A stretch of DNA of 64,000 nt from Roseivirga ehrenbergii (GTDB taxonomy: Bacteria > Bacteroidota > Bacteroidia > Cytophagales > Cyclobacteriaceae). The notes under the pieces are model-generated. The model had not been told where the DNA came from, ran no database searches, and saw nothing but the letters and a program-made list of their open reading frames with translations. The translations under genes and the position numbers were made by a program. The stretch is from positions 124,001-188,000 of the forward strand of contig NZ_LQZQ01000045.1 in NCBI RefSeq assembly GCF_001593005.1, read 5' to 3'. Positions 1 to 64,000 of this stretch are shown here, one piece after another (the stretch's first letter is position 1; each line of letters opens with the position of its first letter).

Positions 1-307
1 ACTGTTCGGCCACTTCGTCCAATTGATCCCATTGAAAGTTGAGTTTTTCTACTAGAAAAACCTTCCAAATTCTGTGTTGACGAATGACATGCAGTGCTTT
101 GATCTTACCCTTTTCCGAAATATTTACACCTCGGTATTTTTGGTAATCCACCATTCTCTTTTCAGAGAGTCGCTTAATCATGTCGCTTACGGAAGCAGGG
201 GCGGTCTTCATTTCTTCTGCCAATGCGTTGGTATTCACAGGGCGCTTCCCAGCTTCTGAAAGATGGTAAATGGCCTTTAGATAATTCTCTTCGACAAAGC
301 TTAACAT
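1..307 (-). CDS. DtxR/MntR-family metal-dependent regulator (3' end outside window)
   Basis: The reverse strand from the ATG at 307 reads 102 codons and runs off the window edge, so the C-terminus is missing. The N-terminus (MLSFVEENYLKAIYHL) and the helix-turn-helix around residues 20-65 (NTNALAEEMKTAPASVSDM, then IKRLSEKRMVDY) are typical of the iron/manganese-dependent DtxR/MntR/TroR family. These repressors bind metal through a dimerisation domain just after the region visible here and shut off metal uptake genes. Whether it senses Mn or Fe cannot be told without the metal-binding residues. The promoter carries a palindrome (see 359-372), so autoregulation is likely. Confidence 0.88.
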   Translation of the reverse strand, partial: MLSFVEENYLKAIYHLSEAGKRPVNTNALAEEMKTAPASVSDMIKRLSEKRMVDYQKYRGVNISEKGKIKALHVIRQHRIWKVFLVEKLNFQWDQLDEVAEQ

Positions 308-346
308 AAGAGTGTTTGGGGCTAAGGGTAATGATTGATTACAGTG

Positions 347-377
347 CAAATATAGTATTTAGATTGATCTAATAAAA
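347..377 (-). promoter_or_regulatory. Promoter of the DtxR/MntR gene
   Basis: On the reverse strand, TATATTTG at 354-347 matches the Bacteroidota -7 element TAnnTTTG exactly. Nineteen bases upstream is a TTTT at the -33 position (consensus TTTG). Transcription would start near 340, giving a leader of about 33 nt before the ATG at 307. Confidence 0.6.
359..372. promoter_or_regulatory. Candidate metal-regulator operator
   Basis: TTAGATTGATCTAA has perfect 6-bp arms (TTAGAT/ATCTAA) around TG. It lies in the spacer between the -33 and -7 elements of the regulator's promoter, where a bound dimer would block polymerase. A related sequence, TTTCGATTAATCTAA, lies at 457-471, and a 10-bp palindrome CTAAATTTAG at 391-400. 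The TTTAG..CTAAA pattern resembles known DtxR/MntR boxes. Binding is inferred. Confidence 0.5.
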
Positions 378-475
378 AAATATGCATCAGCTAAATTTAG
401 TAAAAATGTATATTTGTGACTTATTTACAGTGAGTTGGTTTTTAATAAATTATTATTTCGATTAATCTAAATATT

Positions 476-1603
476 TTAACCGCGAAATTGAGCTATGAAA
501 TCGAGTAGCTTATATTCTTCACTTTCCCATAAACTAGATTTGGTGTTTCCTTGGGTATAGAAGCTAGTATTCTTCATTAAAGCGAGTGTCTCAGTAGGGT
601 CGAAATGATTAGGGTTTATTGGTATGGCAGCATTGAATTCATTACAGAATTTAACCCAAGTAGGATTGTTCAAAAGGAGTATAGGGAGCTTATTGGCAGA
701 GTATTCAAATAGACGCGTCAATATTTTGTCATCGTTTATACCATTGTTTGGTTTTTTGAGCACAAAGCCAAAGTCTGCGTTTTTGATTTCTTGAATAATC
801 TGCTGGTGAGGAACAAGGAAGTCACCTCCAATTAGTTCTATGTAGTCTTTGTCCGAAATGGCTTCTTGAAGTTCTCTAAGATCTTTTTTGAGTGCACAGT
901 ATCCAATAATTCGCAACCTTATGTTTGAATCAAGCTTATGAAGTTCATCAGTAATTTTAATGGCATCAAATACTCCGTTCGATGCTGAAATCGTTCCTGA
1001 ATATAGTAAAACGGTATTTTCTGAATTGGTTCTTGACTCGTTGTCAGCCACTTCAACGGGCATAAACTTGTTTTCAATCACGATGGATTTATGGGGAGGA
1101 ACAAAGCTCAATTGTTTAGTATAAACTCTTTCGGCCATGATAAAACCGTCAAAAAGAGGTTTGGTCATTAATTCTTTTGCTCTCACATAGGCTGCAATAA
1201 AAGGCCTAAGTATAGGATTGAAAACGTTAGTGTTTTGAATGTTTTTTACATAGTTTTCCCTCACATCATAGATAATTCGACCGCCAAATAATATTTTGTA
1301 TATAGATGTAACTATCAGTAATTCATGAGTATTACATATAATTACTTTAGGCTTTACTTTAATGTATGTTTTAAGGGTTTTGAACGGATTTGCAACTCTA
1401 TCGAAGGACATTCTTCCGAAGGGCCCGTGTGGGAAAAAATGAATTGAATTGTGGGTTAACGTATTTTTTGACGTAAAGCCTATGATATTAACCTCATATT
1501 CGTTTGTTTTCGCCAATGAAACGCCAAACTTCTCGTACATGCGAGAATCGTCAATCGGCTTTAACGTAGAAGCAATTAGAAGTTTGGTATTGTTCATGAA
1601 CAT
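476..1603 (-). CDS. Glycosyltransferase, GT4-like
   Basis: 375 residues, about the usual length for a GT-B glycosyltransferase. An N-terminal Rossmann-like half (KLLIASTLKPIDDSRM) is followed by a nucleotide-sugar-binding half beginning near residue 200 (NTVLLYSGTISASNGVFDAI), with the RIIGYC strand typical of GT4 enzymes. It would transfer a sugar from an activated donor to a glycan or lipid; donor and acceptor cannot be predicted. There is no signal peptide or membrane segment. Start codons at 1603 (MFMNN) or 1597 (MNN) are both possible. It is divergent from dapD with only 29 bp between start codons, so the two promoters must overlap or lie inside the opposite gene. No other polysaccharide genes are adjacent. 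Confidence 0.75.
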   Translation of the reverse strand: MFMNNTKLLIASTLKPIDDSRMYEKFGVSLAKTNEYEVNIIGFTSKNTLTHNSIHFFPHGPFGRMSFDRVANPFKTLKTYIKVKPKVIICNTHELLIVTSIYKILFGGRIIYDVRENYVKNIQNTNVFNPILRPFIAAYVRAKELMTKPLFDGFIMAERVYTKQLSFVPPHKSIVIENKFMPVEVADNESRTNSENTVLLYSGTISASNGVFDAIKITDELHKLDSNIRLRIIGYCALKKDLRELQEAISDKDYIELIGGDFLVPHQQIIQEIKNADFGFVLKKPNNGINDDKILTRLFEYSANKLPILLLNNPTWVKFCNEFNAAIPINPNHFDPTETLALMKNTSFYTQGNTKSSLWESEEYKLLDFIAQFRG

Positions 1604-1632
1604 TCGAATTTATTGAAAATTTCTAATTACTA

Positions 1633-2448
1633 ATGGAGGCATTACAGAAGATCATTGAAGCGGCTTGGGACAACCGAGAATTATTAAAGGAGAAACAGAC
1701 GGTTTTGGCCGTAAAAACGGTGATCGAAGATCTTGATCGTGGCGATATAAGGGTCGCTGAACCGACTGCAGATGGCTGGAAAGTTAATGAATGGATCAAA
1801 AAAGCAGTGATTCTGTATTTCCCGTTGCAGAAAATGCAAACTATTGAAGTAGGTCCTTTCGAGTTTCATGATAAAATAAGGTTGAAAACTGGTTATGCGA
1901 GCAAGGGTATCCGTGTTGTACCGCATGCTGTGGCACGCTATGGTGCATACATTAGTAGCGGTGTAGTGATGATGCCGTCTTATGTGAATATTGGAGCATA
2001 CGTAGATGCAGGTACTATGGTCGATACTTGGGCTACAGTGGGTAGTTGTGCTCAAATTGGTAAAGATGTACACCTTAGTGGAGGAGTTGGTATTGGAGGA
2101 GTTCTAGAGCCTGTTCAAGCCGCACCAGTAATTATTGAAGATGGCGCCTTTATTGGCTCACGTTGTATTGTGGTAGAAGGGGTGAGAGTTGGCAAAGAGG
2201 CTGTTTTAGGTGCAAACGTTACCTTAACAGGAAGCTCTAAAATTATAGATGTAACAGGCGAAAAGCCAGTTGAGTATAAAGGTTATGTACCCGAAAGGTC
2301 TGTGGTAATCCCTGGTTCTTATGCAAAAGAGTTTCCTGCTGGAACCTATAATGTTCCTGCAGCTCTGATTATTGGTAAGAGAAAGGAAAGTACTGATAAA
2401 AAAACTTCCTTAAACGAGGCCTTACGTGAAAATAATGTTGCCGTGTAA
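1633..2448 (+). CDS. dapD: 2,3,4,5-tetrahydropyridine-2,6-dicarboxylate N-succinyltransferase
   Basis: DapD transfers succinyl from succinyl-CoA to tetrahydrodipicolinate in the succinylase branch of lysine and diaminopimelate synthesis, in the cytoplasm. The 271-aa length is standard. An N-terminal helical part (1-95) precedes a left-handed beta-helix of hexapeptide repeats (about 100-205), with the family-typical stretches YVDAGTMVDTWATVGSCAQI and GGVGIGGVLEP. It stands alone between a divergent glycosyltransferase and a downstream terminator (2501-2531), so it is probably monocistronic. Confidence 0.97.
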   Translation: MEALQKIIEAAWDNRELLKEKQTVLAVKTVIEDLDRGDIRVAEPTADGWKVNEWIKKAVILYFPLQKMQTIEVGPFEFHDKIRLKTGYASKGIRVVPHAVARYGAYISSGVVMMPSYVNIGAYVDAGTMVDTWATVGSCAQIGKDVHLSGGVGIGGVLEPVQAAPVIIEDGAFIGSRCIVVEGVRVGKEAVLGANVTLTGSSKIIDVTGEKPVEYKGYVPERSVVIPGSYAKEFPAGTYNVPAALIIGKRKESTDKKTSLNEALRENNVAV

Positions 2449-2500
2449 AAATGGGAATATATTTCTCGTTCTGAGAAGAAAATCAACAAATAAAAATATT

Positions 2501-2531
2501 TAAACCACTGAATTTCAGTGGTTTATTTTTT
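2501..2531 (+). terminator. Rho-independent terminator after dapD
   Basis: A perfect 12-bp stem TAAACCACTGAA / TTCAGTGGTTTA with a one-base centre is followed by a T-rich tail (tttatttttt). It lies 52 bp after the dapD stop. Confidence 0.85.
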
Positions 2532-2610
2532 GGTATCAGCTTTGTATAATAACAGGTGTTGTTTTGAGTTGACCATATTATGGTTGGGTAGAGTGCTTTC
2601 ACGCTACCTA

Positions 2611-2634
2611 AAGAAGGGCCTTCGGGCCCTTCTT
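2611..2634. other. 10-bp hairpin with TTCG tetraloop
   Basis: AAGAAGGGCC-TTCG-GGCCCTTCTT is a perfect 10-bp stem closed by a very stable tetraloop. No T-run follows on either strand, so it is not a standard intrinsic terminator. It lies just upstream of the promoter at 2647-2677. Confidence 0.7.
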
Positions 2635-2646
2635 CTGTTAAAAACA

Positions 2647-2677
2647 TTGTTGTATTCGGTTTAAACAAATACTTTTG
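2647..2677 (+). promoter_or_regulatory. Promoter of the TPR lipoprotein gene
   Basis: TACTTTTG at 2670-2677 fits TAnnTTTG; a TTG-containing -33-like sequence lies at about 2647-2652. The predicted 5' leader is about 80 nt long. Confidence 0.5.
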
Positions 2678-2762
2678 CAGCCTTTAAACCATTAATGGCT
2701 GAATCAATCTTAAACACTGTTTGAAACGGATTCATTCTTTAAAATTACTTACATCGTATTCA

Positions 2763-3362
2763 ATGAAAAATCGTTTATCTCTTTTGGCCTTAGTTCTCAT
2801 TACTTTCTTGTTTTCGTGTAACGATGATGTTACTAGAAAGGGAGACCAGCTTTATAATGAAGGGAATTTTAAGGAGGCGGTTGACGCTTACTCTGAATAT
2901 CTTAAAACCAATCCTAAAGACATTAAATCTCTTTACAATCGTGGAAGGGCGTATGAAGAATTGAAGCAGTTGGATAAAGCAAAAGCCGACTTTATAGCTG
3001 TGTTAGATGTTGATGGAGATAACCTAAATGCTAATTTGAGCATGGGTAAGTACTGGTACAATCAAAAGGAATTTAACAAGGCTATCATATTTTTTGACAA
3101 AGTGATCGAACTGGATGGTTTGCGCTCGGATGCTTACATGCTTAGAGGTCGAAGCTATCACCAAAAAGGCGACTTTGACAAAGCAATGGAGAACTACAAC
3201 CAAGCCATCAACTTTGATAATGATAACGCTGAAGCATTTCTTTACAGAGGAGCGCTTAAGATTGCTTTAAATCAATTCAAAACTGCTTGTCAGGATTTCA
3301 CTCGATCTCAAGCTTTAGGTTCTTCTGAGGCTTCTGAGGCCTTGGCAAAGCACTGTCGTTAA
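2763..3362 (+). CDS. TPR-repeat lipoprotein
   Basis: 199 residues starting at the ATG at 2763. An in-frame TTG at 2721 would add 14 residues ahead of the signal peptide and is unlikely. The N-terminus MKNRLSLLALVLITFLFSC is a lipoprotein signal with the lipid-modified Cys at position 19. Residues about 25-190 are tandem tetratricopeptide repeats (for example YNEGNFKEAVDAYSEYL, YNRGRAYEELKQLDKAKADF). TPR proteins are scaffolds for protein-protein contacts, here at the outer or inner membrane. The partner is unknown. Confidence 0.85.
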   Translation: MKNRLSLLALVLITFLFSCNDDVTRKGDQLYNEGNFKEAVDAYSEYLKTNPKDIKSLYNRGRAYEELKQLDKAKADFIAVLDVDGDNLNANLSMGKYWYNQKEFNKAIIFFDKVIELDGLRSDAYMLRGRSYHQKGDFDKAMENYNQAINFDNDNAEAFLYRGALKIALNQFKTACQDFTRSQALGSSEASEALAKHCR

Positions 3363-3378
3363 TTTTGAAGTAATCAGG

Positions 3379-4380
3379 TTAAAACCATTTCGAAGTCATT
3401 AAACTACTTTCCAATGCGTTTTCCAGTTCGTCTGAAATGCCAGGAAAGAAGTCTAACCCTGTCAGTTGTTCTACACTGTCGATTGTGACAACGAAAGAGG
3501 ATAAAGGGGCTGAACTTGCTTCATTCTTCATTAAGAAGGCAATGGCTTTAATCTCTGGTTTTCTCATGTCCAGAATAATTTTGTAGTAATATTCAGGAAC
3601 GGATACCTGATTAGAGCCAATGGTTCTGTATTTCTTGTTTAATACAGGGCCTGTTACTACATAAATCTGATCGTTTTCCATGGCCCAAGTTCTAACTTGG
3701 TCTTCTAGTTTCTTCCAAAGCCCGCGATTAAAAGATGGATCTTGCGGACTCATGTTACTCATAAAAAAGGATTGACTCAAGGCAAATTCACTATAAGAAA
3801 AATCGGCTGCTGGTGCCAGATGTCCACGGTCATAACCACTTTCTTTATAATCATTTAAGCTAGCTGAGCCTGTTTTTACTCTACTGTCTTCTCTAAAATC
3901 ATCTTTTCTTTCGAATGTAGTTTGTCTTAAACTGTCAGCAAATAGGGCATAGGCTACCCATACGGCTTGCTCATGTTCTTCGCTATAACGCAAAGTGTAA
4001 TAAGGTCTTTCTATTATGGCCTGCGATGTCTCATAAGCTGGCCAAGCAAAATCAAAGGCTTTGGTGAAGTAGAGGTCGTAAGTATCAAAATCTACTTTGC
4101 TTTCTTCCTGCTTTGAAGGGGGGGCTTTTTCAGTCTTTGGAATTTCCTGTTTAGAATCAAGTTCTTCAGGTGCTAAAACAGGAGTTACTTCTTCATCAAA
4201 AAACGAAGGAATTAGCTTTTCTTCTTTAATAGCCAGATAGCCATAACCCAAGGCGATAAGGATAATAAGCCCTAAAGAGAACTTCCAAAGGCTAAAACCT
4301 CCTGATTTTCCCTTTCTTCCCGAAGTTGTTTTCTTCTTTGATGTACCCCTACTTGAAACTGCTGCCTTCCTTTTTGCCAT
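3379..4380 (-). CDS. Membrane-anchored DNA/RNA non-specific endonuclease (NUC1 type)
   Basis: 333 residues. A Lys/Ser-rich cytoplasmic tail (1-28) is followed by one transmembrane segment (about 30-50), an acidic linker (60-100) and a C-terminal beta-beta-alpha-metal nuclease domain (about 100-325). The catalytic motif is DRGHLAP at 184-190 with the general-base His187; MSNMSPQDPSFNRGLW (207-222) supplies the metal-binding Asn region. The family cleaves single- and double-stranded DNA and RNA using Mg2+. The topology puts the nuclease in the periplasm, suggesting nutrient nucleic-acid degradation or defence against incoming DNA. No immunity-like partner is adjacent. Confidence 0.9.
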   Translation of the reverse strand: MAKRKAAVSSRGTSKKKTTSGRKGKSGGFSLWKFSLGLIILIALGYGYLAIKEEKLIPSFFDEEVTPVLAPEELDSKQEIPKTEKAPPSKQEESKVDFDTYDLYFTKAFDFAWPAYETSQAIIERPYYTLRYSEEHEQAVWVAYALFADSLRQTTFERKDDFREDSRVKTGSASLNDYKESGYDRGHLAPAADFSYSEFALSQSFFMSNMSPQDPSFNRGLWKKLEDQVRTWAMENDQIYVVTGPVLNKKYRTIGSNQVSVPEYYYKIILDMRKPEIKAIAFLMKNEASSAPLSSFVVTIDSVEQLTGLDFFPGISDELENALESSLMTSKWF

Positions 4381-4484
4381 GCCCTATTTTGATTTTCCGC
4401 AATGATAAAGATATTTTTCTTGAGCGGACTTTTTTTAATTCACTAAATTACTTTCTGCTTTATGAACCAAATTAACCACAATAC

Positions 4485-7400
4485 ATGAAAGAAGTTATAA
4501 TCAAACCACAGACAAAGTGGCAAAAGCACCTGTATTGGTGTCTACTTTGCTTCGTATTTATGTCCTTAAGCTTTACTTTACATGCTAACTATCATTGGCA
4601 AGAGAATAAGCAAGATACAACAGGGCAAACTAAGTTTAAAGACTTACCTCTGAAGGCCGAACGAACATTAGAATTTAATACTTCGGAAGGCACTTGGCTT
4701 TCTCTAGATATTAGTCCCGATGGCCAAACCATTATTTTTGATATGTTGGGTGATATCTATACCATTCCATTTAAAGGAGGTCAAGCTACTCGACTTACAG
4801 ATGGAATGGCTTACGATACGCACCCCAAATTCAGCCCCGATGGAAAAAGCATTGTATTCACTTCCGATAGAAGTGGTAACGATAACATTTGGACAATGGA
4901 ATTGGAATCGAAAGAAACCAAGCAAATCACTAAAAGTGAAAACGAGAATTTCCAGTCTGCTGAATGGTCGCCTGATGGAGATTACATTGTAGCCTCTAGG
5001 GGAAGAAGAAATCTAAAACTGTACATGTACCACAAAAATGGTGGTGGGGGATTCGAGTTGATTAAAGAACCTGCGGGATTGAAGCTTGTTGAGCCTGCTT
5101 TTAGTGCTGATGGCCGATATATCTACTATTCGCAACGAAATGGCGCTTGGAACTATAATGCTCAATTGCCTCAATATCAGGTAGGAATGTACGACAGAGA
5201 TAACGGAGAAAGATCAACAATTACCTCGCGTTATGGATCTGCATTTACACCAACTTTATCGCCAGATGGAAAGTATTTGGTGTACGGTTCGCGCTACGAA
5301 GAGCAAACAGGCTTAGTCTTACGAGACCTTAAGTCGGGTGATGAGCGTTGGTTGGCTTACCCAGTTCAGCGTGATGATCAAGAGTCTATTGCTCCTTTGG
5401 GCGTTTTGCCAGCTATGACATTTACCCCGAACAGCAAAGAATTATTGGCGTCTTATGGAGGTAAAATTTGGAGAATCCCTGTTGCCGGAGGTAATGCCAC
5501 AGAAATTCCTTTCAACGTAGACGTTGAACTAGAAATGGGGCCTAGGTTAAAATTTAACTATCCAATTTCTGATGATGAAAATATGTTGGTCACTCAAATT
5601 AGAGATGCCGTGCCTTCTCCTGATGGAAACACGATGGTATTTACGGCCTTGAACAGAATATATGTAATGGACATTCCTTCAGGAAGCCCAAAACGAATCA
5701 CGAATTTTGAAATGACAGAAGCCATGCCTACATGGTCGCCAGATGGTAAGTCTATTGCCTTTGTCACTTGGTCTGAAACTGAGGGAGGAAGCATTTATAA
5801 GCTGTTGATGGATGGAAAAGCCAAACCAGTGAAACTCACCAAAGAGTCTGCGATTTATACTGCACCCGCTTGGAACAAGAATGGAAAAATTGTTTTTACA
5901 AAGGGGAGTGCACAAAACATGAAAGATGCGGAAGGGCCTTCGGCACCAAGAGCTACCGAAGATTTGGCTTGGATTAGCGAGAATGGAGGCGAGGTTAACT
6001 TTATCATGAAAACTAATGGACGAGGCAATCCGCATTTCGTGAAAAATGATGACAGAATTTACTTGAGCAGCGGAAAAGGTTTAAGTTCTGTAAGATGGGA
6101 TGGAACGGATGAAAAGAACCTAGTGGCCATTACAGGGATAACAACTTATGGTTCGAATCCGGTGGATGATCACTTAGGTATGTCGACTGAAAATACCATG
6201 TTAAGTGAATCTGATAACTGGCGCGAAAACAATCCTCCTGCCCGTGCTAGCGAAATCTATATGGCACCAGAAGGGGATAAGGCCATGGCGGTAATTAACA
6301 ATGAAATTTACATCGTCACTGTTCCGAAATTGGGTCAAACACCAACCATATCTGTAGCCAATCCTGAATCTGCTCAATTTCCAGCTAAAAAACTCACTGA
6401 AATAGGAGGTGAGTTTGCCAAGTGGTCTGCCGATGCAAAGAAGGTACATTGGAGTTTGGGTAGCGCTCATTTTATTTATGATTTAGAAAAAGGAGAAGCC
6501 TATGCCGATTCGGTAGCAGCAGCCAAAAAAGCAAAAGAAAGAGCGGATAAAGAGAAAACCGAAGAAGAAAAGAAGGCAGAGGCCGAAGAGAAAAAAGAGG
6601 AAAAGAAGGAGGAAGCTAGCTTTAAACCAACAGAGTTTAAGGTCGAAGTAAACGTAAAGAAGGACATTCCGAAAGGCACGGCCCTCTTAAAAGGTGCTCG
6701 AATCATTACCATGAATGGTGATCAGGTAATCGAGAATGGAGATATTCTAATTGAAAATGCCAGAATCAAAGCAGTGGGCGCTTCGGGTACGCTTTCTATA
6801 CCCAGAGGAACGGAAACTATTGATATGTCGGGTAAAACCATCGTTCCCGGTTTTATAGATACACATGCGCATATGTGGCCAGCGTGGGGTTTAGAGAAAA
6901 ATGAGGTTTGGGTTTACGCAGCCAATTTGGCCTATGGTGTTACAGCCACGCGAGACCCTCAAACAGCTACTACCGATGTGTTGACCTATGCAGACATGGT
7001 TGAAACGGGACAGATTCCTGGTCCAAGAGTATACTCTACAGGCCCAGGAGTTGGTTATTGGGCATATAATCTAAAGAGCCTTGAACAAACCCGAAAGGTC
7101 TTAAAGCAGTATTCGGAATATTACAATACCAAAACGATTAAAATGTATTTGGTAGGAAATAGAAAACAGCGTCAATGGGTAATTCAGGCCGCGAAAGAGC
7201 AAGAACTGATGCCAACTACCGAAGGTGGGTTGGATTTCAAGCTCAACATGACCCAAATGCTTGATGGCTACCCTGGGCACGAACATTCGTTTCCAATTGC
7301 ACCATTGTACAAAGATGTAATTCAGTCGGTGGCTCAGTCTAAAATGGCTTATACATCTACTTTACTGGTGTCATACGGTGGGCCTTGGGCCGAAAACTAT

Positions 7401-7931
7401 TATTACTCTAGAGAGAATCCGTATCACGATCCTAAATTGAGTTTTTTCACGCCATACAATGAATTGGCGGCTAAATCCAGAAGAAGACCAGGGTGGTTTA
7501 TGGACGATGAGCATGTATTTAAAAAGCATGCCGTAGGAGTGAAAGACGTAGTTGAAAATGACGGTTTGGCTGGTGTTGGCAGTCACGGTCAGTTGCAAGG
7601 CTTGGGTTATCACTGGGAATTATGGTCGGTTGCTTCAGGTGGAATGAGAAATATTGATGCACTAAAAACAGCTACAATTCTTGGAGCTACAGCCCTTGGT
7701 TTAGAAGGTGATTTAGGGTCAATAGAAGCAGGTAAACTTGCTGATTTGGTGATTTTAGATAAAAATCCTTTGGAGAATATTCGTAATACAAACACCATTA
7801 TTCAGGTAATGAAAAATGGAAGGCTGTATGATGGAAATACTTTAGATGAGGTGTATCCTAGAAAGAAGAAAGCGGGGCCATTTAATTGGCATACTTCCAA
7901 ACCAGTAAACTTGCCTGGTATCAAAAAATAA
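4485..7931 (+). CDS. Exported beta-propeller/amidohydrolase fusion protein
   Basis: 1148 residues, much longer than a plain amidohydrolase (about 400-450). A hydrophobic segment at about 16-36 is a signal or anchor. Residues about 55-660 hold repeated TolB/tricorn-type WD40-like propeller blades (LSPDGKYLVYGS, PTWSPDGKSIAFVTW). A highly charged Lys/Glu linker spans about 675-715. Residues about 730-1125 are an amidohydrolase barrel with the metal-binding His794-Ala-His796 and a C-terminal GKLADLVILDKNPLENI typical of imidazolonepropionase/dihydroorotase-like enzymes. A peptide or cyclic amide substrate is plausible but not shown by the sequence. A terminator follows. Confidence 0.9.
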   Translation: MKEVIIKPQTKWQKHLYWCLLCFVFMSLSFTLHANYHWQENKQDTTGQTKFKDLPLKAERTLEFNTSEGTWLSLDISPDGQTIIFDMLGDIYTIPFKGGQATRLTDGMAYDTHPKFSPDGKSIVFTSDRSGNDNIWTMELESKETKQITKSENENFQSAEWSPDGDYIVASRGRRNLKLYMYHKNGGGGFELIKEPAGLKLVEPAFSADGRYIYYSQRNGAWNYNAQLPQYQVGMYDRDNGERSTITSRYGSAFTPTLSPDGKYLVYGSRYEEQTGLVLRDLKSGDERWLAYPVQRDDQESIAPLGVLPAMTFTPNSKELLASYGGKIWRIPVAGGNATEIPFNVDVELEMGPRLKFNYPISDDENMLVTQIRDAVPSPDGNTMVFTALNRIYVMDIPSGSPKRITNFEMTEAMPTWSPDGKSIAFVTWSETEGGSIYKLLMDGKAKPVKLTKESAIYTAPAWNKNGKIVFTKGSAQNMKDAEGPSAPRATEDLAWISENGGEVNFIMKTNGRGNPHFVKNDDRIYLSSGKGLSSVRWDGTDEKNLVAITGITTYGSNPVDDHLGMSTENTMLSESDNWRENNPPARASEIYMAPEGDKAMAVINNEIYIVTVPKLGQTPTISVANPESAQFPAKKLTEIGGEFAKWSADAKKVHWSLGSAHFIYDLEKGEAYADSVAAAKKAKERADKEKTEEEKKAEAEEKKEEKKEEASFKPTEFKVEVNVKKDIPKGTALLKGARIITMNGDQVIENGDILIENARIKAVGASGTLSIPRGTETIDMSGKTIVPGFIDTHAHMWPAWGLEKNEVWVYAANLAYGVTATRDPQTATTDVLTYADMVETGQIPGPRVYSTGPGVGYWAYNLKSLEQTRKVLKQYSEYYNTKTIKMYLVGNRKQRQWVIQAAKEQELMPTTEGGLDFKLNMTQMLDGYPGHEHSFPIAPLYKDVIQSVAQSKMAYTSTLLVSYGGPWAENYYYSRENPYHDPKLSFFTPYNELAAKSRRRPGWFMDDEHVFKKHAVGVKDVVENDGLAGVGSHGQLQGLGYHWELWSVASGGMRNIDALKTATILGATALGLEGDLGSIEAGKLADLVILDKNPLENIRNTNTIIQVMKNGRLYDGNTLDEVYPRKKKAGPFNWHTSKPVNLPGIKK

Positions 7932-7958
7932 AGCGAATGCTTCATTAATTTAAAATCT

Positions 7959-7987
7959 AAACCCCAGTTGAAAAGCTGGGGTTTTTT
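7959..7987 (+). terminator. Rho-independent terminator
   Basis: Stem AAACCCCAGTT / AGCTGGGGTTT with GAAA loop (7970-7973), running into TTTTTT at 7982-7987. Confidence 0.9.
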
Positions 7988-8102
7988 AGTGCCTCATCTC
8001 TTAATCTTTCTTAATTTCAATTTTTGAAGATGAAGGGGTTGTCTATTCGTTTTTTAAATTGATAGTCGGTTCCTTTTAAATAACCATCGTAAAAAATACA
8101 CA

Positions 8103-9422
8103 ATGCGAAAAATATCAATTCTGTTTGCCTTAGTCGTACTCATCATCGCTTCACCATTAACGGCACAAACTGATAAAGTCGAGAAGAAACTGATTCAGTA
8201 TGTAAATGACCATAATGATGAATATTTGAGTTTGCTGAAAGAGTTGATCAACATCAATAGCGGCACCATGAATTTTGAAGGTGTGCGTCAGGTAGGAGAT
8301 GTGCTCATGGAGAAGTTCAAGGCTTTAGGCATGGAAGTAGAATGGGTAGATGGATCGTCATTCAATCGGGCTGGCCATTTAGTAGCGCGTATTAAAGGTG
8401 GAAAAGGAAAGAAGATTTTAATGATCGGTCATTTAGATACCGTTTTCGAACCCGACAGCCCGAATCAGAAATGGTCTCAAGTAGATGAAAACACCATCAA
8501 AGGCCCGGGCATTGCCGACATGAAAGGTGGCGATGTAATTATTCTTCAATCGTTGGCGGCTTTGCATAGTGCTGGTTTGCTGAAGGAGATGAACATTACT
8601 GTAGTAATGACAGGCGATGAAGAACTTTCAGGAAGTCCCCTTTCTGAATCTAAAAAGGCATTGGTCGAAGCTGCTAAATGGGCTGATGTTGCTTTGGGTT
8701 TTGAGAACGGAGATGGAAATCCTGCTACTGTAAACGTAGCCAGAAGAAGTTCTTCAGGTTGGACATTGACAGTAACGGGTAATGCTTCACATTCTTCACA
8801 AATCTTCAAGCCAAAAGTAGGGGCGGGTGCCATTTATGAAGCCTCTAGAATTCTATACCAGTTTTACGATGAGTTGGCAGGAGAAGAATATTTAACCTTC
8901 AACCCCGGAATGATTGCAGGTGGAACAGAAGTGAGTTACAACAAGTCGGAAAATACTGGAACTGCGTTTGGAAAGAATAACGTAGTGTCGAAAGATGTAA
9001 CGGTAACAGGCGATATTCGTGCATTAACTCCAGAACAAATTACCAGGACCCAAGAAACCATGAAGCGAATTGTGGCCAATCATCTTCCAGGCACCAACGC
9101 TACAATCACTTTTGCTGAAGGTTATCCGCCTTTTGCACCAACCGAAGGGAATTATCAACTTATGAACTTGTTCAGTAAAGTGAGTCAAGATTTGGGTTTT
9201 GGGGAAGTGACAGCAGTTAATCCTGCCGATGCTGGTGCAGCCGATATTTCCTTTACTGCAGGTCATATCGAAATGGGAATTGATGCCATGGGAATGTCAG
9301 GCGCTGACGATCATACCATTAATGAAACTGGTGACCTTCGTGCTTTGCCAAAGCAGTCGAAAAGAGCAGCCGTTTTGATTTACAGACTTTATAAAGGGGT
9401 GGATTTGAAAACGAAGAAATAG
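8103..9422 (+). CDS. Exported M20-family metallopeptidase (glutamate carboxypeptidase-like)
   Basis: 439 residues with a signal peptide (MRKISILFALVVLIIASPLTAQ). Zinc-ligand motifs of the M20 family are in order: MIGHLDTVFEPDS (His and Asp), GPGIADMKGG (bridging Asp) and MTGDEELSGS (catalytic and ligand Glu), with a lid/dimerisation domain between about 210 and 330. Members such as carboxypeptidase G2 release C-terminal glutamate or hydrolyse di- and tripeptides. Location is periplasmic or secreted. It is transcribed separately from the upstream amidohydrolase, because a terminator lies between them. Confidence 0.92.
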   Translation: MRKISILFALVVLIIASPLTAQTDKVEKKLIQYVNDHNDEYLSLLKELININSGTMNFEGVRQVGDVLMEKFKALGMEVEWVDGSSFNRAGHLVARIKGGKGKKILMIGHLDTVFEPDSPNQKWSQVDENTIKGPGIADMKGGDVIILQSLAALHSAGLLKEMNITVVMTGDEELSGSPLSESKKALVEAAKWADVALGFENGDGNPATVNVARRSSSGWTLTVTGNASHSSQIFKPKVGAGAIYEASRILYQFYDELAGEEYLTFNPGMIAGGTEVSYNKSENTGTAFGKNNVVSKDVTVTGDIRALTPEQITRTQETMKRIVANHLPGTNATITFAEGYPPFAPTEGNYQLMNLFSKVSQDLGFGEVTAVNPADAGAADISFTAGHIEMGIDAMGMSGADDHTINETGDLRALPKQSKRAAVLIYRLYKGVDLKTKK

Positions 9423-9478
9423 GCAATATTGAATTAGCAAGTTTTTGGAGGCTGTAAGAAAAAGCGGCTTCCGAAAGC

Positions 9479-9652
9479 TTATTTGGCAGTCTTGGGTCTT
9501 AACCGAACTAAACCCAAAAATATTATTCCAATACCAATCCCTAAAAGAGCTCCACTGAAAAAGTCTGTCGTAGAAGCAAAGTGTGTTATGAATTGACTAG
9601 CAACAATAACAGACATGCCAGCAACAATGAGTATAAGTGATTTCTTTTTCAT
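9479..9652 (-). CDS. Small two-helix membrane protein
   Basis: A 57-codon reading frame from ATG at 9652 to TAA at 9479. The protein has two hydrophobic helices (about 4-21 and 31-49: GALLGIGIGIIFLGL) and ends in a basic tail (RLRPKTAK). It lies 65 bp downstream of the AI-2E exporter gene on the same strand and may share its transcript. Its composition and Met-Lys-Lys-Lys start look like a real small membrane protein, but I do not recognise a family. Confidence 0.55.
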   Translation of the reverse strand: MKKKSLILIVAGMSVIVASQFITHFASTTDFFSGALLGIGIGIIFLGLVRLRPKTAK

Positions 9653-9717
9653 TTTTCTTCGTTGTTTCTATATTTCAATCTAAAGTAAAAAAGGTGCTGT
9701 TCTTTAAAACTGAACCT

Positions 9718-10797
9718 TTAATCAGGTTCGTCAGCATCGAGCTGACTTCGCCCCATCAGTTTTACAATAAGGTCAGCATCTGGAATCTGTGCCAATATTA
9801 CTCTGGCCAATACAATTAAAGGCACCGACAGTAGCATTCCAGCAATTCCCCAGATATATCCCCAAATTACAAGTCCTAAAATAACGGCTACCGTATTTAA
9901 TGCTACTTTAGAACCCATCATCAGCGGTTCTACAACATTACCCCAAACAAACTGTGTGGCAATCAGAAGCAAAATGAAAAACAGATAATTGGAACCATTG
10001 TCAATTTGAATAAGGCCTAACAGAACAGGAGGGATGGTGGCCATAATTGACCCAACAGTAGGAATGAAATTCAGCATAAAAGCCAAGAAACCCCAAAATA
10101 GGGCGAAATCTACTCCAAAACCCCAACAAATCAGTCCAAAGAAAGCCCCCGTGCTCAAACTGGTGAAAAACTTCACCTTCATATAACTGGCTACAGCATC
10201 TTTAATTTCTACAAAGGCCTTGAGCAAACGTTGTTTGCCAATGTCATCGTCACCTTCTAAATAGTTAATGTATTTTTCATACTTCACAATACTACCCAAA
10301 ACGGCCACCAAATAAATAGCCGAAAGCACAAGGTTAAATACAAAATTACCCACCTCAGTGGCTACCATTCCTGAGGTGTTTAGCATCATTTCAGGAGAAA
10401 GAATTTGGTATAAAGTTTCAGTGAAGTCTCGTTCTTTTAAGGCAGAGAATCCCGGAATACTTTCAAACTGAATTACCAAGCTGTTAAGCTTATTCCCAAT
10501 TTGGGTTAGGAGTTTATCCTTCTGATCTACAATTTGTAAGCCCGTATCGAACACGATTAAGCCGACAAGAAATACAAAACCTAAAGTAAGTACCGTTATT
10601 ACCGTAATGCTTAGCATGTAGGGCCAACCTTTTCTGTCCAGATAAGCAATAACAGGCTGTAGCAAAATGCCAATGAAAATGGCAAAGGTCAATGGAATTA
10701 GGAGCGCAGATAATTCTTTGATTACGAGCACTATGACGATGCCCATAAAAAGTAACAGTATGTTTTTAATCGTTACAATGTTGTTATCGGGAAGCAT
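9718..10797 (-). CDS. AI-2E family transporter
   Basis: 359 residues with about seven to eight hydrophobic segments. The order is typical of the AI-2E/YdiK/PerM superfamily: two N-terminal helix pairs, a soluble loop (about 85-150, FESIPGFSALKERDF), then a C-terminal membrane block with LNFIPTVGSIMATIPPVLLGL and GNVVEPLMMGSKVALNTVAV. Family members export autoinducer-2 or act as Na+(Li+)/H+ antiporters, so the substrate cannot be fixed from sequence. Confidence 0.9.
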   Translation of the reverse strand: MLPDNNIVTIKNILLLFMGIVIVLVIKELSALLIPLTFAIFIGILLQPVIAYLDRKGWPYMLSITVITVLTLGFVFLVGLIVFDTGLQIVDQKDKLLTQIGNKLNSLVIQFESIPGFSALKERDFTETLYQILSPEMMLNTSGMVATEVGNFVFNLVLSAIYLVAVLGSIVKYEKYINYLEGDDDIGKQRLLKAFVEIKDAVASYMKVKFFTSLSTGAFFGLICWGFGVDFALFWGFLAFMLNFIPTVGSIMATIPPVLLGLIQIDNGSNYLFFILLLIATQFVWGNVVEPLMMGSKVALNTVAVILGLVIWGYIWGIAGMLLSVPLIVLARVILAQIPDADLIVKLMGRSQLDADEPD

Positions 10798-10893
10798 ATA
10801 ACGGGATTTACCGAAAAGTACGGAAAAATGAAGAATTGACCTGACTTCATCGAAATTTTCATTCTCTTATAAGGTGGGCATGGGTTTATATAT

Positions 10894-10901
10894 TAAATTT
10901 G
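10894..10901 (+). promoter_or_regulatory. -7 element of the accA promoter
   Basis: TAAATTTG matches TAnnTTTG exactly, 21 bp before the accA ATG at 10923. No good -33 TTTG is seen. The in-frame TTG at 10899 is part of this promoter, not a start codon. Confidence 0.55.
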
Positions 10902-10922
10902 TACATTGAATCAACTAAACTA

Positions 10923-11870
10923 ATGCTTTTGGAATTCGAACAACCAATTGTCAGACTTGAAGAGAAACTTGCTGAAATGAAAGAGCTTGCTGAAAACAGC
11001 AAAGTGAATGTAAGCGAGGACATAAAATCTCTAGAAAAGAAAATCCAAACCCTCAAGGAGGAAACTTATAAGAACCTAACCAGATGGCAGAGAGTACAGC
11101 TTTCCCGTCATCCAGATAGACCTTATACACTGGATTATATATATAGCATTACCGATGACTTTATCGAACTGTTTGGAGACCGAACGGTGAAAGATGATAA
11201 GGCAATGGTGGGCGGTTTGGGTACCGTTGATGGTCAAACAGTAATGTTTATTGGCCAACAAAAAGGTAGAAACACCAAGCAACGCCAGATGCGTAATTTC
11301 GGTATGGCCAACCCAGAAGGTTATAGAAAGGCACTTCGTTTAATGAAGATGGCCGAGAAATTCAACATTCCCATTGTTACTTTAATTGACACCCCAGGAG
11401 CGTATCCAGGTTTCGAAGCAGAAGAGCGAGGCCAAGGCGAAGCTATTGCTAGGAATATCAGAGATATGTTTATGCTCAAAGTGCCTGTCATCTGCATCAT
11501 TATTGGTGAAGGTGCATCGGGTGGAGCTTTGGGTATTGCTATTGGCGATAGAGTTTTGATGTTGGAAAACACTTGGTACTCTGTTATTTCTCCTGAATCA
11601 TGCTCTTCTATTTTATGGAGAAGCTGGGATTATAAAGAGCAAGCTGCCGAGGCGTTGAAACTTACCGCTCAAGACATGAAGGGCTTTGGTTTAATTGACG
11701 GAATTATCAAAGAACCGCTTGGCGGAGCACACCGAAATATTCCGTGGATGTGTAACGAACTTAAAAAGAATATTCTGGAAGAACTTAAAGCGTTAAGCGC
11801 CATGGATGCGAACGAGCGTATTGATTTACGTATTGAGAAGTTCTCTGACATGGGCTCAGTAATAGAATAA
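10923..11870 (+). CDS. accA: Acetyl-CoA carboxylase carboxyltransferase subunit alpha
   Basis: AccA, together with AccD, transfers the carboxyl group from carboxybiotin to acetyl-CoA to make malonyl-CoA, the first step of fatty acid synthesis. 315 residues from the ATG at 10923 ([16 protein letters not shown]), a normal length. The N-terminal coiled segment (5-50) precedes the crotonase-like core with [28 protein letters not shown] and [12 protein letters not shown]. AccD is not in the window, as is usual. A strong terminator follows at 11892-11930. Confidence 0.97.
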
Positions 11871-11891
11871 AAAACAAAAATATTCTGATTG

Positions 11892-11930
11892 AAGAACCAC
11901 AAGGCCAGCGCTTTGTGGTTCTTTTGTTTT
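11892..11930 (+). terminator. Rho-independent terminator after accA
   Basis: An 11-bp perfect stem AAGAACCACAA / TTGTGGTTCTT (11892-11902 and 11913-11923) runs into ttttgtttt. Confidence 0.9.
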
Positions 11931-11959
11931 TAGCTACTTTCAGTTGTAAATATTGTTGT

Positions 11960-12646
11960 ATGGCTAAAAGTAAAATCAACTGGCGCAATCATTTTATCGA
12001 GCTTTTGGTGGTGGTTATCGGCATAACGATTGCCTTTGGAATGGAGAATTGGGTCGAAAAAAGGCGTGACAGAGAGAGTCAAATTAATTATTTGACTTCG
12101 TTAAGGGATGATATTACCAATGATGTTATAGAGTTGAACCATATTATGGATTCATCCAAAGTGCTTAATCGTAATATCGATTTCCTTATGCGCTATGTTT
12201 ATGCCAGTGGGCCTTTAGAAGATTTAAAATATAGTCACATCACAAGTACTTACTCAGCACCTTATTTCAATGCCAAAGACGGAACCTACCATTCGTTGGT
12301 TAATTCTGGTTCATTAGACATGATCAGTAATTATAAGCTGAGGGCGTCTATTACAGATCTATATAATTTTCATTATGACGAAATTTCTAAAGCAGATGAC
12401 TTTATTCATGACTTGGTCAATGGGCAAATCTATCCCTATATGATTGAAAACATTCAGTTTGGAAGCGCTCAATTTGGTCAAAACGAAATACTCGATGATA
12501 AGCCTTTAAAAAATAATAAGGTAAGAAACATGGTTGGAAGCTATACCAACCTACTTAAAGAAAGAGAAGCGATTTACCGTTTAACTTCCGTTAAGTGCGA
12601 TAGCTTACTGATAGATATAAATGCTGAGTTGGCAAAATTGAAGTAG
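11960..12646 (+). CDS. DUF6090-like single-pass membrane protein
   Basis: 228 residues from ATG at 11960. The in-frame GTG at 11915 lies inside the accA terminator and is rejected. One transmembrane segment (about 10-28, HFIELLVVVIGITIAFGMENW) is followed by a charged, mostly helical domain with a repeated hydrophobic pattern. The N-terminal pattern (hydrophobic helix, then ENW, then a long RDxI helix) resembles the Bacteroidota DUF6090 family of unknown function. Nothing in the neighbourhood suggests a role. Confidence 0.6.
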   Translation: MAKSKINWRNHFIELLVVVIGITIAFGMENWVEKRRDRESQINYLTSLRDDITNDVIELNHIMDSSKVLNRNIDFLMRYVYASGPLEDLKYSHITSTYSAPYFNAKDGTYHSLVNSGSLDMISNYKLRASITDLYNFHYDEISKADDFIHDLVNGQIYPYMIENIQFGSAQFGQNEILDDKPLKNNKVRNMVGSYTNLLKEREAIYRLTSVKCDSLLIDINAELAKLK

Positions 12647-12735
12647 ATGATTTAAGCTTTGAACGAAAGCAAAAAAAGTACGACCTTTAAAAACGGTTCA
12701 AATCAAGATTTCAAGAATAAGGCAAAACAAACAAC

Positions 12736-13410
12736 ATGCAACTCAACCTCATTGAAGAATTTTTATTAATAGCCCTTGATGACGAAAAAGGTCAATTCGT
12801 TATCGACTCCACTCATTTGTACTTTGGCTTTGCAGGAGCCATTCTGCTAGAAATGGCACTTCGCGAAAAGATTGATGTATCAGGAGATAAGCTTAAGCTT
12901 ATTCATGACGAATATGAAGTAGAAATGGTCATTAACAAAGTGATAGATCAGATCAAGGATTCAAAGCCTCGCAAACTGAAAAAGTGGATTGAGGTTCTGT
13001 CAAAACAGGCCAAGGAGCTTAAAGAGGATACATTATTTGGACTTCAGAATAAAGGTATTTTACGGAAGGAGGAGCATAAGATTCTCTGGATTATTCCGAA
13101 CAATAAATACCCAACCACTAATATTACTCCAGAAAATAAAGTAAGGCAACGCTTGAGTGATGTCATGCTTCGAGGGGCTAAATCAGAAGCGCGTGATGTA
13201 ATGCTTTTGAGCTTAATTGATGTTTCAGATCTTACCAAAGAGGCTTTTCGAGATAAGGAAGAGTACAATGTGGTGAAGAAGAGGATCAAAGAAGTGACGC
13301 AGGATATTAAAATTAGCCAAAGCGTGAACAAAAGTATCCGTGAAATTCAGGCGGCCATTATGGTAGCCATGATGTCGGCTATTATTGTAACGACTGTTAC
13401 GCCTAAATAA
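12736..13410 (+). CDS. GPP34 (GOLPH3/Vps74-like) family protein
   Basis: 224 residues. The start NLIEEFLLIALDDEKGQF and the helical continuation FGFAGAILLEMALREKI are hallmarks of the GPP34 fold (PF05719), known from eukaryotic Golgi phosphoprotein 3. That protein binds phosphatidylinositol-4-phosphate and sorts glycosyltransferases. Bacterial members are found mainly in Actinobacteria and scattered elsewhere and have no settled function. The C-terminal 25 residues are hydrophobic (AIMVAMMSAIIVTTV) and may insert in or lie on the membrane. It precedes sufS by 34 bp and could be cotranscribed. Confidence 0.85.
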   Translation: MQLNLIEEFLLIALDDEKGQFVIDSTHLYFGFAGAILLEMALREKIDVSGDKLKLIHDEYEVEMVINKVIDQIKDSKPRKLKKWIEVLSKQAKELKEDTLFGLQNKGILRKEEHKILWIIPNNKYPTTNITPENKVRQRLSDVMLRGAKSEARDVMLLSLIDVSDLTKEAFRDKEEYNVVKKRIKEVTQDIKISQSVNKSIREIQAAIMVAMMSAIIVTTVTPK

Positions 13411-13444
13411 TCAAACATTTAGTAAATCTTTTGACGCTTTTACT

Positions 13445-14656
13445 ATGCAATCGCTGAAGTCCGAATTTCCGATTTTTGAGACTGCAAGAAAAGAGGGTAA
13501 GCCTCTGATTTTTTTAGACAATGCTTCCACCACCCAAAAGCCTCACTGCGTAATTGATGCTATTTCTGGATTCTATACTGGTTATTATGCGAATGTAGGC
13601 CGAGGCTTATATTGGCCGGCCACGGCTGCTTCTTCTAGTTATGATCAAGCCCGTGAAAAGGTGAGATCATTCATCGGAGCCTCTTCTAAAAAGGAAGTGA
13701 TTTTTACTTCAGGAACCACGGATGCTGTTAATAAAGTAGTCAACTCATTTCTGTTACCACAGTTGAAAAACGGTGATGAAGTGCTGGTTTCAGAAATGGA
13801 GCACCACAGTAATTTTGTTCCTTGGCAGCAGGCTTGTGAATCGAAGGGAGCGCAACTGAAAGTGATTCCGCTAGATGCTGAGCTGAACTTAAACCTTAGC
13901 CAGCTAGCTTCCATGTTGACAAGCAAGGTGAAAATTTTGGCCATAACAGCAATTTCCAATACGCTGGGGGTGAAGAATGATTTAAAGAGTATCATCAATT
14001 TAGCTCATCAACATAACATCAAGGTTTTTGTAGATGCCGCACAATTGCCGCTTTCAGAAAAGATTGATGTTCAAAAAATTGATTGCGACTTTTTGGCTTT
14101 TTCCGGGCATAAGGTTTTTGGTCCAACAGGAATAGGTGTATTGTATGGAAAGCAGGCCTTGCTGGAAAACATGTCTCCATTAGCGTATGGTGGAGGAATG
14201 GTGCAGAAAGTGAGTATCGATGAAACGATCATGGCGGATCTGCCATCCAAGCACGAAGCTGGAACCCCCAATATCGCTGGAGCAATTGGTTTAGCAGCTG
14301 CAATTGACTTTATCAATTTAGTCGGAGTGGAGGAAATCGGTAGGTACGGTGCTGAGTTAAGAAAATACGCAGTGAAGCGTTTATCAGAAATCGAAGGCTT
14401 AACTCTTTTGGCCAAAGAAGCAGAGGGTACTGCCATACTTTCTTTTACCATGGAAGGCATTCACCCCCATGATATTGCTGCATTTTTAGCCGAAAAAGGT
14501 ATTGCAGTTCGTGCAGGCCACCATTGCACACACCCTTTAATGCACAAACTTGATATTGGCGGAACTGTCAGGGTTTCATTCAATATTTATAATTCTACAG
14601 AAGAAGTGGATTTGCTCAAAAATACCCTAGACGAAATCAAAAGCTTCTTTTTATGA
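13445..14656 (+). CDS. sufS: Cysteine desulfurase, SufS type
   Basis: PLP enzyme that removes sulfur from cysteine and holds it as a persulfide for Fe-S cluster assembly. 403 residues. The PLP lysine is Lys223 in FSGHKVFGPTGIG, and the persulfide cysteine is Cys361 in RAGHHCTHPLM, the group-II (SufS/CsdA) signature. The N-terminus (FLDNASTTQKP) is typical. It overlaps sufU by 4 bp (ATGA), indicating translational coupling. sufB, sufC and sufD are not in the window. Confidence 0.95.
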   Translation: MQSLKSEFPIFETARKEGKPLIFLDNASTTQKPHCVIDAISGFYTGYYANVGRGLYWPATAASSSYDQAREKVRSFIGASSKKEVIFTSGTTDAVNKVVNSFLLPQLKNGDEVLVSEMEHHSNFVPWQQACESKGAQLKVIPLDAELNLNLSQLASMLTSKVKILAITAISNTLGVKNDLKSIINLAHQHNIKVFVDAAQLPLSEKIDVQKIDCDFLAFSGHKVFGPTGIGVLYGKQALLENMSPLAYGGGMVQKVSIDETIMADLPSKHEAGTPNIAGAIGLAAAIDFINLVGVEEIGRYGAELRKYAVKRLSEIEGLTLLAKEAEGTAILSFTMEGIHPHDIAAFLAEKGIAVRAGHHCTHPLMHKLDIGGTVRVSFNIYNSTEEVDLLKNTLDEIKSFFL

Positions 14657-15081
14657 ACGACCGTCTAAAAGCACTTTACAAAACTCAAATACTGGTCCAT
14701 GCCAAAAGTCATTTTAATGAAGGTGTTTTGGAGGATTATACACATAAGCTTCAAGCTTATAATCCAGTATGTGGCGATCAATTTGACCTGTACTTAAAGT
14801 TCGAAGACAATATTATTCAGAATACTTCCTTCAAAGGCTATGGGTGTGCTATTTCAAAGGCCTCAACTTCCGTATTGACAAAACACTTGTTAGGTAAAAC
14901 TAGGAGCGAAGCAAAAGCATTGATTGAGCTGTTTTTGAAGGTTATTGATCCTGAGAGCAGTGAATCACCCGAATCGTTAACTTCTGACGAAGAACTTTTG
15001 GCCTTCGCTTCCGCCCGCGAATTCCCAGAGCGCCTAACCTGCGCCAACCTAGCCTGGAAAAAACTGAAGGAGGTTTTATGA
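14653..15081 (+). CDS. sufU: SufU-type Fe-S assembly / sulfur-acceptor protein
   Basis: 142 residues of the NifU-N/IscU fold. The three conserved cysteines are Cys40 (NPVCGD), Cys65 (GYGCAIS) and Cys130 (RLTCANLAW), with Asp42 as the fourth ligand. The insert before the last cysteine (ESSESPESLTSDEELL) is typical of SufU rather than IscU. In Gram-positive bacteria SufU is a zinc-dependent sulfurtransferase that accepts persulfide from SufS, and the coupled sufS start supports the same pairing here. The last 6 bp overlap the convergent gene. Confidence 0.92.
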   Translation: MNDRLKALYKTQILVHAKSHFNEGVLEDYTHKLQAYNPVCGDQFDLYLKFEDNIIQNTSFKGYGCAISKASTSVLTKHLLGKTRSEAKALIELFLKVIDPESSESPESLTSDEELLAFASAREFPERLTCANLAWKKLKEVL

Positions 15082-15717
15082 GGTTTGTTTCAGTTGCCTC
15101 TTAGCTTCCTTTAGTATTTGTATTTCTTCATATTCTAACTGTAGCCCTTCGTAAGTTTTATTAAGTGGAAGATAGTCATTATAGTAAAGGCTCTTTACCA
15201 AGTTTCTATACTGAACTAAATGAGAAGGTGATTCTAACCTAAAGCCAAATTTAAAATACTCGTCATTATATTTGAAAGATATGTAACTATCTACACCGGC
15301 TGAATAAGCTGGCCCTCCATAATATCTATATTTGTCAAACAAGATATCGTCAAATAGTAGTTCGTTTAAAGTATGGCCGACTTTATATTGTAAATCTTGA
15401 ATTTCGGGCCAACTATAGATTTTTTCATTAATGGCAATGCCATCAGTTGTGATGGATAGATATCCTTCTAATTTCCCGTACTTATACTCTTTTGCATGAT
15501 ATCCCCAATAACTAGCAATAGGCATTAAAGAGAAGAGAATAATAAGAGTGAGTGTAACCGTGTAATCATAGTATGCATTTAGTTCAAAATAGGAACTAGT
15601 AATTACGATAAGCATAAAACTGAGCCAACTGAAATTCATTAATCTTCGAGAAGTGATTTTCCAAGAGATACCTTTCCCTGGTGTAAATAATTTAGCATTG
15701 AAGCTGATAGTTCTCAT
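15076..15717 (-). CDS. Hypothetical membrane protein with two N-terminal helices
   Basis: 213 residues, family not recognised. Hydrophobic segments at about 29-46 and 50-70 form a helical hairpin, followed by a soluble domain (75-213) rich in Tyr and Lys with beta-type patterns (GYLSITTDGIAINEKIYSWPEI). The layout resembles YcxB/PH-like bacterial membrane proteins in which a PH-like domain follows two helices, but this is inference. It is convergent with sufU, the stop codons overlapping by 6 bp. Confidence 0.65.
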   Translation of the reverse strand: MRTISFNAKLFTPGKGISWKITSRRLMNFSWLSFMLIVITSSYFELNAYYDYTVTLTLIILFSLMPIASYWGYHAKEYKYGKLEGYLSITTDGIAINEKIYSWPEIQDLQYKVGHTLNELLFDDILFDKYRYYGGPAYSAGVDSYISFKYNDEYFKFGFRLESPSHLVQYRNLVKSLYYNDYLPLNKTYEGLQLEYEEIQILKEAKRQLKQTS

Positions 15718-15823
15718 TATTTAATAAATACAGGTATTTAAGTTTTATTTAAACCAATCAATGAAGTTAATACGATCACCCAACCTTTCCCTATTTCGTC
15801 TAACATTTTAATTCATTTCAAGT

Positions 15824-15831
15824 TAACTTTG
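15824..15831 (+). promoter_or_regulatory. -7 element of the ispG promoter
   Basis: TAACTTTG matches TAnnTTTG, 17 bp before the ispG ATG at 15849. This leaves a very short 5' leader. No consensus -33 element is visible. Confidence 0.5.
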
Positions 15832-15848
15832 GAGCAAGCATAAAACGC

Positions 15849-17834
15849 ATGGATTCAGCAGTAAGCGCAGTAAAGAAATACTGCAACAGCCTAGTAAAAT
15901 ACAGTCGAAGAAAAACCATTCCCGTTCAGGTGGGCAGTGTAACCATTGGAGGCGATGACCCTATTGTGGTGCAGTCGATGACCACGATTGATACCATGGA
16001 CACCATGGGGTCGGTGGAGCAAACTTTGCGCATGGTGGCTTCAGGTTGCGAACTGGTGCGTATTACAGCCCCAAGCTTAAAAGAAGCCGAAAACCTTCGC
16101 GCTATTAAGGAAGAACTGAAAAAGCGCGGTTGTAATGTTCCGCTTGTAGCCGATATCCATTTCACTCCAAACGCGGCAGAATTGGCGGCCAAAATTGTAG
16201 AAAAGGTAAGGGTGAACCCAGGCAACTATGCCGATAAAAAGAAATTTGAAAATATAGAATACACTGACGAAACTTATCAGGCGGAGTTGGACAGAATTCG
16301 TGAACGCTTTACGCCTTTAGTAGAGATTTGTAAAGCGCATGGAACTGCCATGCGGATTGGGACTAATCACGGTTCGCTTTCGGATAGAATCATGAGCCGC
16401 TATGGCGATACTGCTCTAGGCATGGTGGAATCGGCACTTGAGTTTTTGCGTATTTGCGAAGACTTGGAGTACTATAATATTGTACTTTCCATGAAGTCGA
16501 GCAATACACAAGTGATGGTGGAGGCCTATCGTTTGTTGGTGCAGAAATTAGATGAAGAAGGCCTAAAACCTTATCCATTGCATCTGGGTGTAACCGAAGC
16601 AGGTGAAGCCGAAGACGGTCGAATCAAATCTGCAGTGGGTATTGGTACTCTGTTAGAAGATGGGCTAGGAGATACTGTCCGTGTTTCTTTGACAGAGGAA
16701 CCAGAATTCGAAGCCCCAGTAGCGCAAAAGCTAGTTGATCGTTATCATAACCGACATGAACATAAAACCATAGCTGAGATTGACGAAAACCCGATTGATC
16801 CGTTCTTGTATCACAAACGTCAGTCGAGAGAAGTAGTAAATATTGGCGCTTCTAATGTGCCACGCGTCATTGCCGATTTGAGTCAGTTTGAAGAAATTAC
16901 CATTAAAGATTTAAAGAACGTTGGACACTTCTATTTGCCAGAACCTGATAAATGGCGAATGAATGACCAAGGTGCAGACTACGTTTATTCAGGCAATAAG
17001 GCGATCGATTTTATGCTACCGAATGGCTTGAAGGAGTTGGTCGATTACCCGCAATGGAATGATTTAGAAGATAAGGCAAATCGTTTTCCAGTTTTCACTT
17101 TCGATCAATTGGCCGAAGCAGAAAATGCTGATGATCAGCTCAATTTTATAAAGCTAAAAGCCGATGAATTGTCGGAAGATGTAATGTTGGTGTTGGAGGC
17201 TTCTAACTTGGTTGTGATCCTCGAAACTGAGAATGAACATGCCATGCCTGCTTTGAGGCGCTTCTTTTTCGAACTGGTGAAAAGGAAGTTGTCGGTTCCG
17301 GTCATCGTGTCTAGAAACTACACCGTTACTGATGCCGAGGAGTTCTTGATTCATGCGTCTACCGATTTTGGTGGTCTGTTAGTCGATGGATTTGGAGACG
17401 GTGTAATGCTTCAGGTAGATAAACAGTCCGATAAGGAAACTCAACTGGCTGATTTAAAGTTGAAGAACGAGACAGGCTTTGGGATTTTACAAGCGGCTCG
17501 TACGCGAATGACCAAAACCGAATATATTTCTTGTCCGTCTTGCGGAAGAACCTTGTTCGATTTACAAGAAACCACGGCTATGATCCGAAAACGCACCGAT
17601 CATTTGAAAGGTGTGAAAATTGGAATCATGGGCTGTATTGTAAATGGTCCAGGAGAAATGGCCGATGCAGATTACGGTTATGTGGGTTCGGGCAAAGGAA
17701 AGATTACCCTGTACAAAGGTCAGGAAGTAATGAAAAGGGGAGTAGCCTCTGAAAAGGCTGTGGACGAATTGATTGACATTATTCGCGAAGATGGTAAATG
17801 GTTAGAACCCGAATTGGTAGGTGCTGAACTTTAA
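15849..17834 (+). CDS. ispG: 4-hydroxy-3-methylbut-2-enyl-diphosphate synthase, long form
   Basis: IspG (GcpE) reduces the cyclic diphosphate MEcPP to HMBPP in the MEP isoprenoid pathway, using a 4Fe-4S cluster. 661 residues, against about 370 in E. coli. As in Chlorobi, Bacteroidota and plants, a large insert (about 290-540) separates the TIM barrel (VGSVTIGGDDPIVVQSMTT, LVADIHFTPNAA) from the C-terminal reductase-like domain. Cluster ligands are in ISCPSCGRTLF and MGCIVNGPGEM. DUF6728 follows 12 bp later. Confidence 0.96.
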   Translation: MDSAVSAVKKYCNSLVKYSRRKTIPVQVGSVTIGGDDPIVVQSMTTIDTMDTMGSVEQTLRMVASGCELVRITAPSLKEAENLRAIKEELKKRGCNVPLVADIHFTPNAAELAAKIVEKVRVNPGNYADKKKFENIEYTDETYQAELDRIRERFTPLVEICKAHGTAMRIGTNHGSLSDRIMSRYGDTALGMVESALEFLRICEDLEYYNIVLSMKSSNTQVMVEAYRLLVQKLDEEGLKPYPLHLGVTEAGEAEDGRIKSAVGIGTLLEDGLGDTVRVSLTEEPEFEAPVAQKLVDRYHNRHEHKTIAEIDENPIDPFLYHKRQSREVVNIGASNVPRVIADLSQFEEITIKDLKNVGHFYLPEPDKWRMNDQGADYVYSGNKAIDFMLPNGLKELVDYPQWNDLEDKANRFPVFTFDQLAEAENADDQLNFIKLKADELSEDVMLVLEASNLVVILETENEHAMPALRRFFFELVKRKLSVPVIVSRNYTVTDAEEFLIHASTDFGGLLVDGFGDGVMLQVDKQSDKETQLADLKLKNETGFGILQAARTRMTKTEYISCPSCGRTLFDLQETTAMIRKRTDHLKGVKIGIMGCIVNGPGEMADADYGYVGSGKGKITLYKGQEVMKRGVASEKAVDELIDIIREDGKWLEPELVGAEL

Positions 17835-17846
17835 AATAGAAATGTG

Positions 17847-18068
17847 ATGAGTGAAGAAATTAAAAATGAAGAGCAAAGGGATTCAAAGCTAACAGCCAAA
17901 GAAGCTTTTGATTTTGGCCCTGTTTTGGGATATTTTTTCAGAAAGAAAGATCCTTCGCGGCCTACCAATTTCAATATCAAGGCCATGCACACCATCAATA
18001 AAATTTCGATCATTATGTTTTTAATCGCAGTTATTGTGATTGTGAGCAGAGCGATTGGAAGGATGTAA
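17847..18068 (+). CDS. DUF6728 family small membrane protein
   Basis: 73 residues from the ATG at 17847, only 12 bp after ispG and probably on its transcript. A polar N-terminus ending in FGPVLGYFFRKKDPSRPTNF precedes one C-terminal transmembrane helix (about 48-68). The GYFFRKKD core fits the Bacteroidota family DUF6728; its function is unknown. Confidence 0.75.
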   Translation: MSEEIKNEEQRDSKLTAKEAFDFGPVLGYFFRKKDPSRPTNFNIKAMHTINKISIIMFLIAVIVIVSRAIGRM

Positions 18069-18095
18069 GTATAGTCTCTCCTTATTTTTTAAACT

Positions 18096-18452
18096 ATGTA
18101 CATTGATGAATTCAGAGAATATTGTATTGCTAAAAAGGGGGTGACGGAACACACTCCTTTTGGGCCAGATACATTGGTGTTAAAAGTGATGGACAAAATG
18201 TTTGCACTCACAGGCCTCGATGTATACGAATACATCAATTTAAAATGTGATCCTGAATACGCTGCTGAACTCAGAGAAAGAGAGCCTGGAATTACCCCGG
18301 GCTGGCACATGAACAAAAAGCATTGGAATTCTGTAAAAACCGATGGTACAGTTTCAGAAAGCTTACTAAAAGAACTGATAGATCATTCCTATAACCTTGT
18401 GGTGGAAGGTTTACCCAAGAAGGTTAAGGAAGAATGGCTGTCGCTAGAGTAA
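18096..18452 (+). CDS. MmcQ/YjbR family protein
   Basis: 118 residues, standard length for this family of small double-wing/CyaY-like proteins. Recognisable parts are YCIAKKGVTEHTPFG near the N-terminus, the strand VLKVMDKMFAL, and the end-region GWHMNKKHWNSV followed by ELIDHSYNLVVEGLPKK. Family members are annotated as DNA-binding on structural grounds, but the cellular role is not established. It lies just upstream of the his promoter on the same strand. Confidence 0.88.
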   Translation: MYIDEFREYCIAKKGVTEHTPFGPDTLVLKVMDKMFALTGLDVYEYINLKCDPEYAAELREREPGITPGWHMNKKHWNSVKTDGTVSESLLKELIDHSYNLVVEGLPKKVKEEWLSLE

Positions 18453-18490
18453 GAGCCTTATTAAGACTATACCATTTTTTTAAAATAACT

Positions 18491-18521
18491 TTTGCCTAAA
18501 CCATTTGCTTGGTTACCTTTG
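18491..18521 (+). promoter_or_regulatory. Consensus promoter of the his operon
   Basis: TTTG (18491-18494), 19 bp spacer, TACCTTTG (18514-18521): an exact match to the Bacteroidota consensus TTTG-N19-TAnnTTTG. The start of transcription should fall around 18525-18529, right at the leader-peptide ATG (18528). Confidence 0.85.
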
Positions 18522-18527
18522 CTCTCG

Positions 18528-18596
18528 ATGTTGAAAAACATACATATCGCTTCTACTTATGCACCTCATGTGCATCATTTCCACCATCTCTCGTAA
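18528..18596 (+). CDS. Histidine-rich leader peptide of the his operon
   Basis: A 22-codon frame, ATG at 18528 to TAA at 18596. It encodes MLKNIHIASTYAPHVHHFHH followed by Leu-Ser: six histidines, five of them within residues 14-20. This is the hallmark of transcription attenuation by ribosome stalling on uncharged His-tRNA. It lies between a consensus promoter and hisG, 184 bp before the hisG ATG. Because the predicted transcription start is within a few bases of the ATG, translation is probably leaderless or nearly so. The stop codon lies in the loop of a 7-bp hairpin. Confidence 0.85.
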   Translation: MLKNIHIASTYAPHVHHFHHLS

Positions 18597-18636
18597 GAGA
18601 GATATATATAACACCCTACCCGGCAGGTTCTGTCGG
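18586..18636 (+). promoter_or_regulatory. his attenuator hairpins
   Basis: Two clear hairpins follow the His codons. The first is ATCTCTC-GTAA-GAGAGAT (18586-18603), a perfect 7-bp stem with the leader stop codon in its loop. The second is CCGGCAG-GTT-CTGTCGG (18620-18636), 7 bp with one G-U pair. A ribosome stalled at the His run would cover the 5' arm of the first hairpin and free its 3' arm. The second hairpin is followed by an A/T-rich but not pure T tract, so the exact terminator is uncertain. A weaker pairing TTTCAG/CTGAAA lies at 18662-18708. Confidence 0.6.
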
Positions 18637-18780
18637 CACATTCGATTCAATTTATTACACCTTTCAGTTTAGCAGTTAGCTTATGCTCGCTTATCTGAAA
18701 AAACTCAAATCAATTTCTAAACATTTAGGGTTAGGTATGCTTTAAACTTTGATTTACCTGAACTCAACAAAAACATACAG

Positions 18781-19641
18781 ATGAAAAATACTTTGCGCAT
18801 AGCAGTACAGAAAAGTGGCAGATTGAGTGATGACTCGCTCGCATTAATAAAAGAATGTGGCATTAAAGTAAATAACGGCATGGGTAAGCTTAAGGCCGAA
18901 GCTTCAAACTTCCCTATGGAGTTTCTCTTTTTAAGAGATGACGATATTCCGGGTTACGTACAAGATGGAATTGCTGATATAGGAATTGTTGGTGCTAACG
19001 AAGCTGAAGAAAAGGATAAGCAAGTAGATTGGGTTAAGAAGCTCGGTTTTTCAAAATGTCGTCTTTCTTTGGCCATCGACAAAGCGGAAAGCTACAATGG
19101 AATTCAAGACTTTGAAGGGAAGAGTTTGGCCACTTCTTACCCGAAAATTTTAAGCGATTACCTCAAAGCGAATAACATCAATGCCGACATTCATGAAATC
19201 AGTGGTTCAGTAGAAATTGCCCCGAGTATTGGTTTGGCCTATGGAATCTGCGACATCGTTAGTTCTGGCTCTACCTTAATGAGCAATGGCCTAAAAGAGG
19301 TAGAAGTAATTTTCAAGTCGGAAGCTGTTATGCTGGCCAATAAGAATCTTTCAGCGGAGAAAAAGGAAATTCTTGATCGACTTATTTTTAGAATTGATTC
19401 TGTACAGACAGCAAAAAACAATAAATACATTTTATTAAACGCACCAAACGATGCTTTGGAGAGCATTATCAATATTCTTCCTGGAATGAAAAGCCCAACA
19501 GTTTTGCCGTTGGCGACTGAGGGTTGGAGCTCTGTTCACTCTGTAATACAGGAGGATGATTTTTGGGAGATAATTGAAGAGCTTCGCAATGCGGGTGCGC
19601 AAGGAATTTTAGTGGTGCCAATTGAAAAAATGATTCTATGA
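18781..19641 (+). CDS. hisG: ATP phosphoribosyltransferase, long form
   Basis: First enzyme of histidine synthesis, joining ATP and PRPP. 286 residues places it in the long-form, hexameric HisG class, with a C-terminal ACT-like domain (about 215-286: MKSPTVLPLATEGWSSVHSV) for feedback by histidine, so HisZ is not needed. The catalytic part has LRIAVQKSGRL and the PRPP-site region DIVSSGSTLMSNGL. It overlaps hisD by 4 bp (ATGA). Confidence 0.97.
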   Translation: MKNTLRIAVQKSGRLSDDSLALIKECGIKVNNGMGKLKAEASNFPMEFLFLRDDDIPGYVQDGIADIGIVGANEAEEKDKQVDWVKKLGFSKCRLSLAIDKAESYNGIQDFEGKSLATSYPKILSDYLKANNINADIHEISGSVEIAPSIGLAYGICDIVSSGSTLMSNGLKEVEVIFKSEAVMLANKNLSAEKKEILDRLIFRIDSVQTAKNNKYILLNAPNDALESIINILPGMKSPTVLPLATEGWSSVHSVIQEDDFWEIIEELRNAGAQGILVVPIEKMIL

Positions 19642-20927
19642 TCGTTTCCATTAACCCAAAAAGAGAGGAGCGGGAAGCTTTATTAAAGCGGCCTACGATG
19701 GAATTGGAAACCATTGAGGCCATTGTGAAGCCAGTAATGGAAGCGGTAAAAGCCGATGGAGATCAGGCTCTAATTGACTTCACCAAGAAGTTTGATGGAG
19801 TGGAAATCACCAATTTCGAAGTGTCTTCGGCTGAGATCGATGCCGCGGTAGGTTTGGTGCCAGAAGAATTGAAAGCGGCTATTCGTATTGCAAAACAGAA
19901 CATTGAGACTTTTCACATTGCCCAAAAAGGGGAGGTATTGAAGGTTGAAACCATGCCCGGTGTGAATTGTTACCGTAAATCTGTGGCTATTGAAAAGGTT
20001 GGTTTGTACATTCCAGGAGGGACAGCTCCCTTATTCTCTACTGTTTTGATGTTGGCCGTTCCTGCGAAAATTGCAGGCTGCAAAGAAATTGTGTTATGTA
20101 CACCTCCAGATAAAAATGGAAATGTTAATCCAGCCATCTTGTTTACAGCACAACTGGTGGGCGTAACTAAGATTTACAAGGTAGGTGGAGCCCAAGCCAT
20201 TGCAGCTTTAACTTTTGGAACCACCACTATTCCGAAAGTGAATAAAATTTTTGGCCCTGGAAATCAGTTTGTCACTGCTGCTAAACAACTGTCAACCAAG
20301 TATGGTTTGGCCATTGATATGCCTGCAGGCCCTTCGGAGGTAGCGGTGTATGCCGATGAAACAGCCATTCCAGCTTTTGTAGCTGCCGATTTACTCTCGC
20401 AAGCGGAACACGGTGCCGACTCTCAGGTAGTGTTGGTAGCTTCTTCTGAAGAAATTGTTAATGCGGTTCAACAAGAAGTGCAGACGCAATTATTAGCTTT
20501 ACCAAGAGCAGACTTGGCTTCCAAGGCCTTGGAAAACAGTGTGTCAATTGTGTTAGAGAATAGAGATCAGGCCATTGATTTATTAAATGAATACGGAGCG
20601 GAACACTTGATTCTATGTGTTGAGAAACCATGGGAAGTAGCTGATCAAATTATTAATGCAGGTTCTGTGTTTATTGGGAATTATACGCCAGAATCGGCAG
20701 GTGATTACGCTTCGGGCACGAATCATACGTTGCCTACCAATGGTTATGCGAAAATGTACAGCGGTGTTTCCTTAGATAGTTATGTAAAGAAGATTACCTA
20801 TCAGGAAATCACTAAAGAAGGACTTAAGAACTTAGGCCCTGTAGTGGAAATTATGGCCGAGGCTGAATTGCTTGAGGCACATAAGAATGCGGTTACTTTG
20901 AGACTTAAATCGTTGAACAATGTTTGA
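19638..20927 (+). CDS. hisD: Histidinol dehydrogenase
   Basis: Zinc enzyme for the last two steps, L-histidinol to L-histidine with two NAD+. 429 residues, normal length. Diagnostic regions are VGLYIPGGTAPLFSTVLM, FGPGNQFVTAAK, DMPAGPSEV and the zinc/active-site stretches DLLSQAEHGADSQ and GTNHTLPTNGYA. It overlaps hisG by 4 bp and hisC by 8 bp. Confidence 0.97.
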   Translation: MIVSINPKREEREALLKRPTMELETIEAIVKPVMEAVKADGDQALIDFTKKFDGVEITNFEVSSAEIDAAVGLVPEELKAAIRIAKQNIETFHIAQKGEVLKVETMPGVNCYRKSVAIEKVGLYIPGGTAPLFSTVLMLAVPAKIAGCKEIVLCTPPDKNGNVNPAILFTAQLVGVTKIYKVGGAQAIAALTFGTTTIPKVNKIFGPGNQFVTAAKQLSTKYGLAIDMPAGPSEVAVYADETAIPAFVAADLLSQAEHGADSQVVLVASSEEIVNAVQQEVQTQLLALPRADLASKALENSVSIVLENRDQAIDLLNEYGAEHLILCVEKPWEVADQIINAGSVFIGNYTPESAGDYASGTNHTLPTNGYAKMYSGVSLDSYVKKITYQEITKEGLKNLGPVVEIMAEAELLEAHKNAVTLRLKSLNNV

Positions 20928-21966
20928 TCCGAACGCACTCTTAAGAACGCACTTGCAAAAGTTAGTGCCATATTCGTCTGCCAGAGATGATTACAAGGGT
21001 AACGAAGGTGTCTTTTTGGATGCCAACGAAAATCCACTGGGTTCAATTACGGAAGAAGATTGGAACCGCTATCCTGATCCATACCAAAAGGAGTTGAAAG
21101 CTAGAATTGCTCAAATCAAGGGAGTGAGGTCAGAAAACATCTTTTTGGGAAATGGCAGCGATGAACCTATTGATTTATTATTCCGAGCTTTCTGCGAGCC
21201 AGAAAAGGATAATGTGATCATCAATCCGCCTACCTACGGTATGTACAAGGTAAGTGCCGACATTAATAATGTAGAGGCACGCGAAGTATTGCTGACAGCC
21301 GATTATGATTTAGACGTGGAGGCAATTAAATCGGCCGTTGACGAAAATACGAAAATCATCTTTATCTGTTCGCCCAATAATCCCACGGGAAATGATGTTT
21401 CCTTGGATAAGATCGAAGAGGTATTGCAGTTTTTCAAAGGTATTGTTTTGGTAGACGAGGCTTATGTAGATTTTACAAGTAGACAAAGTTTTGCGCTGAG
21501 GCTTGAAGAATTTCCCAACTTGTTGGTGCTTCAAACTTTCAGTAAAGCTTGGGGTTTAGCGGCCCTAAGGATAGGAATGGCTTTCGCTTCGGAAGAGATA
21601 TTGGCCATTTTGAACAAAATTAAAGCGCCTTATAACCTAAGTGGTTTAGTTCAGAAAACAGTTTTAAAAGCATTAGAAAACCTTGAGAAGAAGGATAAGA
21701 TGGTAGATCAAATTCTGAAAAATAGAGAATCTTTAGGTGAAGCTTTAAAGCAAACGCCTATGATTAAAACGATTTGCCCCACCGATTCAAACTTCTTTTT
21801 AGTGAAATTAGAGAATGCTTCAGACGTATATAAAAAGCTAATCGAACAGAAAATCATTCTTCGCGATCGGTCTAAAGTGGCGCTTTGCGAAGGTGGAATT
21901 AGAATTACTGTGGGCACTGAAAAGGAAAATGAATTACTGATTAAAGCACTCAAGAACTTAAATTAA
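20920..21966 (+). CDS. hisC: Histidinol-phosphate aminotransferase
   Basis: PLP aminotransferase converting imidazole-acetol phosphate to histidinol phosphate. 348 residues, fold type I. NPLG near residue 38, [10 protein letters not shown] for the PLP region, [10 protein letters not shown] with the conserved Asp, and [14 protein letters not shown] with the PLP-binding Lys. It overlaps hisD by 8 bp and is separated from hisB by 146 bp holding a palindromic repeat. Confidence 0.96.
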
Positions 21967-21969
21967 ACC

Positions 21970-22094
21970 CGTCATTGCGAGAAACGAACCATGCGAAAGC
22001 AATGGCTCGTGACGAAGCAATCTCACTGTACCTTATAAAGAGATTGCTTCGTCACCTTTCTTTGCTATCGCAAGAAAGCCTCCTCGCAATGACG
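21970..22094. repeat. Nested palindromic repeat between hisC and hisB (copy 1)
   Basis: Outer arms CGTCATTGCGAG / CTCGCAATGACG (21970-21981 and 22083-22094) are perfect over 12 bp. Inner arms GACGAAGCAATCTC / GAGATTGCTTCGTC (22011-22024 and 22040-22053) are perfect over 14 bp. It would fold into a long hairpin in the his mRNA. Related copies lie at 37886-38142 and 63444-63644. Confidence 0.9.
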
Positions 22095-22112
22095 AACAAC
22101 CTATTTAACCAA

Positions 22113-23213
22113 ATGATGAAAAAAATACTCTTTATAGATCGTGACGGTACGATCATCGTTGAACCCAAAACCGACTTTCAAGTAGACTCTTTAGAGAAAC
22201 TTGAGTTTTTACCAGGTGCTATTTCTAACCTCAGGAAAATTGCCGAGCAGCTAGACTATCTACTTGTGATGGTGACCAATCAAGATGGATTGGGAACAGA
22301 TTCCTTCCCAGAAGAAACTTTTTGGCCAGCGCAGAATAAAATGCTCAAAACTCTTGAGGGCGAAGGGGTTGTTTTTGATGAAATTATCATCGATCGTACT
22401 TTTGCACACGAGAACGCACCAACCCGTAAACCTGGAACGGCTTTGCTTACTCAATTTACTAATGGTGATTATGATTTGGCAAATTCTTTCGTGTTGGGCG
22501 ATAGGGAAACCGACATTCAATTGGCAGAAAACCTTGGGGCTAAAGCCATTTTTATTGCTGAAGAACAAAATCCTAAAGCAGCATTAACCACAAATAGTTG
22601 GGATGAGATTTTCAGGTTCTTGCAGATGCCTCAGAGAAAAGCAGAAGTACATCGTGTAACCAAAGAGACGGATATTTTCATTCAGTTGAATTTAGATGGA
22701 ACAGGCCAATGCAATAATGAAACTGGTTTGGGCTTTTTCGATCACATGCTCGATCAGTTGGGGAAACACTCTGGTGCAGACTTAACGGTGAAGGTGAAAG
22801 GTGACTTACACATTGATGAACACCACACGATTGAAGATACGGCTTTGGCCTTGGGTGAAGCTTATGCGCTAGCCATAGGAGATAAAAAGGGTTTAAACCG
22901 ATATGGCTTTTTATTACCAATGGATGAAGCTTTGGCGCAAGTAGCCATCGACTTTAGCGGTAGGCCTTGGTTGGTTTGGGAGGCCGAGTTTAAACGTGAA
23001 ATGGTGGGCGATATGCCAACAGAAATGTTTATGCATTTCTTTAAATCCTTTTCCGATGCCGCCAAATGCAACCTGAATATTAAGGTAGAAGGCGATAACG
23101 AGCATCACAAAATAGAGTCGATTTTTAAAGCTTTTGCTAAGGCCATTAAAATGGCGGTAAAACGAAATCCAGATGAAATGGACATTCTGCCGAGTACCAA
23201 AGGCGTACTTTAA
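22113..23213 (+). CDS. hisB: Bifunctional histidinol-phosphatase / imidazoleglycerol-phosphate dehydratase
   Basis: 366 residues from the ATG at 22113 (MMKKILF; 22116 is also possible). The frame stays open for 46 more codons upstream, but those codons are the palindromic repeat and are not expected to be translated. N-terminal HAD phosphatase (1-165) with [12 protein letters not shown] as the nucleophile motif. C-terminal dehydratase (175-366) with metal-binding histidine motifs [14 protein letters not shown] and DEHHTIED, and later DNEHHKIES. The fusion is as in enterobacteria and many Bacteroidota. It is the last his gene here; hisH, hisA, hisF and hisIE must be elsewhere. Confidence 0.95.
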
Positions 23214-23232
23214 CCTGTCAAAACCGTTTTTT

Positions 23233-23261
23233 ACAACAGCCGAGTTGATCTCGGTTGTTGT
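23233..23261. other. Hairpin after hisB
   Basis: ACAACAGCCGAG / CTCGGTTGTTGT is a 12-bp stem with one G-U pair and a 5-nt loop, 19 bp after the hisB stop. There is no T-run after it on the coding strand, so it may be an imperfect terminator or an mRNA-stabilising 3' structure. Confidence 0.7.
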
Positions 23262-23341
23262 ATATTGATGATTATGTACCTATTGGCTTTCCATTTTAAA
23301 ATGACGCCCCAGATTAATGTAAAATTTTGTTATTTCGAGCG

Positions 23342-24262
23342 ATGAAATTTTTAATGACTTTTTTCGCCTTGTTATTGTTTGGGCAAGTTCAAGCTCAGAA
23401 TTTAGATTGGTGGGATCAACTGCATAATTACCCAGATGCCGCAGGACCAGATCGCTTGGATTACATTTCTATTTCACCGGGTTATTTAGGTCCTAATGCA
23501 CTTAGAATGCCTGTTTTGGGAAATGTGATTATTGATAATCATATTTCATTCGATATTCGCTATGAATATCATCAGGGCAATGGCGACATTACAAACAATG
23601 CCTTTTTACAATTGAACCTTCCTATTAAAAGAGATAAAGCCATGTTCTATGTAAACAGCATTCCTCTTGAAAGCTGGAATGTAGACGCCTCAACACGGGA
23701 TGAGCGCAGAATGATGGGCATTTCTGGAAAAGGAAAAACTACAGGAGATATCGCTTTCGGAATTATTTATAAAATTTTTACTGAGAAGAAAAACTGGCCA
23801 TTCAACTTTGCCATGCGGGCTCATGCAAAAACAACTACTGGAGGTAATTTGGCCAATGCGAGGTATACAGATGCAAGCATGTTGTATTGGGAGGGGAGCT
23901 TTAGTAGGTCGTTTTTCGAGCAAGAGAACTCTCGTTTTTTAGGTAAAATGATGTTGGGTTTTTACACTTATCAAACTAATGTTAACCGTTTGATCAATGG
24001 CGCTACGGAAAGGCAAAATGATGCCCCTTTATACGGTTTAGGTTTAGAGTATCATCACTCAAAGTGGCAAATAGATACTGATTGGTCAAACTATCAAGGT
24101 TACCAAAAGCACCGAGATAACCCTTCTTTTCTTCGCTTTAATTTGACTAGGCAACTGAATGGCGGAGCCATAAGTTTAGGCTATCATCACGGCTTGAGGC
24201 AGTGGGATTGGGATACTTTTTCAATCAATTATAGAATTCATGTAGCCGAAATTTTAGACTAG
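23342..24262 (+). CDS. Exported protein, putative outer-membrane beta-barrel
   Basis: 306 residues from the ATG at 23342 with a signal peptide (MKFLMTFFALLLFGQVQAQ). The mature part is rich in Tyr, Trp and Asn and shows alternating strands (YFTYQTN-like, ISLGYHHGLRQWDWD), ending in FSINYRIHVAEILD. This suggests an outer-membrane barrel, but I do not recognise a specific family. It is separated from hisB by 128 bp and a hairpin, so it is not an obvious his-operon member. Confidence 0.65.
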   Translation: MKFLMTFFALLLFGQVQAQNLDWWDQLHNYPDAAGPDRLDYISISPGYLGPNALRMPVLGNVIIDNHISFDIRYEYHQGNGDITNNAFLQLNLPIKRDKAMFYVNSIPLESWNVDASTRDERRMMGISGKGKTTGDIAFGIIYKIFTEKKNWPFNFAMRAHAKTTTGGNLANARYTDASMLYWEGSFSRSFFEQENSRFLGKMMLGFYTYQTNVNRLINGATERQNDAPLYGLGLEYHHSKWQIDTDWSNYQGYQKHRDNPSFLRFNLTRQLNGGAISLGYHHGLRQWDWDTFSINYRIHVAEILD

Positions 24263-24351
24263 TTTCTTGCTCAATTTAAGTCAGTAATCTTAACTGATAT
24301 AAGTCATCTTTTTATCTAAGCGTCATCAGTCCTGATGCATTGTATTGCCTT

Positions 24352-24359
24352 TATCTTTG
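24352..24359 (+). promoter_or_regulatory. -7 element upstream of the CoA-transferase gene
   Basis: TATCTTTG matches TAnnTTTG, 18 bp before the ATG at 24378. No clear -33 element. Confidence 0.45.
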
Positions 24360-24377
24360 ATTTAAGAAAAAGGAAAT

Positions 24378-25652
24378 ATGATGGAATATACCACAGCCGA
24401 AAAGGCAGTTGAATTGATAAAATCAGGTGATAGGGTGTTTATTCATACCGCAGCAGCTACACCTCAAGCCTTGGTTCAAGCCATGACCAAGCGTTCGCAT
24501 GAATTGCGTAATGTTGAAATATTTCATTTACATACAGAGGGCGAAGCTCCGTATGCTAAAAAGGAGTTTGCTGGTAGCTTTCATACAAACTCATTATTTG
24601 TTGCAGGAAATTGCAGAAACGCCATACATGAAGGGGATGCTGACTTCATTCCCTGCTTTTTAAGCGAAGTACCCATCATGTTCAGAAGAGGGGTGCTTCC
24701 TATTGATGTGGCCTTAATTCAAGTTTCACCACCCGATGCCCACGGTTTTACTTCTATGGGAGTTTCCGTAGACGCAAGTTTGGCTGCAGCTGAAAGTGCT
24801 AAAACGATAATCGCTCAAGTGAACCCTAATATGCCCAGAACCCATGGTGATGGAATGGTTCATATCAGAAACTTTGACGCGATGGTTTGGAGTGAAGAAC
24901 CAATTTTTGAAGCTAAAGCACACCAATTAACAGATGCTGAGGTGAAAATTGGGGGTTATATCGCTGAAATGATTGAGGACGGCTCAACATTACAAATGGG
25001 AATAGGGTCAATACCCGATGCTGTTTTGGCTTCGCTAGGAAACCATAAGGATTTGGGAGTGCATACCGAGATGTTTTCCGATGGGGTAGTTCCTTTAATG
25101 GAGAGTGGAGTAATCAATAATAAGTACAAAAAGAAACATCCTTATGCATTGGTGTCTGGATTTATGGTGGGGTCGAGAAAGTTATATGATTTTGTAGACG
25201 ATAACCCATCGATTAGAATGCTGGATATTGAATACGTAAACGATACCCGCGTAATTAGGCAAAACCCCAAAGTAATTAGTATCAATAGTGCAATAGAAGT
25301 GGATCTTACGGGTCAGGTTTGTGCCGATAGTATTGGTACTAAAATTTATTCTGGAGTAGGTGGGCAAATGGATTTTATTCGTGGAGCCTCGCTTTCAGAG
25401 GGAGGAAAGCCAATTATCGCATTATCGTCTGTAACTAATAAAGGAGAAAGTAAAATTGCTTCTTTTCTAAAGCCAGGGGCAGGTGTGGTTACCACTAGAG
25501 CCCACGTGCATTATATTGTTACCGAATATGGTGTGGCTAACTTATATGGTAAATCATTAAGGCAAAGGGCCAAGGCGCTGATTGATATTGCGCACCCAGA
25601 TCATAGAGAACGTTTGGAGCGTGAAGCTTTTACCCGATTTGTGCATTTTTAG
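24378..25652 (+). CDS. Acetyl-CoA hydrolase/transferase family protein
   Basis: 424 residues of the class-I CoA-transferase family (4-hydroxybutyrate CoA-transferase and acetyl-CoA hydrolase). Both halves are present: an N-terminal part (SGDRVFIHTAAATPQALVQA) and a C-terminal part (about 190-424) with LQMGIGSIPDAVLASL, the HTEMFSDG motif that carries the catalytic Glu, and GGQMDFIRGAS for CoA binding. It moves CoA between carboxylates such as acetate, butyrate or 4-hydroxybutyrate. The substrate is not determined by sequence. A purine-rich AAAGGAAA precedes the start. Confidence 0.92.
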   Translation: MMEYTTAEKAVELIKSGDRVFIHTAAATPQALVQAMTKRSHELRNVEIFHLHTEGEAPYAKKEFAGSFHTNSLFVAGNCRNAIHEGDADFIPCFLSEVPIMFRRGVLPIDVALIQVSPPDAHGFTSMGVSVDASLAAAESAKTIIAQVNPNMPRTHGDGMVHIRNFDAMVWSEEPIFEAKAHQLTDAEVKIGGYIAEMIEDGSTLQMGIGSIPDAVLASLGNHKDLGVHTEMFSDGVVPLMESGVINNKYKKKHPYALVSGFMVGSRKLYDFVDDNPSIRMLDIEYVNDTRVIRQNPKVISINSAIEVDLTGQVCADSIGTKIYSGVGGQMDFIRGASLSEGGKPIIALSSVTNKGESKIASFLKPGAGVVTTRAHVHYIVTEYGVANLYGKSLRQRAKALIDIAHPDHRERLEREAFTRFVHF

Positions 25653-25746
25653 ATATGTGTAGACTTTAGAGTAAGGGTAATTTTTTCTTTAGGTGTTATT
25701 TGAACGAGACATTTTGAGGAGAAAATAGCTTCACATTAACTACCTT

Positions 25747-25779
25747 GAATTCCAGCTAAACACTGGAATTCGTTTTTTT
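25747..25779 (+). terminator. Rho-independent terminator after the CoA-transferase
   Basis: Perfect 9-bp stem GAATTCCAG / CTGGAATTC with a 7-nt loop, followed by GTTTTTTT. It lies just before the next start codon (25795). Confidence 0.92.
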
Positions 25780-25794
25780 AAGGCCATTCCGATT

Positions 25795-27060
25795 ATGATC
25801 AAGTCCTACTTAACTCTCTTATTTATTTTTATTTCAACTTTTGCTTTTGGCCAAAAAACGCTAAACGAATATTTTCAAGAAGGCCTTGCCGCCTATGAGG
25901 CCAAAGATTACAAGCAGTATTTAGAGGCTATGGAAACGATTGATGAAATCAGACCTAACAATCCAATAGTGGTTTATAATCTGGCGGGTGCTTATGCTTT
26001 GAATGGAAGGAAAATTAGAAGTATTCAAAAGCTCAATCAATTGCTGTTGATGGACGCCACTTATGATTTCGAACAAAATGAAGATTTTGACAACATAAGA
26101 AGGAATAAAGGCTACGAAGAATTAATTGCCCTTCAAGCAAAATTGAACAGAGTAGAAGAGCATGATGAGGTTTTTAGAATTATAGATGCTGGGGAAATTC
26201 ACCCTGAAAGCTTTGTAATTATGGATAATGGCGATATTCTACTAGGAAGTATTCGCGAAAAGAAAATCATTCGGGTGGATCCCGATGGTAATAAAATTGA
26301 TTTAGTGAAAACGGAATATGCTGTGTTGGGAATGCACATTGACCCGGCTAATGGATTGCTTTGGGCAGCCACCGCAGCCTTACCCGAAATGCTAGATTAC
26401 AACTCAACCGATAAAGGTAAAAGTTTGATTATGCAAATAGATCCAACTTCGGGCGAGGTAATTCAAGGTTTGGAATATGATGAAGGCACAATCATCGGTG
26501 ATGTGGCTATTGATAAAGAATCAAGAGTTTGGCTTTCTAACTCGCTAGAACCTACTTTGGGCAGAGACAATACAGATACAACCGATTTTACTGGTGCTTT
26601 TATCAGAAAGCAATTCGACTTATCGAATGGCTTTTTCAACCTACAAGGTTTGGCTTTAAATGAAGACGAAAAGTATCTCTATTTGGCAGACTATATTACA
26701 GGAATTCATCGCATTGATACCGAAACGGATGATGTAGTAAAAGTCTTCGCTCCAGAAGAAATTTTGTTGAAAGGAATTGACGGACTGTATTACTATGAGA
26801 ACAGTTTAATCGCGATCCACAATGGGGTGAAACCATATAGGGTAATGCAATATTTTTTAGACGAAACTGGCCAGTATATTTTGTTCGGAAGAGTGATTAA
26901 TCAAGGAGGACCCTCATTAGGTGACCCCACTTTGGGACAAGTGAAGGGTGGTTATTTCTATTATTTGGCCAACAGTCCATGGATTGCTTACAATGAAGAC
27001 AGGGAACTTGATTTAAGCAAAGTAAAGCCCATTGAAATTAGAAGGATTAAGTTGAATTGA
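25795..27060 (+). CDS. Exported TPR-plus-beta-propeller protein
   Basis: 421 residues with a signal peptide (MIKSYLTLLFIFISTFAFGQ). Residues about 25-110 form TPR-like helices (EYFQEGLAAYEAKDYKQY). Residues 130-415 show propeller-like repeats similar to SMP-30/NHL domains (GNKIDLVKTEYAVLGMHIDP, GLALNEDEKYLYLADYI). SMP-30-like propellers are often lactonases, but metal-ligand residues cannot be assigned here, so a catalytic role is not claimed. The start is 16 bp beyond the previous gene's terminator. Confidence 0.7.
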   Translation: MIKSYLTLLFIFISTFAFGQKTLNEYFQEGLAAYEAKDYKQYLEAMETIDEIRPNNPIVVYNLAGAYALNGRKIRSIQKLNQLLLMDATYDFEQNEDFDNIRRNKGYEELIALQAKLNRVEEHDEVFRIIDAGEIHPESFVIMDNGDILLGSIREKKIIRVDPDGNKIDLVKTEYAVLGMHIDPANGLLWAATAALPEMLDYNSTDKGKSLIMQIDPTSGEVIQGLEYDEGTIIGDVAIDKESRVWLSNSLEPTLGRDNTDTTDFTGAFIRKQFDLSNGFFNLQGLALNEDEKYLYLADYITGIHRIDTETDDVVKVFAPEEILLKGIDGLYYYENSLIAIHNGVKPYRVMQYFLDETGQYILFGRVINQGGPSLGDPTLGQVKGGYFYYLANSPWIAYNEDRELDLSKVKPIEIRRIKLN

Positions 27061-27112
27061 TAGGAATTAGAGGGAGGGTTGTCGTCATCAACAAACACTA
27101 AATTCGATCAAC

Positions 27113-27149
27113 AAAAAAGCCCTGCGTTCTTACAAATACAGGGCTTTTT
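27113..27149. terminator. Bidirectional terminator
   Basis: AAAAAAGCCCTG (27113-27124) pairs with CAGGGCTTTTT (27139-27149). The stem is flanked by A and T runs, so it can end transcripts from both convergent neighbours. Confidence 0.9.
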
Positions 27150-27167
27150 AGTGAGGTTAAACTCGGT

Positions 27168-30005
27168 TTATTTATTCTCTGGACCAGAAGTTTTGTTAAT
27201 CAAAACAGGTTGGCCAAAGCCTAATTGCTCCATTTTCTTCAATTGGGTTTTAGCATCGCCTACCACCAACCAAATCATTTTGTCTGGATCGAGGTATTCT
27301 TTAGCCAAACGCTGAATCTCTTCTACAGTCATGTTTTTCACTATTTCCTGCTGCTGTTTTACATAGTCAGCACTCCAGCCGTACTCACTCATGTTTTCGA
27401 GCATATTTAGTTTAGCACCCGCGGTTTCAAAAGCCCTTGCTCCACTTTTAATCATAAAGCTTTTGGTGGTTTCAAGGTCTTTTTCAGTATAGGTTTCACC
27501 ATAATTGGTCAGTATATCCTTTACCAATTGAGATGATTCATAACTAACATTGGTTCTTACTCCGCTAGAGATGGTAAAAGCGCCCCTGGTTTTACTTCCT
27601 GAAAAACCAGATCGGATGCCATAAGTATAGCCTTTATCTTCTCTTAACTCTTGAGTTAACCTAGAGGCAAAACCACCACCACCAAGAATGTAATTCATTA
27701 CCGTAGCAGGGTAGTAATCTTCGTCTGTAACGGCTAAAGCTGGGTAACCAAAGTTTAGTACAGACTGTTTTGCGCCTGGAATATCAAAGAAGTAAAGAGT
27801 GGCTTCAGTTGGCCTTGCTGGTGGGTCGTAAGTTGGGATTTGCACCGCTTTAGCTTCCCACTTAGAATTCAAGTCGCGCAAAGAAGTCATTACACCAACT
27901 GTATTAATATCGCCTACAACATGCAATTTGGCCACGGAAGGAGAGATGTAACTATCGTAATACTTCTTCAAGTCTTCCATAGTGATCTCATTCACCGACT
28001 CTACAGTACCTAAAATATTCTGAGCTCTGATGTTTCCTTCGCCATAAATCAAGCGATTATAAGCGTTTTGAGCCACTGAATTAGGGCTGGCTTCTTGTTG
28101 TCTTATTCTGGAAATAACGGCTTGTTTGGCTAATTCAAATTCGCTGGCGTCCCACCTTGGTTCTAACAAAATCTCTTCCATTAAGTCCACTACCGCGTTA
28201 TAGTTACGCTTTAATGTATTCACCGAGATATTGATGCTCTCCGTTGATGCTGATACTCTGATGGAAGCACCAAGTTGCTCAATGGCTTCTTCCAGCTGCC
28301 CCGTAGTTTTAGAGGCCGTGCCTTTCGTCATCATTTGTGCGGTAAGGTTGGCTACACCACCTTTGTTCGGGTCGTCCAATAATTGGCCACCATCGATCAC
28401 CAAATTGAGTTGAATTAAAGGAACCTCTTTACTTTCAATTCCATACACCTTAAGTCCGTTTTCAAGTGATTCTTGCCATACTTCAGGAGTTTTTACTTCT
28501 GGTGCATTGCCACTTGGAGGCTCCTTAGATCGATCAAATGTAGAAGGCGTTTTTTCGTAGGTAGCTGCAATTTTAGGGTTGAAATCATCTTCGGCACCTT
28601 CAACGATTTTTTCTTCTACCACTTCAGCCATTTCAGAATTTTCTAGAGCTAAATCTTTTTGTCCTTTAGGTACAAAACTGGTAGCAATATAATTTTTGCC
28701 TTTGATGTATTTATTGTAGGCATTCATTACATCTTCAGTAGTTACAGCAAGAATATTCTCAATGTCTTTGCTGATAAAGCCCGGGTCGTTGGCGAAAATG
28801 TTGTATTGTGCCAATTGGAATCCCTTACCCAAAACACTAGAAAGGCTGTTATAAAAGCCTGTTTCCTGTCCTGCTTTAATTCTTTCTAAATCCTTTTGCG
28901 GAATGCCTTCTTTTTCAAACTTGGCGAAACCTTCTTCTATCGCTGTTAACACTTCGTCCAAATCCGTATCGGCAAAAGCCCTTACAGAAACTTGTAACTG
29001 ACCTGCCAATTCAGAAGTACGATTAAACATGCTTACACCAGAGGTGAGTTTTTTATTTTCTACCAGTACCTGATAAAGTGGAGCCGATTTACCATTAGAG
29101 AGGTAGTTGCTTAATACGTCTAGCGCATAAGCGTCTGCACTGTATTGCTCCACTGTAGGCCAAGTTAAAGTAAGCGCAGGCACACGGGCAAAGTTATCTT
29201 CGTGATACAGTCTTTTGGTTACCGCTACTTTTCCCGGACGAGGAGAGAGCGGTTTCACTGGTTCACCCGTAGGAATTTCGTCAAAATATTTTTTTACCCA
29301 AGCTTTGGCTTGTTCAGGGTCAAAATCACCTGCAATGGTAAGCGTTACATTGTTCGGTACGTACCAACGGTTGAAAAAGTCTTTTACATCTTGCAGCGTA
29401 GCATTTTGCAAATCTTCTAACGAACCGATAACCTGCCAGTTATATGGGTGGTCTTCTGGGTAAAGATTTTTATCGATTACGTAAGAAGTATGGCCATAGG
29501 GTTGATTATCAACTCCTTGTCGTTTTTCGTTTTTAACTACTTCTTTTTCTTTGGCCAATACGGGTTCGGTTACGGTGTTGATAAACCAACCGAGTTTATC
29601 AGCCTCTGCCCAAATCATTTTTTCAAGCGCATCGTTGGGTACGGTTTGGTAATAATTGGTTCGGTCTCGACTGGTAGAACCGTTCGCGCCAGAGCCTCCA
29701 ATTCGTGCACTCATTTTATCAAGTCCACCCTTGCCTAGGTTTTCAGACTCTAAAAATAACAGGTGTTCAAAAAGGTGGGCAAAACCAGTTCTTCCCTCCA
29801 CTTCCCTTGCAGAACCCACATGGGCAGTAAGGGCTACCGCTACAACAGGGTCAGATTTATCTACATGAAGAATGACCTGAAGGCCATTGTCGAGGGTGAA
29901 TTTTTCATAATCGACTTTAAAATCGACTTTCGGCACTTCGCTTTTTTGGGTACAAGCAAAGGCTGATAAGAGTAATACAGCTACTAGGGTTATTTTTTTC
30001 AACAT
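27168..30005 (-). CDS. Two-module M16 zinc metallopeptidase, lipoprotein
   Basis: 945 residues. The signal peptide ends in LLSAFAC (lipid Cys18), anchoring the protein in an envelope membrane. The first M16 module (about 30-480) has the inverted zinc motif His77-Leu-Phe-Glu80-His81 (HLFEHLLF) and a downstream Glu region. The second module (about 515-930) lacks HxxEH, as normal for the inactive half that closes the peptidase chamber. Pitrilysin/PqqL-like members degrade short peptides. An Asn/Glu/Pro-rich linker lies at about 475-515. Confidence 0.93.
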   Translation of the reverse strand: MLKKITLVAVLLLSAFACTQKSEVPKVDFKVDYEKFTLDNGLQVILHVDKSDPVVAVALTAHVGSAREVEGRTGFAHLFEHLLFLESENLGKGGLDKMSARIGGSGANGSTSRDRTNYYQTVPNDALEKMIWAEADKLGWFINTVTEPVLAKEKEVVKNEKRQGVDNQPYGHTSYVIDKNLYPEDHPYNWQVIGSLEDLQNATLQDVKDFFNRWYVPNNVTLTIAGDFDPEQAKAWVKKYFDEIPTGEPVKPLSPRPGKVAVTKRLYHEDNFARVPALTLTWPTVEQYSADAYALDVLSNYLSNGKSAPLYQVLVENKKLTSGVSMFNRTSELAGQLQVSVRAFADTDLDEVLTAIEEGFAKFEKEGIPQKDLERIKAGQETGFYNSLSSVLGKGFQLAQYNIFANDPGFISKDIENILAVTTEDVMNAYNKYIKGKNYIATSFVPKGQKDLALENSEMAEVVEEKIVEGAEDDFNPKIAATYEKTPSTFDRSKEPPSGNAPEVKTPEVWQESLENGLKVYGIESKEVPLIQLNLVIDGGQLLDDPNKGGVANLTAQMMTKGTASKTTGQLEEAIEQLGASIRVSASTESINISVNTLKRNYNAVVDLMEEILLEPRWDASEFELAKQAVISRIRQQEASPNSVAQNAYNRLIYGEGNIRAQNILGTVESVNEITMEDLKKYYDSYISPSVAKLHVVGDINTVGVMTSLRDLNSKWEAKAVQIPTYDPPARPTEATLYFFDIPGAKQSVLNFGYPALAVTDEDYYPATVMNYILGGGGFASRLTQELREDKGYTYGIRSGFSGSKTRGAFTISSGVRTNVSYESSQLVKDILTNYGETYTEKDLETTKSFMIKSGARAFETAGAKLNMLENMSEYGWSADYVKQQQEIVKNMTVEEIQRLAKEYLDPDKMIWLVVGDAKTQLKKMEQLGFGQPVLINKTSGPENK

Positions 30006-30089
30006 AGTTGTTAAATTATTTAGTACCGATAGTTAACTAAATAATCTGCTCAAAGCAATTTTGAGTACTATGTATGGTGTAAAATATAC

Positions 30090-30317
30090 CTAATTAAATT
30101 TCGGTTGAAATTGTCTTGGACGCCTTTCAGTATAGCCCTTCTTTAATTGAAAATAAAGAATTGAACCCATCACAGGGGAGAAAAGAATAATCAAAAGCCA
30201 TATTAAATTGGCTCTGCCCGACTTAAACCTTGATTTAGACAAGTCCACCAATGCCCAAGCCCATAATACTATAGCAAGCAAAATTACTGCGGGAACTAAT
30301 ATGTCAGTGATTTCCAT
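30090..30317 (-). CDS. PLDc_N-domain small membrane protein
   Basis: 75 residues with two hydrophobic segments (about 7-26 and 38-56). The loop WALVDLSKSRFKSGRANLIW and the second helix LIILFSPVMGSILYFQL are typical of the cardiolipin-synthase N-terminal domain that also occurs as a stand-alone protein in Bacteroidota. There is no phospholipase D domain. It has the same orientation as the M16 gene, 84 bp upstream of it. Function unknown. Confidence 0.8.
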   Translation of the reverse strand: MEITDILVPAVILLAIVLWAWALVDLSKSRFKSGRANLIWLLIILFSPVMGSILYFQLKKGYTERRPRQFQPKFN

Positions 30318-30558
30318 AGAAGCAATTTAACTATTTATGATTGTAGAGCAAGTGTGTTTAGGAGGATTGCCTAAATATTTATTTTACGAATACCTCTTTT
30401 GAGGTACATCGCAAGGTTTGTTATGTACTATATTTGGAAACATGAAACGGCTATTTGTTGAACTATTGTATTGATTGAATTAAACCATCATTTATAAAAG
30501 TTTTGACGACTGACTGGTTTCTATTTTTAGAATATTTAATCAACTCAACCAAATTACT

Positions 30559-32148
30559 ATGAAACGATTTACGCTTGGTAGCGCAATGCTTATTGTATTG
30601 ACTACCTGTTTTTTATCTTGTAAGCCTACAAAAGAAGAGGCCACGCCAATTCCAGAATATGTTGTAAATGTTACTCAGGTAACACAACAGAATGCCCCAG
30701 CACTACAATCTTATGCCCATGGTGTAAATGGAACAGATTGGCTGCTTTTTGCAGGTAGAACTAACCGAATTAATGATGATGGTGGACTACATGACTTGAA
30801 TGCCAATTACACAAATACTTCTTTCTTACCGCTTTCTTATAATGACGACATCTTCGTTTACAATGTGGACAAGGATGAAGTTTCAGCTTTATCTTTTAAT
30901 GAAATGGTGAGTGAAATCAGCAGTTTTACACCTGCTAGTGGTTCAACCGATGCCGCTGCAATTAGTGCATTGCTCCCTCAAATTGCTTCGGCTTTAAAAG
31001 CTAATGGAACTGTATTTAGAGCTACCAATCCATTGGTGATGCAAGAAGGAGAATATATGTATGTAGTAGGAGGGTATGGTACTCCTTTAGATCAAACGGA
31101 CAATGGTAATGCTTATATTACTTTTGATCAGGTGGCCAAAATTAATGTGCCTTCTATGATTAATGTGATCAAAGGAGACTTGAAATCGTTGACTTTGGCA
31201 GACTGGAAAAGCTTAGTTTCTTTCGGAAAGGATAGTAAGCTAGTAAGTACCGGAGGTGAGTTGTTTAAAATAGGCTCCACTTTCTATTTGGCTGGTGGAC
31301 ATAACTTTACGGCCAACAGTCAGCAATATGTAGATGCTGTTTATCCTTTTACAATGTCCGTTTCAGCAAGTAATCCTTTGGCCTTAGATATTACTGTTAA
31401 TGCTCCCATTACAGATGTGCCTACCACCATAGGAACTCCAGCGGCAGATGCTACTTCAAAATTTAGAAGAAGAGATGGCCCAATTGTTTCGGCCTTGTAT
31501 ATGGATTCTAATAAGAATCTCACTGAAGGTTTAGCCTTTTATGGAGGCGTTTTTCAACCTGATAGCGTGGTGATTGTAAATAAAGATACCACTAGCTATT
31601 TACGTGCATGGAATACTGCCATTTACGTAACTCCTAGTTTGTCAGCTAAATACACAATTGATTCAGATTATAATCAGAAGAATTTCAATGTATATGCTTG
31701 TGCTGATTTCGAACTTTACGATGCTGTTTCGGGAACAGTAAGCACGTTTTTAATGGGCGGAATTGGTGATGGAACCTACCAAGGTCCGAACACCCTTTCT
31801 CCTTTTACCAATAGTCTTACTCAAGTGCGTTATGATTTGAACACTGGAAAGAGCTCGCCAAAAGTAATTGACCAGAATATTTTTGGAAGTAGTTCATTTT
31901 ACGGTGCCGAAACAGAATTCATCTTTAACAGCAATCAGCCTATTTCATTTATGACGGTGAATGGTGACGCGACTGAAGTGATTGACGCAGATAAGACTTT
32001 CCAAGAAGGGCAAGGCTTTGATTTGGGCTTTATCTACGGAGGTATTGAGGCTTTTGAGAATACTCCAGGTACTTTTGGGAGAGGGAAATCCGCTGCTTCG
32101 AATAAAATTTGGAAGGTAACGGTGACTAAGAATACTGTAAACAATTAG
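30559..32148 (+). CDS. Hypothetical lipoprotein
   Basis: 529 residues with a lipoprotein signal peptide (lipid Cys21 in TTCFLSCKP). The mature protein is rich in Ser, Thr, Asn and Gly and has kelch/propeller-like stretches (YMYVVGGYGTPLD, KIGSTFYLAGGHNF, TFLMGGIGDGTY) where GG doublets follow hydrophobic strands, suggesting an all-beta propeller. No catalytic motif recognised. A structured repeat and then a terminator follow. Confidence 0.7.
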   Translation: MKRFTLGSAMLIVLTTCFLSCKPTKEEATPIPEYVVNVTQVTQQNAPALQSYAHGVNGTDWLLFAGRTNRINDDGGLHDLNANYTNTSFLPLSYNDDIFVYNVDKDEVSALSFNEMVSEISSFTPASGSTDAAAISALLPQIASALKANGTVFRATNPLVMQEGEYMYVVGGYGTPLDQTDNGNAYITFDQVAKINVPSMINVIKGDLKSLTLADWKSLVSFGKDSKLVSTGGELFKIGSTFYLAGGHNFTANSQQYVDAVYPFTMSVSASNPLALDITVNAPITDVPTTIGTPAADATSKFRRRDGPIVSALYMDSNKNLTEGLAFYGGVFQPDSVVIVNKDTTSYLRAWNTAIYVTPSLSAKYTIDSDYNQKNFNVYACADFELYDAVSGTVSTFLMGGIGDGTYQGPNTLSPFTNSLTQVRYDLNTGKSSPKVIDQNIFGSSSFYGAETEFIFNSNQPISFMTVNGDATEVIDADKTFQEGQGFDLGFIYGGIEAFENTPGTFGRGKSAASNKIWKVTVTKNTVNN

Positions 32149-32167
32149 AATTTTCATCTTAGTTTAT

Positions 32168-32247
32168 AACCCTCCAAAAGTTAAGAATACAACCTCTGCT
32201 TGTGCCCTTTTATCAGATAAAAAATGGGTAATAACTTTTGGAGGGTT
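32168..32247. repeat. Perfect 16-bp inverted repeat with 48-bp loop
   Basis: AACCCTCCAAAAGTTA (32168-32183) and its exact complement TAACTTTTGGAGGGTT (32232-32247) enclose 48 bp with partial inner pairing (CCCTTTTATC against AAAAAATGGG). The size and ends look like a miniature inverted-repeat element or an IS end remnant. No target-site duplication is obvious. Confidence 0.75.
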
Positions 32248-32305
32248 GACTAAGGTTGTTTAATTCTGAGAGTATATAACAGAGATTTTTCTGCCATATT
32301 GAAGG

Positions 32306-32336
32306 GCCTTTGAGAGCAATCTCAAGGGCTTTTTTT
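32306..32336 (+). terminator. Rho-independent terminator
   Basis: GCCTTTGAG / CTCAAGGGC (one G-U pair), 6-nt loop, then TTTTTTT. It serves the lipoprotein gene; the pabB stop codon lies in its T-run. Confidence 0.88.
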
Positions 32337-33591
32337 ATGCGCCATGTTGAATAAGGGAAATTATGGCTTTGGCTTTTACCATACATTCTTCATACTCTTT
32401 TTCGGGTATAGAATCGTAGGTAATGGCACTTCCTGCTTGAAAGGAATAGGTCTTTGAAGCACTGTTTAAAAATAGGCTGCGGATCAATACATTAAAATCG
32501 AAATCGCCATTGGGGCTGATATAACCCGCGGCTCCAGAGAAAGCTCCACGCTTAGTACTTTCATATTGTTCAATAAGCTCCATTACTTTTACCTTTGGTG
32601 CACCCGTCATGCTGCCCATAGGAAAAGCACTTTTGATGACTTCAAAAGCACTCACATCTTCACGCTTTTCTGAAACAATGGTGGAAATCATTTGATGCAC
32701 CTGCTGGAAAGAATAGATGCCGAAAATCTCTTCTACTTTAACGCTTCCTATTTTAGACGAACGTGCCAAATCATTTCGGACCAAATCCACAATCATCATG
32801 TTTTCGGCCAATTCCTTTTCGTCTGATCGAAGCTCTTTTTTTAGTGCCTCGTCCTCAACTTTAGACTTTCCTCTAGGACGCGTGCCTTTAATCGGTTGTG
32901 AAATGATTTTATCACCTTCTTTCTTCATAAACCTTTCTGGCGAAGCCGAAAGAATATAGTGGTCGTTATGTTTTTGAAAAGAAGAAAAGGGGCTAGGGGA
33001 AAGTTTATTAAGGTCTGAATAAAGTTGAATTGGGTTAGTGCATTCTATTTCACCATGAAACTCCTGACAGAAGTTGATTTCATAGCAATCGCCTTCTTCA
33101 ATATGTTGGCGTAGCTTTTCAATAATGTCCAAATAAGCTGCTTTCGTAATGCTGGCTTTTGGTACTGTCAGTTTACTTTGTGGTAAATTGATTTCCGTAT
33201 TTTCAATTTGCCCTAAAACATCTTCTTCCGACCGGATTTCAACTTCGTTTCCCTTAAATAACAACAGGTGTTGAGCTTCAAAAAATGAGATTTCAGGAAA
33301 TTGAACATGATCGGAATTACTACTCGATAGGTTTTCGGTATCATTTTTTAGGTCGTAGCCCAAATAGCCAAACAGCCATTTGTTTTGGTGGAATGCGGAA
33401 AGCGCCTCAAAACGGTCGTTTTCATTGGGTTTAAAAATGCGCTTTGCTCCAACAGCCAATATTTCATTAAAACCTTGATAAGGGTAAGGAATTCCGTTGG
33501 ATTGGAAATAGGCACAATGCGAAAAATTATTCGCCCAGTGCAGCGCCTTTTCTAGGAATTGCGGCTTGTTATTAATGGAGGTTGTTTTCAA
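32335..33591 (-). CDS. pabB: Aminodeoxychorismate synthase component I
   Basis: Chorismate-binding enzyme making 4-amino-4-deoxychorismate for folate. 418 residues. Conserved motifs QPIKGTRPRGKS, NMMIVDLVRNDLAR and SAFPMGSMTGAPKVKVMELI are those of PabB/TrpE-type enzymes; the PIKGT form fits PabB rather than TrpE (PIAGT). The N-terminal part carries FGYLGYDLKND. pabA and pabC are not adjacent. Confidence 0.93.
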   Translation of the reverse strand: MKTTSINNKPQFLEKALHWANNFSHCAYFQSNGIPYPYQGFNEILAVGAKRIFKPNENDRFEALSAFHQNKWLFGYLGYDLKNDTENLSSSNSDHVQFPEISFFEAQHLLLFKGNEVEIRSEEDVLGQIENTEINLPQSKLTVPKASITKAAYLDIIEKLRQHIEEGDCYEINFCQEFHGEIECTNPIQLYSDLNKLSPSPFSSFQKHNDHYILSASPERFMKKEGDKIISQPIKGTRPRGKSKVEDEALKKELRSDEKELAENMMIVDLVRNDLARSSKIGSVKVEEIFGIYSFQQVHQMISTIVSEKREDVSAFEVIKSAFPMGSMTGAPKVKVMELIEQYESTKRGAFSGAAGYISPNGDFDFNVLIRSLFLNSASKTYSFQAGSAITYDSIPEKEYEECMVKAKAIISLIQHGA

Positions 33592-33635
33592 TGCGTTTTA
33601 CTAAAGCGATGCAAAGTTAGTAAAGCAATGTGCAT

Positions 33636-33658
33636 AAAAAAGGGAGCCAAAAGCTCCC
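33636..33658 (-). terminator. Terminator for the YceI gene
   Basis: On the reverse strand GGGAGC-ttttg-GCTCCC is followed by TTTTTT (A-run 33636-33641 on the given strand). It lies 22 bp after the YceI stop. Confidence 0.88.
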
Positions 33659-33679
33659 TCATTATTCTGTTTCAATTTT

Positions 33680-34420
33680 TTAAAGCGCTGGCTTAGGTGC
33701 TGTTTCAATTTCAAAACCAACATTAACTGTGTTGTAAATGAAGTCGTCTTTCAATTTTTCAGCAAGAGAAGCTCTTTCTTTGAATGTTAAACCCCATTCG
33801 GTTCTGTCGATATTGAAATTAGCTTTGGCTTTCACCATTCCATTTTCCATAGTTACGGTAGCAGGAAAAGAGATGTTTTTTGTAGTGCCACGCATGGTCA
33901 AGTTTCCTGAAATGATGTGAGTAGGGTTTTCTACCATAATGTCACCCATTGATGCAGGAGTATTATCAGTTTTAGGCTCATCTAGGTCAGAAGTAACTTT
34001 AGAGGCATCAAACTTTTCTGCACCAGTCATTTCGAATGTTGCAGTTGGGTGGTTTTCAGCATCAAAAAAGTCAGCAGACATTAAATGTCCCTTCAATTTA
34101 CCATTGTACTCAGAATCGGCTGGTAAATCCAACACTACTAAGTTGGTGATGTCCATTTGGAAATTAGCGGCTACAATTTCCGTTCCTTCCACCTTAACTT
34201 CACCTTCGCTAATTGGAATAGTGCCATTGTGTTTTCCAGCAGGCTTACTTCCAATCCATGTGATCATACTGTTTTCAGTATTGATGGCCAATGTAGTTGC
34301 GTTTTCGGCAGAAGCTACAGCTTTGGCATCAGATGTTTCAACTGTTTTTTCCTTCGGTCCACAAGCTGCTACAAGTAGAACAGCGGCTAGAATTGACAAA
34401 GTCGATTTCAAAGTTTTCAT
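33680..34420 (-). CDS. YceI-family lipoprotein
   Basis: 246 residues with a lipoprotein signal (lipid Cys20 in LLVAACGPKE). The mature part (about 40-240) is a YceI lipocalin-like barrel: SMITWIGSKPAGKHNGTI at the start, ENHPTATFEMTGAEKF in the middle and FNIDRTEWGLTFKE near the end. YceI proteins bind polyisoprenoid or other amphiphilic molecules in the periplasm. Length is normal for a lipoprotein form. Confidence 0.93.
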   Translation of the reverse strand: MKTLKSTLSILAAVLLVAACGPKEKTVETSDAKAVASAENATTLAINTENSMITWIGSKPAGKHNGTIPISEGEVKVEGTEIVAANFQMDITNLVVLDLPADSEYNGKLKGHLMSADFFDAENHPTATFEMTGAEKFDASKVTSDLDEPKTDNTPASMGDIMVENPTHIISGNLTMRGTTKNISFPATVTMENGMVKAKANFNIDRTEWGLTFKERASLAEKLKDDFIYNTVNVGFEIETAPKPAL

Positions 34421-34499
34421 TTAGTTAAATTAATTATTGTTAATTGCTTTTCAAGATGTAATAGGTAATCGATTTACTACCCATTTTGTTTATCGAATG

Positions 34500-34530
34500 C
34501 AAAACTACATAAGGAAGGTATAAGTTCAAT
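34500..34530 (-). promoter_or_regulatory. Promoter of the YceI gene
   Basis: On the reverse strand TAGTTTTG (34507-34500) fits TAnnTTTG, with ATTG (34530-34527) 19 bp upstream close to the TTTG -33 element. The predicted 5' leader is about 75 nt. Confidence 0.6.
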
Positions 34531-34553
34531 GTATGTACATATAATTTTATTCA

Positions 34554-35078
34554 ATGGCAGTAATTAAGGCAATAAAGGGCGTACAGCCTGTTTTTGGTGA
34601 GAAATGTTTTTTGGCAGACAATGCCACGGTAGTGGGCGATGTGCACATGGGCGATAATTGCAGTGTGTGGTTCAATGCGGTAGTGAGAGGAGATGTTTGT
34701 CATATTGAAATCGGAGATAATTGCAATATTCAAGATGGAGCGGTGATTCATGGCACTTTAAATATGTCGAAAACCGTGTTGGGTAAAAATGTGAGTATTG
34801 GCCATAATGCCATTGTGCATGGCTGTATTGTGGAAGACAACGTGTTAATCGGAATGGGCGCCATCGTAATGGACAATGCTGTAATTGGCACAGGTTCTAT
34901 GGTTGCGGCTGGGGCAGTAGTGTTGGCCAATACCGTAATTGAACCCAACTCACTTTATGCAGGAACACCCGCCAAAAAGATCAAAGAAATAGATGAACGA
35001 CTAAGGATGGTAATCGATAAAACGCCTGAAAACTACATTATGTACAGTGGTTGGATCGAAGACCTTCCAAACCCATGA
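34554..35078 (+). CDS. Gamma-class carbonic anhydrase-like protein
   Basis: 174 residues, left-handed beta-helix of hexapeptide repeats (about 15-145): NATVVGDVHMGDNCSVWFNA, VVRGDVCHIEIGDNCNIQDG, then IGHNAIVHGC. The His residues in VIHGT, IGHNA and IVHGC match the three zinc ligands of gamma carbonic anhydrases. The family includes true carbonic anhydrases and acyltransferase-like relatives (YrdA, PaaY), so activity is probable but not certain. Confidence 0.88.
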   Translation: MAVIKAIKGVQPVFGEKCFLADNATVVGDVHMGDNCSVWFNAVVRGDVCHIEIGDNCNIQDGAVIHGTLNMSKTVLGKNVSIGHNAIVHGCIVEDNVLIGMGAIVMDNAVIGTGSMVAAGAVVLANTVIEPNSLYAGTPAKKIKEIDERLRMVIDKTPENYIMYSGWIEDLPNP

Positions 35079-35127
35079 TCATTCATTTATTCTTGTGCCT
35101 TTTTCAAAAAATAAATTACCTTGAAGT

Positions 35128-35640
35128 ATGATTTCTCTACCTTCAAAGGGTGAATACGACCCTTTTTATCAGACCTACATTAGCCAACTAGAAGGCCAAA
35201 ATGTTTTAGATCGCATTAGCGTACAGAAAAGCGAAGTAACCGAATTATTTAACTCTATTTCTGAAGAGAAATCGAATACGACTTATGCTGAAGGAAAGTG
35301 GACGGTTAAAGAAGTGCTGAACCATATTAATGATGTGGAGCGCATTTTTACTTACCGTGCTTTGGCCATTGCCAGGGGTGACAAACAAGCACTTCCGGGC
35401 ATGGATCAGGATACATACCAAGCCGCGGCAGCTAACCCATCACGTCCGTTAACCAGCTATTTGGCCGAGTTTGAGGCCATTCGGGCGGCTTCCATTTTGT
35501 TATTTGAAAACCTTAAGGAAGAGGAAACTATGGCGGAAGGAATTGCCAGTGGCAATAAAGTAACGGTTAGGGCGCTTGCCGCCATGACAGTAGGGCATGC
35601 AGCTCATCATATTCAAATCATCAAAGAAAGGTATTTATAA
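35128..35640 (+). CDS. DinB-family protein
   Basis: 170 residues with the four-helix DinB/YfiT fold. Metal-ligand histidines are in VKEVLNHINDVERIF and AAMTVGHAAHHIQIIKERY, as in DinB-superfamily thiol-S-transferases and related proteins. The substrate is unknown. Its stop overlaps the next start (TAATG), so it is coupled with the thioesterase gene. Confidence 0.88.
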   Translation: MISLPSKGEYDPFYQTYISQLEGQNVLDRISVQKSEVTELFNSISEEKSNTTYAEGKWTVKEVLNHINDVERIFTYRALAIARGDKQALPGMDQDTYQAAAANPSRPLTSYLAEFEAIRAASILLFENLKEEETMAEGIASGNKVTVRALAAMTVGHAAHHIQIIKERYL

Positions 35641-36161
35641 TGTTTATCATCGATCCCAATTTCAATTATCCTAAAGAGACAGAATCTAGAGTATTGATCC
35701 GTTTTCAGGATTGCGACCCGCTTCGTCATCTGAATAATGCCAAATACTTTGATTATTTTTTCAACGCCAGAGAAGATCAAGTTCCGAAAATTTATGGGGT
35801 TGAAATGCGGGAAATCATCAAATCATTCGATGCCGTTTGGGTAGTGTATAATCATCATATTGCCTACCTAAAACCGGCAAATATGGCCGAATGGGTTAGA
35901 ATAGTGAGTAGAGTGATTTGGTATAACAAAAACACTTTGGTTGTGGAGTACTGTATGTACGATGACTCTAAGAGTTATTTGAAAACATTGATGTGGACTA
36001 CCTTTAAGTATGTAGGTATGAACACCAGTAGAACGGTAGAACATTCAGAAGAAGTAGAGGCTTATTTAAAGGCAATATTGTACCCTGGTGTGGATTATCA
36101 TTCTGGCAAATTTGATGAACGCGTTTATCAAGTTAAGAATGAGACACGCTCAATCTTTTGA
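35640..36161 (+). CDS. Hot-dog fold acyl-CoA thioesterase-like protein
   Basis: 173 residues. RFQDCDPLRHLNNAKYFDYF carries the Asp and HxxNxxY pattern of 4HBT-type thioesterases, and the strand WVVYNHHIAYLKPA follows as expected. It probably hydrolyses an acyl-CoA or thioester in the cytoplasm. Coupled to the DinB gene by a one-base overlap. Confidence 0.85.
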   Translation: MFIIDPNFNYPKETESRVLIRFQDCDPLRHLNNAKYFDYFFNAREDQVPKIYGVEMREIIKSFDAVWVVYNHHIAYLKPANMAEWVRIVSRVIWYNKNTLVVEYCMYDDSKSYLKTLMWTTFKYVGMNTSRTVEHSEEVEAYLKAILYPGVDYHSGKFDERVYQVKNETRSIF

Positions 36162-36255
36162 TTTCTCAAAATAGAAGATTATCTTATTAAAGATTCGGAC
36201 TGGCTATTATCTTGCCACCTTAAAATAGAACTGTTAATTTATTAGTACCGTAGCC

Positions 36256-36822
36256 ATGGAAAATCAAGGGTTTGATCCAAAGGAAATCGAAAAGTTTAAG
36301 GCCAAAATAAAGGCCACAGGAAATTCATATGTTGTAATCGAGTCGGAAGATAATTCTGATGATTATATGAACTTCAATTTTGTAGGCGACTATGACGGTA
36401 AAGAAGTTGTGTATGATGTAGCCTTATATACTTTAAAGATTCAACATGCCAGTGAAATTTATGAGTTGGCTGAACATGAAGCGGCAAAGAAATTCCCTGA
36501 GTACAAAGCCATAGCTTATGAAGAAGACGAAAATGGAGATATCGCTCCATTGGGTGATTTGGAAGAAGAAATTGGGCTATACATGGCCGAAGTAATGGAA
36601 GAACTAGAAGAGGAAGATGCTGTTAAGGTTCAGGAGCACGTAGATATTGACGAAAATATCGACTTTGGTGTAGGTTTAGATGTAGGCTTGAATGTAGAGA
36701 AAATCACACATGAAGTGATTGAGAAATTCATTAAAGACTTCACTAACGATACCTTGGAACTTGACCCAACCTACTTCTCTTTCCAAATGGATAATGAGGA
36801 CGATGAAGATGACGAAGAATAA
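36256..36822 (+). CDS. Highly acidic hypothetical protein
   Basis: 188 residues, not recognised. Very rich in Glu and Asp throughout, with an acidic C-terminus (DNEDDEDDEE). The middle has a regular alternation (VDIDENIDFGVGLDVGLNVE) suggesting a beta region, and the N-terminus has helical and strand segments. No signal peptide or Cys pattern, so probably cytoplasmic. The gene has its own strong terminator at 36847-36894. Confidence 0.75.
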   Translation: MENQGFDPKEIEKFKAKIKATGNSYVVIESEDNSDDYMNFNFVGDYDGKEVVYDVALYTLKIQHASEIYELAEHEAAKKFPEYKAIAYEEDENGDIAPLGDLEEEIGLYMAEVMEELEEEDAVKVQEHVDIDENIDFGVGLDVGLNVEKITHEVIEKFIKDFTNDTLELDPTYFSFQMDNEDDEDDEE

Positions 36823-36846
36823 GAATTGATTCTTTACTAATCATAG

Positions 36847-36894
36847 AAAATCCCTAACAGTCGCTTGGTAGACTTTTAGGGATTTTCCTTTTTA
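36847..36894 (+). terminator. Rho-independent terminator
   Basis: Perfect 11-bp stem AAAATCCCTAA / TTAGGGATTTT (36847-36857 and 36876-36886) followed by ccttttta. Confidence 0.88.
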
Positions 36895-36940
36895 TCAGCT
36901 TTGCAACAAACAATTTAGTTCGGTTTTTACTTTTTGCGGT

Positions 36941-37843
36941 ATGTTAAAAATAGCCTGGAAAGATATTTACGCACACGTTTTACCAGCGAATCATCGCTTT
37001 CCGATGGAAAAGTATACGCTGCTACCCGAACAGCTTTTGTATGAAGGAACCATTTCCGAAAGCAATTTTTTCACCCCTGAGTTATTGAGTGAAGCGGCCA
37101 TCGTAAGAACACATAATGCAGACTATTGGGAAAAGCTTAAGAACCTTTCCTTATCCAGAAAAGAAGAACGTAAAACAGGTTTTCCACTTTCTGCAGCTTT
37201 GGTGGAAAGGGAACGTGTAATTATGCATGGTTCGGTAATGGCAGCGCGCTTTGCTGTAGAAAATGGAATTGCGATGAATATGGCAGGAGGCACACACCAT
37301 TCGTTTACCGACAGGGGAGAGGGCTTTTGTTTACTGAATGATATTGCCATTGCTGCCCATGATTTGCTAGATAATGGATTGGCTAAGCAGATTTTAGTAG
37401 TGGATTTGGATGTGCATCAAGGTAATGGAACCGCCCAGATATTTGAGAACGAACCAAAGATTTTTACCTTCAGTATGCACGGGGCTGCCAATTATCCACT
37501 GCACAAAGAAAAATCCGATTTGGATGTTGGGCTTAAAGATGGAACGGATGATAATACTTATTTGAGCTTATTAGATGCCAACCTAAAAGCCTTAATGGAT
37601 ACGGTTCAGCCTGATTTCGTTTTCTTTCAGTCGGGAGTAGATGTATTGGCGACCGACAAGCTAGGACGTTTGGGAATGACCCTTCAAGGCTGCAAGCAGC
37701 GCGATAGGATTGTGCTAGAAACTTGCAAACAAAACGATATTCCGATTATGGCTTGCATGGGCGGTGGCTATTCCGAAAAAGTAGCCCATATTGTTGAAGC
37801 TCACGCCAATACCTTTCGCTTGGCTCAAGAGATTTTTTTCTAG
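36941..37843 (+). CDS. Histone deacetylase-like amidohydrolase
   Basis: 300 residues, the usual size of bacterial class-I HDAC/AcuC-like enzymes. The active site is visible: NMAGGTHHSFTDRGEGFCLL with the HH pair, VVDLDVHQGNGTAQIF with the zinc Asp and His, and FFQSGVDVLATDKLG with the third ligand Asp. These enzymes remove acetyl groups from proteins or polyamines or act on acetoin-related substrates. The substrate is undetermined. No neighbour suggests a pathway. Confidence 0.92.
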   Translation: MLKIAWKDIYAHVLPANHRFPMEKYTLLPEQLLYEGTISESNFFTPELLSEAAIVRTHNADYWEKLKNLSLSRKEERKTGFPLSAALVERERVIMHGSVMAARFAVENGIAMNMAGGTHHSFTDRGEGFCLLNDIAIAAHDLLDNGLAKQILVVDLDVHQGNGTAQIFENEPKIFTFSMHGAANYPLHKEKSDLDVGLKDGTDDNTYLSLLDANLKALMDTVQPDFVFFQSGVDVLATDKLGRLGMTLQGCKQRDRIVLETCKQNDIPIMACMGGGYSEKVAHIVEAHANTFRLAQEIFF

Positions 37844-37885
37844 GTAAAAGCAGTAGCCCATTTTCAGCATAACGCTCATTTTTTT

Positions 37886-38142
37886 CGTCATTGCGAGAAA
37901 TGAAACCTGTGTTAATAAGGTTTCATGACGCGGCAATCCGTTTACTTTAAGTTCCTTGTAATAGTCTTCACTTACAAGCTCCCTATGAGTAACTTATTGG
38001 CATACTCCTTTTCATCCTGAGTGGCACCGCGTTCGCAGGAATTTTAGCGGATGAGAATCAAAGGAACGGAAATAGTCAAACCTCAAACAGATTGCCGCGT
38101 CACAGCCTTTCGCTACCGCGAAGTCTGCTTCTCGCAATGACG
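37886..38142. repeat. Nested palindromic repeat (copy 2)
   Basis: Outer arms CGTCATTGCGAGAA / TTCTCGCAATGACG (37886-37899 and 38129-38142) are perfect over 14 bp. Inner arms GACGCGGCAATC / GATTGCCGCGTC (37927-37938 and 38090-38101) are perfect over 12 bp. A separate 9-bp hairpin ATGAAACCT / AGGTTTCAT sits at 37900-37926. About 150 bp of unrelated sequence fills the centre. It occupies nearly all of the gap between the two flanking genes. Confidence 0.88.
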
Positions 38143-38226
38143 CTCCGAATTAACTACAGACTTAAAATAACCAGGATGTCTAACAGTCTAAATTTTGATT
38201 AGATAGCAAATCAACCAGGTATTCTC

Positions 38227-39339
38227 TTACTTCTTTTTGGTATTTCTGTAGAAGTAATTAATGCCGTCAGAATTGCTTTCAATAATGTCCAATCTTTTGT
38301 CATTATTTAAGTCGGCTAGAATGATGTCATAAGTAGATTGCTTTTCATCTCTGAGCATAATTTCCTTCCACGAAGTCCCATTGTCGAAATTGAGGAAGAC
38401 TTTGTTGGCTTCTCCTGAATTTGCTACCACAATATCGATACTTCCATTTCCATCGATATCGCCAAAATCTAAAGAATAAGAGTTTCCATTGGAGTTGTCA
38501 AAGGCTACTTTTCTGCTGAAATCCATTTTCCCATTACCAAAGTAAATCACATTAGCTTCTCCAATGTTGGCGGTAATAATGTCCAAGTGTCCGTCATTGT
38601 CAATATCAATTACCCCCACCGATCTGGTTTCGTCTTCTCCACTTCCAAAAGGGATTTTCTCAGAAAAATTGAGCTTTCCATCATTTAAATAGACAAAGTT
38701 TTGCTGCCCGTCTCTATTGGCTAAAATCAAATCTTTATGTCCATCCTTATTGATGTCGACTACATCTACATCAATAGTCGAGTCATCGTTTGAACCAAAT
38801 GTGAGTGTTTGGGTAAAAACTCCTTTGCCATTGTTCAGGCATATTTCATTTACTTTCCCTCTGTTCGTGATCAGAATATCAATGTCGCCATCCGAATCAA
38901 TATCAGTTGTTCTTAAGTTTCGGGTGGGTGCATATAAATCACCAAAATGACCCAGTTTTGAAAAGTTTCCAACTCCATCATTCAGGTAAATGGTGTTTGG
39001 CGCCATGTCATTGCCCACTGCTATATCTAAATCTCCATCCCCATCAAAATCAGCCAATTCTGTGGCGTAACTGGTCTCTTCGATATTGTCAAGTAATCTT
39101 GATACCGTGAATATTCCAAACCCGTTGTTAAAGAATACCTTATTGGCTTGCGGCCAATGCCTGCCGTTGGCCACTACTAAATCTACATCACCATCGTTGT
39201 CTACATCGCCAGCACTTATTGAGGCAGACCTGTCCTTGTCGATGCCTAAAACCAACCTAGAACTTGTGACAAAGTCGACCTCTTGTGCAATCAATAAAGA
39301 TGGCATTAATAGACAAAAAAGGGATATTAATTTCTTCAT
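38227..39339 (-). CDS. Exported FG-GAP/VCBS repeat protein
   Basis: 370 residues, signal peptide (MKKLISLFCLLMPSLLIAQ), then about six FG-GAP/VCBS-type repeats with calcium-binding loops of the form DxDxDGDxD (DVDNDGDVDLVVANG, DFDGDGDLDIAVG, DIDSDGDIDILITN). These build an integrin-alpha-like beta-propeller that binds ligands or surfaces extracellularly. There is no C-terminal sorting domain, unlike many longer Bacteroidota relatives. Confidence 0.9.
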   Translation of the reverse strand: MKKLISLFCLLMPSLLIAQEVDFVTSSRLVLGIDKDRSASISAGDVDNDGDVDLVVANGRHWPQANKVFFNNGFGIFTVSRLLDNIEETSYATELADFDGDGDLDIAVGNDMAPNTIYLNDGVGNFSKLGHFGDLYAPTRNLRTTDIDSDGDIDILITNRGKVNEICLNNGKGVFTQTLTFGSNDDSTIDVDVVDINKDGHKDLILANRDGQQNFVYLNDGKLNFSEKIPFGSGEDETRSVGVIDIDNDGHLDIITANIGEANVIYFGNGKMDFSRKVAFDNSNGNSYSLDFGDIDGNGSIDIVVANSGEANKVFLNFDNGTSWKEIMLRDEKQSTYDIILADLNNDKRLDIIESNSDGINYFYRNTKKK

Positions 39340-39383
39340 GGTCGGTTTAGGTTATTCTTTGATGTATGGGCAGTGACCCTAGA

Positions 39384-39671
39384 TTAAAGAGTATTGTCAA
39401 AATCTTGTCTTCCAATAATAGTCATGATTTCTACCACGCCATTATTTACTCTGAAGTAAATACTATCCGAACTACAAACGCATAGTCTGTAACCTGGTCT
39501 TATAAAATCAACTGATTCAAAATAAAGTGGACGTTCGGTTATCATATCAAAATATTTGAAGAATGTATCGAAGTATTTATCAGCTTGGCTAATACCAAAC
39601 CTATTTACACCATATTGATGAATTCTAATCAAATCCACTTTAGCTATATTACTTAACTTGTAATTAGCCAT
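39384..39671 (-). CDS. RelE/ParE-superfamily toxin
   Basis: 95 residues. The N-terminal helices (YKLSNIAKVDLIRIHQYGVN) and C-terminal strands (YRLCVCSSDSIYFRVNNGVV, then IMTIIGRQDF) match ParE/RelE toxins, most like ParE, which poisons DNA gyrase. Its start overlaps the antitoxin stop by 8 bp in the usual antitoxin-toxin order. Confidence 0.87.
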   Translation of the reverse strand: MANYKLSNIAKVDLIRIHQYGVNRFGISQADKYFDTFFKYFDMITERPLYFESVDFIRPGYRLCVCSSDSIYFRVNNGVVEIMTIIGRQDFDNTL

Positions 39672-39903
39672 TAAGTAATGACTTTGATTCGGCTAGTATC
39701 TGGGCTTTATTATCATTTGTGAATCCGCTTTTTTCAGCATTTTCCAATTTTGTAGCAATCCAATCAATTTGCTTTTGTTGCTTTCTGGCCTGTCTAATCA
39801 AATCGTTTACAAGTTCACTTTTGCTAGCATACTCTTTACTATCCACTTGGGATTTCAACCATTCATCATTGGGCTCTGTAAGTGAAATACTTTGTCTTGC
39901 CAT
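39664..39903 (-). CDS. ParD-like antitoxin
   Basis: 79 residues. MARQSISLTEPNDEWLKSQV is a ribbon-helix-helix DNA-binding N-terminus (ParD/CopG type); the C-terminal helix wraps the toxin. It is encoded first in the pair and is expected to repress the operon. A near-consensus -7 (TAAATTCG on the reverse strand) lies just upstream. Confidence 0.87.
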   Translation of the reverse strand: MARQSISLTEPNDEWLKSQVDSKEYASKSELVNDLIRQARKQQKQIDWIATKLENAEKSGFTNDNKAQILAESKSLLNG

Positions 39904-40010
39904 AAGGATTATTTTTGATTCGAATTTACATCAAGTTTGCACCAATGGCAATTGTGTTATAGTTGCAAATAGAAGTAGATAAGCTCGCTTTATAACTATA
40001 AGTAACAAAG

Positions 40011-41210
40011 CTAAAGTTTACTCACCTTAAGAACTTTATACACTTTTTCGCTTTCTGAGTTTGCTTCTTTTAAAGAAAAATGGATGCCTTCTTCGGTTAC
40101 AAAAGCATTGTTTAAAGCCACTTGATCTATTAATTCTTCGGGTAATTTGATGACCCCAGATTTTTTGGTTTTGGTATCAAAAACGATCAATGACGCCCCA
40201 AATACTTTTGGTTCTTCTTTATTGGTTTCTGGGTTAACTCTAGGTTTGGTGCCATGTACCAATACCCTGTAAATCATCTGTTTGTCCGGACTAGTATGCA
40301 AATTTCCTACAAAATGAGGCGGCTGAGTAGGGTTGGGGCCAATAGAAACACTATTTTCCGTTCTGGTAACAATGGATAACATAAAAAAACCATCGAGGTC
40401 TGTGGATTTAATTTCTGGGTCTCCGGCAAAGTAGGTTTCTTTAAACTCGCTATTTTCAAAATAGTAAAGGCTGTCGCTTATTTGAGATGTTCCATATAGG
40501 TTTTGATCGTCTCCGGCAAAAAGAAAGCCTAGCGAGGTAATGCCTCCAGTTTTCGCCATTTCTCTAGTTCGCTCAGCTTTTTCTTCAAAGTCGGGAATAA
40601 TGGTTCTTTCATCTAAGTAATACTTGTCAACTTCCCCTTTCTCGAAGTCATAATTGGCCCTTAACCAGCTGGTGTCTCCTTCGGCAGTAACAAACGAAGT
40701 ATTCGATGTGTAGAGCTTTCCATCTTTAAAAGTTGTACTAGCGTCCAAAGAAAGTCTGGAGTCACTAAATGAGAAATTTTCATGAGATTTAACTCTTTTG
40801 AGCACTTCGCCTTCTTTGTTGATTTTATAATAAAACTGCATAGTGTTGACAAAAATATTGTCAAAATCATGCACCCAATATTCAAAGAAACCATAAGGAT
40901 AGATGACTTCGTTGGGGCCATCTTCGGCAAGTTTGATTTTGTGGGCGATTTCACCTGTTTTATAATTGTAAAAATAGATGTGTCGATTAGGCCGATTGAA
41001 AAAGCTGTAATAGCCCACGCCATCTACAACAACATATTTGGCATAAATTCCATCAACAGAAGTTTCGTCATCCAGCATAAAGACTTTGTCTTCTAGCTGG
41101 GTAAGTTCGTAACTTACATTTTCTGCCTCTGATTCCTTATTTGAGGAAGTGCCACAAGCGGATAAGGTAAATAATAATGCAAATAGGAGTGTTTTGACCG
41201 AGTTTTTCAT
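40011..41210 (-). CDS. DUF4221-like lipoprotein
   Basis: 399 residues, lipoprotein signal peptide (LLFTLSAC, lipid Cys19). The mature part has propeller-like strands (YYSFFNRPNRHIYFYNYKTG) as in the Bacteroidota families DUF4221 and 6-bladed propeller proteins. These are often found singly or in paralogous clusters and have no known function. Confidence 0.72.
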   Translation of the reverse strand: MKNSVKTLLFALLFTLSACGTSSNKESEAENVSYELTQLEDKVFMLDDETSVDGIYAKYVVVDGVGYYSFFNRPNRHIYFYNYKTGEIAHKIKLAEDGPNEVIYPYGFFEYWVHDFDNIFVNTMQFYYKINKEGEVLKRVKSHENFSFSDSRLSLDASTTFKDGKLYTSNTSFVTAEGDTSWLRANYDFEKGEVDKYYLDERTIIPDFEEKAERTREMAKTGGITSLGFLFAGDDQNLYGTSQISDSLYYFENSEFKETYFAGDPEIKSTDLDGFFMLSIVTRTENSVSIGPNPTQPPHFVGNLHTSPDKQMIYRVLVHGTKPRVNPETNKEEPKVFGASLIVFDTKTKKSGVIKLPEELIDQVALNNAFVTEEGIHFSLKEANSESEKVYKVLKVSKL

Positions 41211-41219
41211 AAGTAGATT

Positions 41220-41561
41220 TTAACCTTCAGTTAATTCGTTTTCTTCTTTTTCGTCTGGTGAAAAGCGAGCGATTAACATTGGACTTAAGATACAGGCAAT
41301 TCCAATCACAGTCAAAAAAGTATTTTTTTCAATGAAATTCATAACCACTAAGTAGATGCCGCAGGCTATAAATATGCCTTTCAGCCATTTGTTTGTCCAT
41401 GCTAATCCAGCAATAAAATAGGCGATACCTAGTAGGCAGAACATGCTGGTATTGAGGATTTGATTTATCTGATCACTGAAATTTAGAAACCAATTCAATA
41501 CTTTTCCAATCAATACCGTGAACAGCGCTACTTTAAAAATGATAAAGGCTAAATTTTTCAC
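41220..41561 (-). CDS. Small hypothetical membrane protein
   Basis: 113 residues with four hydrophobic segments (about 3-22, 36-54, 58-75 and 80-100) and an acidic tail (DEKEENELTEG). Family not recognised. It lies 9 bp upstream of the DUF4221-like gene in the same direction and is very likely cotranscribed with it. Confidence 0.65.
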   Translation of the reverse strand: MKNLAFIIFKVALFTVLIGKVLNWFLNFSDQINQILNTSMFCLLGIAYFIAGLAWTNKWLKGIFIACGIYLVVMNFIEKNTFLTVIGIACILSPMLIARFSPDEKEENELTEG

Positions 41562-41727
41562 ACTTTAAAATAGTTTATTCATGTTTGAACTGCTACTCAT
41601 TATGAGATTAATTTGTTGTTAGTGGTAGGAGGGTAGTCAGTGTTGAGTATCGGTTAAAAGCCAATTTGTTGTTCATCCTCGATGCAATGGAGGTTATGGT
41701 GGGGAGTTCTTCACTTTTGAACACCAC

Positions 41728-41756
41728 AAAAAAAGACCTGCAATTTCTCGCAGGCC
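41728..41756 (-). terminator. Terminator for the S9 peptidase gene
   Basis: On the reverse strand GGCCTGC / GCAGGTC (one G-U pair, 8-nt loop) is followed by TTTTTTT. Confidence 0.85.
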
Positions 41757-41783
41757 TTCATATTCATTAAAGGTTATTTCTAA

Positions 41784-44096
41784 TTAATTACCGTCAGGTA
41801 AATCCATATCAACATTGTTTCTGTAATCGCCTAGCAAATGCTCTGCAAAGAAATACCACATCAATTTTTCGTAGTAGTTTCTCTTGCTGCCATAACCATG
41901 TCTTGAACCAGGAATTGGCATATAATCGAAACGTTTGCCCTCTTTCATCAACTCATCAGCTACACGCATACTGTTTGCTGGGTGTACGTTATTGTCGATT
42001 GTACCGTGAGTAAGTAAAAGATGTCCTTTTAAATTACTGGCCAAAGATTGGTTGGTTTTTACCTTTCCATCCCAAGTAACTGTGGTGGTTTCGTTACCAT
42101 CTTTGTCTTTCTTCGTTTTCTCCTTTTTGATCACACCATTGTGCGTTTCGCCCCACCATTTATTATAAATGTTGTTATCGTGGTTACCGGCAGAAGAAGC
42201 CGCAGCAGTATAGAAATTAGGGTAGGTAAGCAAAGCCGCAGTAGACATAAATCCACCACCTGAGTGGCCGAAAATACCTACGTTATCAAGGTCGATCCAC
42301 TCGTGTCTTTCAGCCAATTGCTCTAAAGCACGCTTATCATCTGCCAAAGCATAATCTCTTAAATTCTGCCATCCGTAAGTGTGGTAGTATTTAGAACGCA
42401 TTGGCGAACCACCTCTGTGGCCCATACTTACTACAATAAAGCCCAATTGCGCCATGGCGGTTTGGTAACCACCAGTAATGGTAAAATCATTCGTAAATGA
42501 TTCTACTTGTGGGCCAGGGTATACATAAGAAATGATTGGGTACTGACGTGTAGAATCAAAATCGAAAGGCTTGAACATTACACCGTAAAGGTCGGTAATA
42601 CCGTCATCGGCTTTCATGGTAAAGCGCTCAGGTTTTTTCCAACCAGCTTGCTCTAATAAGCTCAAATCAGCAGTTTCTAACTGCATAATTACGTTTCCGT
42701 TGTTGTCTTTTAGGGTTGAAGTTGGCGTAACATCTACCGCTGAGTTATTATCGATGTAGAATTTATTAGATTCCGACATGCTGATTCTATGATTACCATT
42801 TTCGATAGAAAGCGCTTTAAAGCCTGTGCCATCAAAATTCGATTTGTATATCAAAGAATAATAAGGATCGATACCTTCTTCTTTACCAAAAGCTTCGAAA
42901 TACACTTTTCTTCCTACCGTATCAATGCTTTGTACGCGGCCTGTTACAAAGTGACCAGAGTTGGTGATTTTATTTTTCAAAGCGCCTGTTTGGCCATCAT
43001 AAAGGTAAAGCTGTCCGAAGCCAGTTCTTTCCGACCACCAGATCAGTTCTTTTCCTTCTTCAAGAATAATTAATTGCTGATAATCCCAGTTGAAATAAGG
43101 GTGGTCTACATCTTGGAATAACACTTTCAGCTCACCATTGGCAGTATTTACAACGCTCACGTCTAGGGTGTCGCTCGTACGGTTCATTCTGGTCAAGAAA
43201 AGCTTGTCAGAAGTTTTTCCCGGTAGGTATGCACTAATAGTTTGGTCAATGTATTTGTCAATATCAACGATGATACGCTCTCTCGTTTTTGGATCGAAAA
43301 TCTCTAATTGCTCTTGCGGAACATTTTGGTCGCCCGGCATGGCATATTTGTAAACCTCTAATTTTGGTCTCGGATTGTTCAATTCATTGATTACGAAAAG
43401 CTCTTCCACTTTTCTAGAGTCAGAACGGTTAACGAAGAATTTTGCTTCGTCCTCAAACCATCTTACTCTCGCTCTTGTACGTTTGTCTTTTGTGGTATCA
43501 CCAGCATCGCCCGCATAGCTAAACCATCTTTCGCCATCTTCAGTCAGCTGAATTTCGGTAGAGTCGGCATCGTCCGCCATCATCATATACAGGTTATGAT
43601 TTTTAGCGAAAGTGATGTAAGTACTGTCTGGAGAATAAGAAGCCCAGTTGTTTCTTTTTTTACGTTTTTCTGTAGAATCACCTTTAGAAATTACCTTGGT
43701 ATTTAAGTTGAAGTGGTAGTCGATACTGTCCACCATAAACTTAAGTGTAGTATTGTCATCCTCTAATTTCAAACCCTTTAAATCAAGGTCGTTGTGGTTC
43801 CAAGGCTTGCGAGTAAGTTCGCTCAATTGTGCTGCAAAGTCCTTGTTATCGAACATTTGAGTTTTGGTTTTCTTCACTGGGTCTACCACGTAGAATTTCT
43901 TTCCAGAAGTAGTGGTGTAAGTGTACCAAAATTTGTCGCTGTCTTTAAACCACTGCGGAGAAACGCGCGTGCTTTTCAGCATTTTGCTCAAGTTATCTGA
44001 GCTAAACTTTTCCGCTGCCTTAAAATCAGCTTTGTGCTGCTGTCCCGAAAGCTGTATAACAGCGAAGGTCAGCAGGAGTGTAAAAATCTTTTTCAT
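41784..44096 (-). CDS. Dipeptidyl-peptidase IV-like S9 serine peptidase
   Basis: 770 residues from the ATG at 44096 (MKKIFTLLLTFAVIQLSGQ, a signal peptide). An upstream in-frame start at 44147 would place 17 residues before the signal and is rejected. N-terminal eight-bladed propeller (about 60-490) gates a C-terminal alpha/beta-hydrolase (about 510-760). The nucleophile Ser is in GHSGGGFMS, the Asp in HGTIDNNVHPANS and the His in GSRHGYGSKR. DPP-IV-type enzymes remove Xaa-Pro dipeptides from peptides in the periplasm. Confidence 0.93.
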   Translation of the reverse strand: MKKIFTLLLTFAVIQLSGQQHKADFKAAEKFSSDNLSKMLKSTRVSPQWFKDSDKFWYTYTTTSGKKFYVVDPVKKTKTQMFDNKDFAAQLSELTRKPWNHNDLDLKGLKLEDDNTTLKFMVDSIDYHFNLNTKVISKGDSTEKRKKRNNWASYSPDSTYITFAKNHNLYMMMADDADSTEIQLTEDGERWFSYAGDAGDTTKDKRTRARVRWFEDEAKFFVNRSDSRKVEELFVINELNNPRPKLEVYKYAMPGDQNVPQEQLEIFDPKTRERIIVDIDKYIDQTISAYLPGKTSDKLFLTRMNRTSDTLDVSVVNTANGELKVLFQDVDHPYFNWDYQQLIILEEGKELIWWSERTGFGQLYLYDGQTGALKNKITNSGHFVTGRVQSIDTVGRKVYFEAFGKEEGIDPYYSLIYKSNFDGTGFKALSIENGNHRISMSESNKFYIDNNSAVDVTPTSTLKDNNGNVIMQLETADLSLLEQAGWKKPERFTMKADDGITDLYGVMFKPFDFDSTRQYPIISYVYPGPQVESFTNDFTITGGYQTAMAQLGFIVVSMGHRGGSPMRSKYYHTYGWQNLRDYALADDKRALEQLAERHEWIDLDNVGIFGHSGGGFMSTAALLTYPNFYTAAASSAGNHDNNIYNKWWGETHNGVIKKEKTKKDKDGNETTTVTWDGKVKTNQSLASNLKGHLLLTHGTIDNNVHPANSMRVADELMKEGKRFDYMPIPGSRHGYGSKRNYYEKLMWYFFAEHLLGDYRNNVDMDLPDGN

Positions 44097-44239
44097 GCAT
44101 GTAAGGTTGTTTGTGCCAATAATAAGCCCAAAGCATCTGAAATACAACGGCTTTATTTTACACTCACTATAGAAGGGATAAGCGGAAGGGTGCTGTCAGG
44201 ATTGATGTGAACTTTGATATAAGAGTCATTGTGCTTTGT

Positions 44240-44350
44240 CACCTCCCTGACCCTCCTCTAGGAGAGAATGCCTTAGTGGTTGCTTAGAATTAATGGAGCT
44301 TAAAATTAGCACGGTACTATTTCCCTCTACTAAGAGGGGTTAGGGGAGTG
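44240..44350. repeat. Imperfect inverted repeat with C- and G-rich arms
   Basis: The left arm (44240-44266, starting CACCTCCCTGACCCTCCTCT) and right arm (44323-44350, ending GAGGGGTTAGGGGAGTG) are imperfect complements over about 27 bp, with about 56 bp between them. The motif is typical of dispersed palindromic repeats. The surrounding gap 44097-44588 holds no gene that I can support. Confidence 0.6.
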
Positions 44351-44377
44351 TTTATATAAATCCATTTCAGTGAAGGC

Positions 44378-44404
44378 TTAACCGCAAAGAACTCAAAGTA
44401 GCGG
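44378..44404 (+). repeat. Short dispersed repeat (TTAACCGCAAAGAAC family)
   Basis: TTAACCGCAAAGAACTCAAA resembles the units at 59610-59640, 62085-62110 and 63040-63050 (ACCGCAAAGAACGC) and the reverse units at 63305-63322 and 63563-63578. Only about 25 bp match here. Confidence 0.55.
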
Positions 44405-44552
44405 AAAAGTTAAAAGCCCAATGGATATTACTGTTTTATCAATAAATTTCACTAAAATAGCACTTGTTAAAAGATGCCTATAGCGCAGCTATTTCCGTAG
44501 CTAACGAGAACTTTTTACTAACTATTGGAAATATATCGTGCATAAAAGTGCG

Positions 44553-44576
44553 CGTTACATAACGTTGTGTGTAAGC
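44553..44576. repeat. 5' boundary sequence of the NACHT gene cassette
   Basis: CGTTA-CA-TAACG (44553-44564) is a small palindrome that runs into GTTGTGTGT (44564-44572). The latter is the exact complement of ACACACAAC at 47648-47656 beyond the other end of the NACHT gene. The ATG of the gene follows at 44589. Confidence 0.55.
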
Positions 44577-44588
44577 AAAACAAATAAT

Positions 44589-47500
44589 ATGAAATTTAGA
44601 AAAATAATAGCATTAGAGCTTACTCACAATAAAAAAGGTGATTTGTTTTGTCGATTAATGTCCGACCTCTTTCATGCTTTGGGCTATGATGAACCTAGGT
44701 TTGATGTTCATAAGTCAGGAAGAGAAATTGATTTGCAGACTGTACATAGAATCGAAAATAAAATTGCGATTGCGGAATGTAAGGCTCATAAGGCTACCAT
44801 TGGAGGTAGTGATATAAATAAATTTGTAGGTGCTCTAGATGCTGAAAAAAGAAAGCACTCTAAATCAGATTTATACAAAGATTATGATGTTACTGGATAT
44901 TTCGTCTCCCTTTCAGGATATAAAGAAACTGCAATTGAACAAGAATTGGACAATAATAACGACAGATTAATTCTTTTAAAACCAGAACAAATTATTGACG
45001 AATTGGTGAAAGGGAGAATAATAGTCCCTTTAGAAAAAGCTGTTGCCTCAGTTAACTCCAATGAACTCACCCTTGAAATGTCAGCAGACCTGATAGCATA
45101 CAATAAAGGCTGGGTATGGGCTATATATTATTCGAATGGTCAAAGAACAACTCATGTAGCTTTTGTACATGCTGAAGGAAAGCTTTTAGTTAAAGAACTT
45201 TCAGATGAAATTATAAAACTCGATAAAAAGTTAGATAAAAATTTTACTGACTTGGAAGTTATATGCAATAATGATAAGCTTCCAAAGATTTTAGAAACAC
45301 AAAAGAAATATTTTAAATATTTAGAGAATGAATGCGGTGAAATTCATTTTGAAGGGTTACCTACTGATAAGGATGCTGGTTCTGTAAAAGTAAGGTTGGA
45401 AAATATTTTCATTACGCCAAGCTTAGAAATCATATCAAATCAACAAAAGGAATTTAATGATATTATAGAAGATGAACGAATCAGTATAGGTAATATCTTA
45501 AACATGAATAGTAGGTTAGCCATTCTAGCAAAGCCTGGAGGAGGTAAATCAACCTTAATAAAACGGTTAGCCATTGCTTATGCATTCCCATCTAGAAAAA
45601 AACTTATTGACGATAACCTTCCCAAGGAAAAATGGTTCCCTATATTTATTAGATGTAGAGAATTGGGAGAAAAAGTCACTTCTAGTATTACTGAGATTAT
45701 TCATAATATCCCAAATCGTGCAGAAATAAATGATTGCTCAGAAACATTTGTCAATATCATTTCAAACTCCCTACAAAAAGGAACAGCACTTTTATTAATA
45801 GATGGACTTGATGAAATCTCTGATGATCGAAATAGGATTTCATTCGTAAATCAATTACGAACTTTTATAGCTACCTATCCTAATATTCATATTGTAATTA
45901 CATCTAGAGAAGCAGGATTTAGAGCTGTAGGCGGAATACTGGCAAACTATTGTGCCAACTATAAATTGTCACCACTTAATTCGGAAGAAATTGAAAGTTT
46001 ATCGATAAAGTGGCATACTGAAATAGTGGATAATTCAGAGAAAACTAAAAAAGAAGCTGTTAACCTAGCTAAGATAATTATTAATGACAATAGAATAAAA
46101 ACATTAGCTGAAAACCCTCTTTTATTGACAACCTTACTTTTTGTAAAAAGATGGGCTGGATATCTACCAACTAGAAAAAGTGTTCTATATCAAGAAATGA
46201 TTAAACTGCTAATGGTTACTTGGAATGTTGAGGGACATGAGCAATTAGACATAGAAGAAGCAGAACCTCAATTAGCATATGTAGCCTTTTGGATGACTTC
46301 AAAGGGAGAACAAACAATTACATTAAATGACCTTAAAAAGTGTCTTTTAGATGCCCGAAAACAAATGCCTGATATTTTAGGTTATACCAAGATTAGTATA
46401 CCTGATTTTATCAAGAGAGTTGAGTCAAGAAGTAGCTTATTAATAATGTCGGGGCACAAAAAAGTTGATTCAGGTGAAATTGTACAGATTTATGAGTTTT
46501 TACATCTCAGTTTTCAAGAGCATTTAACAGCTAAAGCAGTTGTAGAAAAATTCCTTCCTATTTCCGAAAACAGAAAATCAACTCTTGACATTATCAAACC
46601 CCACATAGAAGATGAAAGTTGGAAAGAAGTTATTCCTTTAGTTGCAGTCTTGTTAAGAAGAGATTCAAAAGAGTTAATCGAACATTTAATCGAATTATCC
46701 ATAATATCGCAAGATGATGATATTCAGCATGTAAATAGAAAAAGAAATTCTATTTCACCTGCCGAGCTTTTAGGAAGCTGTATCGCTAATGAAATTCAAA
46801 TCACTCCTGAACTACTTGATAATGCAATTGAGTGGTACTCTAAAAACAGATATCGAATCCGAGATAAATCTTCGACAGAAACTATTCTAAATAGTAAATT
46901 TAGAGAAGCATTCAAAGATAAAATCCATAATTTATATTTTGAGGAATTCAATGATAAATTCTCAAGCCCTATTGGTAGTTTAATTGGAGAAGTGTACATA
47001 AATGAGTTAAAAAAGAGCGAAAAGGAAGTTCATAAAACAATATTAGCGGATATCAAAACCCCAAACAGAGAAACACAGGCCACTTCATTATTTGGATTAA
47101 TGATTTTTTGTTTTGAAAATAAGTTACATGTTAATCAAACAAAAAATGCTAAAATCAAACAATATGATTTTACAGAAATAGTTGAAAAATTATTGACTAT
47201 TATCAAGTCTGACGATAAACACCTTTGCTTTCCGGCTTTGTGGAGTATTGCTTGGTTTAATGAATCATTTACTTTTTCAGAAACTTTACGAGTAGATATC
47301 CTGAAAAGTCTTCTTGAAATATGGAATAAATATGACGATTCAAAAAACCTTAATAGAGTGTGCACATGGGCAATAAAAACACTTCTTAGCCCGAATATTC
47401 AGATCGATAAAAAATTAGTGGGTATTGATAATATAGAATCTATTATCTTAAAAAGATTCAACTCTCCCTTGAATGAATACGACAAATTAGTTTCAGTTTT

Positions 47501-47675
47501 TCTTAGTGTTCATTTAAGTTTATCCTTTGATAAAACGGAAGTAGAAAAGATATTAATAGAGGAAAACAAAAAGCATAGGAGCTCTAATAATCAGATCGCA
47601 GAATATGCTGAAAGACTGGGTGTGAAATTCAATAAAAAAGAAAGCCAACACACAACAAGGGCTAAAAAATCATAG
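44589..47675 (+). CDS. Mrr-like nuclease-NACHT STAND NTPase, candidate anti-phage protein
   Basis: 1028 residues from the ATG at 44589 (an in-frame GTG at 44538 lies in the boundary repeat). Domains: an N-terminal PD-(D/E)XK restriction-endonuclease-like domain (about 15-150) with Asp48 (GREIDL) and Glu63-Cys64-Lys65 (AIAECKAH). Then an unassigned alpha/beta region (160-290). Then a NACHT NTPase with Walker A AKPGGGKST (Lys320), Walker B LLLIDGLDE (Asp405, Asp408, Glu409) and sensor IVITSR (435-440). Finally a helical C-terminal half (about 600-1010) likely serving as the sensor. The architecture matches STAND anti-phage proteins (Avs and bNACHT-type): target recognition drives oligomerisation and nuclease activation. 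The gene is visibly more A/T-rich than its neighbours, stands alone, and its last codons lie in a stem-loop. Defence is inference from architecture. Confidence 0.88.
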   Translation: MKFRKIIALELTHNKKGDLFCRLMSDLFHALGYDEPRFDVHKSGREIDLQTVHRIENKIAIAECKAHKATIGGSDINKFVGALDAEKRKHSKSDLYKDYDVTGYFVSLSGYKETAIEQELDNNNDRLILLKPEQIIDELVKGRIIVPLEKAVASVNSNELTLEMSADLIAYNKGWVWAIYYSNGQRTTHVAFVHAEGKLLVKELSDEIIKLDKKLDKNFTDLEVICNNDKLPKILETQKKYFKYLENECGEIHFEGLPTDKDAGSVKVRLENIFITPSLEIISNQQKEFNDIIEDERISIGNILNMNSRLAILAKPGGGKSTLIKRLAIAYAFPSRKKLIDDNLPKEKWFPIFIRCRELGEKVTSSITEIIHNIPNRAEINDCSETFVNIISNSLQKGTALLLIDGLDEISDDRNRISFVNQLRTFIATYPNIHIVITSREAGFRAVGGILANYCANYKLSPLNSEEIESLSIKWHTEIVDNSEKTKKEAVNLAKIIINDNRIKTLAENPLLLTTLLFVKRWAGYLPTRKSVLYQEMIKLLMVTWNVEGHEQLDIEEAEPQLAYVAFWMTSKGEQTITLNDLKKCLLDARKQMPDILGYTKISIPDFIKRVESRSSLLIMSGHKKVDSGEIVQIYEFLHLSFQEHLTAKAVVEKFLPISENRKSTLDIIKPHIEDESWKEVIPLVAVLLRRDSKELIEHLIELSIISQDDDIQHVNRKRNSISPAELLGSCIANEIQITPELLDNAIEWYSKNRYRIRDKSSTETILNSKFREAFKDKIHNLYFEEFNDKFSSPIGSLIGEVYINELKKSEKEVHKTILADIKTPNRETQATSLFGLMIFCFENKLHVNQTKNAKIKQYDFTEIVEKLLTIIKSDDKHLCFPALWSIAWFNESFTFSETLRVDILKSLLEIWNKYDDSKNLNRVCTWAIKTLLSPNIQIDKKLVGIDNIESIILKRFNSPLNEYDKLVSVFLSVHLSLSFDKTEVEKILIEENKKHRSSNNQIAEYAERLGVKFNKKESQHTTRAKKS

Positions 47676-47714
47676 CTGCCCTTTGAGCCAGCAACGTTTT
47701 TTAGCCAAACGTTA
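47645..47714. repeat. 3' boundary stem-loop of the NACHT gene cassette
   Basis: ACACACAAC (47648-47656) is complementary to the 5' boundary. GGCTAAAAAA (47660-47669) pairs perfectly with TTTTTTAGCC (47697-47706), enclosing the gene's stop codon and a smaller GGGC/GCCC pairing. AACGTT occurs at 47693-47698 and ACGTTA follows at 47709-47714. The layout resembles a folded recombination site more than a terminator, but the identity is not proven. Confidence 0.5.
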
Positions 47715-47722
47715 AACCCCAC

Positions 47723-47743
47723 AAAAAAAGCACCTCTCGGTGC
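47723..47743 (-). terminator. Terminator for the DUF2911 gene
   Basis: On the reverse strand GCACC-GAGA-GGTGC runs into TTTTTTT (A-run 47723-47729). Confidence 0.85.
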
Positions 47744-47768
47744 CTTTCAATTCTTAGTTAAGTTTTGT

Positions 47769-48338
47769 TTACCACTTAATTGGCATTTCGGCAATGGTGT
47801 TTTCCCAGCCTACCATAAGGTGCGTACCGCCTTCCACTTCTTTAAATACCATAGAAAGGTATTCAATAGGCTCGTCAGACTTGCTAACTGGGCCATCTAC
47901 TCTCGCTACTTCTTTGCTGTCTTTTAAAGTGTAATTACCCCAAGTGTTCAATTTGCTATGCAATACAAAAGTCCATTTGTCGGTATTAGGAATTGCAAAT
48001 AGGGTATAGGTTCCCGCTTTTACTTTGGTATTGCCTACGGTTACATCCTGGTAGAATGTGATTTCATTGGCTTCGTTAGCCCCTAAACGCCACATTTGGC
48101 CAAACGGAGCAGCTTTTTCTCCTAGCATTGTTCTGCCTTTCAATTGAGGACGGCTATAGTAAATTTTGATTTTAAGGTCTTTTACTGGCCTGCCCATGAC
48201 TTCGTCTAATGGTTGTCCGTCAGGAAAATAAGCAGCATCCATTGGGCTTGCATCTGGCCCTGGGAATTTCTGTGCTTGCGCGTTAAAGGTGACCAATAAG
48301 GCCGCAATAGCAAAAAGAGTAGTGATTGATTTTTTCAT
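47769..48338 (-). CDS. DUF2911 family exported protein
   Basis: 189 residues with a signal peptide (MKKSITTLFAIAALLVTFNAQAQ). The core DLKIKIYYSRPQLKGRTM, MWRLGANEANEITFYQDV, AGTYTLFAIPN and WTFVLHSKLNTWG is characteristic of DUF2911, a periplasmic all-beta family common in Bacteroidota and of unknown function. Length is normal. Confidence 0.92.
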   Translation of the reverse strand: MKKSITTLFAIAALLVTFNAQAQKFPGPDASPMDAAYFPDGQPLDEVMGRPVKDLKIKIYYSRPQLKGRTMLGEKAAPFGQMWRLGANEANEITFYQDVTVGNTKVKAGTYTLFAIPNTDKWTFVLHSKLNTWGNYTLKDSKEVARVDGPVSKSDEPIEYLSMVFKEVEGGTHLMVGWENTIAEMPIKW

Positions 48339-48404
48339 GGTTATGGTTTTGTTTGTTTAATGAATGCTTTGAACTCCAAATTAAGGCAATAGGTTTTCCC
48401 AGCC

Positions 48405-49637
48405 TCAATAGAAAAACAGATAAGCGATAAAAATTGCTGCAATTACGCCCACAAGGTCGGCTATAAGACCAGCGGTAACCGCATACCTAGAGTTTTTAAT
48501 ATTCACCGAACCGAAATACACGGCCAGTACATAAAAAGTGGTTTCGGTAGAGCCTTGGAACACGCTTGATAGGCGGCCAGCAAATGAATCAGCCCCGAAA
48601 GTATTCATAGTTTCTACCATCATAGATCTTGAGCCACTACCACTCAAGGGTTTCATCAGGGCGGTAGGAAGTGCGTCAATAAACTCTGTATTTACACCAA
48701 TAAATGAAAAGCCAAACTTCAGGCCATTCGTAATTAAATCTAAGGTGCCTGATTCTCTAAACACGCCTATGGCAACAAGCATGGCAACTAAATAGGGGAT
48801 AATTTTAATAGCAATAGAAAAGCCTTCTTTTGCGCCTTCAACAAAACTTTCATAAACGTTAACCTTCTTCTTTAAAGCGAGAATGATAAAGGAGATGATG
48901 ATACTGAACAATATAAGGTTACTCGAAATGCTTGAAATGACTTGTATTTGAGCTTGAGAAATAGTGTTGAAATACAGAATTAAACCAATGATTCCAGCAG
49001 TTAAAGTACCTAAATAGAGAAGTACAGTTTTGTTGAAAAGGTTAATTTTCTGATAAATAGATACGGTAATAAGTCCAGCCAAAGTAGAGAAATAGGTAGC
49101 CAATAATATTGGAAGGAATATGTCAGATGGGTTGGCTGCTCCAGCAAGTGCCCGGTAGGCCATAATGGAAACAGGAATTAGCGTTAAACCCGAAGTGTTC
49201 AATACCAAGAACATAATCTGGGCATTGGAAGCGGTGTCTTTATTAGGGTTAAGTTCTTGTAATCCGTCCATGGCTTTTAGGCCAAGCGGAGTGGCGGCAT
49301 TATCGAGCCCTAAAAAGTTCATCGAAAAATTCATGACCATAGGACTAAATACAGGATGGTTCTTCGGGATTTCTGGATATATTTTGGTAAACAAGGGGCT
49401 AATGAATTTAGCTACAATGGCCACAATACCGCCTTTTTCTCCGATTTTCATGATGCCTAACCAAAGACAAAGTACGCCAGTTAAGCCTATAGATAGATCG
49501 AAACCAGTCTTGGCCATGTCAAAGGTGCTCTGCATCATTGTCGGAAAAACTTCGGTATCACCAAAGAAGATCAGTTTGATGAGCGCGACCACAAAGGCGA
49601 TTAAGAAAAAGGCAACCCAGATGTAATTTAAAGCCAT
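48405..49637 (-). CDS. SpmA-SpmB-like nucleoside-recognition (Gate domain) membrane protein
   Basis: 410 residues, about nine to ten hydrophobic segments. Two Gate-domain halves are fused: an SpmA-like half (LTGVLCLWLGIMKIGEKGG; NFLGLDNAATPLGLKAM) and an SpmB-like half (about 225-410; IPYLVAMLVAIGVFRESG; GSGSRSMMVETM). The family is named from sporulation proteins but is widespread in non-sporulating Bacteroidota and is presumed to move a small solute; substrate unknown. Confidence 0.88.
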   Translation of the reverse strand: MALNYIWVAFFLIAFVVALIKLIFFGDTEVFPTMMQSTFDMAKTGFDLSIGLTGVLCLWLGIMKIGEKGGIVAIVAKFISPLFTKIYPEIPKNHPVFSPMVMNFSMNFLGLDNAATPLGLKAMDGLQELNPNKDTASNAQIMFLVLNTSGLTLIPVSIMAYRALAGAANPSDIFLPILLATYFSTLAGLITVSIYQKINLFNKTVLLYLGTLTAGIIGLILYFNTISQAQIQVISSISSNLILFSIIISFIILALKKKVNVYESFVEGAKEGFSIAIKIIPYLVAMLVAIGVFRESGTLDLITNGLKFGFSFIGVNTEFIDALPTALMKPLSGSGSRSMMVETMNTFGADSFAGRLSSVFQGSTETTFYVLAVYFGSVNIKNSRYAVTAGLIADLVGVIAAIFIAYLFFY

Positions 49638-49707
49638 GGGTGAATTTAGAATTAAGATTGACGATTTACAATTTTGTTGGTCGAGATGCTATTTTGAATA
49701 TGGAGTT

Positions 49708-50400
49708 TCAAACCAAATTCATCAAATGCACTGCAGCCATACCAGCCGTTTCGGTACGTAAACGGTTGGCGCCCAAACTCACTTTTACAAATCCCGCGGC
49801 CAAGGCCATCTCCACTTCGCGTTCGCTGAAATCTCCTTCAGGGCCAATCATCACTAAGTTTGAAGCCGAACCGACCAGCTTGTCTTTCAATAAAGCTTCG
49901 TTTTCAAAATCCACATAAGCGATAAACTTATAGTCGGTTTGAACTTGCTTGATAAAGTTTTTGATGGAAGTCAGTTCATCGAGTTGCGGCATAAACGCCT
50001 GACCCGATTGCTTCATGGCACCAATGGCCTTTTTTACGATTCTATCCAGCTTCAATACTTTTCGTTCCGAATGGTCACCCAAAAGGAATGAGATTCGGTC
50101 TACACCCAACTCCACTGCTTTTTCCACGAACCACTCGGTGCGGTCCAGGTTTTTAGTAGGGGCGATGGCCAAATGTCTGAAAGTGGAATGTGGCTTGACC
50201 TCTTCTTTGCTTATAATTTCGAAAGCGCATTTTTTATGGTTCGCCTCGGTAATGTTGGCGGTATAAAAACTGCCTTTGCCATCGGTAAGTTGAATGCTAT
50301 CGCCTGATTTTAAGCGCATAACTTTAACGACATGTCTCGACTCTTCGTCATCTAAATGCAAAGTGCCTGCGGGAATATCGGGTTGATAGAATAAGTGCAT
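49708..50400 (-). CDS. rsmE: 16S rRNA (uracil(1498)-N(3))-methyltransferase
   Basis: 230 residues from the ATG at 50400 (MHLFYQPDI), the usual start and length; a further upstream in-frame start at 50484 overlaps the divergent gene and is rejected. An N-terminal PUA-like part (LHLDDEESRHVVKVMRLK) precedes a SPOUT methyltransferase with the trefoil-knot motif LVMIGPEGDFSEREVEMA and SLGANRLRTETAGMAAVHL. It methylates U1498 in the ribosomal decoding region with SAM. Confidence 0.95.
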   Translation of the reverse strand: MHLFYQPDIPAGTLHLDDEESRHVVKVMRLKSGDSIQLTDGKGSFYTANITEANHKKCAFEIISKEEVKPHSTFRHLAIAPTKNLDRTEWFVEKAVELGVDRISFLLGDHSERKVLKLDRIVKKAIGAMKQSGQAFMPQLDELTSIKNFIKQVQTDYKFIAYVDFENEALLKDKLVGSASNLVMIGPEGDFSEREVEMALAAGFVKVSLGANRLRTETAGMAAVHLMNLV

Positions 50401-50459
50401 AACGGGTTTGGTCACTAAAATAGGAATAGATGCCTTGATTTCAATTATATTCGTTGCGA

Positions 50460-51938
50460 ATGAAGGCAGAGAGAATTTTTTCACCCCAACAATACCGCTG
50501 GATTCAGTTGGCCATCAACCTGCTTTTTATAGCGGTTTGGTTCTTTGCCAACGAAGGCCTTTCGTTTTGGGACGATTACACTTACCTCAATTTTGCCAAT
50601 GAAATCAATCAAGGCAGATTTGAAGTAACCACCAACCATTTTACGAGTAGATTAGCCCTGATTTACCCCACTGCTTGGTTTATTGACCTGTTTGGGGTTA
50701 ATGAATACAGCATGGTGATTTTCCCAATGCTTTGTGGTTTGGGTCTTATAAACCTCTTTTTCTTTTTGGGGAATAGGGTGAATTACTGGATCGGGCTTTT
50801 GGGTGGAATGCTCATACTCTGTGATTACCACATGATCAATTTTGCCATTCACCTTTTTCCAGAACTGCCATTAACGTTCTGCATTTTTATATTTCTGGTG
50901 GGCTATTATTTGGTACTGAAAAATGAAGCAGATTATCGACTGACTGGATTTATTACGGCCACTGCCTTATTGGGTGCATTTCTGATCAAAACCACGGTGT
51001 TTCTGTTGTTGCCGCTGCTGGCCTATCTCTTTATTACTGACAGAATTAATAGAAGGAATAAAGGCTTTTGGCGCATCTTCATCAGTTTAGGTATTTTCTA
51101 TTTTCTACTCCACGGTTTTTGGTATTTAGAAACCAAAGGCAGCTTTATGTACCGCTTCGAAAATATTGCCAACAACCATGTAGCCACTGTAAAAACCTTC
51201 TTCGATAAGGAATCTCTACTTTGGAAGCGCCTGACTTATTTACCGCTGATTACCTTCACCAAGGGCGGTTATTTTATTCCACTGCTGTTGGCTTTGCCTG
51301 CCATAATTGGCTTAAAGCGAAAGGATTTCAACCTAAAACAAGCCGATAAATTTTGGCCCATTGCCAGCCTCATTTTAATCCTGAGCTATTGGTTCTTTTC
51401 TACCAACTGGCGGTATTATAGTCCGCTACCGCTCGAAACACGACACATCGCTTTTTTCATTCCCGCTTTTATTATGACGGCTGTTACTTTCTGGCCTCAG
51501 CATCGGTGGTTCGAATTATTGAAACCCAAAGCGGTTCTGATTGCAACAGTACTTGGCTTTTTAATGATTCCCGCATACACCATTTATAAGTCCGGCAATC
51601 GAGGTTTTAAAGCAGAGCAAAGCATTGTACAGCAATATTTGGTGGAAGATAAAGCAGCCCAAACCGTGATTACTGATGGACTTAATTCTTATGGCTATCC
51701 TTACTTCTACAACTTCCACCAAGGAGAGGATAAGTATCTCTGGTTCTCAGAAATGGATTTCTCTCAAATCGAAGTTGGTGATTATGTGCTGCTGAATGAG
51801 GCTTACTTCAATGAAGAGTATAACGACACCGCCAACTTTGCCGCCTTTAAAAAGGTCGTTGCTGAAAAACAATGGCGCCTTGATTTAATTGAGGAAAAGG
51901 GCAGGGTGAAGCTTTATAGAATTGCCGCTAACCTCTAA
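50460..51938 (+). CDS. GT39/PMT-like membrane glycosyltransferase
   Basis: 492 residues from the ATG at 50460, divergent from rsmE. About ten or more transmembrane helices follow a short loop carrying ANEGLSFWDDYTYLNFANE; the Asp pair in the first extracytoplasmic loop is typical of dolichyl/undecaprenyl-phosphate-dependent mannosyltransferases and ArnT. A C-terminal periplasmic domain is at about 380-492. The sugar and acceptor are unknown. Confidence 0.8.
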   Translation: MKAERIFSPQQYRWIQLAINLLFIAVWFFANEGLSFWDDYTYLNFANEINQGRFEVTTNHFTSRLALIYPTAWFIDLFGVNEYSMVIFPMLCGLGLINLFFFLGNRVNYWIGLLGGMLILCDYHMINFAIHLFPELPLTFCIFIFLVGYYLVLKNEADYRLTGFITATALLGAFLIKTTVFLLLPLLAYLFITDRINRRNKGFWRIFISLGIFYFLLHGFWYLETKGSFMYRFENIANNHVATVKTFFDKESLLWKRLTYLPLITFTKGGYFIPLLLALPAIIGLKRKDFNLKQADKFWPIASLILILSYWFFSTNWRYYSPLPLETRHIAFFIPAFIMTAVTFWPQHRWFELLKPKAVLIATVLGFLMIPAYTIYKSGNRGFKAEQSIVQQYLVEDKAAQTVITDGLNSYGYPYFYNFHQGEDKYLWFSEMDFSQIEVGDYVLLNEAYFNEEYNDTANFAAFKKVVAEKQWRLDLIEEKGRVKLYRIAANL

Positions 51939-52020
51939 CCCTTTTTACTTTGAGTCGATTTTTGGATTGATATAGAGCCTGAGAAATAAAGCAACAACCC
52001 TTTCCCTGCTAAGTAAGGGC

Positions 52021-52576
52021 TATACTTTTACTCAAATAATTCGTTAATTTGAAATATGGACATTCAAGCAGAAAAGCGAGATTTAATTCAATGGTTGTCA
52101 GGACTCAATGATCTTCGAATGATCAAACTTGTAGGGACACTAAGAAAGGCATCTGAAGCAGGTTCAGGTTCAAAACTCACCAAAGCTGAAATATCCGCTA
52201 TCGATCAAGGCTTGAAATCCATAAAAGAAGGAAAGGTTAAATCTCATGAGGATGTTATGAAACTCACAAAGAAAGAATTCCCAAACCTTTTCGAATAGTC
52301 ACCATGGAAGTCATTTGGTCAGATGATGCTTTTGAAGACTATTTAGAGAATATCAGATTTCTAATCAGACGGTGGTCTGAAAAATCAGCAATTAATTTTA
52401 TTGACGAGGTAGATACTATAATTGACCTTTTAAAATTAAACCCTGAAGCATTTCCATTAAGCAATTATAAGAGTATTAGAAGGGCTGTTGTAAGGAAGCA
52501 AATCACACTTTTCTATAAGGTAGAAGATGAAACAATCATCTTGGTTCGCTTCTGGAATACTTATAAAAACCCAGAA
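52021..52576 (+). repeat. Direct repeat copy 1 carrying a toxin-antitoxin module
   Basis: About 555 bp from TATACTTTTACTCAAATAAT through the toxin gene to AAAAACCCAGA, nearly identical to 56250-56805, exactly 4229 bp away. Identity begins sharply 35 bp before the antitoxin start and ends inside the last toxin codons. Confidence 0.95.
52056..52298 (+). CDS. Antitoxin-like protein, copy 1
   Basis: 80 residues, helical (MDIQAEKRDLIQWLSGLNDL). The size, position 5 bp before a ParE-like toxin and helical character mark it as the antitoxin; it is not an obvious ribbon-helix-helix protein. It resembles small addiction-module components that begin with a kinked helix of similar pattern. It differs from copy 2 at five of 80 residues (36, 47, 54, 65, 69). 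Confidence 0.75.
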   Translation: MDIQAEKRDLIQWLSGLNDLRMIKLVGTLRKASEAGSGSKLTKAEISAIDQGLKSIKEGKVKSHEDVMKLTKKEFPNLFE

Positions 52577-52591
52577 TCCCTTAAAATCTGA
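52304..52591 (+). CDS. ParE/RelE-superfamily toxin, copy 1
   Basis: 95 residues. MEVIWSDDAFEDYLENI and WSEKSAINFIDEVDTIIDLL form the helical front, and AVVRKQITLFYKVEDETIIL and VRFWNTYKNP the beta sheet, as in RelE/ParE toxins of the YoeB/Txe-like branch. Whether it cleaves mRNA or inhibits gyrase cannot be told. It differs from copy 2 at 16 of 95 positions, five of these in the last five residues. Confidence 0.85.
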   Translation: MEVIWSDDAFEDYLENIRFLIRRWSEKSAINFIDEVDTIIDLLKLNPEAFPLSNYKSIRRAVVRKQITLFYKVEDETIILVRFWNTYKNPESLKI

Positions 52592-52737
52592 CTTCATAGA
52601 AAAGGGCAGGGTGAAGTTGTTGACAGTTTCATCTGTTTAGATCATATTTTTAGTTTTAATGTCTAAAAAAGTTAGTTGCACTAATTATTTTGGTTTTTCT
52701 GTGTTAGCTTTGATTCTACTTTCACAGCAAGCTGCAT

Positions 52738-54000
52738 ATGTCATTTGATAGAATTAAGGAGAAGTTGAATATACTGGCCGATGCCGCCAAATATGATGTT
52801 TCCTGCTCGTCTAGCGGAAGCAAGCGCACCAATAAAGAGAAAAGTTTAGGGAACTCCTCGGGGATGGGGATTTGCCATAGCTACACTGAAGACGGTAGGT
52901 GTGTTTCGTTACTCAAAATCTTAATGACCAATCACTGCATATTTGATTGCGCTTATTGCGTTACGCGCAGAAGCAATGACATTAAGCGAGCCGCTTTTAA
53001 AATTCAAGAGGTGGTTGACCTTACCATCAACTTCTACAGAAGAAATTATATAGAAGGCCTGTTCCTTAGTTCTGGAATTTTCAAAGATGCTGATTACACC
53101 ATGGAAAGGTTGGTGGCTGTGGCTAAGAAGTTAAGGTTAGAGGAGAAGTTTAATGGTTACATTCACCTCAAATCTATTCCAGGGGCTTCAGATGAACTGA
53201 TGCGAGAGGCTGGCCTTTATGCAGATAGGCTGAGTGTGAATATAGAAATCCCTACCGTTTCGGGTCTCAAACTTTTAGCGCCAGAGAAAGATCACAAAGA
53301 TTTCTTAAAGCCCATGGAGAAGGTGAAAAATGAAATCATTCAGTATAAATCGGAAAAGAAGATTATTAAAAGCACACCTAAGTATGCGCCTGCTGGCCAA
53401 AGCACACAAATGATTGTGGGGGCAACAGGTGAGACCGATCAGCAGATTCTTCTTACTTCAGCGTATTTCTATAAGGAATTTAACCTTAAACGGGTTTATT
53501 ACTCTGGCTACGTGCCTGTGATTGCAGATGAACGTTTGCCGCAATTGGGCACGCAAGTACCGATGTTGAGAGAAAACCGGCTTTACCAAACCGATTGGTT
53601 AATGCGATTTTATGGCTTTGATGTCCGTGAGATTGTTGATAAAAACAACCCTAATTTAGATTTAGAAGTAGATCCGAAACTGGCTTGGGCGCTACGTAAC
53701 CTGCATGAGTTTCCCGTGAATATAAACAAGGCTGATAAATTCATGTTACTCAGAATTCCTGGGGTGGGCGTCAAATCGGTGAGCAAGATTATTAAGGCCA
53801 GGCGATTTAGAAAACTCAATTGGCAACATTTGGCTAAACTTGGGATTGCCTCTAATAGGGCCAAGTATTTTATTACCTGTGAGTCTTCTGAATTTGAAAA
53901 GAGAGACCTAACGGCCGAACAAATCAGAGGATTCATTCTTCAAAATTCATCTTCAAAATTTCGCAAACTCGTATCTCCACAATTAAATGTATTCGGATAG
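52738..54000 (+). CDS. Putative DNA modification/repair radical SAM protein (TIGR03916)
   Basis: 420 residues. The radical-SAM cluster motif CxxxCxxC is at Cys67, Cys71 and Cys74 (NHCIFDCAYCVTRRS). A C-terminal helix-hairpin-helix (about 330-350, LLRIPGVGVKSVSKIIKARR) indicates DNA contact. This combination, followed by a TIGR03915 gene, is the conserved pair predicted to act in DNA repair or modification; the family is often called SPL-like. The reaction is unknown. It overlaps the next gene by 14 bp, so they are translated together. Confidence 0.9.
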   Translation: MSFDRIKEKLNILADAAKYDVSCSSSGSKRTNKEKSLGNSSGMGICHSYTEDGRCVSLLKILMTNHCIFDCAYCVTRRSNDIKRAAFKIQEVVDLTINFYRRNYIEGLFLSSGIFKDADYTMERLVAVAKKLRLEEKFNGYIHLKSIPGASDELMREAGLYADRLSVNIEIPTVSGLKLLAPEKDHKDFLKPMEKVKNEIIQYKSEKKIIKSTPKYAPAGQSTQMIVGATGETDQQILLTSAYFYKEFNLKRVYYSGYVPVIADERLPQLGTQVPMLRENRLYQTDWLMRFYGFDVREIVDKNNPNLDLEVDPKLAWALRNLHEFPVNINKADKFMLLRIPGVGVKSVSKIIKARRFRKLNWQHLAKLGIASNRAKYFITCESSEFEKRDLTAEQIRGFILQNSSSKFRKLVSPQLNVFG

Positions 54001-54790
54001 TCTCAATTTAAATTTAACGGATTGCATTCTTGAATACGATGGGAGCTTCGATGGCTTTTTATGCGCTGTGCATGAGTTTTACCTTTTAAAGCTTAATCAG
54101 GTTGAAATTCAAAAAGAGGGAAGTGCTCAAGTGGCTTTGTTCGCTAAAAGAATCAAGGTAATTACCCAGTTGCCGCTGGCCGAAAAAGTATGGAAACGAT
54201 TTAAAATAAGGATTGGAGGTTCAGGTTGTAGTCAAATTTTCCGTGCTTTTCTGAGTGAAGAGATAGGGGTTGAAAATACTTTGCTTCGTTATATTCAGCA
54301 TGCTCTGAGCGCAACTCGGCCAATTCATTCAGATTTCTCTCATCCTGATGTGCTCAAGGTGTCGCAAATGGTAAAAAGTGTGGGCAGAGAAAAACATAGG
54401 ATGGAAGCCTTTGTAAGGTTTAGACGCACTAAAGATGGAATTTATTTCGCCCATATAGCCCCAGATTTCAATGTGCTTCCATTAATCTCAAAGCATTTTC
54501 AAGAGCGCTATGCAGACCAAAAATGGATGATTTATGATGAAAATCGCCACTATGCACTTTATTATGATTTAAATAAAGTGGAAGTTGTTGAACTGCGCTT
54601 GAAAGAAAAACTTGAGTTGCATAAAAACCCCGAGGGTATATATGATGAACAAGAAATTGAATTTCAAGAGTTATGGAAGGACTATTTTAAAAGCACGAAT
54701 ATCAAATCGCGTAGAAACGATAAACTGCATACACAGCATGTACCCAAACGCTATTGGCGGTACTTGACTGAGAAGCTTTCTGATATTTAG
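53987..54790 (+). CDS. TIGR03915-family putative DNA metabolism protein
   Basis: 267 residues, partner of the radical SAM gene. YDGSFDGFLCAVHEFYLL at the N-terminus and FVRFRRTKDGIYFAHIAPDF, then VLPLISKHFQERYADQKWMI, are the signature of TIGR03915 (DUF4130). The C-terminus HTQHVPKRYWRYLTEK is also typical. The C-terminal core resembles uracil-DNA-glycosylase-associated domains in larger fusions, which supports base repair, but no catalytic residue can be named. Confidence 0.88.
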   Translation: MYSDSLNLNLTDCILEYDGSFDGFLCAVHEFYLLKLNQVEIQKEGSAQVALFAKRIKVITQLPLAEKVWKRFKIRIGGSGCSQIFRAFLSEEIGVENTLLRYIQHALSATRPIHSDFSHPDVLKVSQMVKSVGREKHRMEAFVRFRRTKDGIYFAHIAPDFNVLPLISKHFQERYADQKWMIYDENRHYALYYDLNKVEVVELRLKEKLELHKNPEGIYDEQEIEFQELWKDYFKSTNIKSRRNDKLHTQHVPKRYWRYLTEKLSDI

Positions 54791-54812
54791 TTATTATTAA
54801 GAGCTGGATTAA

Positions 54813-56117
54813 TCACCCTCTAATCTCTAGCGCTTTATTCTTCAATTCAGTTTTTGCACTGGCTTCTGCTGTGCTCAATGTTCTATTCAATAGGTTTTCG
54901 GTTTCATAAGGATCGTTTTCTAAGTCATAGAATTCTTCATTTCCATTGGCATAAACGATCAATTTGAATTTGCTATTTCTAATGGCATAGCCAGCAGAGT
55001 TAGCTTCAATAGATTCAGTGTAAATGACATCCCTTCCCTCTTGATTAGCCTGAGAGAACATAGCCACAAAACTTTGACTGTCGTTGATTACCCTGTTTTC
55101 AATGCCCGTTAGGTTAGCAATAGTGGCGAACAAATCAGTAGAGTTTACCAATGCCGTTTCGGTTGCTCCAGCCCTGGTTACGCCTTTTCCCGACACGACC
55201 ATGGGGACATTTACACCGCCTTGGTATAAGGTTCCTTTGGCTTTTTTACGGCTATAAGGGGATTGAGCAACACGGTTCGGAGTTCCGTTGTCGCCAATGA
55301 AAATTACGATTGTATTGCTTCTTTCTTCTTCAGGTATTGTGGCCAACAAGCGACCAATCTCCGTGTCCATGGCCTCTAAGGCTGCCATATAATAGGGAAG
55401 GGGATTTCTCGCAATAGACCTAGTGTCGGAGGATAGACTTCCTTGATGATGCAAATCAGCGGGCGGTAAATGGAAGGGCGTATGCGGGGCATTGTAGGCC
55501 ATCCATAAAAACCAAGGTTGGCTTTGAGCTCCAAGCCAGTCAATGGCCAAATCGGTGAGTTTAGTTGTGGTGTATTCTGTGTTGGTGGAAGTTTTACCAT
55601 TTTCAGTTAACGGCCAGCTGGTGTAAGATTGAACCGTTCCACTTAAGATCCCAGCATAGTAACCTACTCCCATGTCTGTAGGGTTTGACGCATTATTGGA
55701 CAAATGCCACTTGCCAATTACCGCGTGTGCATAATCGGTGGGGGCTTTTTCGTCAATGTATTTTTGCAAAGAAGTTTCTTTGGTGGTGATTCTATTCCCC
55801 ACACTTAAAATCCCGGTATTCACTCCATATTTCCCCGTTAAGATGGTCGCTCGGGTGGGGGTGCAAAGGGGTGCAGACCAAAAATTCAAGAAAGAAACGC
55901 CCGAGTTCATCAATGCTTCTAGGTTGGGCATATAAGGTTTTACACTTCCTTCGGGAAAACCAGGCATAGCATCTAAACCCATATCATCGGCAATAATCAG
56001 CAGAATATTAGGAGGGGAGTCCTGCTGCTTCACCTGAGCATAAGTATCCGCCTTGCAAATGCTTAATACTAGGCCCACAACCAGAATACGAAATGCCTTT
56101 GTTATTGTCATGCACAT
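54813..56117 (-). CDS. Exported sulfatase (arylsulfatase A-like)
   Basis: 434 residues with a signal peptide (about 1-28). The S1-type sulfatase signature CTPTR begins at Cys85 (SAPLCTPTRATILTGKYG); this Cys must be converted to formylglycine by a separate enzyme not in the window. Calcium ligands are in LLIIADDMG (Asp44 and Asp45) and FIGDNGTPN. It hydrolyses sulfate esters, probably from marine polysaccharides. No glycoside hydrolase or SusCD genes are adjacent, so the substrate is unknown. It lies inside the duplicated interval. Confidence 0.92.
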   Translation of the reverse strand: MCMTITKAFRILVVGLVLSICKADTYAQVKQQDSPPNILLIIADDMGLDAMPGFPEGSVKPYMPNLEALMNSGVSFLNFWSAPLCTPTRATILTGKYGVNTGILSVGNRITTKETSLQKYIDEKAPTDYAHAVIGKWHLSNNASNPTDMGVGYYAGILSGTVQSYTSWPLTENGKTSTNTEYTTTKLTDLAIDWLGAQSQPWFLWMAYNAPHTPFHLPPADLHHQGSLSSDTRSIARNPLPYYMAALEAMDTEIGRLLATIPEEERSNTIVIFIGDNGTPNRVAQSPYSRKKAKGTLYQGGVNVPMVVSGKGVTRAGATETALVNSTDLFATIANLTGIENRVINDSQSFVAMFSQANQEGRDVIYTESIEANSAGYAIRNSKFKLIVYANGNEEFYDLENDPYETENLLNRTLSTAEASAKTELKNKALEIRG

Positions 56118-56249
56118 TCAGACCGCAGTGGGTGAATAAGGTTTAATACGGGGTTATGATACCACGATAGGTGGTGTATGCTTAGCTTCCTATGTAATCA
56201 AAATGTAGAAATCTGTAGTTTGAAAAATGGAAGCCCTTTCAGTTGAGGT

Positions 56250-56805
56250 TATACTTTTACTCAAATAATTCGTTAATTTGAAGTATGGACATTCAAGCAG
56301 AGAAGCGAGATTTAATTCAGTGGTTGTCAGGACTTAATGATCTTCGAATGATCAAACTTGTCGGGACACTAAGAAAGGCATCTGAAGCAGATTCAGGTTC
56401 AAAACTCACCAAAGCTGAAATAGCCGCAATTGATCAAGGTTTGCGATCCATAAAAGAAGGGAAAGTTAAATCTCATGATGATGTTATGGAACTCACAAAG
56501 AAAGAATTCCCAAACCTTTTTGAGTAGTTACCATGGAAATCATTTGGTCAGATGATGCATTTGAAGACTATTTAGAGAATATCAAATTTCTAATCAGACG
56601 GTGGTCTGAACAATCAGCTACTAATTTCATTGGCGAGGTAGATACAATAGTCGATCTTTTAAAACTAAACCCTGAAGCTTTTCCATTAAGTAATTATAAG
56701 AATATTAGAAGGGCAGTGCTCAGAAAGCAAATCACACTTTTCTATCAAGTGGAAGAAGAAACAATCACCTTGGTTCGCTTCTGGAATACCTACAAAAACC
56801 CAGAC
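56250..56805 (+). repeat. Direct repeat copy 2 carrying a toxin-antitoxin module
   Basis: Second copy of 52021-52576. Differences are scattered single bases, so the duplication is not brand new. Confidence 0.95.
56285..56527 (+). CDS. Antitoxin-like protein, copy 2
   Basis: 80 residues; same protein as 52056-52298 with G36D, S47A, K54R, E65D and K69E. It precedes the toxin by 5 bp. Confidence 0.75.
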   Translation: MDIQAEKRDLIQWLSGLNDLRMIKLVGTLRKASEADSGSKLTKAEIAAIDQGLRSIKEGKVKSHDDVMELTKKEFPNLFE

Positions 56806-56820
56806 GATATCAACCTTTAG
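56533..56820 (+). CDS. ParE/RelE-superfamily toxin, copy 2
   Basis: 95 residues; the frame is intact, with substitutions spread over the protein and a different last five residues (DDINL instead of ESLKI). Both copies look functional, and partner specificity may have begun to diverge. Confidence 0.85.
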   Translation: MEIIWSDDAFEDYLENIKFLIRRWSEQSATNFIGEVDTIVDLLKLNPEAFPLSNYKNIRRAVLRKQITLFYQVEEETITLVRFWNTYKNPDDINL

Positions 56821-56920
56821 CTCTCTGGTGCTCACTTGCCCACTACGGTAACTGGTGCTTCCCTCTGGCGAGTAACAATTTTATTATGCAATTTGAGCGC
56901 ATAATTTAGAACATAACAGA

Positions 56921-56952
56921 AAGACCAGCTTTAGAAACAAGGCTGGTTTTTT
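56921..56952 (+). terminator. Rho-independent terminator
   Basis: ACCAGC / GCTGGT stem (56924-56929 and 56942-56947), extended by A-T pairs, followed by TTTTT. It would end the transcript of the second toxin-antitoxin copy. Confidence 0.85.
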
Positions 56953-57070
56953 ATATATTAAGCGTTGATAAGGGGGTAAGACCAGTCCGTACTGCAAGTG
57001 CTAATTGGTGGGAATCATTTCGTACTAGTTAGCAGAAAAATTACTACAGAAAAATTAAAGAAACTTTCAA

Positions 57071-57739
57071 ATGAAGATCAAAAATAACCATTACGCCATT
57101 TTCATTATATTCTATACACTATTGACTTTAGGCTGTGATTCTTCATCAAGGAATTTAAAAATCAAAGAAGATCTGACTGATAAAGTAGGTACTCGTTTAA
57201 ATATTTTAGATACTAATTTTAGACATAAACTTGAGGTATATTCTAAAGGAATAACTTCATCTATTAAGGTTGATAGTTTATTTTACTCTCTTAATACTAA
57301 TCAAAATTTGAGTCTAGAGAAGGTTAATGAGAAAATTTCTGAAATTTCTTTACCTCTCAATCTTAAACCTATCAAAATAACGGAACAGGATGACTTTGAA
57401 TTGGTTCTCCTTCTAAATGAGTTGTTGATTTTGGATGAACTGATTTTTCGATCACAGGTTTCGAGTACATTTGGCTCTGTGAAAGCTTCGGTCTTCATCA
57501 AAAATGAAACTAAAGAAGAAATAGAGTACTACATAGGGGTTACAGCCTATGATGAGTTATTCAATCCAGAAATAGAAGCTTTTTCTAAATCTGATACTTT
57601 TCCAGTTTATGTCGATGATGATGGATTCGGTCACTTTACTCTTAAAAAAATAACTCCTAATCAGAAACATTCATTTTCAGGAGATGTAATCATTTATTCC
57701 TCCGATGGAAAGAAGGAAAGGTTGCCATTTAAACAGTAA
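57071..57739 (+). CDS. Hypothetical lipoprotein
   Basis: 222 residues with a lipoprotein signal peptide (LLTLGC, lipid Cys22). The N-terminal half is charged and helical; the C-terminal half (about 135-222) is beta-rich (VKASVFIKNETKEEIEYYIG). The A/T-rich sequence and isolation suggest an accessory gene. Family not recognised. Confidence 0.65.
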   Translation: MKIKNNHYAIFIIFYTLLTLGCDSSSRNLKIKEDLTDKVGTRLNILDTNFRHKLEVYSKGITSSIKVDSLFYSLNTNQNLSLEKVNEKISEISLPLNLKPIKITEQDDFELVLLLNELLILDELIFRSQVSSTFGSVKASVFIKNETKEEIEYYIGVTAYDELFNPEIEAFSKSDTFPVYVDDDGFGHFTLKKITPNQKHSFSGDVIIYSSDGKKERLPFKQ

Positions 57740-57804
57740 GTACCTCTGACGAGTATCTATTTTGTAATGCACTTGTAGTGCATCATTTCTTTCTAAATAG
57801 AACC

Positions 57805-57832
57805 AAAAAAAGAGTGCCTTTTCAGACACTCT
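57805..57832 (-). terminator. Terminator for the 3-hydroxyacyl-CoA dehydrogenase gene
   Basis: On the reverse strand AGAGTG / CACTCT with a loop is followed by TTTTTTT (A-run 57805-57811). Confidence 0.82.
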
Positions 57833-57859
57833 CAATTTCTAATTTGGAAAGTAATTTCC

Positions 57860-58750
57860 TTATTTCTTAAACTGCTTTGAAACAATCAAGTCTTTGGTGC
57901 CGTGGCTCCAAGAGTAGAAACCTTCGCCAGATTTCACGCCTAAATAACCAGCAGTTACCATGTTCACCAATAGCGGACAAGGAGCATATTTCGGGTTGCC
58001 GAAGCCTTCGTAAAGCACATTCATAATAGAAAGGCAAACGTCTAGCCCAATAAAGTCGGCCAGTTGCAATGGCCCCATCGGATGCGCCATGCCTAGTTTC
58101 ATTACTGTGTCAATTTCTTCAACACCCGCCACGCCTTCAAACAATGAAATGATGGCTTCGTTGATCATTGGCATCAAAATACGGTTGGCCACAAAGCCAG
58201 GGTAGTCATTTACTTCCACAGGCACTTTGCCCAATTTCTTTGAAGTTTCCATTACCAAAGCCCTTACTTCAGCCGAAGTAGCATAGCCGTTGATCACCTC
58301 TACCAGTTTCATGACTGGAACAGGGTTCATAAAGTGCATTCCAATTACCTTGTCAGGTCGGTTGGTGGCGGCACCAATTTTAGTAATTGGAATAGAAGAG
58401 GTGTTGGAAGCCAAAATACATTCAGGCTTGGTGAAGGCATCTAAATCGCGGAAGATTTTAAGTTTGATGTCTACGTTTTCGGTAGCCGCTTCAATCACCA
58501 AATCGGCATTGGCTACGCCAGTTTTAAGGTCGGTGTGGGTAGTAATATTTGCTAAAGTCGAATTTTTAGTGGCTTCGTCAATTCTTTCTTTGGCCACCAT
58601 TCGATCCAAATTCTTTTCAATGGTCTTTACGGCTTTCGCTAAAGCGTCAGCAGAAATGTCTACCAAATTTACAGCAAAGCCGCTTTGCGCATAAACATGA
58701 GCGATTCCGTTGCCCATTGTACCCGAACCAATTACTGATATATTTTTCAT
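57860..58750 (-). CDS. 3-hydroxybutyryl-CoA dehydrogenase
   Basis: 296 residues, the usual size of stand-alone 3-hydroxyacyl-CoA dehydrogenases (Hbd/PaaH). Rossmann NAD-binding motif ISVIGSGTMGNGIAHVYAQS at residues about 4-23. The HFMNPVPVMKLVEV stretch contains the catalytic His, and the C-terminal dimerisation domain has PMGPLQLADFIGLDVC. It oxidises 3-hydroxyacyl-CoA to 3-ketoacyl-CoA with NAD(P)+. It is unlinked to other fatty-acid genes here. Confidence 0.93.
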   Translation of the reverse strand: MKNISVIGSGTMGNGIAHVYAQSGFAVNLVDISADALAKAVKTIEKNLDRMVAKERIDEATKNSTLANITTHTDLKTGVANADLVIEAATENVDIKLKIFRDLDAFTKPECILASNTSSIPITKIGAATNRPDKVIGMHFMNPVPVMKLVEVINGYATSAEVRALVMETSKKLGKVPVEVNDYPGFVANRILMPMINEAIISLFEGVAGVEEIDTVMKLGMAHPMGPLQLADFIGLDVCLSIMNVLYEGFGNPKYAPCPLLVNMVTAGYLGVKSGEGFYSWSHGTKDLIVSKQFKK

Positions 58751-58854
58751 AACCTATGTTTGATTTTTCTATCCTAAGCACAAATATAAAAGGGTGTTTA
58801 AGAAAATTGTTTCATCAGCGGGTTTATTGCCAAAGCTATTTCCATATTTGCCCT

Positions 58855-59535
58855 ATGCTACTTGAAATTTGTGCCAATTCCATAGAATCTGCCCTCAACG
58901 CCCAAAACGGTGGAGCCGATAGAATCGAACTCTGTTCGCACCTCGAAGCCGATGGACTTACGCCCAGTCACGGTTTGATTAAACTGACCAGAGAACTGCT
59001 CCAAATTCCTGTGTATGTGTTGATCCGTCCGCGGGCGGGTAATTTTGTGTATTCCAAAATGGAAATGGAACTGATGAAAGAAGATATTCGCCATTGTGCC
59101 GAAATGCGTTGCGATGGCGTGGTGATTGGTTGCCTTAATGAAGACAGAACCATTAACGAATATCAAACGGCAGAACTGCTGGAATGTGCTGGCTTTCTAG
59201 ATGTTACTTTTCATAAGGCTTTCGACCAAGTGCCCAATCCATTCGAGGCACTGGAAACATTGAAGGAAATCGGGGTTCAGCGTATTCTTACTTCGGGCAC
59301 TGCCCCAAATGCTTTAGAAGGGCTTGATATGATAGGCGAGTTGATTGAAGAGGCCGAAGGCGAAATGATTATTATGCCGGGCGGAGGCGTAAGGCCTAAC
59401 AATTTGGAACGCTTATTTGAGACTGGCGCTACGGAATATCACAGTGCGGCCATTCCGAAAAACGAGAACACCACCAGTATAGAAATGGTGAGGGAATTGA
59501 AGGAGCTTTTAAGAAGGTCTAACAACGCGCTTTAA
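58855..59535 (+). CDS. cutC: CutC family protein
   Basis: 226 residues from the ATG at 58855 (MLLEICANSIESALNAQ); upstream in-frame codons are rejected because the family starts exactly here. It is a TIM barrel with GADRIELCSHLEADGLTPSHG, IRPRAGNFVYS, VTFHKAFDQVPNP and the C-terminal IIMPGGGVRPNN. CutC was named for copper tolerance in E. coli, but its biochemical role is unsettled. Confidence 0.93.
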   Translation: MLLEICANSIESALNAQNGGADRIELCSHLEADGLTPSHGLIKLTRELLQIPVYVLIRPRAGNFVYSKMEMELMKEDIRHCAEMRCDGVVIGCLNEDRTINEYQTAELLECAGFLDVTFHKAFDQVPNPFEALETLKEIGVQRILTSGTAPNALEGLDMIGELIEEAEGEMIIMPGGGVRPNNLERLFETGATEYHSAAIPKNENTTSIEMVRELKELLRRSNNAL

Positions 59536-59561
59536 AGACTTTCTTAGGTTCTTTGTCAATT

Positions 59562-59640
59562 GTGAAATTCCACAGCCTCGAAACCTACGGAATGACTTGC
59601 AAAACGGGTTATGTTTTACCGCAAAGAACGCTAAGTAACG
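59562..59640 (+). repeat. Dispersed repeat, copy A
   Basis: GTGAAATTCCACAGCCTCG followed by AAACCTACGGAATGACTTGC and GGTTATGTTTTACCGCAAAG. It matches 62987-63055 (copy C) over about 65 bp and, from about 59590 onward, 62058-62120 (copy B). It occupies part of the gene-free stretch 59536-59885. Confidence 0.75.
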
Positions 59641-59885
59641 CAGAGGAGATTTGAGCCCGCCATTGCGGGGGCAACCGAGTAATGGCTAGTTTTGGCCATT
59701 ATGATTCTATGTTGTTAGCACCAATCGCCTATGTTAAATCATCCTGCTCTGCGACTTCGGAGGTCTTATATAGTAACATAGATGGGTACGACTTGGGAAG
59801 CGCGAAATTCCGAAGCTTCTGAGTCAACACATTTATTTGTAAGCCTGAAATGACAGTGGAGTATCTGTTTGCTTTGTCAACCTTA

Positions 59886-60188
59886 CTAACCCCCAATCAT
59901 TACAGTAGAAGCACCTACTACGATTGATCCGCCATGTGCGGTAGTATCTCCCACACGGGCCGCTGGCATTCCTCCAATCATTACGGTTGAAGATCCTTTT
60001 ATTATTGTATCATGTGGGCCAACACATACGAGCATATCACCTACACGCGCTGCTGATAATTTTTCAATCAATACAGTTGGTTCTCCCGGGCCTGTAATTG
60101 GGCCCCCAACATGAGGTATTGGAGAGGGCACTGCTGGGGTTTGCATTGGGCATTCATGAAAATCTGTTAGTCTTGCTGCTAGTGGCAT
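59886..60188 (-). CDS. PAAR-domain spike protein
   Basis: 100 residues with three PAAR-like units (MPLAARLTDFHECPM; PTVLIEKLSAARVGDML; TVMIGGMPAARVGDTTAHGG) ending in TVMIGG. PAAR proteins form a sharp cone on a VgrG trimer and often recruit effectors. It lies 16 bp after vgrG and is cotranscribed. No effector extension is present. Confidence 0.92.
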   Translation of the reverse strand: MPLAARLTDFHECPMQTPAVPSPIPHVGGPITGPGEPTVLIEKLSAARVGDMLVCVGPHDTIIKGSSTVMIGGMPAARVGDTTAHGGSIVVGASTVMIGG

Positions 60189-60204
60189 ATTTTCCTTTTT
60201 TAGT

Positions 60205-62001
60205 TTAATTAATCATTACCATCGCTCCTTTAAGCGTCAATTCTCCTCTGGCTTGTACTTGAGCTGTCTGGCTTCCTTCTGCAGAAAATTCCCTTTGAGC
60301 AGTGGTGTTTATGTTTATCCCTTTGGTTTGTACATCACCACCAGAGGATTCAATAGAAACTCCTTGTTGACCCTTTATGACCACTTGTTGATCGGCCTCA
60401 AATGTGATGTTTTTAGCGCTTTTAATCAAAATGCCGCTGCTTGACATTGCAATGCTATTTTCATTCTGATCTTTGATTTTAATTTGTCCGTCCTTATCGC
60501 TGCATACGATTTGATTTTTTGCAGGTGTGTTTAAAGTTAACTCCTTATTTTCATCATCAAATTCAAGGGTGATCCCTGATTTAGATACTATCGCCTTTTT
60601 GCTGTTCTTTTTATTTGGATTTAAACCCTCAAAGGGCTTATTACTTGGATTACTATACAAACTGCCTAGAATGATTGGGTATTTTGGGTTGTCATTTAAA
60701 AAGCCGACTATCACCTCATCGCCAACCTCGGGCATAAAGAATACGCCAGCACCAGAAGTAGAGTAGAAGTTGGTCAAGCGTGCCCAAATGCCTTCTCCAT
60801 TTGTATCCAACAAGGGTAAATCAACTAAAATGCGGAGTTGGTTATTTGGGTCTTCATTTATTTGTTTTACGGTGCCGTTAATAAGCCCTTGTACTCTTGG
60901 TACCAAGCCTGAAGCTGGTGGTGCGAGTACCTCGGGTTTCTTGATTAACCAATCTGGCGATATACCAAATGATGCTTCTGTCGTCCAGCTTCCACCTGCA
61001 ATCACGTGGTGAACAGATGAAATGATATGATCACCATTAAAGCGATCGCCAAGGCCGCCCAGCGTGATATATTTCCCTGGGTCAGCTAGGTTTGTGCCTT
61101 GGAATTTTACTTCGCCTTGAATTTTAGAATAAGTACTTTTCGCTAAGGTATTTTTCGACCAATCCGCTAATTCAGAGGATGTTAATGAAGCTGAAGTTTG
61201 CAATTCATAGGTTGTGAGTCCCACCACCTCAGATAGTTTTTCTGTAGATAAATTTCCTGAGCCAATTATATCATTCGTTACTAGCTCTGAAATCATCTCT
61301 TGATTAACATAATCCCATGCGCTTGCTTCGGCACTAGCTATTTGCGTAACAGCGTCTAATGCGGCATTAAACTCTAGTAAATTGTCGCCATACTTAACCT
61401 CTAATACAGCAGTAGTATCGGTACTTGGCGGAAATACAGAAATGTTTCCATTAAGTGCAGTAACAATCATTCCATTGGCTTCTGCTCTAGTCAGTATAAA
61501 GTCCCAATCAGAGGTGTAGTATTGTACTTGTTCTGGGTATTCGGTGGTGGTTGCAGTTATATTGTGACTTACACCTGAATAGTTTCCTATGATGCTATTA
61601 ATTATATCGCTGTCTTTCTTTTTGGAATAGGTAATACTTTTTCTTCCTACAGCCATTTTGACGGTTTCGTCACGGCATTCTACTTCCAATACAGACCCCA
61701 CAGTTTCCGTAATACGGATGCTCTGTTTAGTGACTATTCCCTTAAAGATTAACTGGTTTACGGAATCGTAACCCGCTTCTATGGTGATGGAAACCCCGGG
61801 AACAAAAGTATTAGAGGAACTAACCTCAAAATTACTTGTACTTGGTGAACTGTCTAGAATGATGATTTTTACAGTTGGAATGCTGTTAATTCTTTTTTCT
61901 ACGTCAATAGAAAGAATTTCAATCGTATCAGAAATAGCTTTTCCATTGGTTTTAATACTGAAGGTGACAAGACTGCCATGATTAATATTTGTAGTACTCA
62001 T
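60205..62001 (-). CDS. vgrG: VgrG-like spike protein of a contractile injection system
   Basis: 598 residues from ATG at 62001 (MSTTNINHGSLVTFSI); in-frame codons upstream to 62076 lie outside the usual start. The N-terminal part (1-370) is the gp27-like hub (VLEVECRDETVKMAVGRKS), followed by a gp5-like OB fold (about 380-460; GLVPRVQGLINGTVKQI and FFMPEVGDEVIVGFLNDNP) and a beta-helix needle (about 485-598). Its form is closer to VgrG of extracellular contractile injection systems and Bacteroidota T6SS-iii than to proteobacterial VgrG. No sheath, baseplate or tube genes are present, so it is an orphan. Confidence 0.92.
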   Translation of the reverse strand: MSTTNINHGSLVTFSIKTNGKAISDTIEILSIDVEKRINSIPTVKIIILDSSPSTSNFEVSSSNTFVPGVSITIEAGYDSVNQLIFKGIVTKQSIRITETVGSVLEVECRDETVKMAVGRKSITYSKKKDSDIINSIIGNYSGVSHNITATTTEYPEQVQYYTSDWDFILTRAEANGMIVTALNGNISVFPPSTDTTAVLEVKYGDNLLEFNAALDAVTQIASAEASAWDYVNQEMISELVTNDIIGSGNLSTEKLSEVVGLTTYELQTSASLTSSELADWSKNTLAKSTYSKIQGEVKFQGTNLADPGKYITLGGLGDRFNGDHIISSVHHVIAGGSWTTEASFGISPDWLIKKPEVLAPPASGLVPRVQGLINGTVKQINEDPNNQLRILVDLPLLDTNGEGIWARLTNFYSTSGAGVFFMPEVGDEVIVGFLNDNPKYPIILGSLYSNPSNKPFEGLNPNKKNSKKAIVSKSGITLEFDDENKELTLNTPAKNQIVCSDKDGQIKIKDQNENSIAMSSSGILIKSAKNITFEADQQVVIKGQQGVSIESSGGDVQTKGININTTAQREFSAEGSQTAQVQARGELTLKGAMVMIN

Positions 62002-62057
62002 ATACCTTGATTTTATTAAGGAAAAAATGATAATTCCATGTAATTTATAAAAAAGTG

Positions 62058-62120
62058 AGTATGATTTGACTTTCAAAACGGGTTATGTTTAACCGTAAAG
62101 AACGCAAAGACCATCACTTA
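62058..62120 (+). repeat. Dispersed repeat, copy B
   Basis: The stretch GGTTATGTTTAACCGTAAAG and flanks match copies A and C; the following ACCATCACTTACCG matches copy C only. It sits just upstream of vgrG in the gap 62002-62307, so copies A and B flank the vgrG-PAAR pair. Confidence 0.7.
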
Positions 62121-62307
62121 CCGCCATTCTGATGAGCCCGGAGTGTAACGAAGGGTGAAGTAAGAATCCGTCTGCTTATGGCGGTCGTGCAGACGCTCTG
62201 AATTAGCTTTTTAAGGATTCAACGTTTCACAGAAAAGAATTAAAAAGAAGTAATGCCTTAAATTCAAATAATACCCATATCATTGTTTAATATATAAAGC
62301 ATAGCGC

Positions 62308-62865
62308 ATGAAAAAGTTGTTGATTTTATTCTTGTTTCCGATCCAAATCATGGCACAAGAACTTCCGGGTTCAGTAAAATTTTGGAATACATTACAAGCG
62401 CATTGTGGAAAATCTTATGAAGGTGAAATCATTGCCGGAGGGGTAGAGGGAGATGGTTTTATGGGAGAGAAACTCGTAATGCATGTGCGTTCCTGTGAAG
62501 AAAACACAATCAGAATTCCATTTTTTGTGGGAGAAGATAAGTCTCGAACTTGGGTTTTTACGATGACAGAAAACAAGCTAATACGTTTAAAACACGACCA
62601 TAGGCATGAAGATGGTACCGAAGATAAAGTCACACAATATGGTGGGTTAAGCTCCAATACAGGATTGGCCAACATTCAGTTTTTCCCAGCAGATCAAGAA
62701 ACTTCAGACCTGATTTCTTACGCCTCTAACAATGTTTGGTGGGTGACAGTAGATGACAAAAGCTTTACCTACAACCTAAAAAGGATTGGAAGTGATCGCG
62801 TGTTTTCAGTAAAGTTTGACCTTACCAAAGAGGTGAGTACCCCAAGCGCCCCTTGGGGGTATTAA
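62308..62865 (+). CDS. Hypothetical exported protein
   Basis: 185 residues with a short signal peptide (MKKLLILFLFPIQIMA). The mature part is beta-rich, with two Cys (LQAHCGKSYEGEI and VRSCEENTIRI) that could form a disulfide. Family not recognised; similar small periplasmic proteins occur in many Bacteroidota. Nothing nearby indicates a function. Confidence 0.65.
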   Translation: MKKLLILFLFPIQIMAQELPGSVKFWNTLQAHCGKSYEGEIIAGGVEGDGFMGEKLVMHVRSCEENTIRIPFFVGEDKSRTWVFTMTENKLIRLKHDHRHEDGTEDKVTQYGGLSSNTGLANIQFFPADQETSDLISYASNNVWWVTVDDKSFTYNLKRIGSDRVFSVKFDLTKEVSTPSAPWGY

Positions 62866-62986
62866 GGGTTTTTGTTTTTTAACTGCAAAGAAAGCAGAGG
62901 ATAATTTTGAGAAATACCATAATTGCCTGCGATAAGTCACCCTGTAAGGGTCTTTTTCAGTAACAAAAGGAGGTGACTTGTGAGTC

Positions 62987-63055
62987 GTGAAATTCCAAAG
63001 CCACGAAACCTACGGAATGACTTGAGAAACAGGTTATGTTTAACCGCAAAGACCA
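62987..63055 (+). repeat. Dispersed repeat, copy C
   Basis: GTGAAATTCCAAAGCCACG then AAACCTACGGAATGACTTGA and GGTTATGTTTAACCGCAAAG; same family as 59562-59640. Confidence 0.75.
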
Positions 63056-63290
63056 TCACTTACCGTCACCCCGAACTCGTTTCAGGGTCCGTTTGCTACT
63101 ATTGAAAACATCAGAACTTTAAAACTCGCACGGATGTCCGCCCTCGGGGGCGGTAGGTGGGGGATTTATGCTAAATCTTGACTTTAGAAACGCAGAAGTG
63201 ATTGACTTAAATAACGTGAAAAGATTCCTACGGAATGACGTGCTAAATGAGTTTGTTTCGCCTTGATCCGGAACTTCAGTATCAGCCTAC

Positions 63291-63387
63291 TTTGTGTTAC
63301 TCCGTGCCCTTTGCGGTTTAGTAAACTGTGAGATTGCTTCACGTAGGTGCTTACACTTCAATGTGTATTTGCAGGTTTGCAATGACG
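63291..63387. repeat. Dispersed repeat, unit D
   Basis: Contains CCTTTGCGGTTTAGTAA, GAGATTGCTTCACGTA and TTTGCAATGACG in the same order and spacing as 63547-63642 (unit E). Confidence 0.75.
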
Positions 63388-63443
63388 GTTGAGTAGGTGT
63401 TTATGGCACAAATGTTTGAGTTTTGTGGTGAGCCATCGGTCAC

Positions 63444-63644
63444 CGTCATTGCGATGAATTAGCAGCCGCTAGGCAAGAATTCAGAAGCAATCTCTTTAAT
63501 AAGCTATATGTACGCAGTTCAATTTGCAGTGTATGCATTTTATAAACTTTGCGAAGCTCCGAGTCCTTTGCGGTTTAGTAATCATTGAGATTGCTTCACG
63601 TAAGCTTCATCACTTCGATGTGCACTTGCGGGTTCGCAATGACG
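63444..63644. repeat. Nested palindromic repeat (copy 3)
   Basis: Outer arms CGTCATTGCGA / TCGCAATGACG (63444-63454 and 63634-63644) and inner arms GAAGCAATCTC / GAGATTGCTTC (63484-63494 and 63587-63597) are perfect over 11 bp each. Unit E is its right half. Same family as 21970-22094 and 37886-38142. Confidence 0.85.
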
Positions 63645-63694
63645 CTGCGAATAGACCTTTGCGGTTAAAGTAGTCATTCCATTTAATTACCTCA

Positions 63695-63725
63695 TTTGTA
63701 TTTCAATCTATTACTTATAACTTTG
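63695..63725 (+). promoter_or_regulatory. Consensus promoter of the padR-like gene
   Basis: TTTG (63695-63698), 19-bp spacer, TAACTTTG (63718-63725): exact match to TTTG-N19-TAnnTTTG. Transcription should start near 63732, about 16 nt before the ATG. Confidence 0.85.
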
Positions 63726-63742
63726 TATAACATACAATGTAT
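63725..63742. promoter_or_regulatory. PadR-type operator
   Basis: GTAT-aac-ATAC-aat-GTAT: three alternating 4-bp half-sites, giving two overlapping palindromes (GTATAACATAC and ATACAATGTAT). It covers the predicted transcription start. PadR proteins bind similar ATAC/GTAT palindromes and usually repress themselves. Confidence 0.7.
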
Positions 63743-63747
63743 ATCTT

Positions 63748-64000
63748 ATGAAAAACAAGGGGCTAGGTGAGTTCGAAGAGTTGGTGCTTTTGGCAGTCTG
63801 TATTTTAAAAGGGGAGGCTTACGGCATTAATGTAAAACAGGAAGTAGAAAAGCACAGCGGTCGCTCCATACTTTTGGGGGCGGTGCACATTACCCTCTAT
63901 CGTTTGCAAGACAAAGGTTTGCTCAAATCTGAAATGGGCGGCAACACCGAAAAACGAGGCGACAGACGAAAACGCCTTTTTGAAGTCACTCCTTCGGGCA
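63748..64000 (+). CDS. PadR-family transcriptional regulator (3' end outside window)
   Basis: 84 codons visible from the ATG at 63748, cut by the window end. The winged helix-turn-helix of the PadR family is clear: FEELVLLAVCILKGEAYGIN, then GRSILLGAVHITLYRLQDKG and the wing GGNTEKRGDRRKRLFEVTPS. It probably represses its own gene and a downstream exporter or membrane protein gene beyond the window. Confidence 0.92.
   Translation, partial: MKNKGLGEFEELVLLAVCILKGEAYGINVKQEVEKHSGRSILLGAVHITLYRLQDKGLLKSEMGGNTEKRGDRRKRLFEVTPSG

Follow-up and report, generated by a model that had tools for sequence, protein, structure and literature searches.

A predicted NLR-like (STAND) anti-phage protein on an integron-type gene cassette of Roseivirga ehrenbergii

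Results and discussion

A 1028-residue STAND protein is encoded by one open and intact reading frame in the 64,000 nucleotides of Roseivirga ehrenbergii DNA that were analyzed (the window). The features of the locus are collected in Table 1. A longer reading frame, from a GTG at 44538, was set aside because the first methionine of the homologues aligns with the ATG at 44589; the GTG would also fall beyond the cassette boundary. The preliminary description presented a lone gene at 44589–47675. The reading frame is exact, and this single ORF does fill its cassette, but the cassette anatomy had gone unseen, and 24 bp at the 5′ end and 36 bp at the 3′ end of the putative mobile unit, 44565–47711, had been omitted.

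Table 1. Features of the STAND locus, in coordinates of the window.
Feature	Coordinates	Strand	Evidence
Upstream flanking gene, presumably S9-peptidase-like	41784..44147	−	ORF list, sister-genome comparison
attI-like leading site	44494..44572	+	Comparison with G017 integrase-linked site
Integron-type gene cassette, 3147 bp, crossover G44564/T44565 to G47711/T47712	44565..47711	+	Core pairing, Maribacter boundary, flank repeats
STAND protein gene: Mrr-type PD-(D/E)XK, linker, NACHT NTPase, helical C-terminus	44589..47675	+	ORF, Pfam, alignment
Mrr_cat domain, residues 19–135, D48/E63/K65	44643..44993	+	Pfam, alignment
Linker, residues about 151–290; three strands and helices, low confidence	45039..45458	+	Pfam, AlphaFold
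NACHT domain, residues 312–477, K320/D405/D408/E409	45522..46019	+	Pfam, alignment
Helical C-terminal part, residues 691–1010, least conserved; putative sensor	46659..47618	+	AlphaFold, Foldseek, dN/dS
attC: R″ 47648–47656, L″ 47660–47669, L′ 47697–47706, R′ GTT from 47711	47648..47718	+	attC model, folding, pattern
Downstream flanking gene, presumably DUF2911-like; used for finding the locus in sister genomes	47769..48338	−	ORF list, sister-genome comparison

Pfam identifies an Mrr-type nuclease catalytic domain (E = 4.9e-5, 23.9 bits against a curated cut-off of 21) and a NACHT domain (E = 1.8e-11) in the STAND protein; Mrr_cat is found in four of five family members and NACHT in all five. 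Asp48, Glu63 and Lys65 are invariant in the four aligned N-termini, the fifth sequence, L005, being omitted because its frame is broken there, while Lys320 of Walker A and Asp405, Asp408 and Glu409 of Walker B are invariant in all five. Thus, the intact PD-(D/E)XK and NACHT motifs of the preliminary description are borne out, as is its long helical C-terminus, since the AlphaFold model is nearly all helix from about residue 640. The mean pLDDT of the full-length model is 53.8, with values mostly above 70 only at residues about 720–1010, and it is 29 for residues 1–304 alone. We therefore claim no fold for the nuclease or for residues 160–290, and the nuclease assignment is based on the Pfam match and the motif. 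A Foldseek search with the model ranks NLRP7 first, armadillo repeats next, and NLRC4 at rank 46, at low TM-scores and with a poor N-terminal end of the query model. Sequence searches of the PDB gave no meaningful match, with Merlin, importin, BST2, RIG-I, and others all at E = 0.046 or worse.

The order of an N-terminal effector, a NACHT domain with Walker A and B motifs, and a C-terminal putative sensor region is that of bNACHT proteins. In PMC12169576, bNACHT25 and bNACHT32 (clade 6) likewise combine an N-terminal PD-(D/E)XK DNase, a central NACHT, and a helical C-terminus in one protein, and their D48 is reported as an active-site residue required for defence. D48 is also a motif residue in the STAND protein, although the proteins were compared by description and the number may coincide by chance. 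It is plausible from the domain layout that the STAND protein is a one-gene defence protein of the bNACHT25/32 design. The C-terminus of clade 6 is of the NCH1 type; Pfam gave no NCH match with the whole STAND protein or with its residues 501–1028, in a library that may lack NCH1. The Avs1–5 (AVAST) proteins have an effector–STAND–helical repeat layout, which the STAND protein shares. They differ in that the NTPase of the STAND protein is a NACHT by Pfam and that no PADLOC family matches it at E up to 1. Hence, by profile it is not a catalogued Avs.

The homologue from Maribacter has 84% protein identity to the STAND protein. The dN/dS values between the two, at dS of 0.91–1.35, are 0.016 for the nuclease, 0.048 for the NACHT, and 0.17 for the C-terminal part. 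A nearly frozen nuclease and NACHT beside a faster C-terminus would be expected if the first two serve as effector and motor and the last as an arms-race sensor. The ABC-F protein of the window host is 67% identical to that of Maribacter (one comparison), below the 84% of the STAND protein, and we count this difference for transfer between lineages. No match was found in phage records, and no relative was confirmed in viral contigs. Plasmid records gave 45 matches, none of which covers 80% of the query, and the 20 of these that were listed all fall inside residues 218–691. In Agrobacterium fabrum, WP_173993517.1, encoded on plasmid pAt2788a (typed conjugative), aligns over residues 241–725 with 38% identity; its N-terminus is different, being annotated as SIR2 family, and its C-terminus has no match. 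Its gene has McrC and nucleotidyltransferase–HEPN genes in the neighbourhood. This exchange of N-termini on a common NACHT core agrees with the modular STAND build proposed in the preliminary description.

Could the STAND protein instead be an Mrr-like type IV restriction enzyme that cuts modified DNA, with the NACHT only driving or gating the cut and no sensor for phage proteins? The Mrr_cat match would fit such an enzyme, and the neighbourhood of the SIR2–NACHT relative includes McrC and an AAA ATPase gene. However, the NACHT core also occurs with a SIR2 family N-terminus and so has no fixed link to DNA cutting. In addition, conservation is lowest in the long C-terminus, and Pfam finds no DNA-binding domain in the STAND protein. 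We consider a type IV enzyme unlikely.

The STAND gene is bounded as an integron gene cassette. An attC site with R″, L″, L′, and R′ boxes lies at the 3′ end with the gene in the same orientation and contains its stop codon, and the 5′ core is complementary to R″ at 9/9 bases. The site scores 68.7 bits with an attC model that had this same site in its training set, and its bottom strand folds better than 200 of 200 shuffles (z = −4.05). The sequence GTTGTGTG is found twice in the 64 kb, at 44564 (+) and 47649 (−), on either side of the gene. Two copies are an ordinary count, equalled in 35 of 100 shuffles, and the unusual part is their placing. Such a flank pair is present at 1 of the 58 ORFs of the window. 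Within each of 14 cassettes, the core at the 5′ end agrees with that at the 3′ end at 9.07 bases on average, compared with 3.94 in 182 cross pairs, of which four reach 8 or more. None of 100,000 permutations equals this pairing; the cassettes were chosen by eye, which biases what the test pairs, and the permutation shows only that the partners belong together. The pairing in cassette L127 c1 was read by eye as 9/9. The DNA similarity to Maribacter begins at base 44564. Rfam gave no match at E up to 1 in 43500–48500.

The sister genome G017 has a full-length integrase with a site immediately behind it, and part of this site is identical to 20 bases upstream of the cassette (44532–44551); in 19 control loci, the figure is 7–12. 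Shuffled sequences fold as well as the leading hairpin of the window (z = 0.21). In 12 of the 18 sister genomes, 147–566 bp separate the two flanking genes and no cassette lies between them; G001 and G004 hold different cassettes at this place. In G004, the 5′ flank in common with the window extends over just 68 bp, and the 13 kb taken do not contain the upstream flanking gene. We infer from the different cassettes at one locus that movement is by an integron integrase, and the attI-like site between the two resident genes would then be a cassette dock. Three ORFs from the sister-species dock cassettes were searched with PADLOC, and none matched at E up to 0.1. A HEPN-like assignment for the 321-residue ORF of the G001 cassette was dropped, as Pfam did not support it.

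The locus is not a complete integron, as no integrase gene lies beside the attI-like site: the interval from the upstream gene to the leading site fully contains no ORF of at least 60 residues. The host's own integrase-like gene is 540 kb away beside an array and lacks its N-terminus; it scores 174.1 bits with the IntI model TIGR02249 (curated cut-off 265). The integrases of G017 and G001 also fall below this cut-off, with 212.3 and 209.7 bits, each in two stretches, and barely reach the cut-off of 220 for NF040815 (220.3 and 220.6 bits). Among the homologues, that of a Flammeovirgaceae MAG is present as a cassette at another place, and that of Maribacter has a decayed attC (20.9 bits). At E up to 1, the model found no attC at loci L004, L005, L007, L107, L108, L110, and L111; L109 was not given, and a contig end cuts the 5′ flank of L004. 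These homologues without attC, the truncated host gene, the weak leading hairpin, and the lack of an integrase at the locus are what one would expect if a defence gene had spread without integrons, by homologous recombination at a neutral insertion spot, one flanking repeat being a terminator hairpin and the other due to chance. Against this account, which we judge very improbable, stand the core pairing in the 14 hand-picked cassettes, a Maribacter similarity that begins at the crossover base, the 20-base identity with an integrase-linked site, and the integrase genes of G000, G016, and G017 that have attC sites nearby.

Is the gene expressed, and does it serve in defence? Promoter-like sites, sought for the sigma-70 type only, are at chance level for the cassette, which could therefore be silent. 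It might be a silent or non-defence passenger whose STAND protein is unexpressed or serves a different process, a possibility to which the sister-species dock cassettes, with their PADLOC result, also lend themselves. Nevertheless, the nuclease and NACHT are under purifying selection, and bNACHT proteins with a PD-(D/E)XK effector defend against phage, according to PMC12169576. A silent or non-defence passenger is thus decidedly unlikely.

We suggest, with a probability of about 0.74, that the locus carries, as a single-gene, putatively mobile integron cassette, a bacterial NLR-like (STAND) protein with predicted anti-phage activity, similar in build to animal and plant immune receptors. The fast-changing C-terminal helices would sense a phage-made or phage-induced signal, upon which the NACHT ATPase would oligomerise. 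The N-terminal PD-(D/E)XK domains, brought together in this way, may cut DNA, which would stop the phage or kill the cell. For movement, a tyrosine integrase acting in trans would release the STAND gene at its attC in circular form, and the circle would be inserted at the attI-like site, which has no integrase gene, between the two resident genes.

PMC12409362 and PMC12444791 describe anti-phage cassettes from Vibrio, from mobile integrons, and from Xanthomonas that, like this one, are single-cassette defence genes with attC; in Xanthomonas, integrase genes are often truncated or absent (PMC12444791). The former, a review, calls integron defence genes streamlined and small. In contrast, the three STAND cassettes measure 3078–3084 bases core to core, with 1148 for the next largest of the 14. 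Two further differences from those integrons are a dock without an integrase and integrases of the genus below the IntI cut-off. The HEPN proteins of integron cassettes in PMC3710099 are also predicted defence or dormancy effectors, but they consist of a small RNase domain, come from proteobacteria, and have no STAND NTPase or sensor. Compared with bNACHT25 and bNACHT32, the STAND gene differs in sitting on an integron-type cassette. Integron cassettes are already known as stores of small anti-phage genes; if our proposal is true, a full NLR-like receptor per cassette would mean that integrons can stock and swap large immune receptors as well.

A wider reading, which we offer tentatively and would hold at somewhat less than even odds, is that the Bacteroidota of this group have a distinct integron platform that moves NLR-type receptors of about 1000 residues as single-gene cassettes between classes while the sensor diversifies. 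Its parts might be a Xer-like integrase outside the IntI model, a hairpin-type attI, and attC sites of the GTTGTG type; at other places in the chromosome, attI docks that lack an integrase might exchange cassettes in trans. The classes concerned would be Cytophagia-type hosts and, for Maribacter, Flavobacteriia. The IntegronFinder authors report few complete integrons in the phylum (PMC9024848), although the Bacteroidetes/Chlorobi group was described as having integron integrase genes already in 2008 (PMC2426708). The differing sister-species cassettes of the dock allow a direct side-by-side comparison.

Surveys for further sites were also made. A generic cassette finder was discarded, as it overlooked known cassettes and gave seven matches when run on reversed control sequence. 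The attC model search of the genus scored 150 candidates per genome and overlooked L112 5112–5304, which was found by direct search; the counts are therefore minimum values, and weak matches may be chance. A 5′-boundary pattern gave seven matches in 19 genus genomes, compared with four for the control, and on reading, the window's own match, G010, and possibly G011 resemble boundaries. The attC left-half pattern gave 23 matches in 196 family genomes, compared with 14 for the reversed-pattern control. By eye, 13 of these 23 loci are chance-like, two are possible (L037 and L038), and eight seem to be full attC sites, including the window's own and L035, which has GAT instead of GTT at the crossover.

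Domains of the STAND protein

The preliminary description had named a 1028-aa ORF for the predicted phage-sensing STAND protein, and this ORF is real, intact, and open over its whole length in both the ORF listing and the translation of the window. The catalytic residues proposed there, Asp-48, Glu-63, and Lys-65, are invariant in 4/4 aligned N-termini, and the Walker residues, Lys-320, Asp-405, Asp-408, and Glu-409, in 5/5 aligned sequences. NCBIfam gave a partial EruA match, to the NACHT only, at 30.6 bits versus a cut-off of 1000, and a stray ZapD match; none of the PADLOC profiles matched the protein.

In the AlphaFold model of the whole protein, only the C-terminal helices can be used. 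Its top Foldseek match is NLRP7 (E = 1.7e-5, TM-score to query 0.14), with designed armadillo repeats next among the best matches and NLRC4 at rank 46. A separate AlphaFold model of residues 1-304 gave no usable fold. Residues 160-290 are modeled at low confidence as three strands and some helices, and have no family match in Pfam.

Coordinates of the features (bare numbers refer to the window)
Feature	Location	Remark
STAND ORF	44589-47675 (+)	ATG at 44589, stop at 47675
Mrr_cat domain	residues 19-135	Pfam, above curated cut-off
NACHT domain	residues 312-477	Pfam, above curated cut-off
Cassette	44565-47711 (+)	3147 bp
Leading site	44494-44572	putative attI
attC	47648-47718	3′ end of cassette
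Upstream gene	41784-44147 (-)	
Downstream gene	47769-48338 (-)	
Candidate toxin-antitoxin	52056-52591	
Own-genome integrase ORF	C45:710537-711172	cassettes behind
Own-genome array (L112, G000:C45:708000-720000)	about 2538-7005 of L112	integron-like
Sister array L126	G017:C12:229500-234600	full-length integrase
Sister array L127	G016:C2:588500-593500	238-aa integrase frame
G001 dock cassette	L048 300-1440	321-aa ORF
G004 dock cassettes	L113 reverse complement, about 8350-10440	at least two
Maribacter attC-like site	L002:9060-9257	20.9 bits, E 0.022

Ends of the cassette

The 5′ flank of the STAND gene reads ...ACATAACG/TTGTGTG and the 3′ flank CACACAAC...GGCTAAAAAA...TTTTTTAGCC-AAAC-G/TTAAAC, where the slash is the cassette boundary. 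Judged by their sequence, these flanks are arranged like those of an integron gene cassette; the boxes are named as is usual for integron attC sites. The two copies of GTTGTGTG in the 64 kb stand at the two flanks in opposite orientation; two copies are not rare as a count (35 of 100 shuffles equal it), and 1 of the 58 window ORFs lies between two such 9-base flanks. The bottom-strand hairpin of the 3′ site, at -14.2 kcal/mol, is equaled by 0/200 shuffles, and the weaker top-strand hairpin, at -9.8 kcal/mol, by 2/200. Promoter-like sites of the cassette are at chance level.

Of 23 pattern matches read in family genomes, 8 resemble this site but differ from it in loop and core letters. A covariance model of attC, built from 8 sites with the window's own among them, found the 3′ site of the STAND gene alone in the window, and 29 sites in 16 of the 19 genus genomes (E up to 1), for which the E-values are rough, the counts are lower bounds, and weak sites are perhaps due to chance. 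In 14 hand-picked cassettes, the 5′ core pairs with its own 3′ core and rarely with that of another cassette; matches of 8 or more bases occur in 4 of the 182 cross pairs. Of the 10 loci run through the model, none but the window and the MAG UBA6059 has a full attC. The Maribacter site looks like a decayed attC, with R'' and L'' kept and no matching L' seen. Most of the homologue loci tested are without a clear attC, and thus the cassette form is limited to part of the family.

Leading site and integrases

The sequence TATATCGTGCATAAAAGTGC in the 5′ flank has identical copies in two sister genomes: the G010 copy opens an array, and the G017 copy comes immediately after a full-length integrase. 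The 19 control loci have 7-12 bases in common with the window leading site, Maribacter and UBA6059, which belong to these controls, having only 9-10. Nine leading sites align at GTT, immediately before which a hairpin is seen by eye. Of seven that were folded, five beat shuffles (z -2.1 to -4.5), the Maribacter site among them through a different pairing; the window site (z 0.21) and the integrase-linked site of the own genome (z -0.82) fold no better than shuffles. We read the leading site as a putative attI, here without an integrase.

The own-genome array lies 540 kb from the window locus and consists of a tyrosine integrase ORF without an N-terminal domain, a hairpin site, and four cassettes, chosen by eye, whose cores match. 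Relatives of the integrase occur at 8 places in 7 of 19 genus genomes (E up to 1e-45), and at 4 of these places (in G000, which is the own genome, and in the sisters G004, G016, and G017) there is an attC model match within 6 kb. In G017 and G016, a hairpin site and cassettes come immediately after the integrase. The cassette cores match at 8/9 and 9/9 bases in G017 and at 9/9 twice in G016, one pairing there being judged by eye. The two full-length genus integrases that were scanned just reached NF040815 (site-specific recombinase/integron integrase); their match to the IntI model is split and does not attain its cut-off. The IntI cut-off is passed by a gene in 2 of 98 family genomes, the own genome not among them. 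The integrases of loci L118 and L119 have about 80-95 additional N-terminal residues ahead of the SAM-like domain, and match the integron integrase model in two stretches; one of them has a DUF5710 match below cut-off.

The dock in sister genomes

Both genes that flank this cassette site, or dock, were searched side by side in 18 sister genomes. They adjoin in 12, with a gap of 147-276 bp in 11 and 566 bp in G015; in at least 11 sister genomes the gap is too short for any of the cassette types observed. In G001, both genes are present with one other cassette between them, whose ORF is without a significant Pfam match. In G004, at least two other cassettes fill the space from the downstream gene to a 68-bp piece of the 5′ flank; the upstream gene is missing from the 13-kb segment, and hence the left side has been rearranged. 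One of their ORFs is YaaC-like (Pfam E 5.5e-12), and another, of 218 aa, matches EF-Tu domain 3 (29.3 bits, cut-off 27). The 12 sister genomes that have no cassette here make up for the weaker evidence from G004. In G009, another gene stands before the downstream gene, which in G010, G012, and G018 is represented by distant relatives only.

Relatives and sequence divergence

A search of 84,980 species, with one genome each, confirmed four loci as close relatives of the STAND protein, in Maribacter zhoushanensis (84% identity), the Flammeovirgaceae MAG UBA6059 (62%), a contig labeled as a Nanoarchaeota MAG (L004, 55%), and a Sulfurospirillum MAG (53%). The Nanoarchaeota label may be a binning error. 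The protein is found in 1 of 19 genus genomes, the own (E up to 0.001), in 3 of 295 family genomes (E up to 1e-60), and, with an alignment as query, in 6 of 395 phylum genomes (E up to 1e-60), the own included in each. The gene is thus rare and scattered in distribution. No relative was found in phage records or viral contigs.

In the NCBI taxonomy, Flammeovirgaceae belong to Cytophagia and Maribacter to Flavobacteriia. At the DNA level, the window resembles Maribacter from base 44564, the crossover G, to 47675 inside attC, and the genes around the STAND gene differ. The ABC-F protein of the Maribacter locus has 67% identity to its best match in the own genome; this one comparison, 84% for the STAND protein versus 67%, speaks for transfer.

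Against Maribacter, identity and dN/dS are 96.7% and 0.016 for residues 1-150, 87.3% and 0.045 for 151-300, 92.1% and 0.048 for 301-690, and 68.8% and 0.17 for 691-1010, at a dS of 0.91-1.35, which is near saturation. The C-terminal part is again the least conserved against homologue loci L003 (43.4%) and L004 (33.1%), for which most dN/dS values are unusable because dS is saturated. Such a pattern would be expected if the predicted effector and motor stayed active and the predicted sensor changed. Since all ratios are below 1, positive selection is not demonstrated. An Agrobacterium plasmid protein of the SIR2 family has the NACHT core, residues 241-725, in common at 38% identity, and its N-terminus is not shared; McrC, an AAA ATPase, and a nucleotidyltransferase-HEPN are encoded within 4 kb around it.

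Relation to known systems

According to PMC12169576, bNACHT25 and bNACHT32 are PD-(D/E)XK-NACHT proteins that defend E. coli in dependence on Asp-48 of the DNase domain, with DNA degraded upon infection. Integron cassettes are reviewed as anti-phage gene stores, the genes being described as streamlined to small size (PMC12409362). In Xanthomonas, 20 orthologous cassette genes (1.8%) are defense genes, and the integrases are commonly truncated or absent (PMC12444791); cassette-borne HEPN proteins were recognized in 2013 (PMC3710099). Both halves of our finding are therefore of known kinds. Among the papers listed in a literature search with few subscription journals (the first 12 of 3,988 and 20 of 59 for the cassette-borne receptor), none was seen to describe an integron cassette that encodes a STAND or NACHT protein, and none, PMC9024848 and PMC2426708 included, a Bacteroidota integron platform like this one.

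Elsewhere in the window, an 80-aa ORF without a Pfam match precedes a ParE toxin gene (Pfam E 3.6e-8), and the two are a candidate type II toxin-antitoxin pair.
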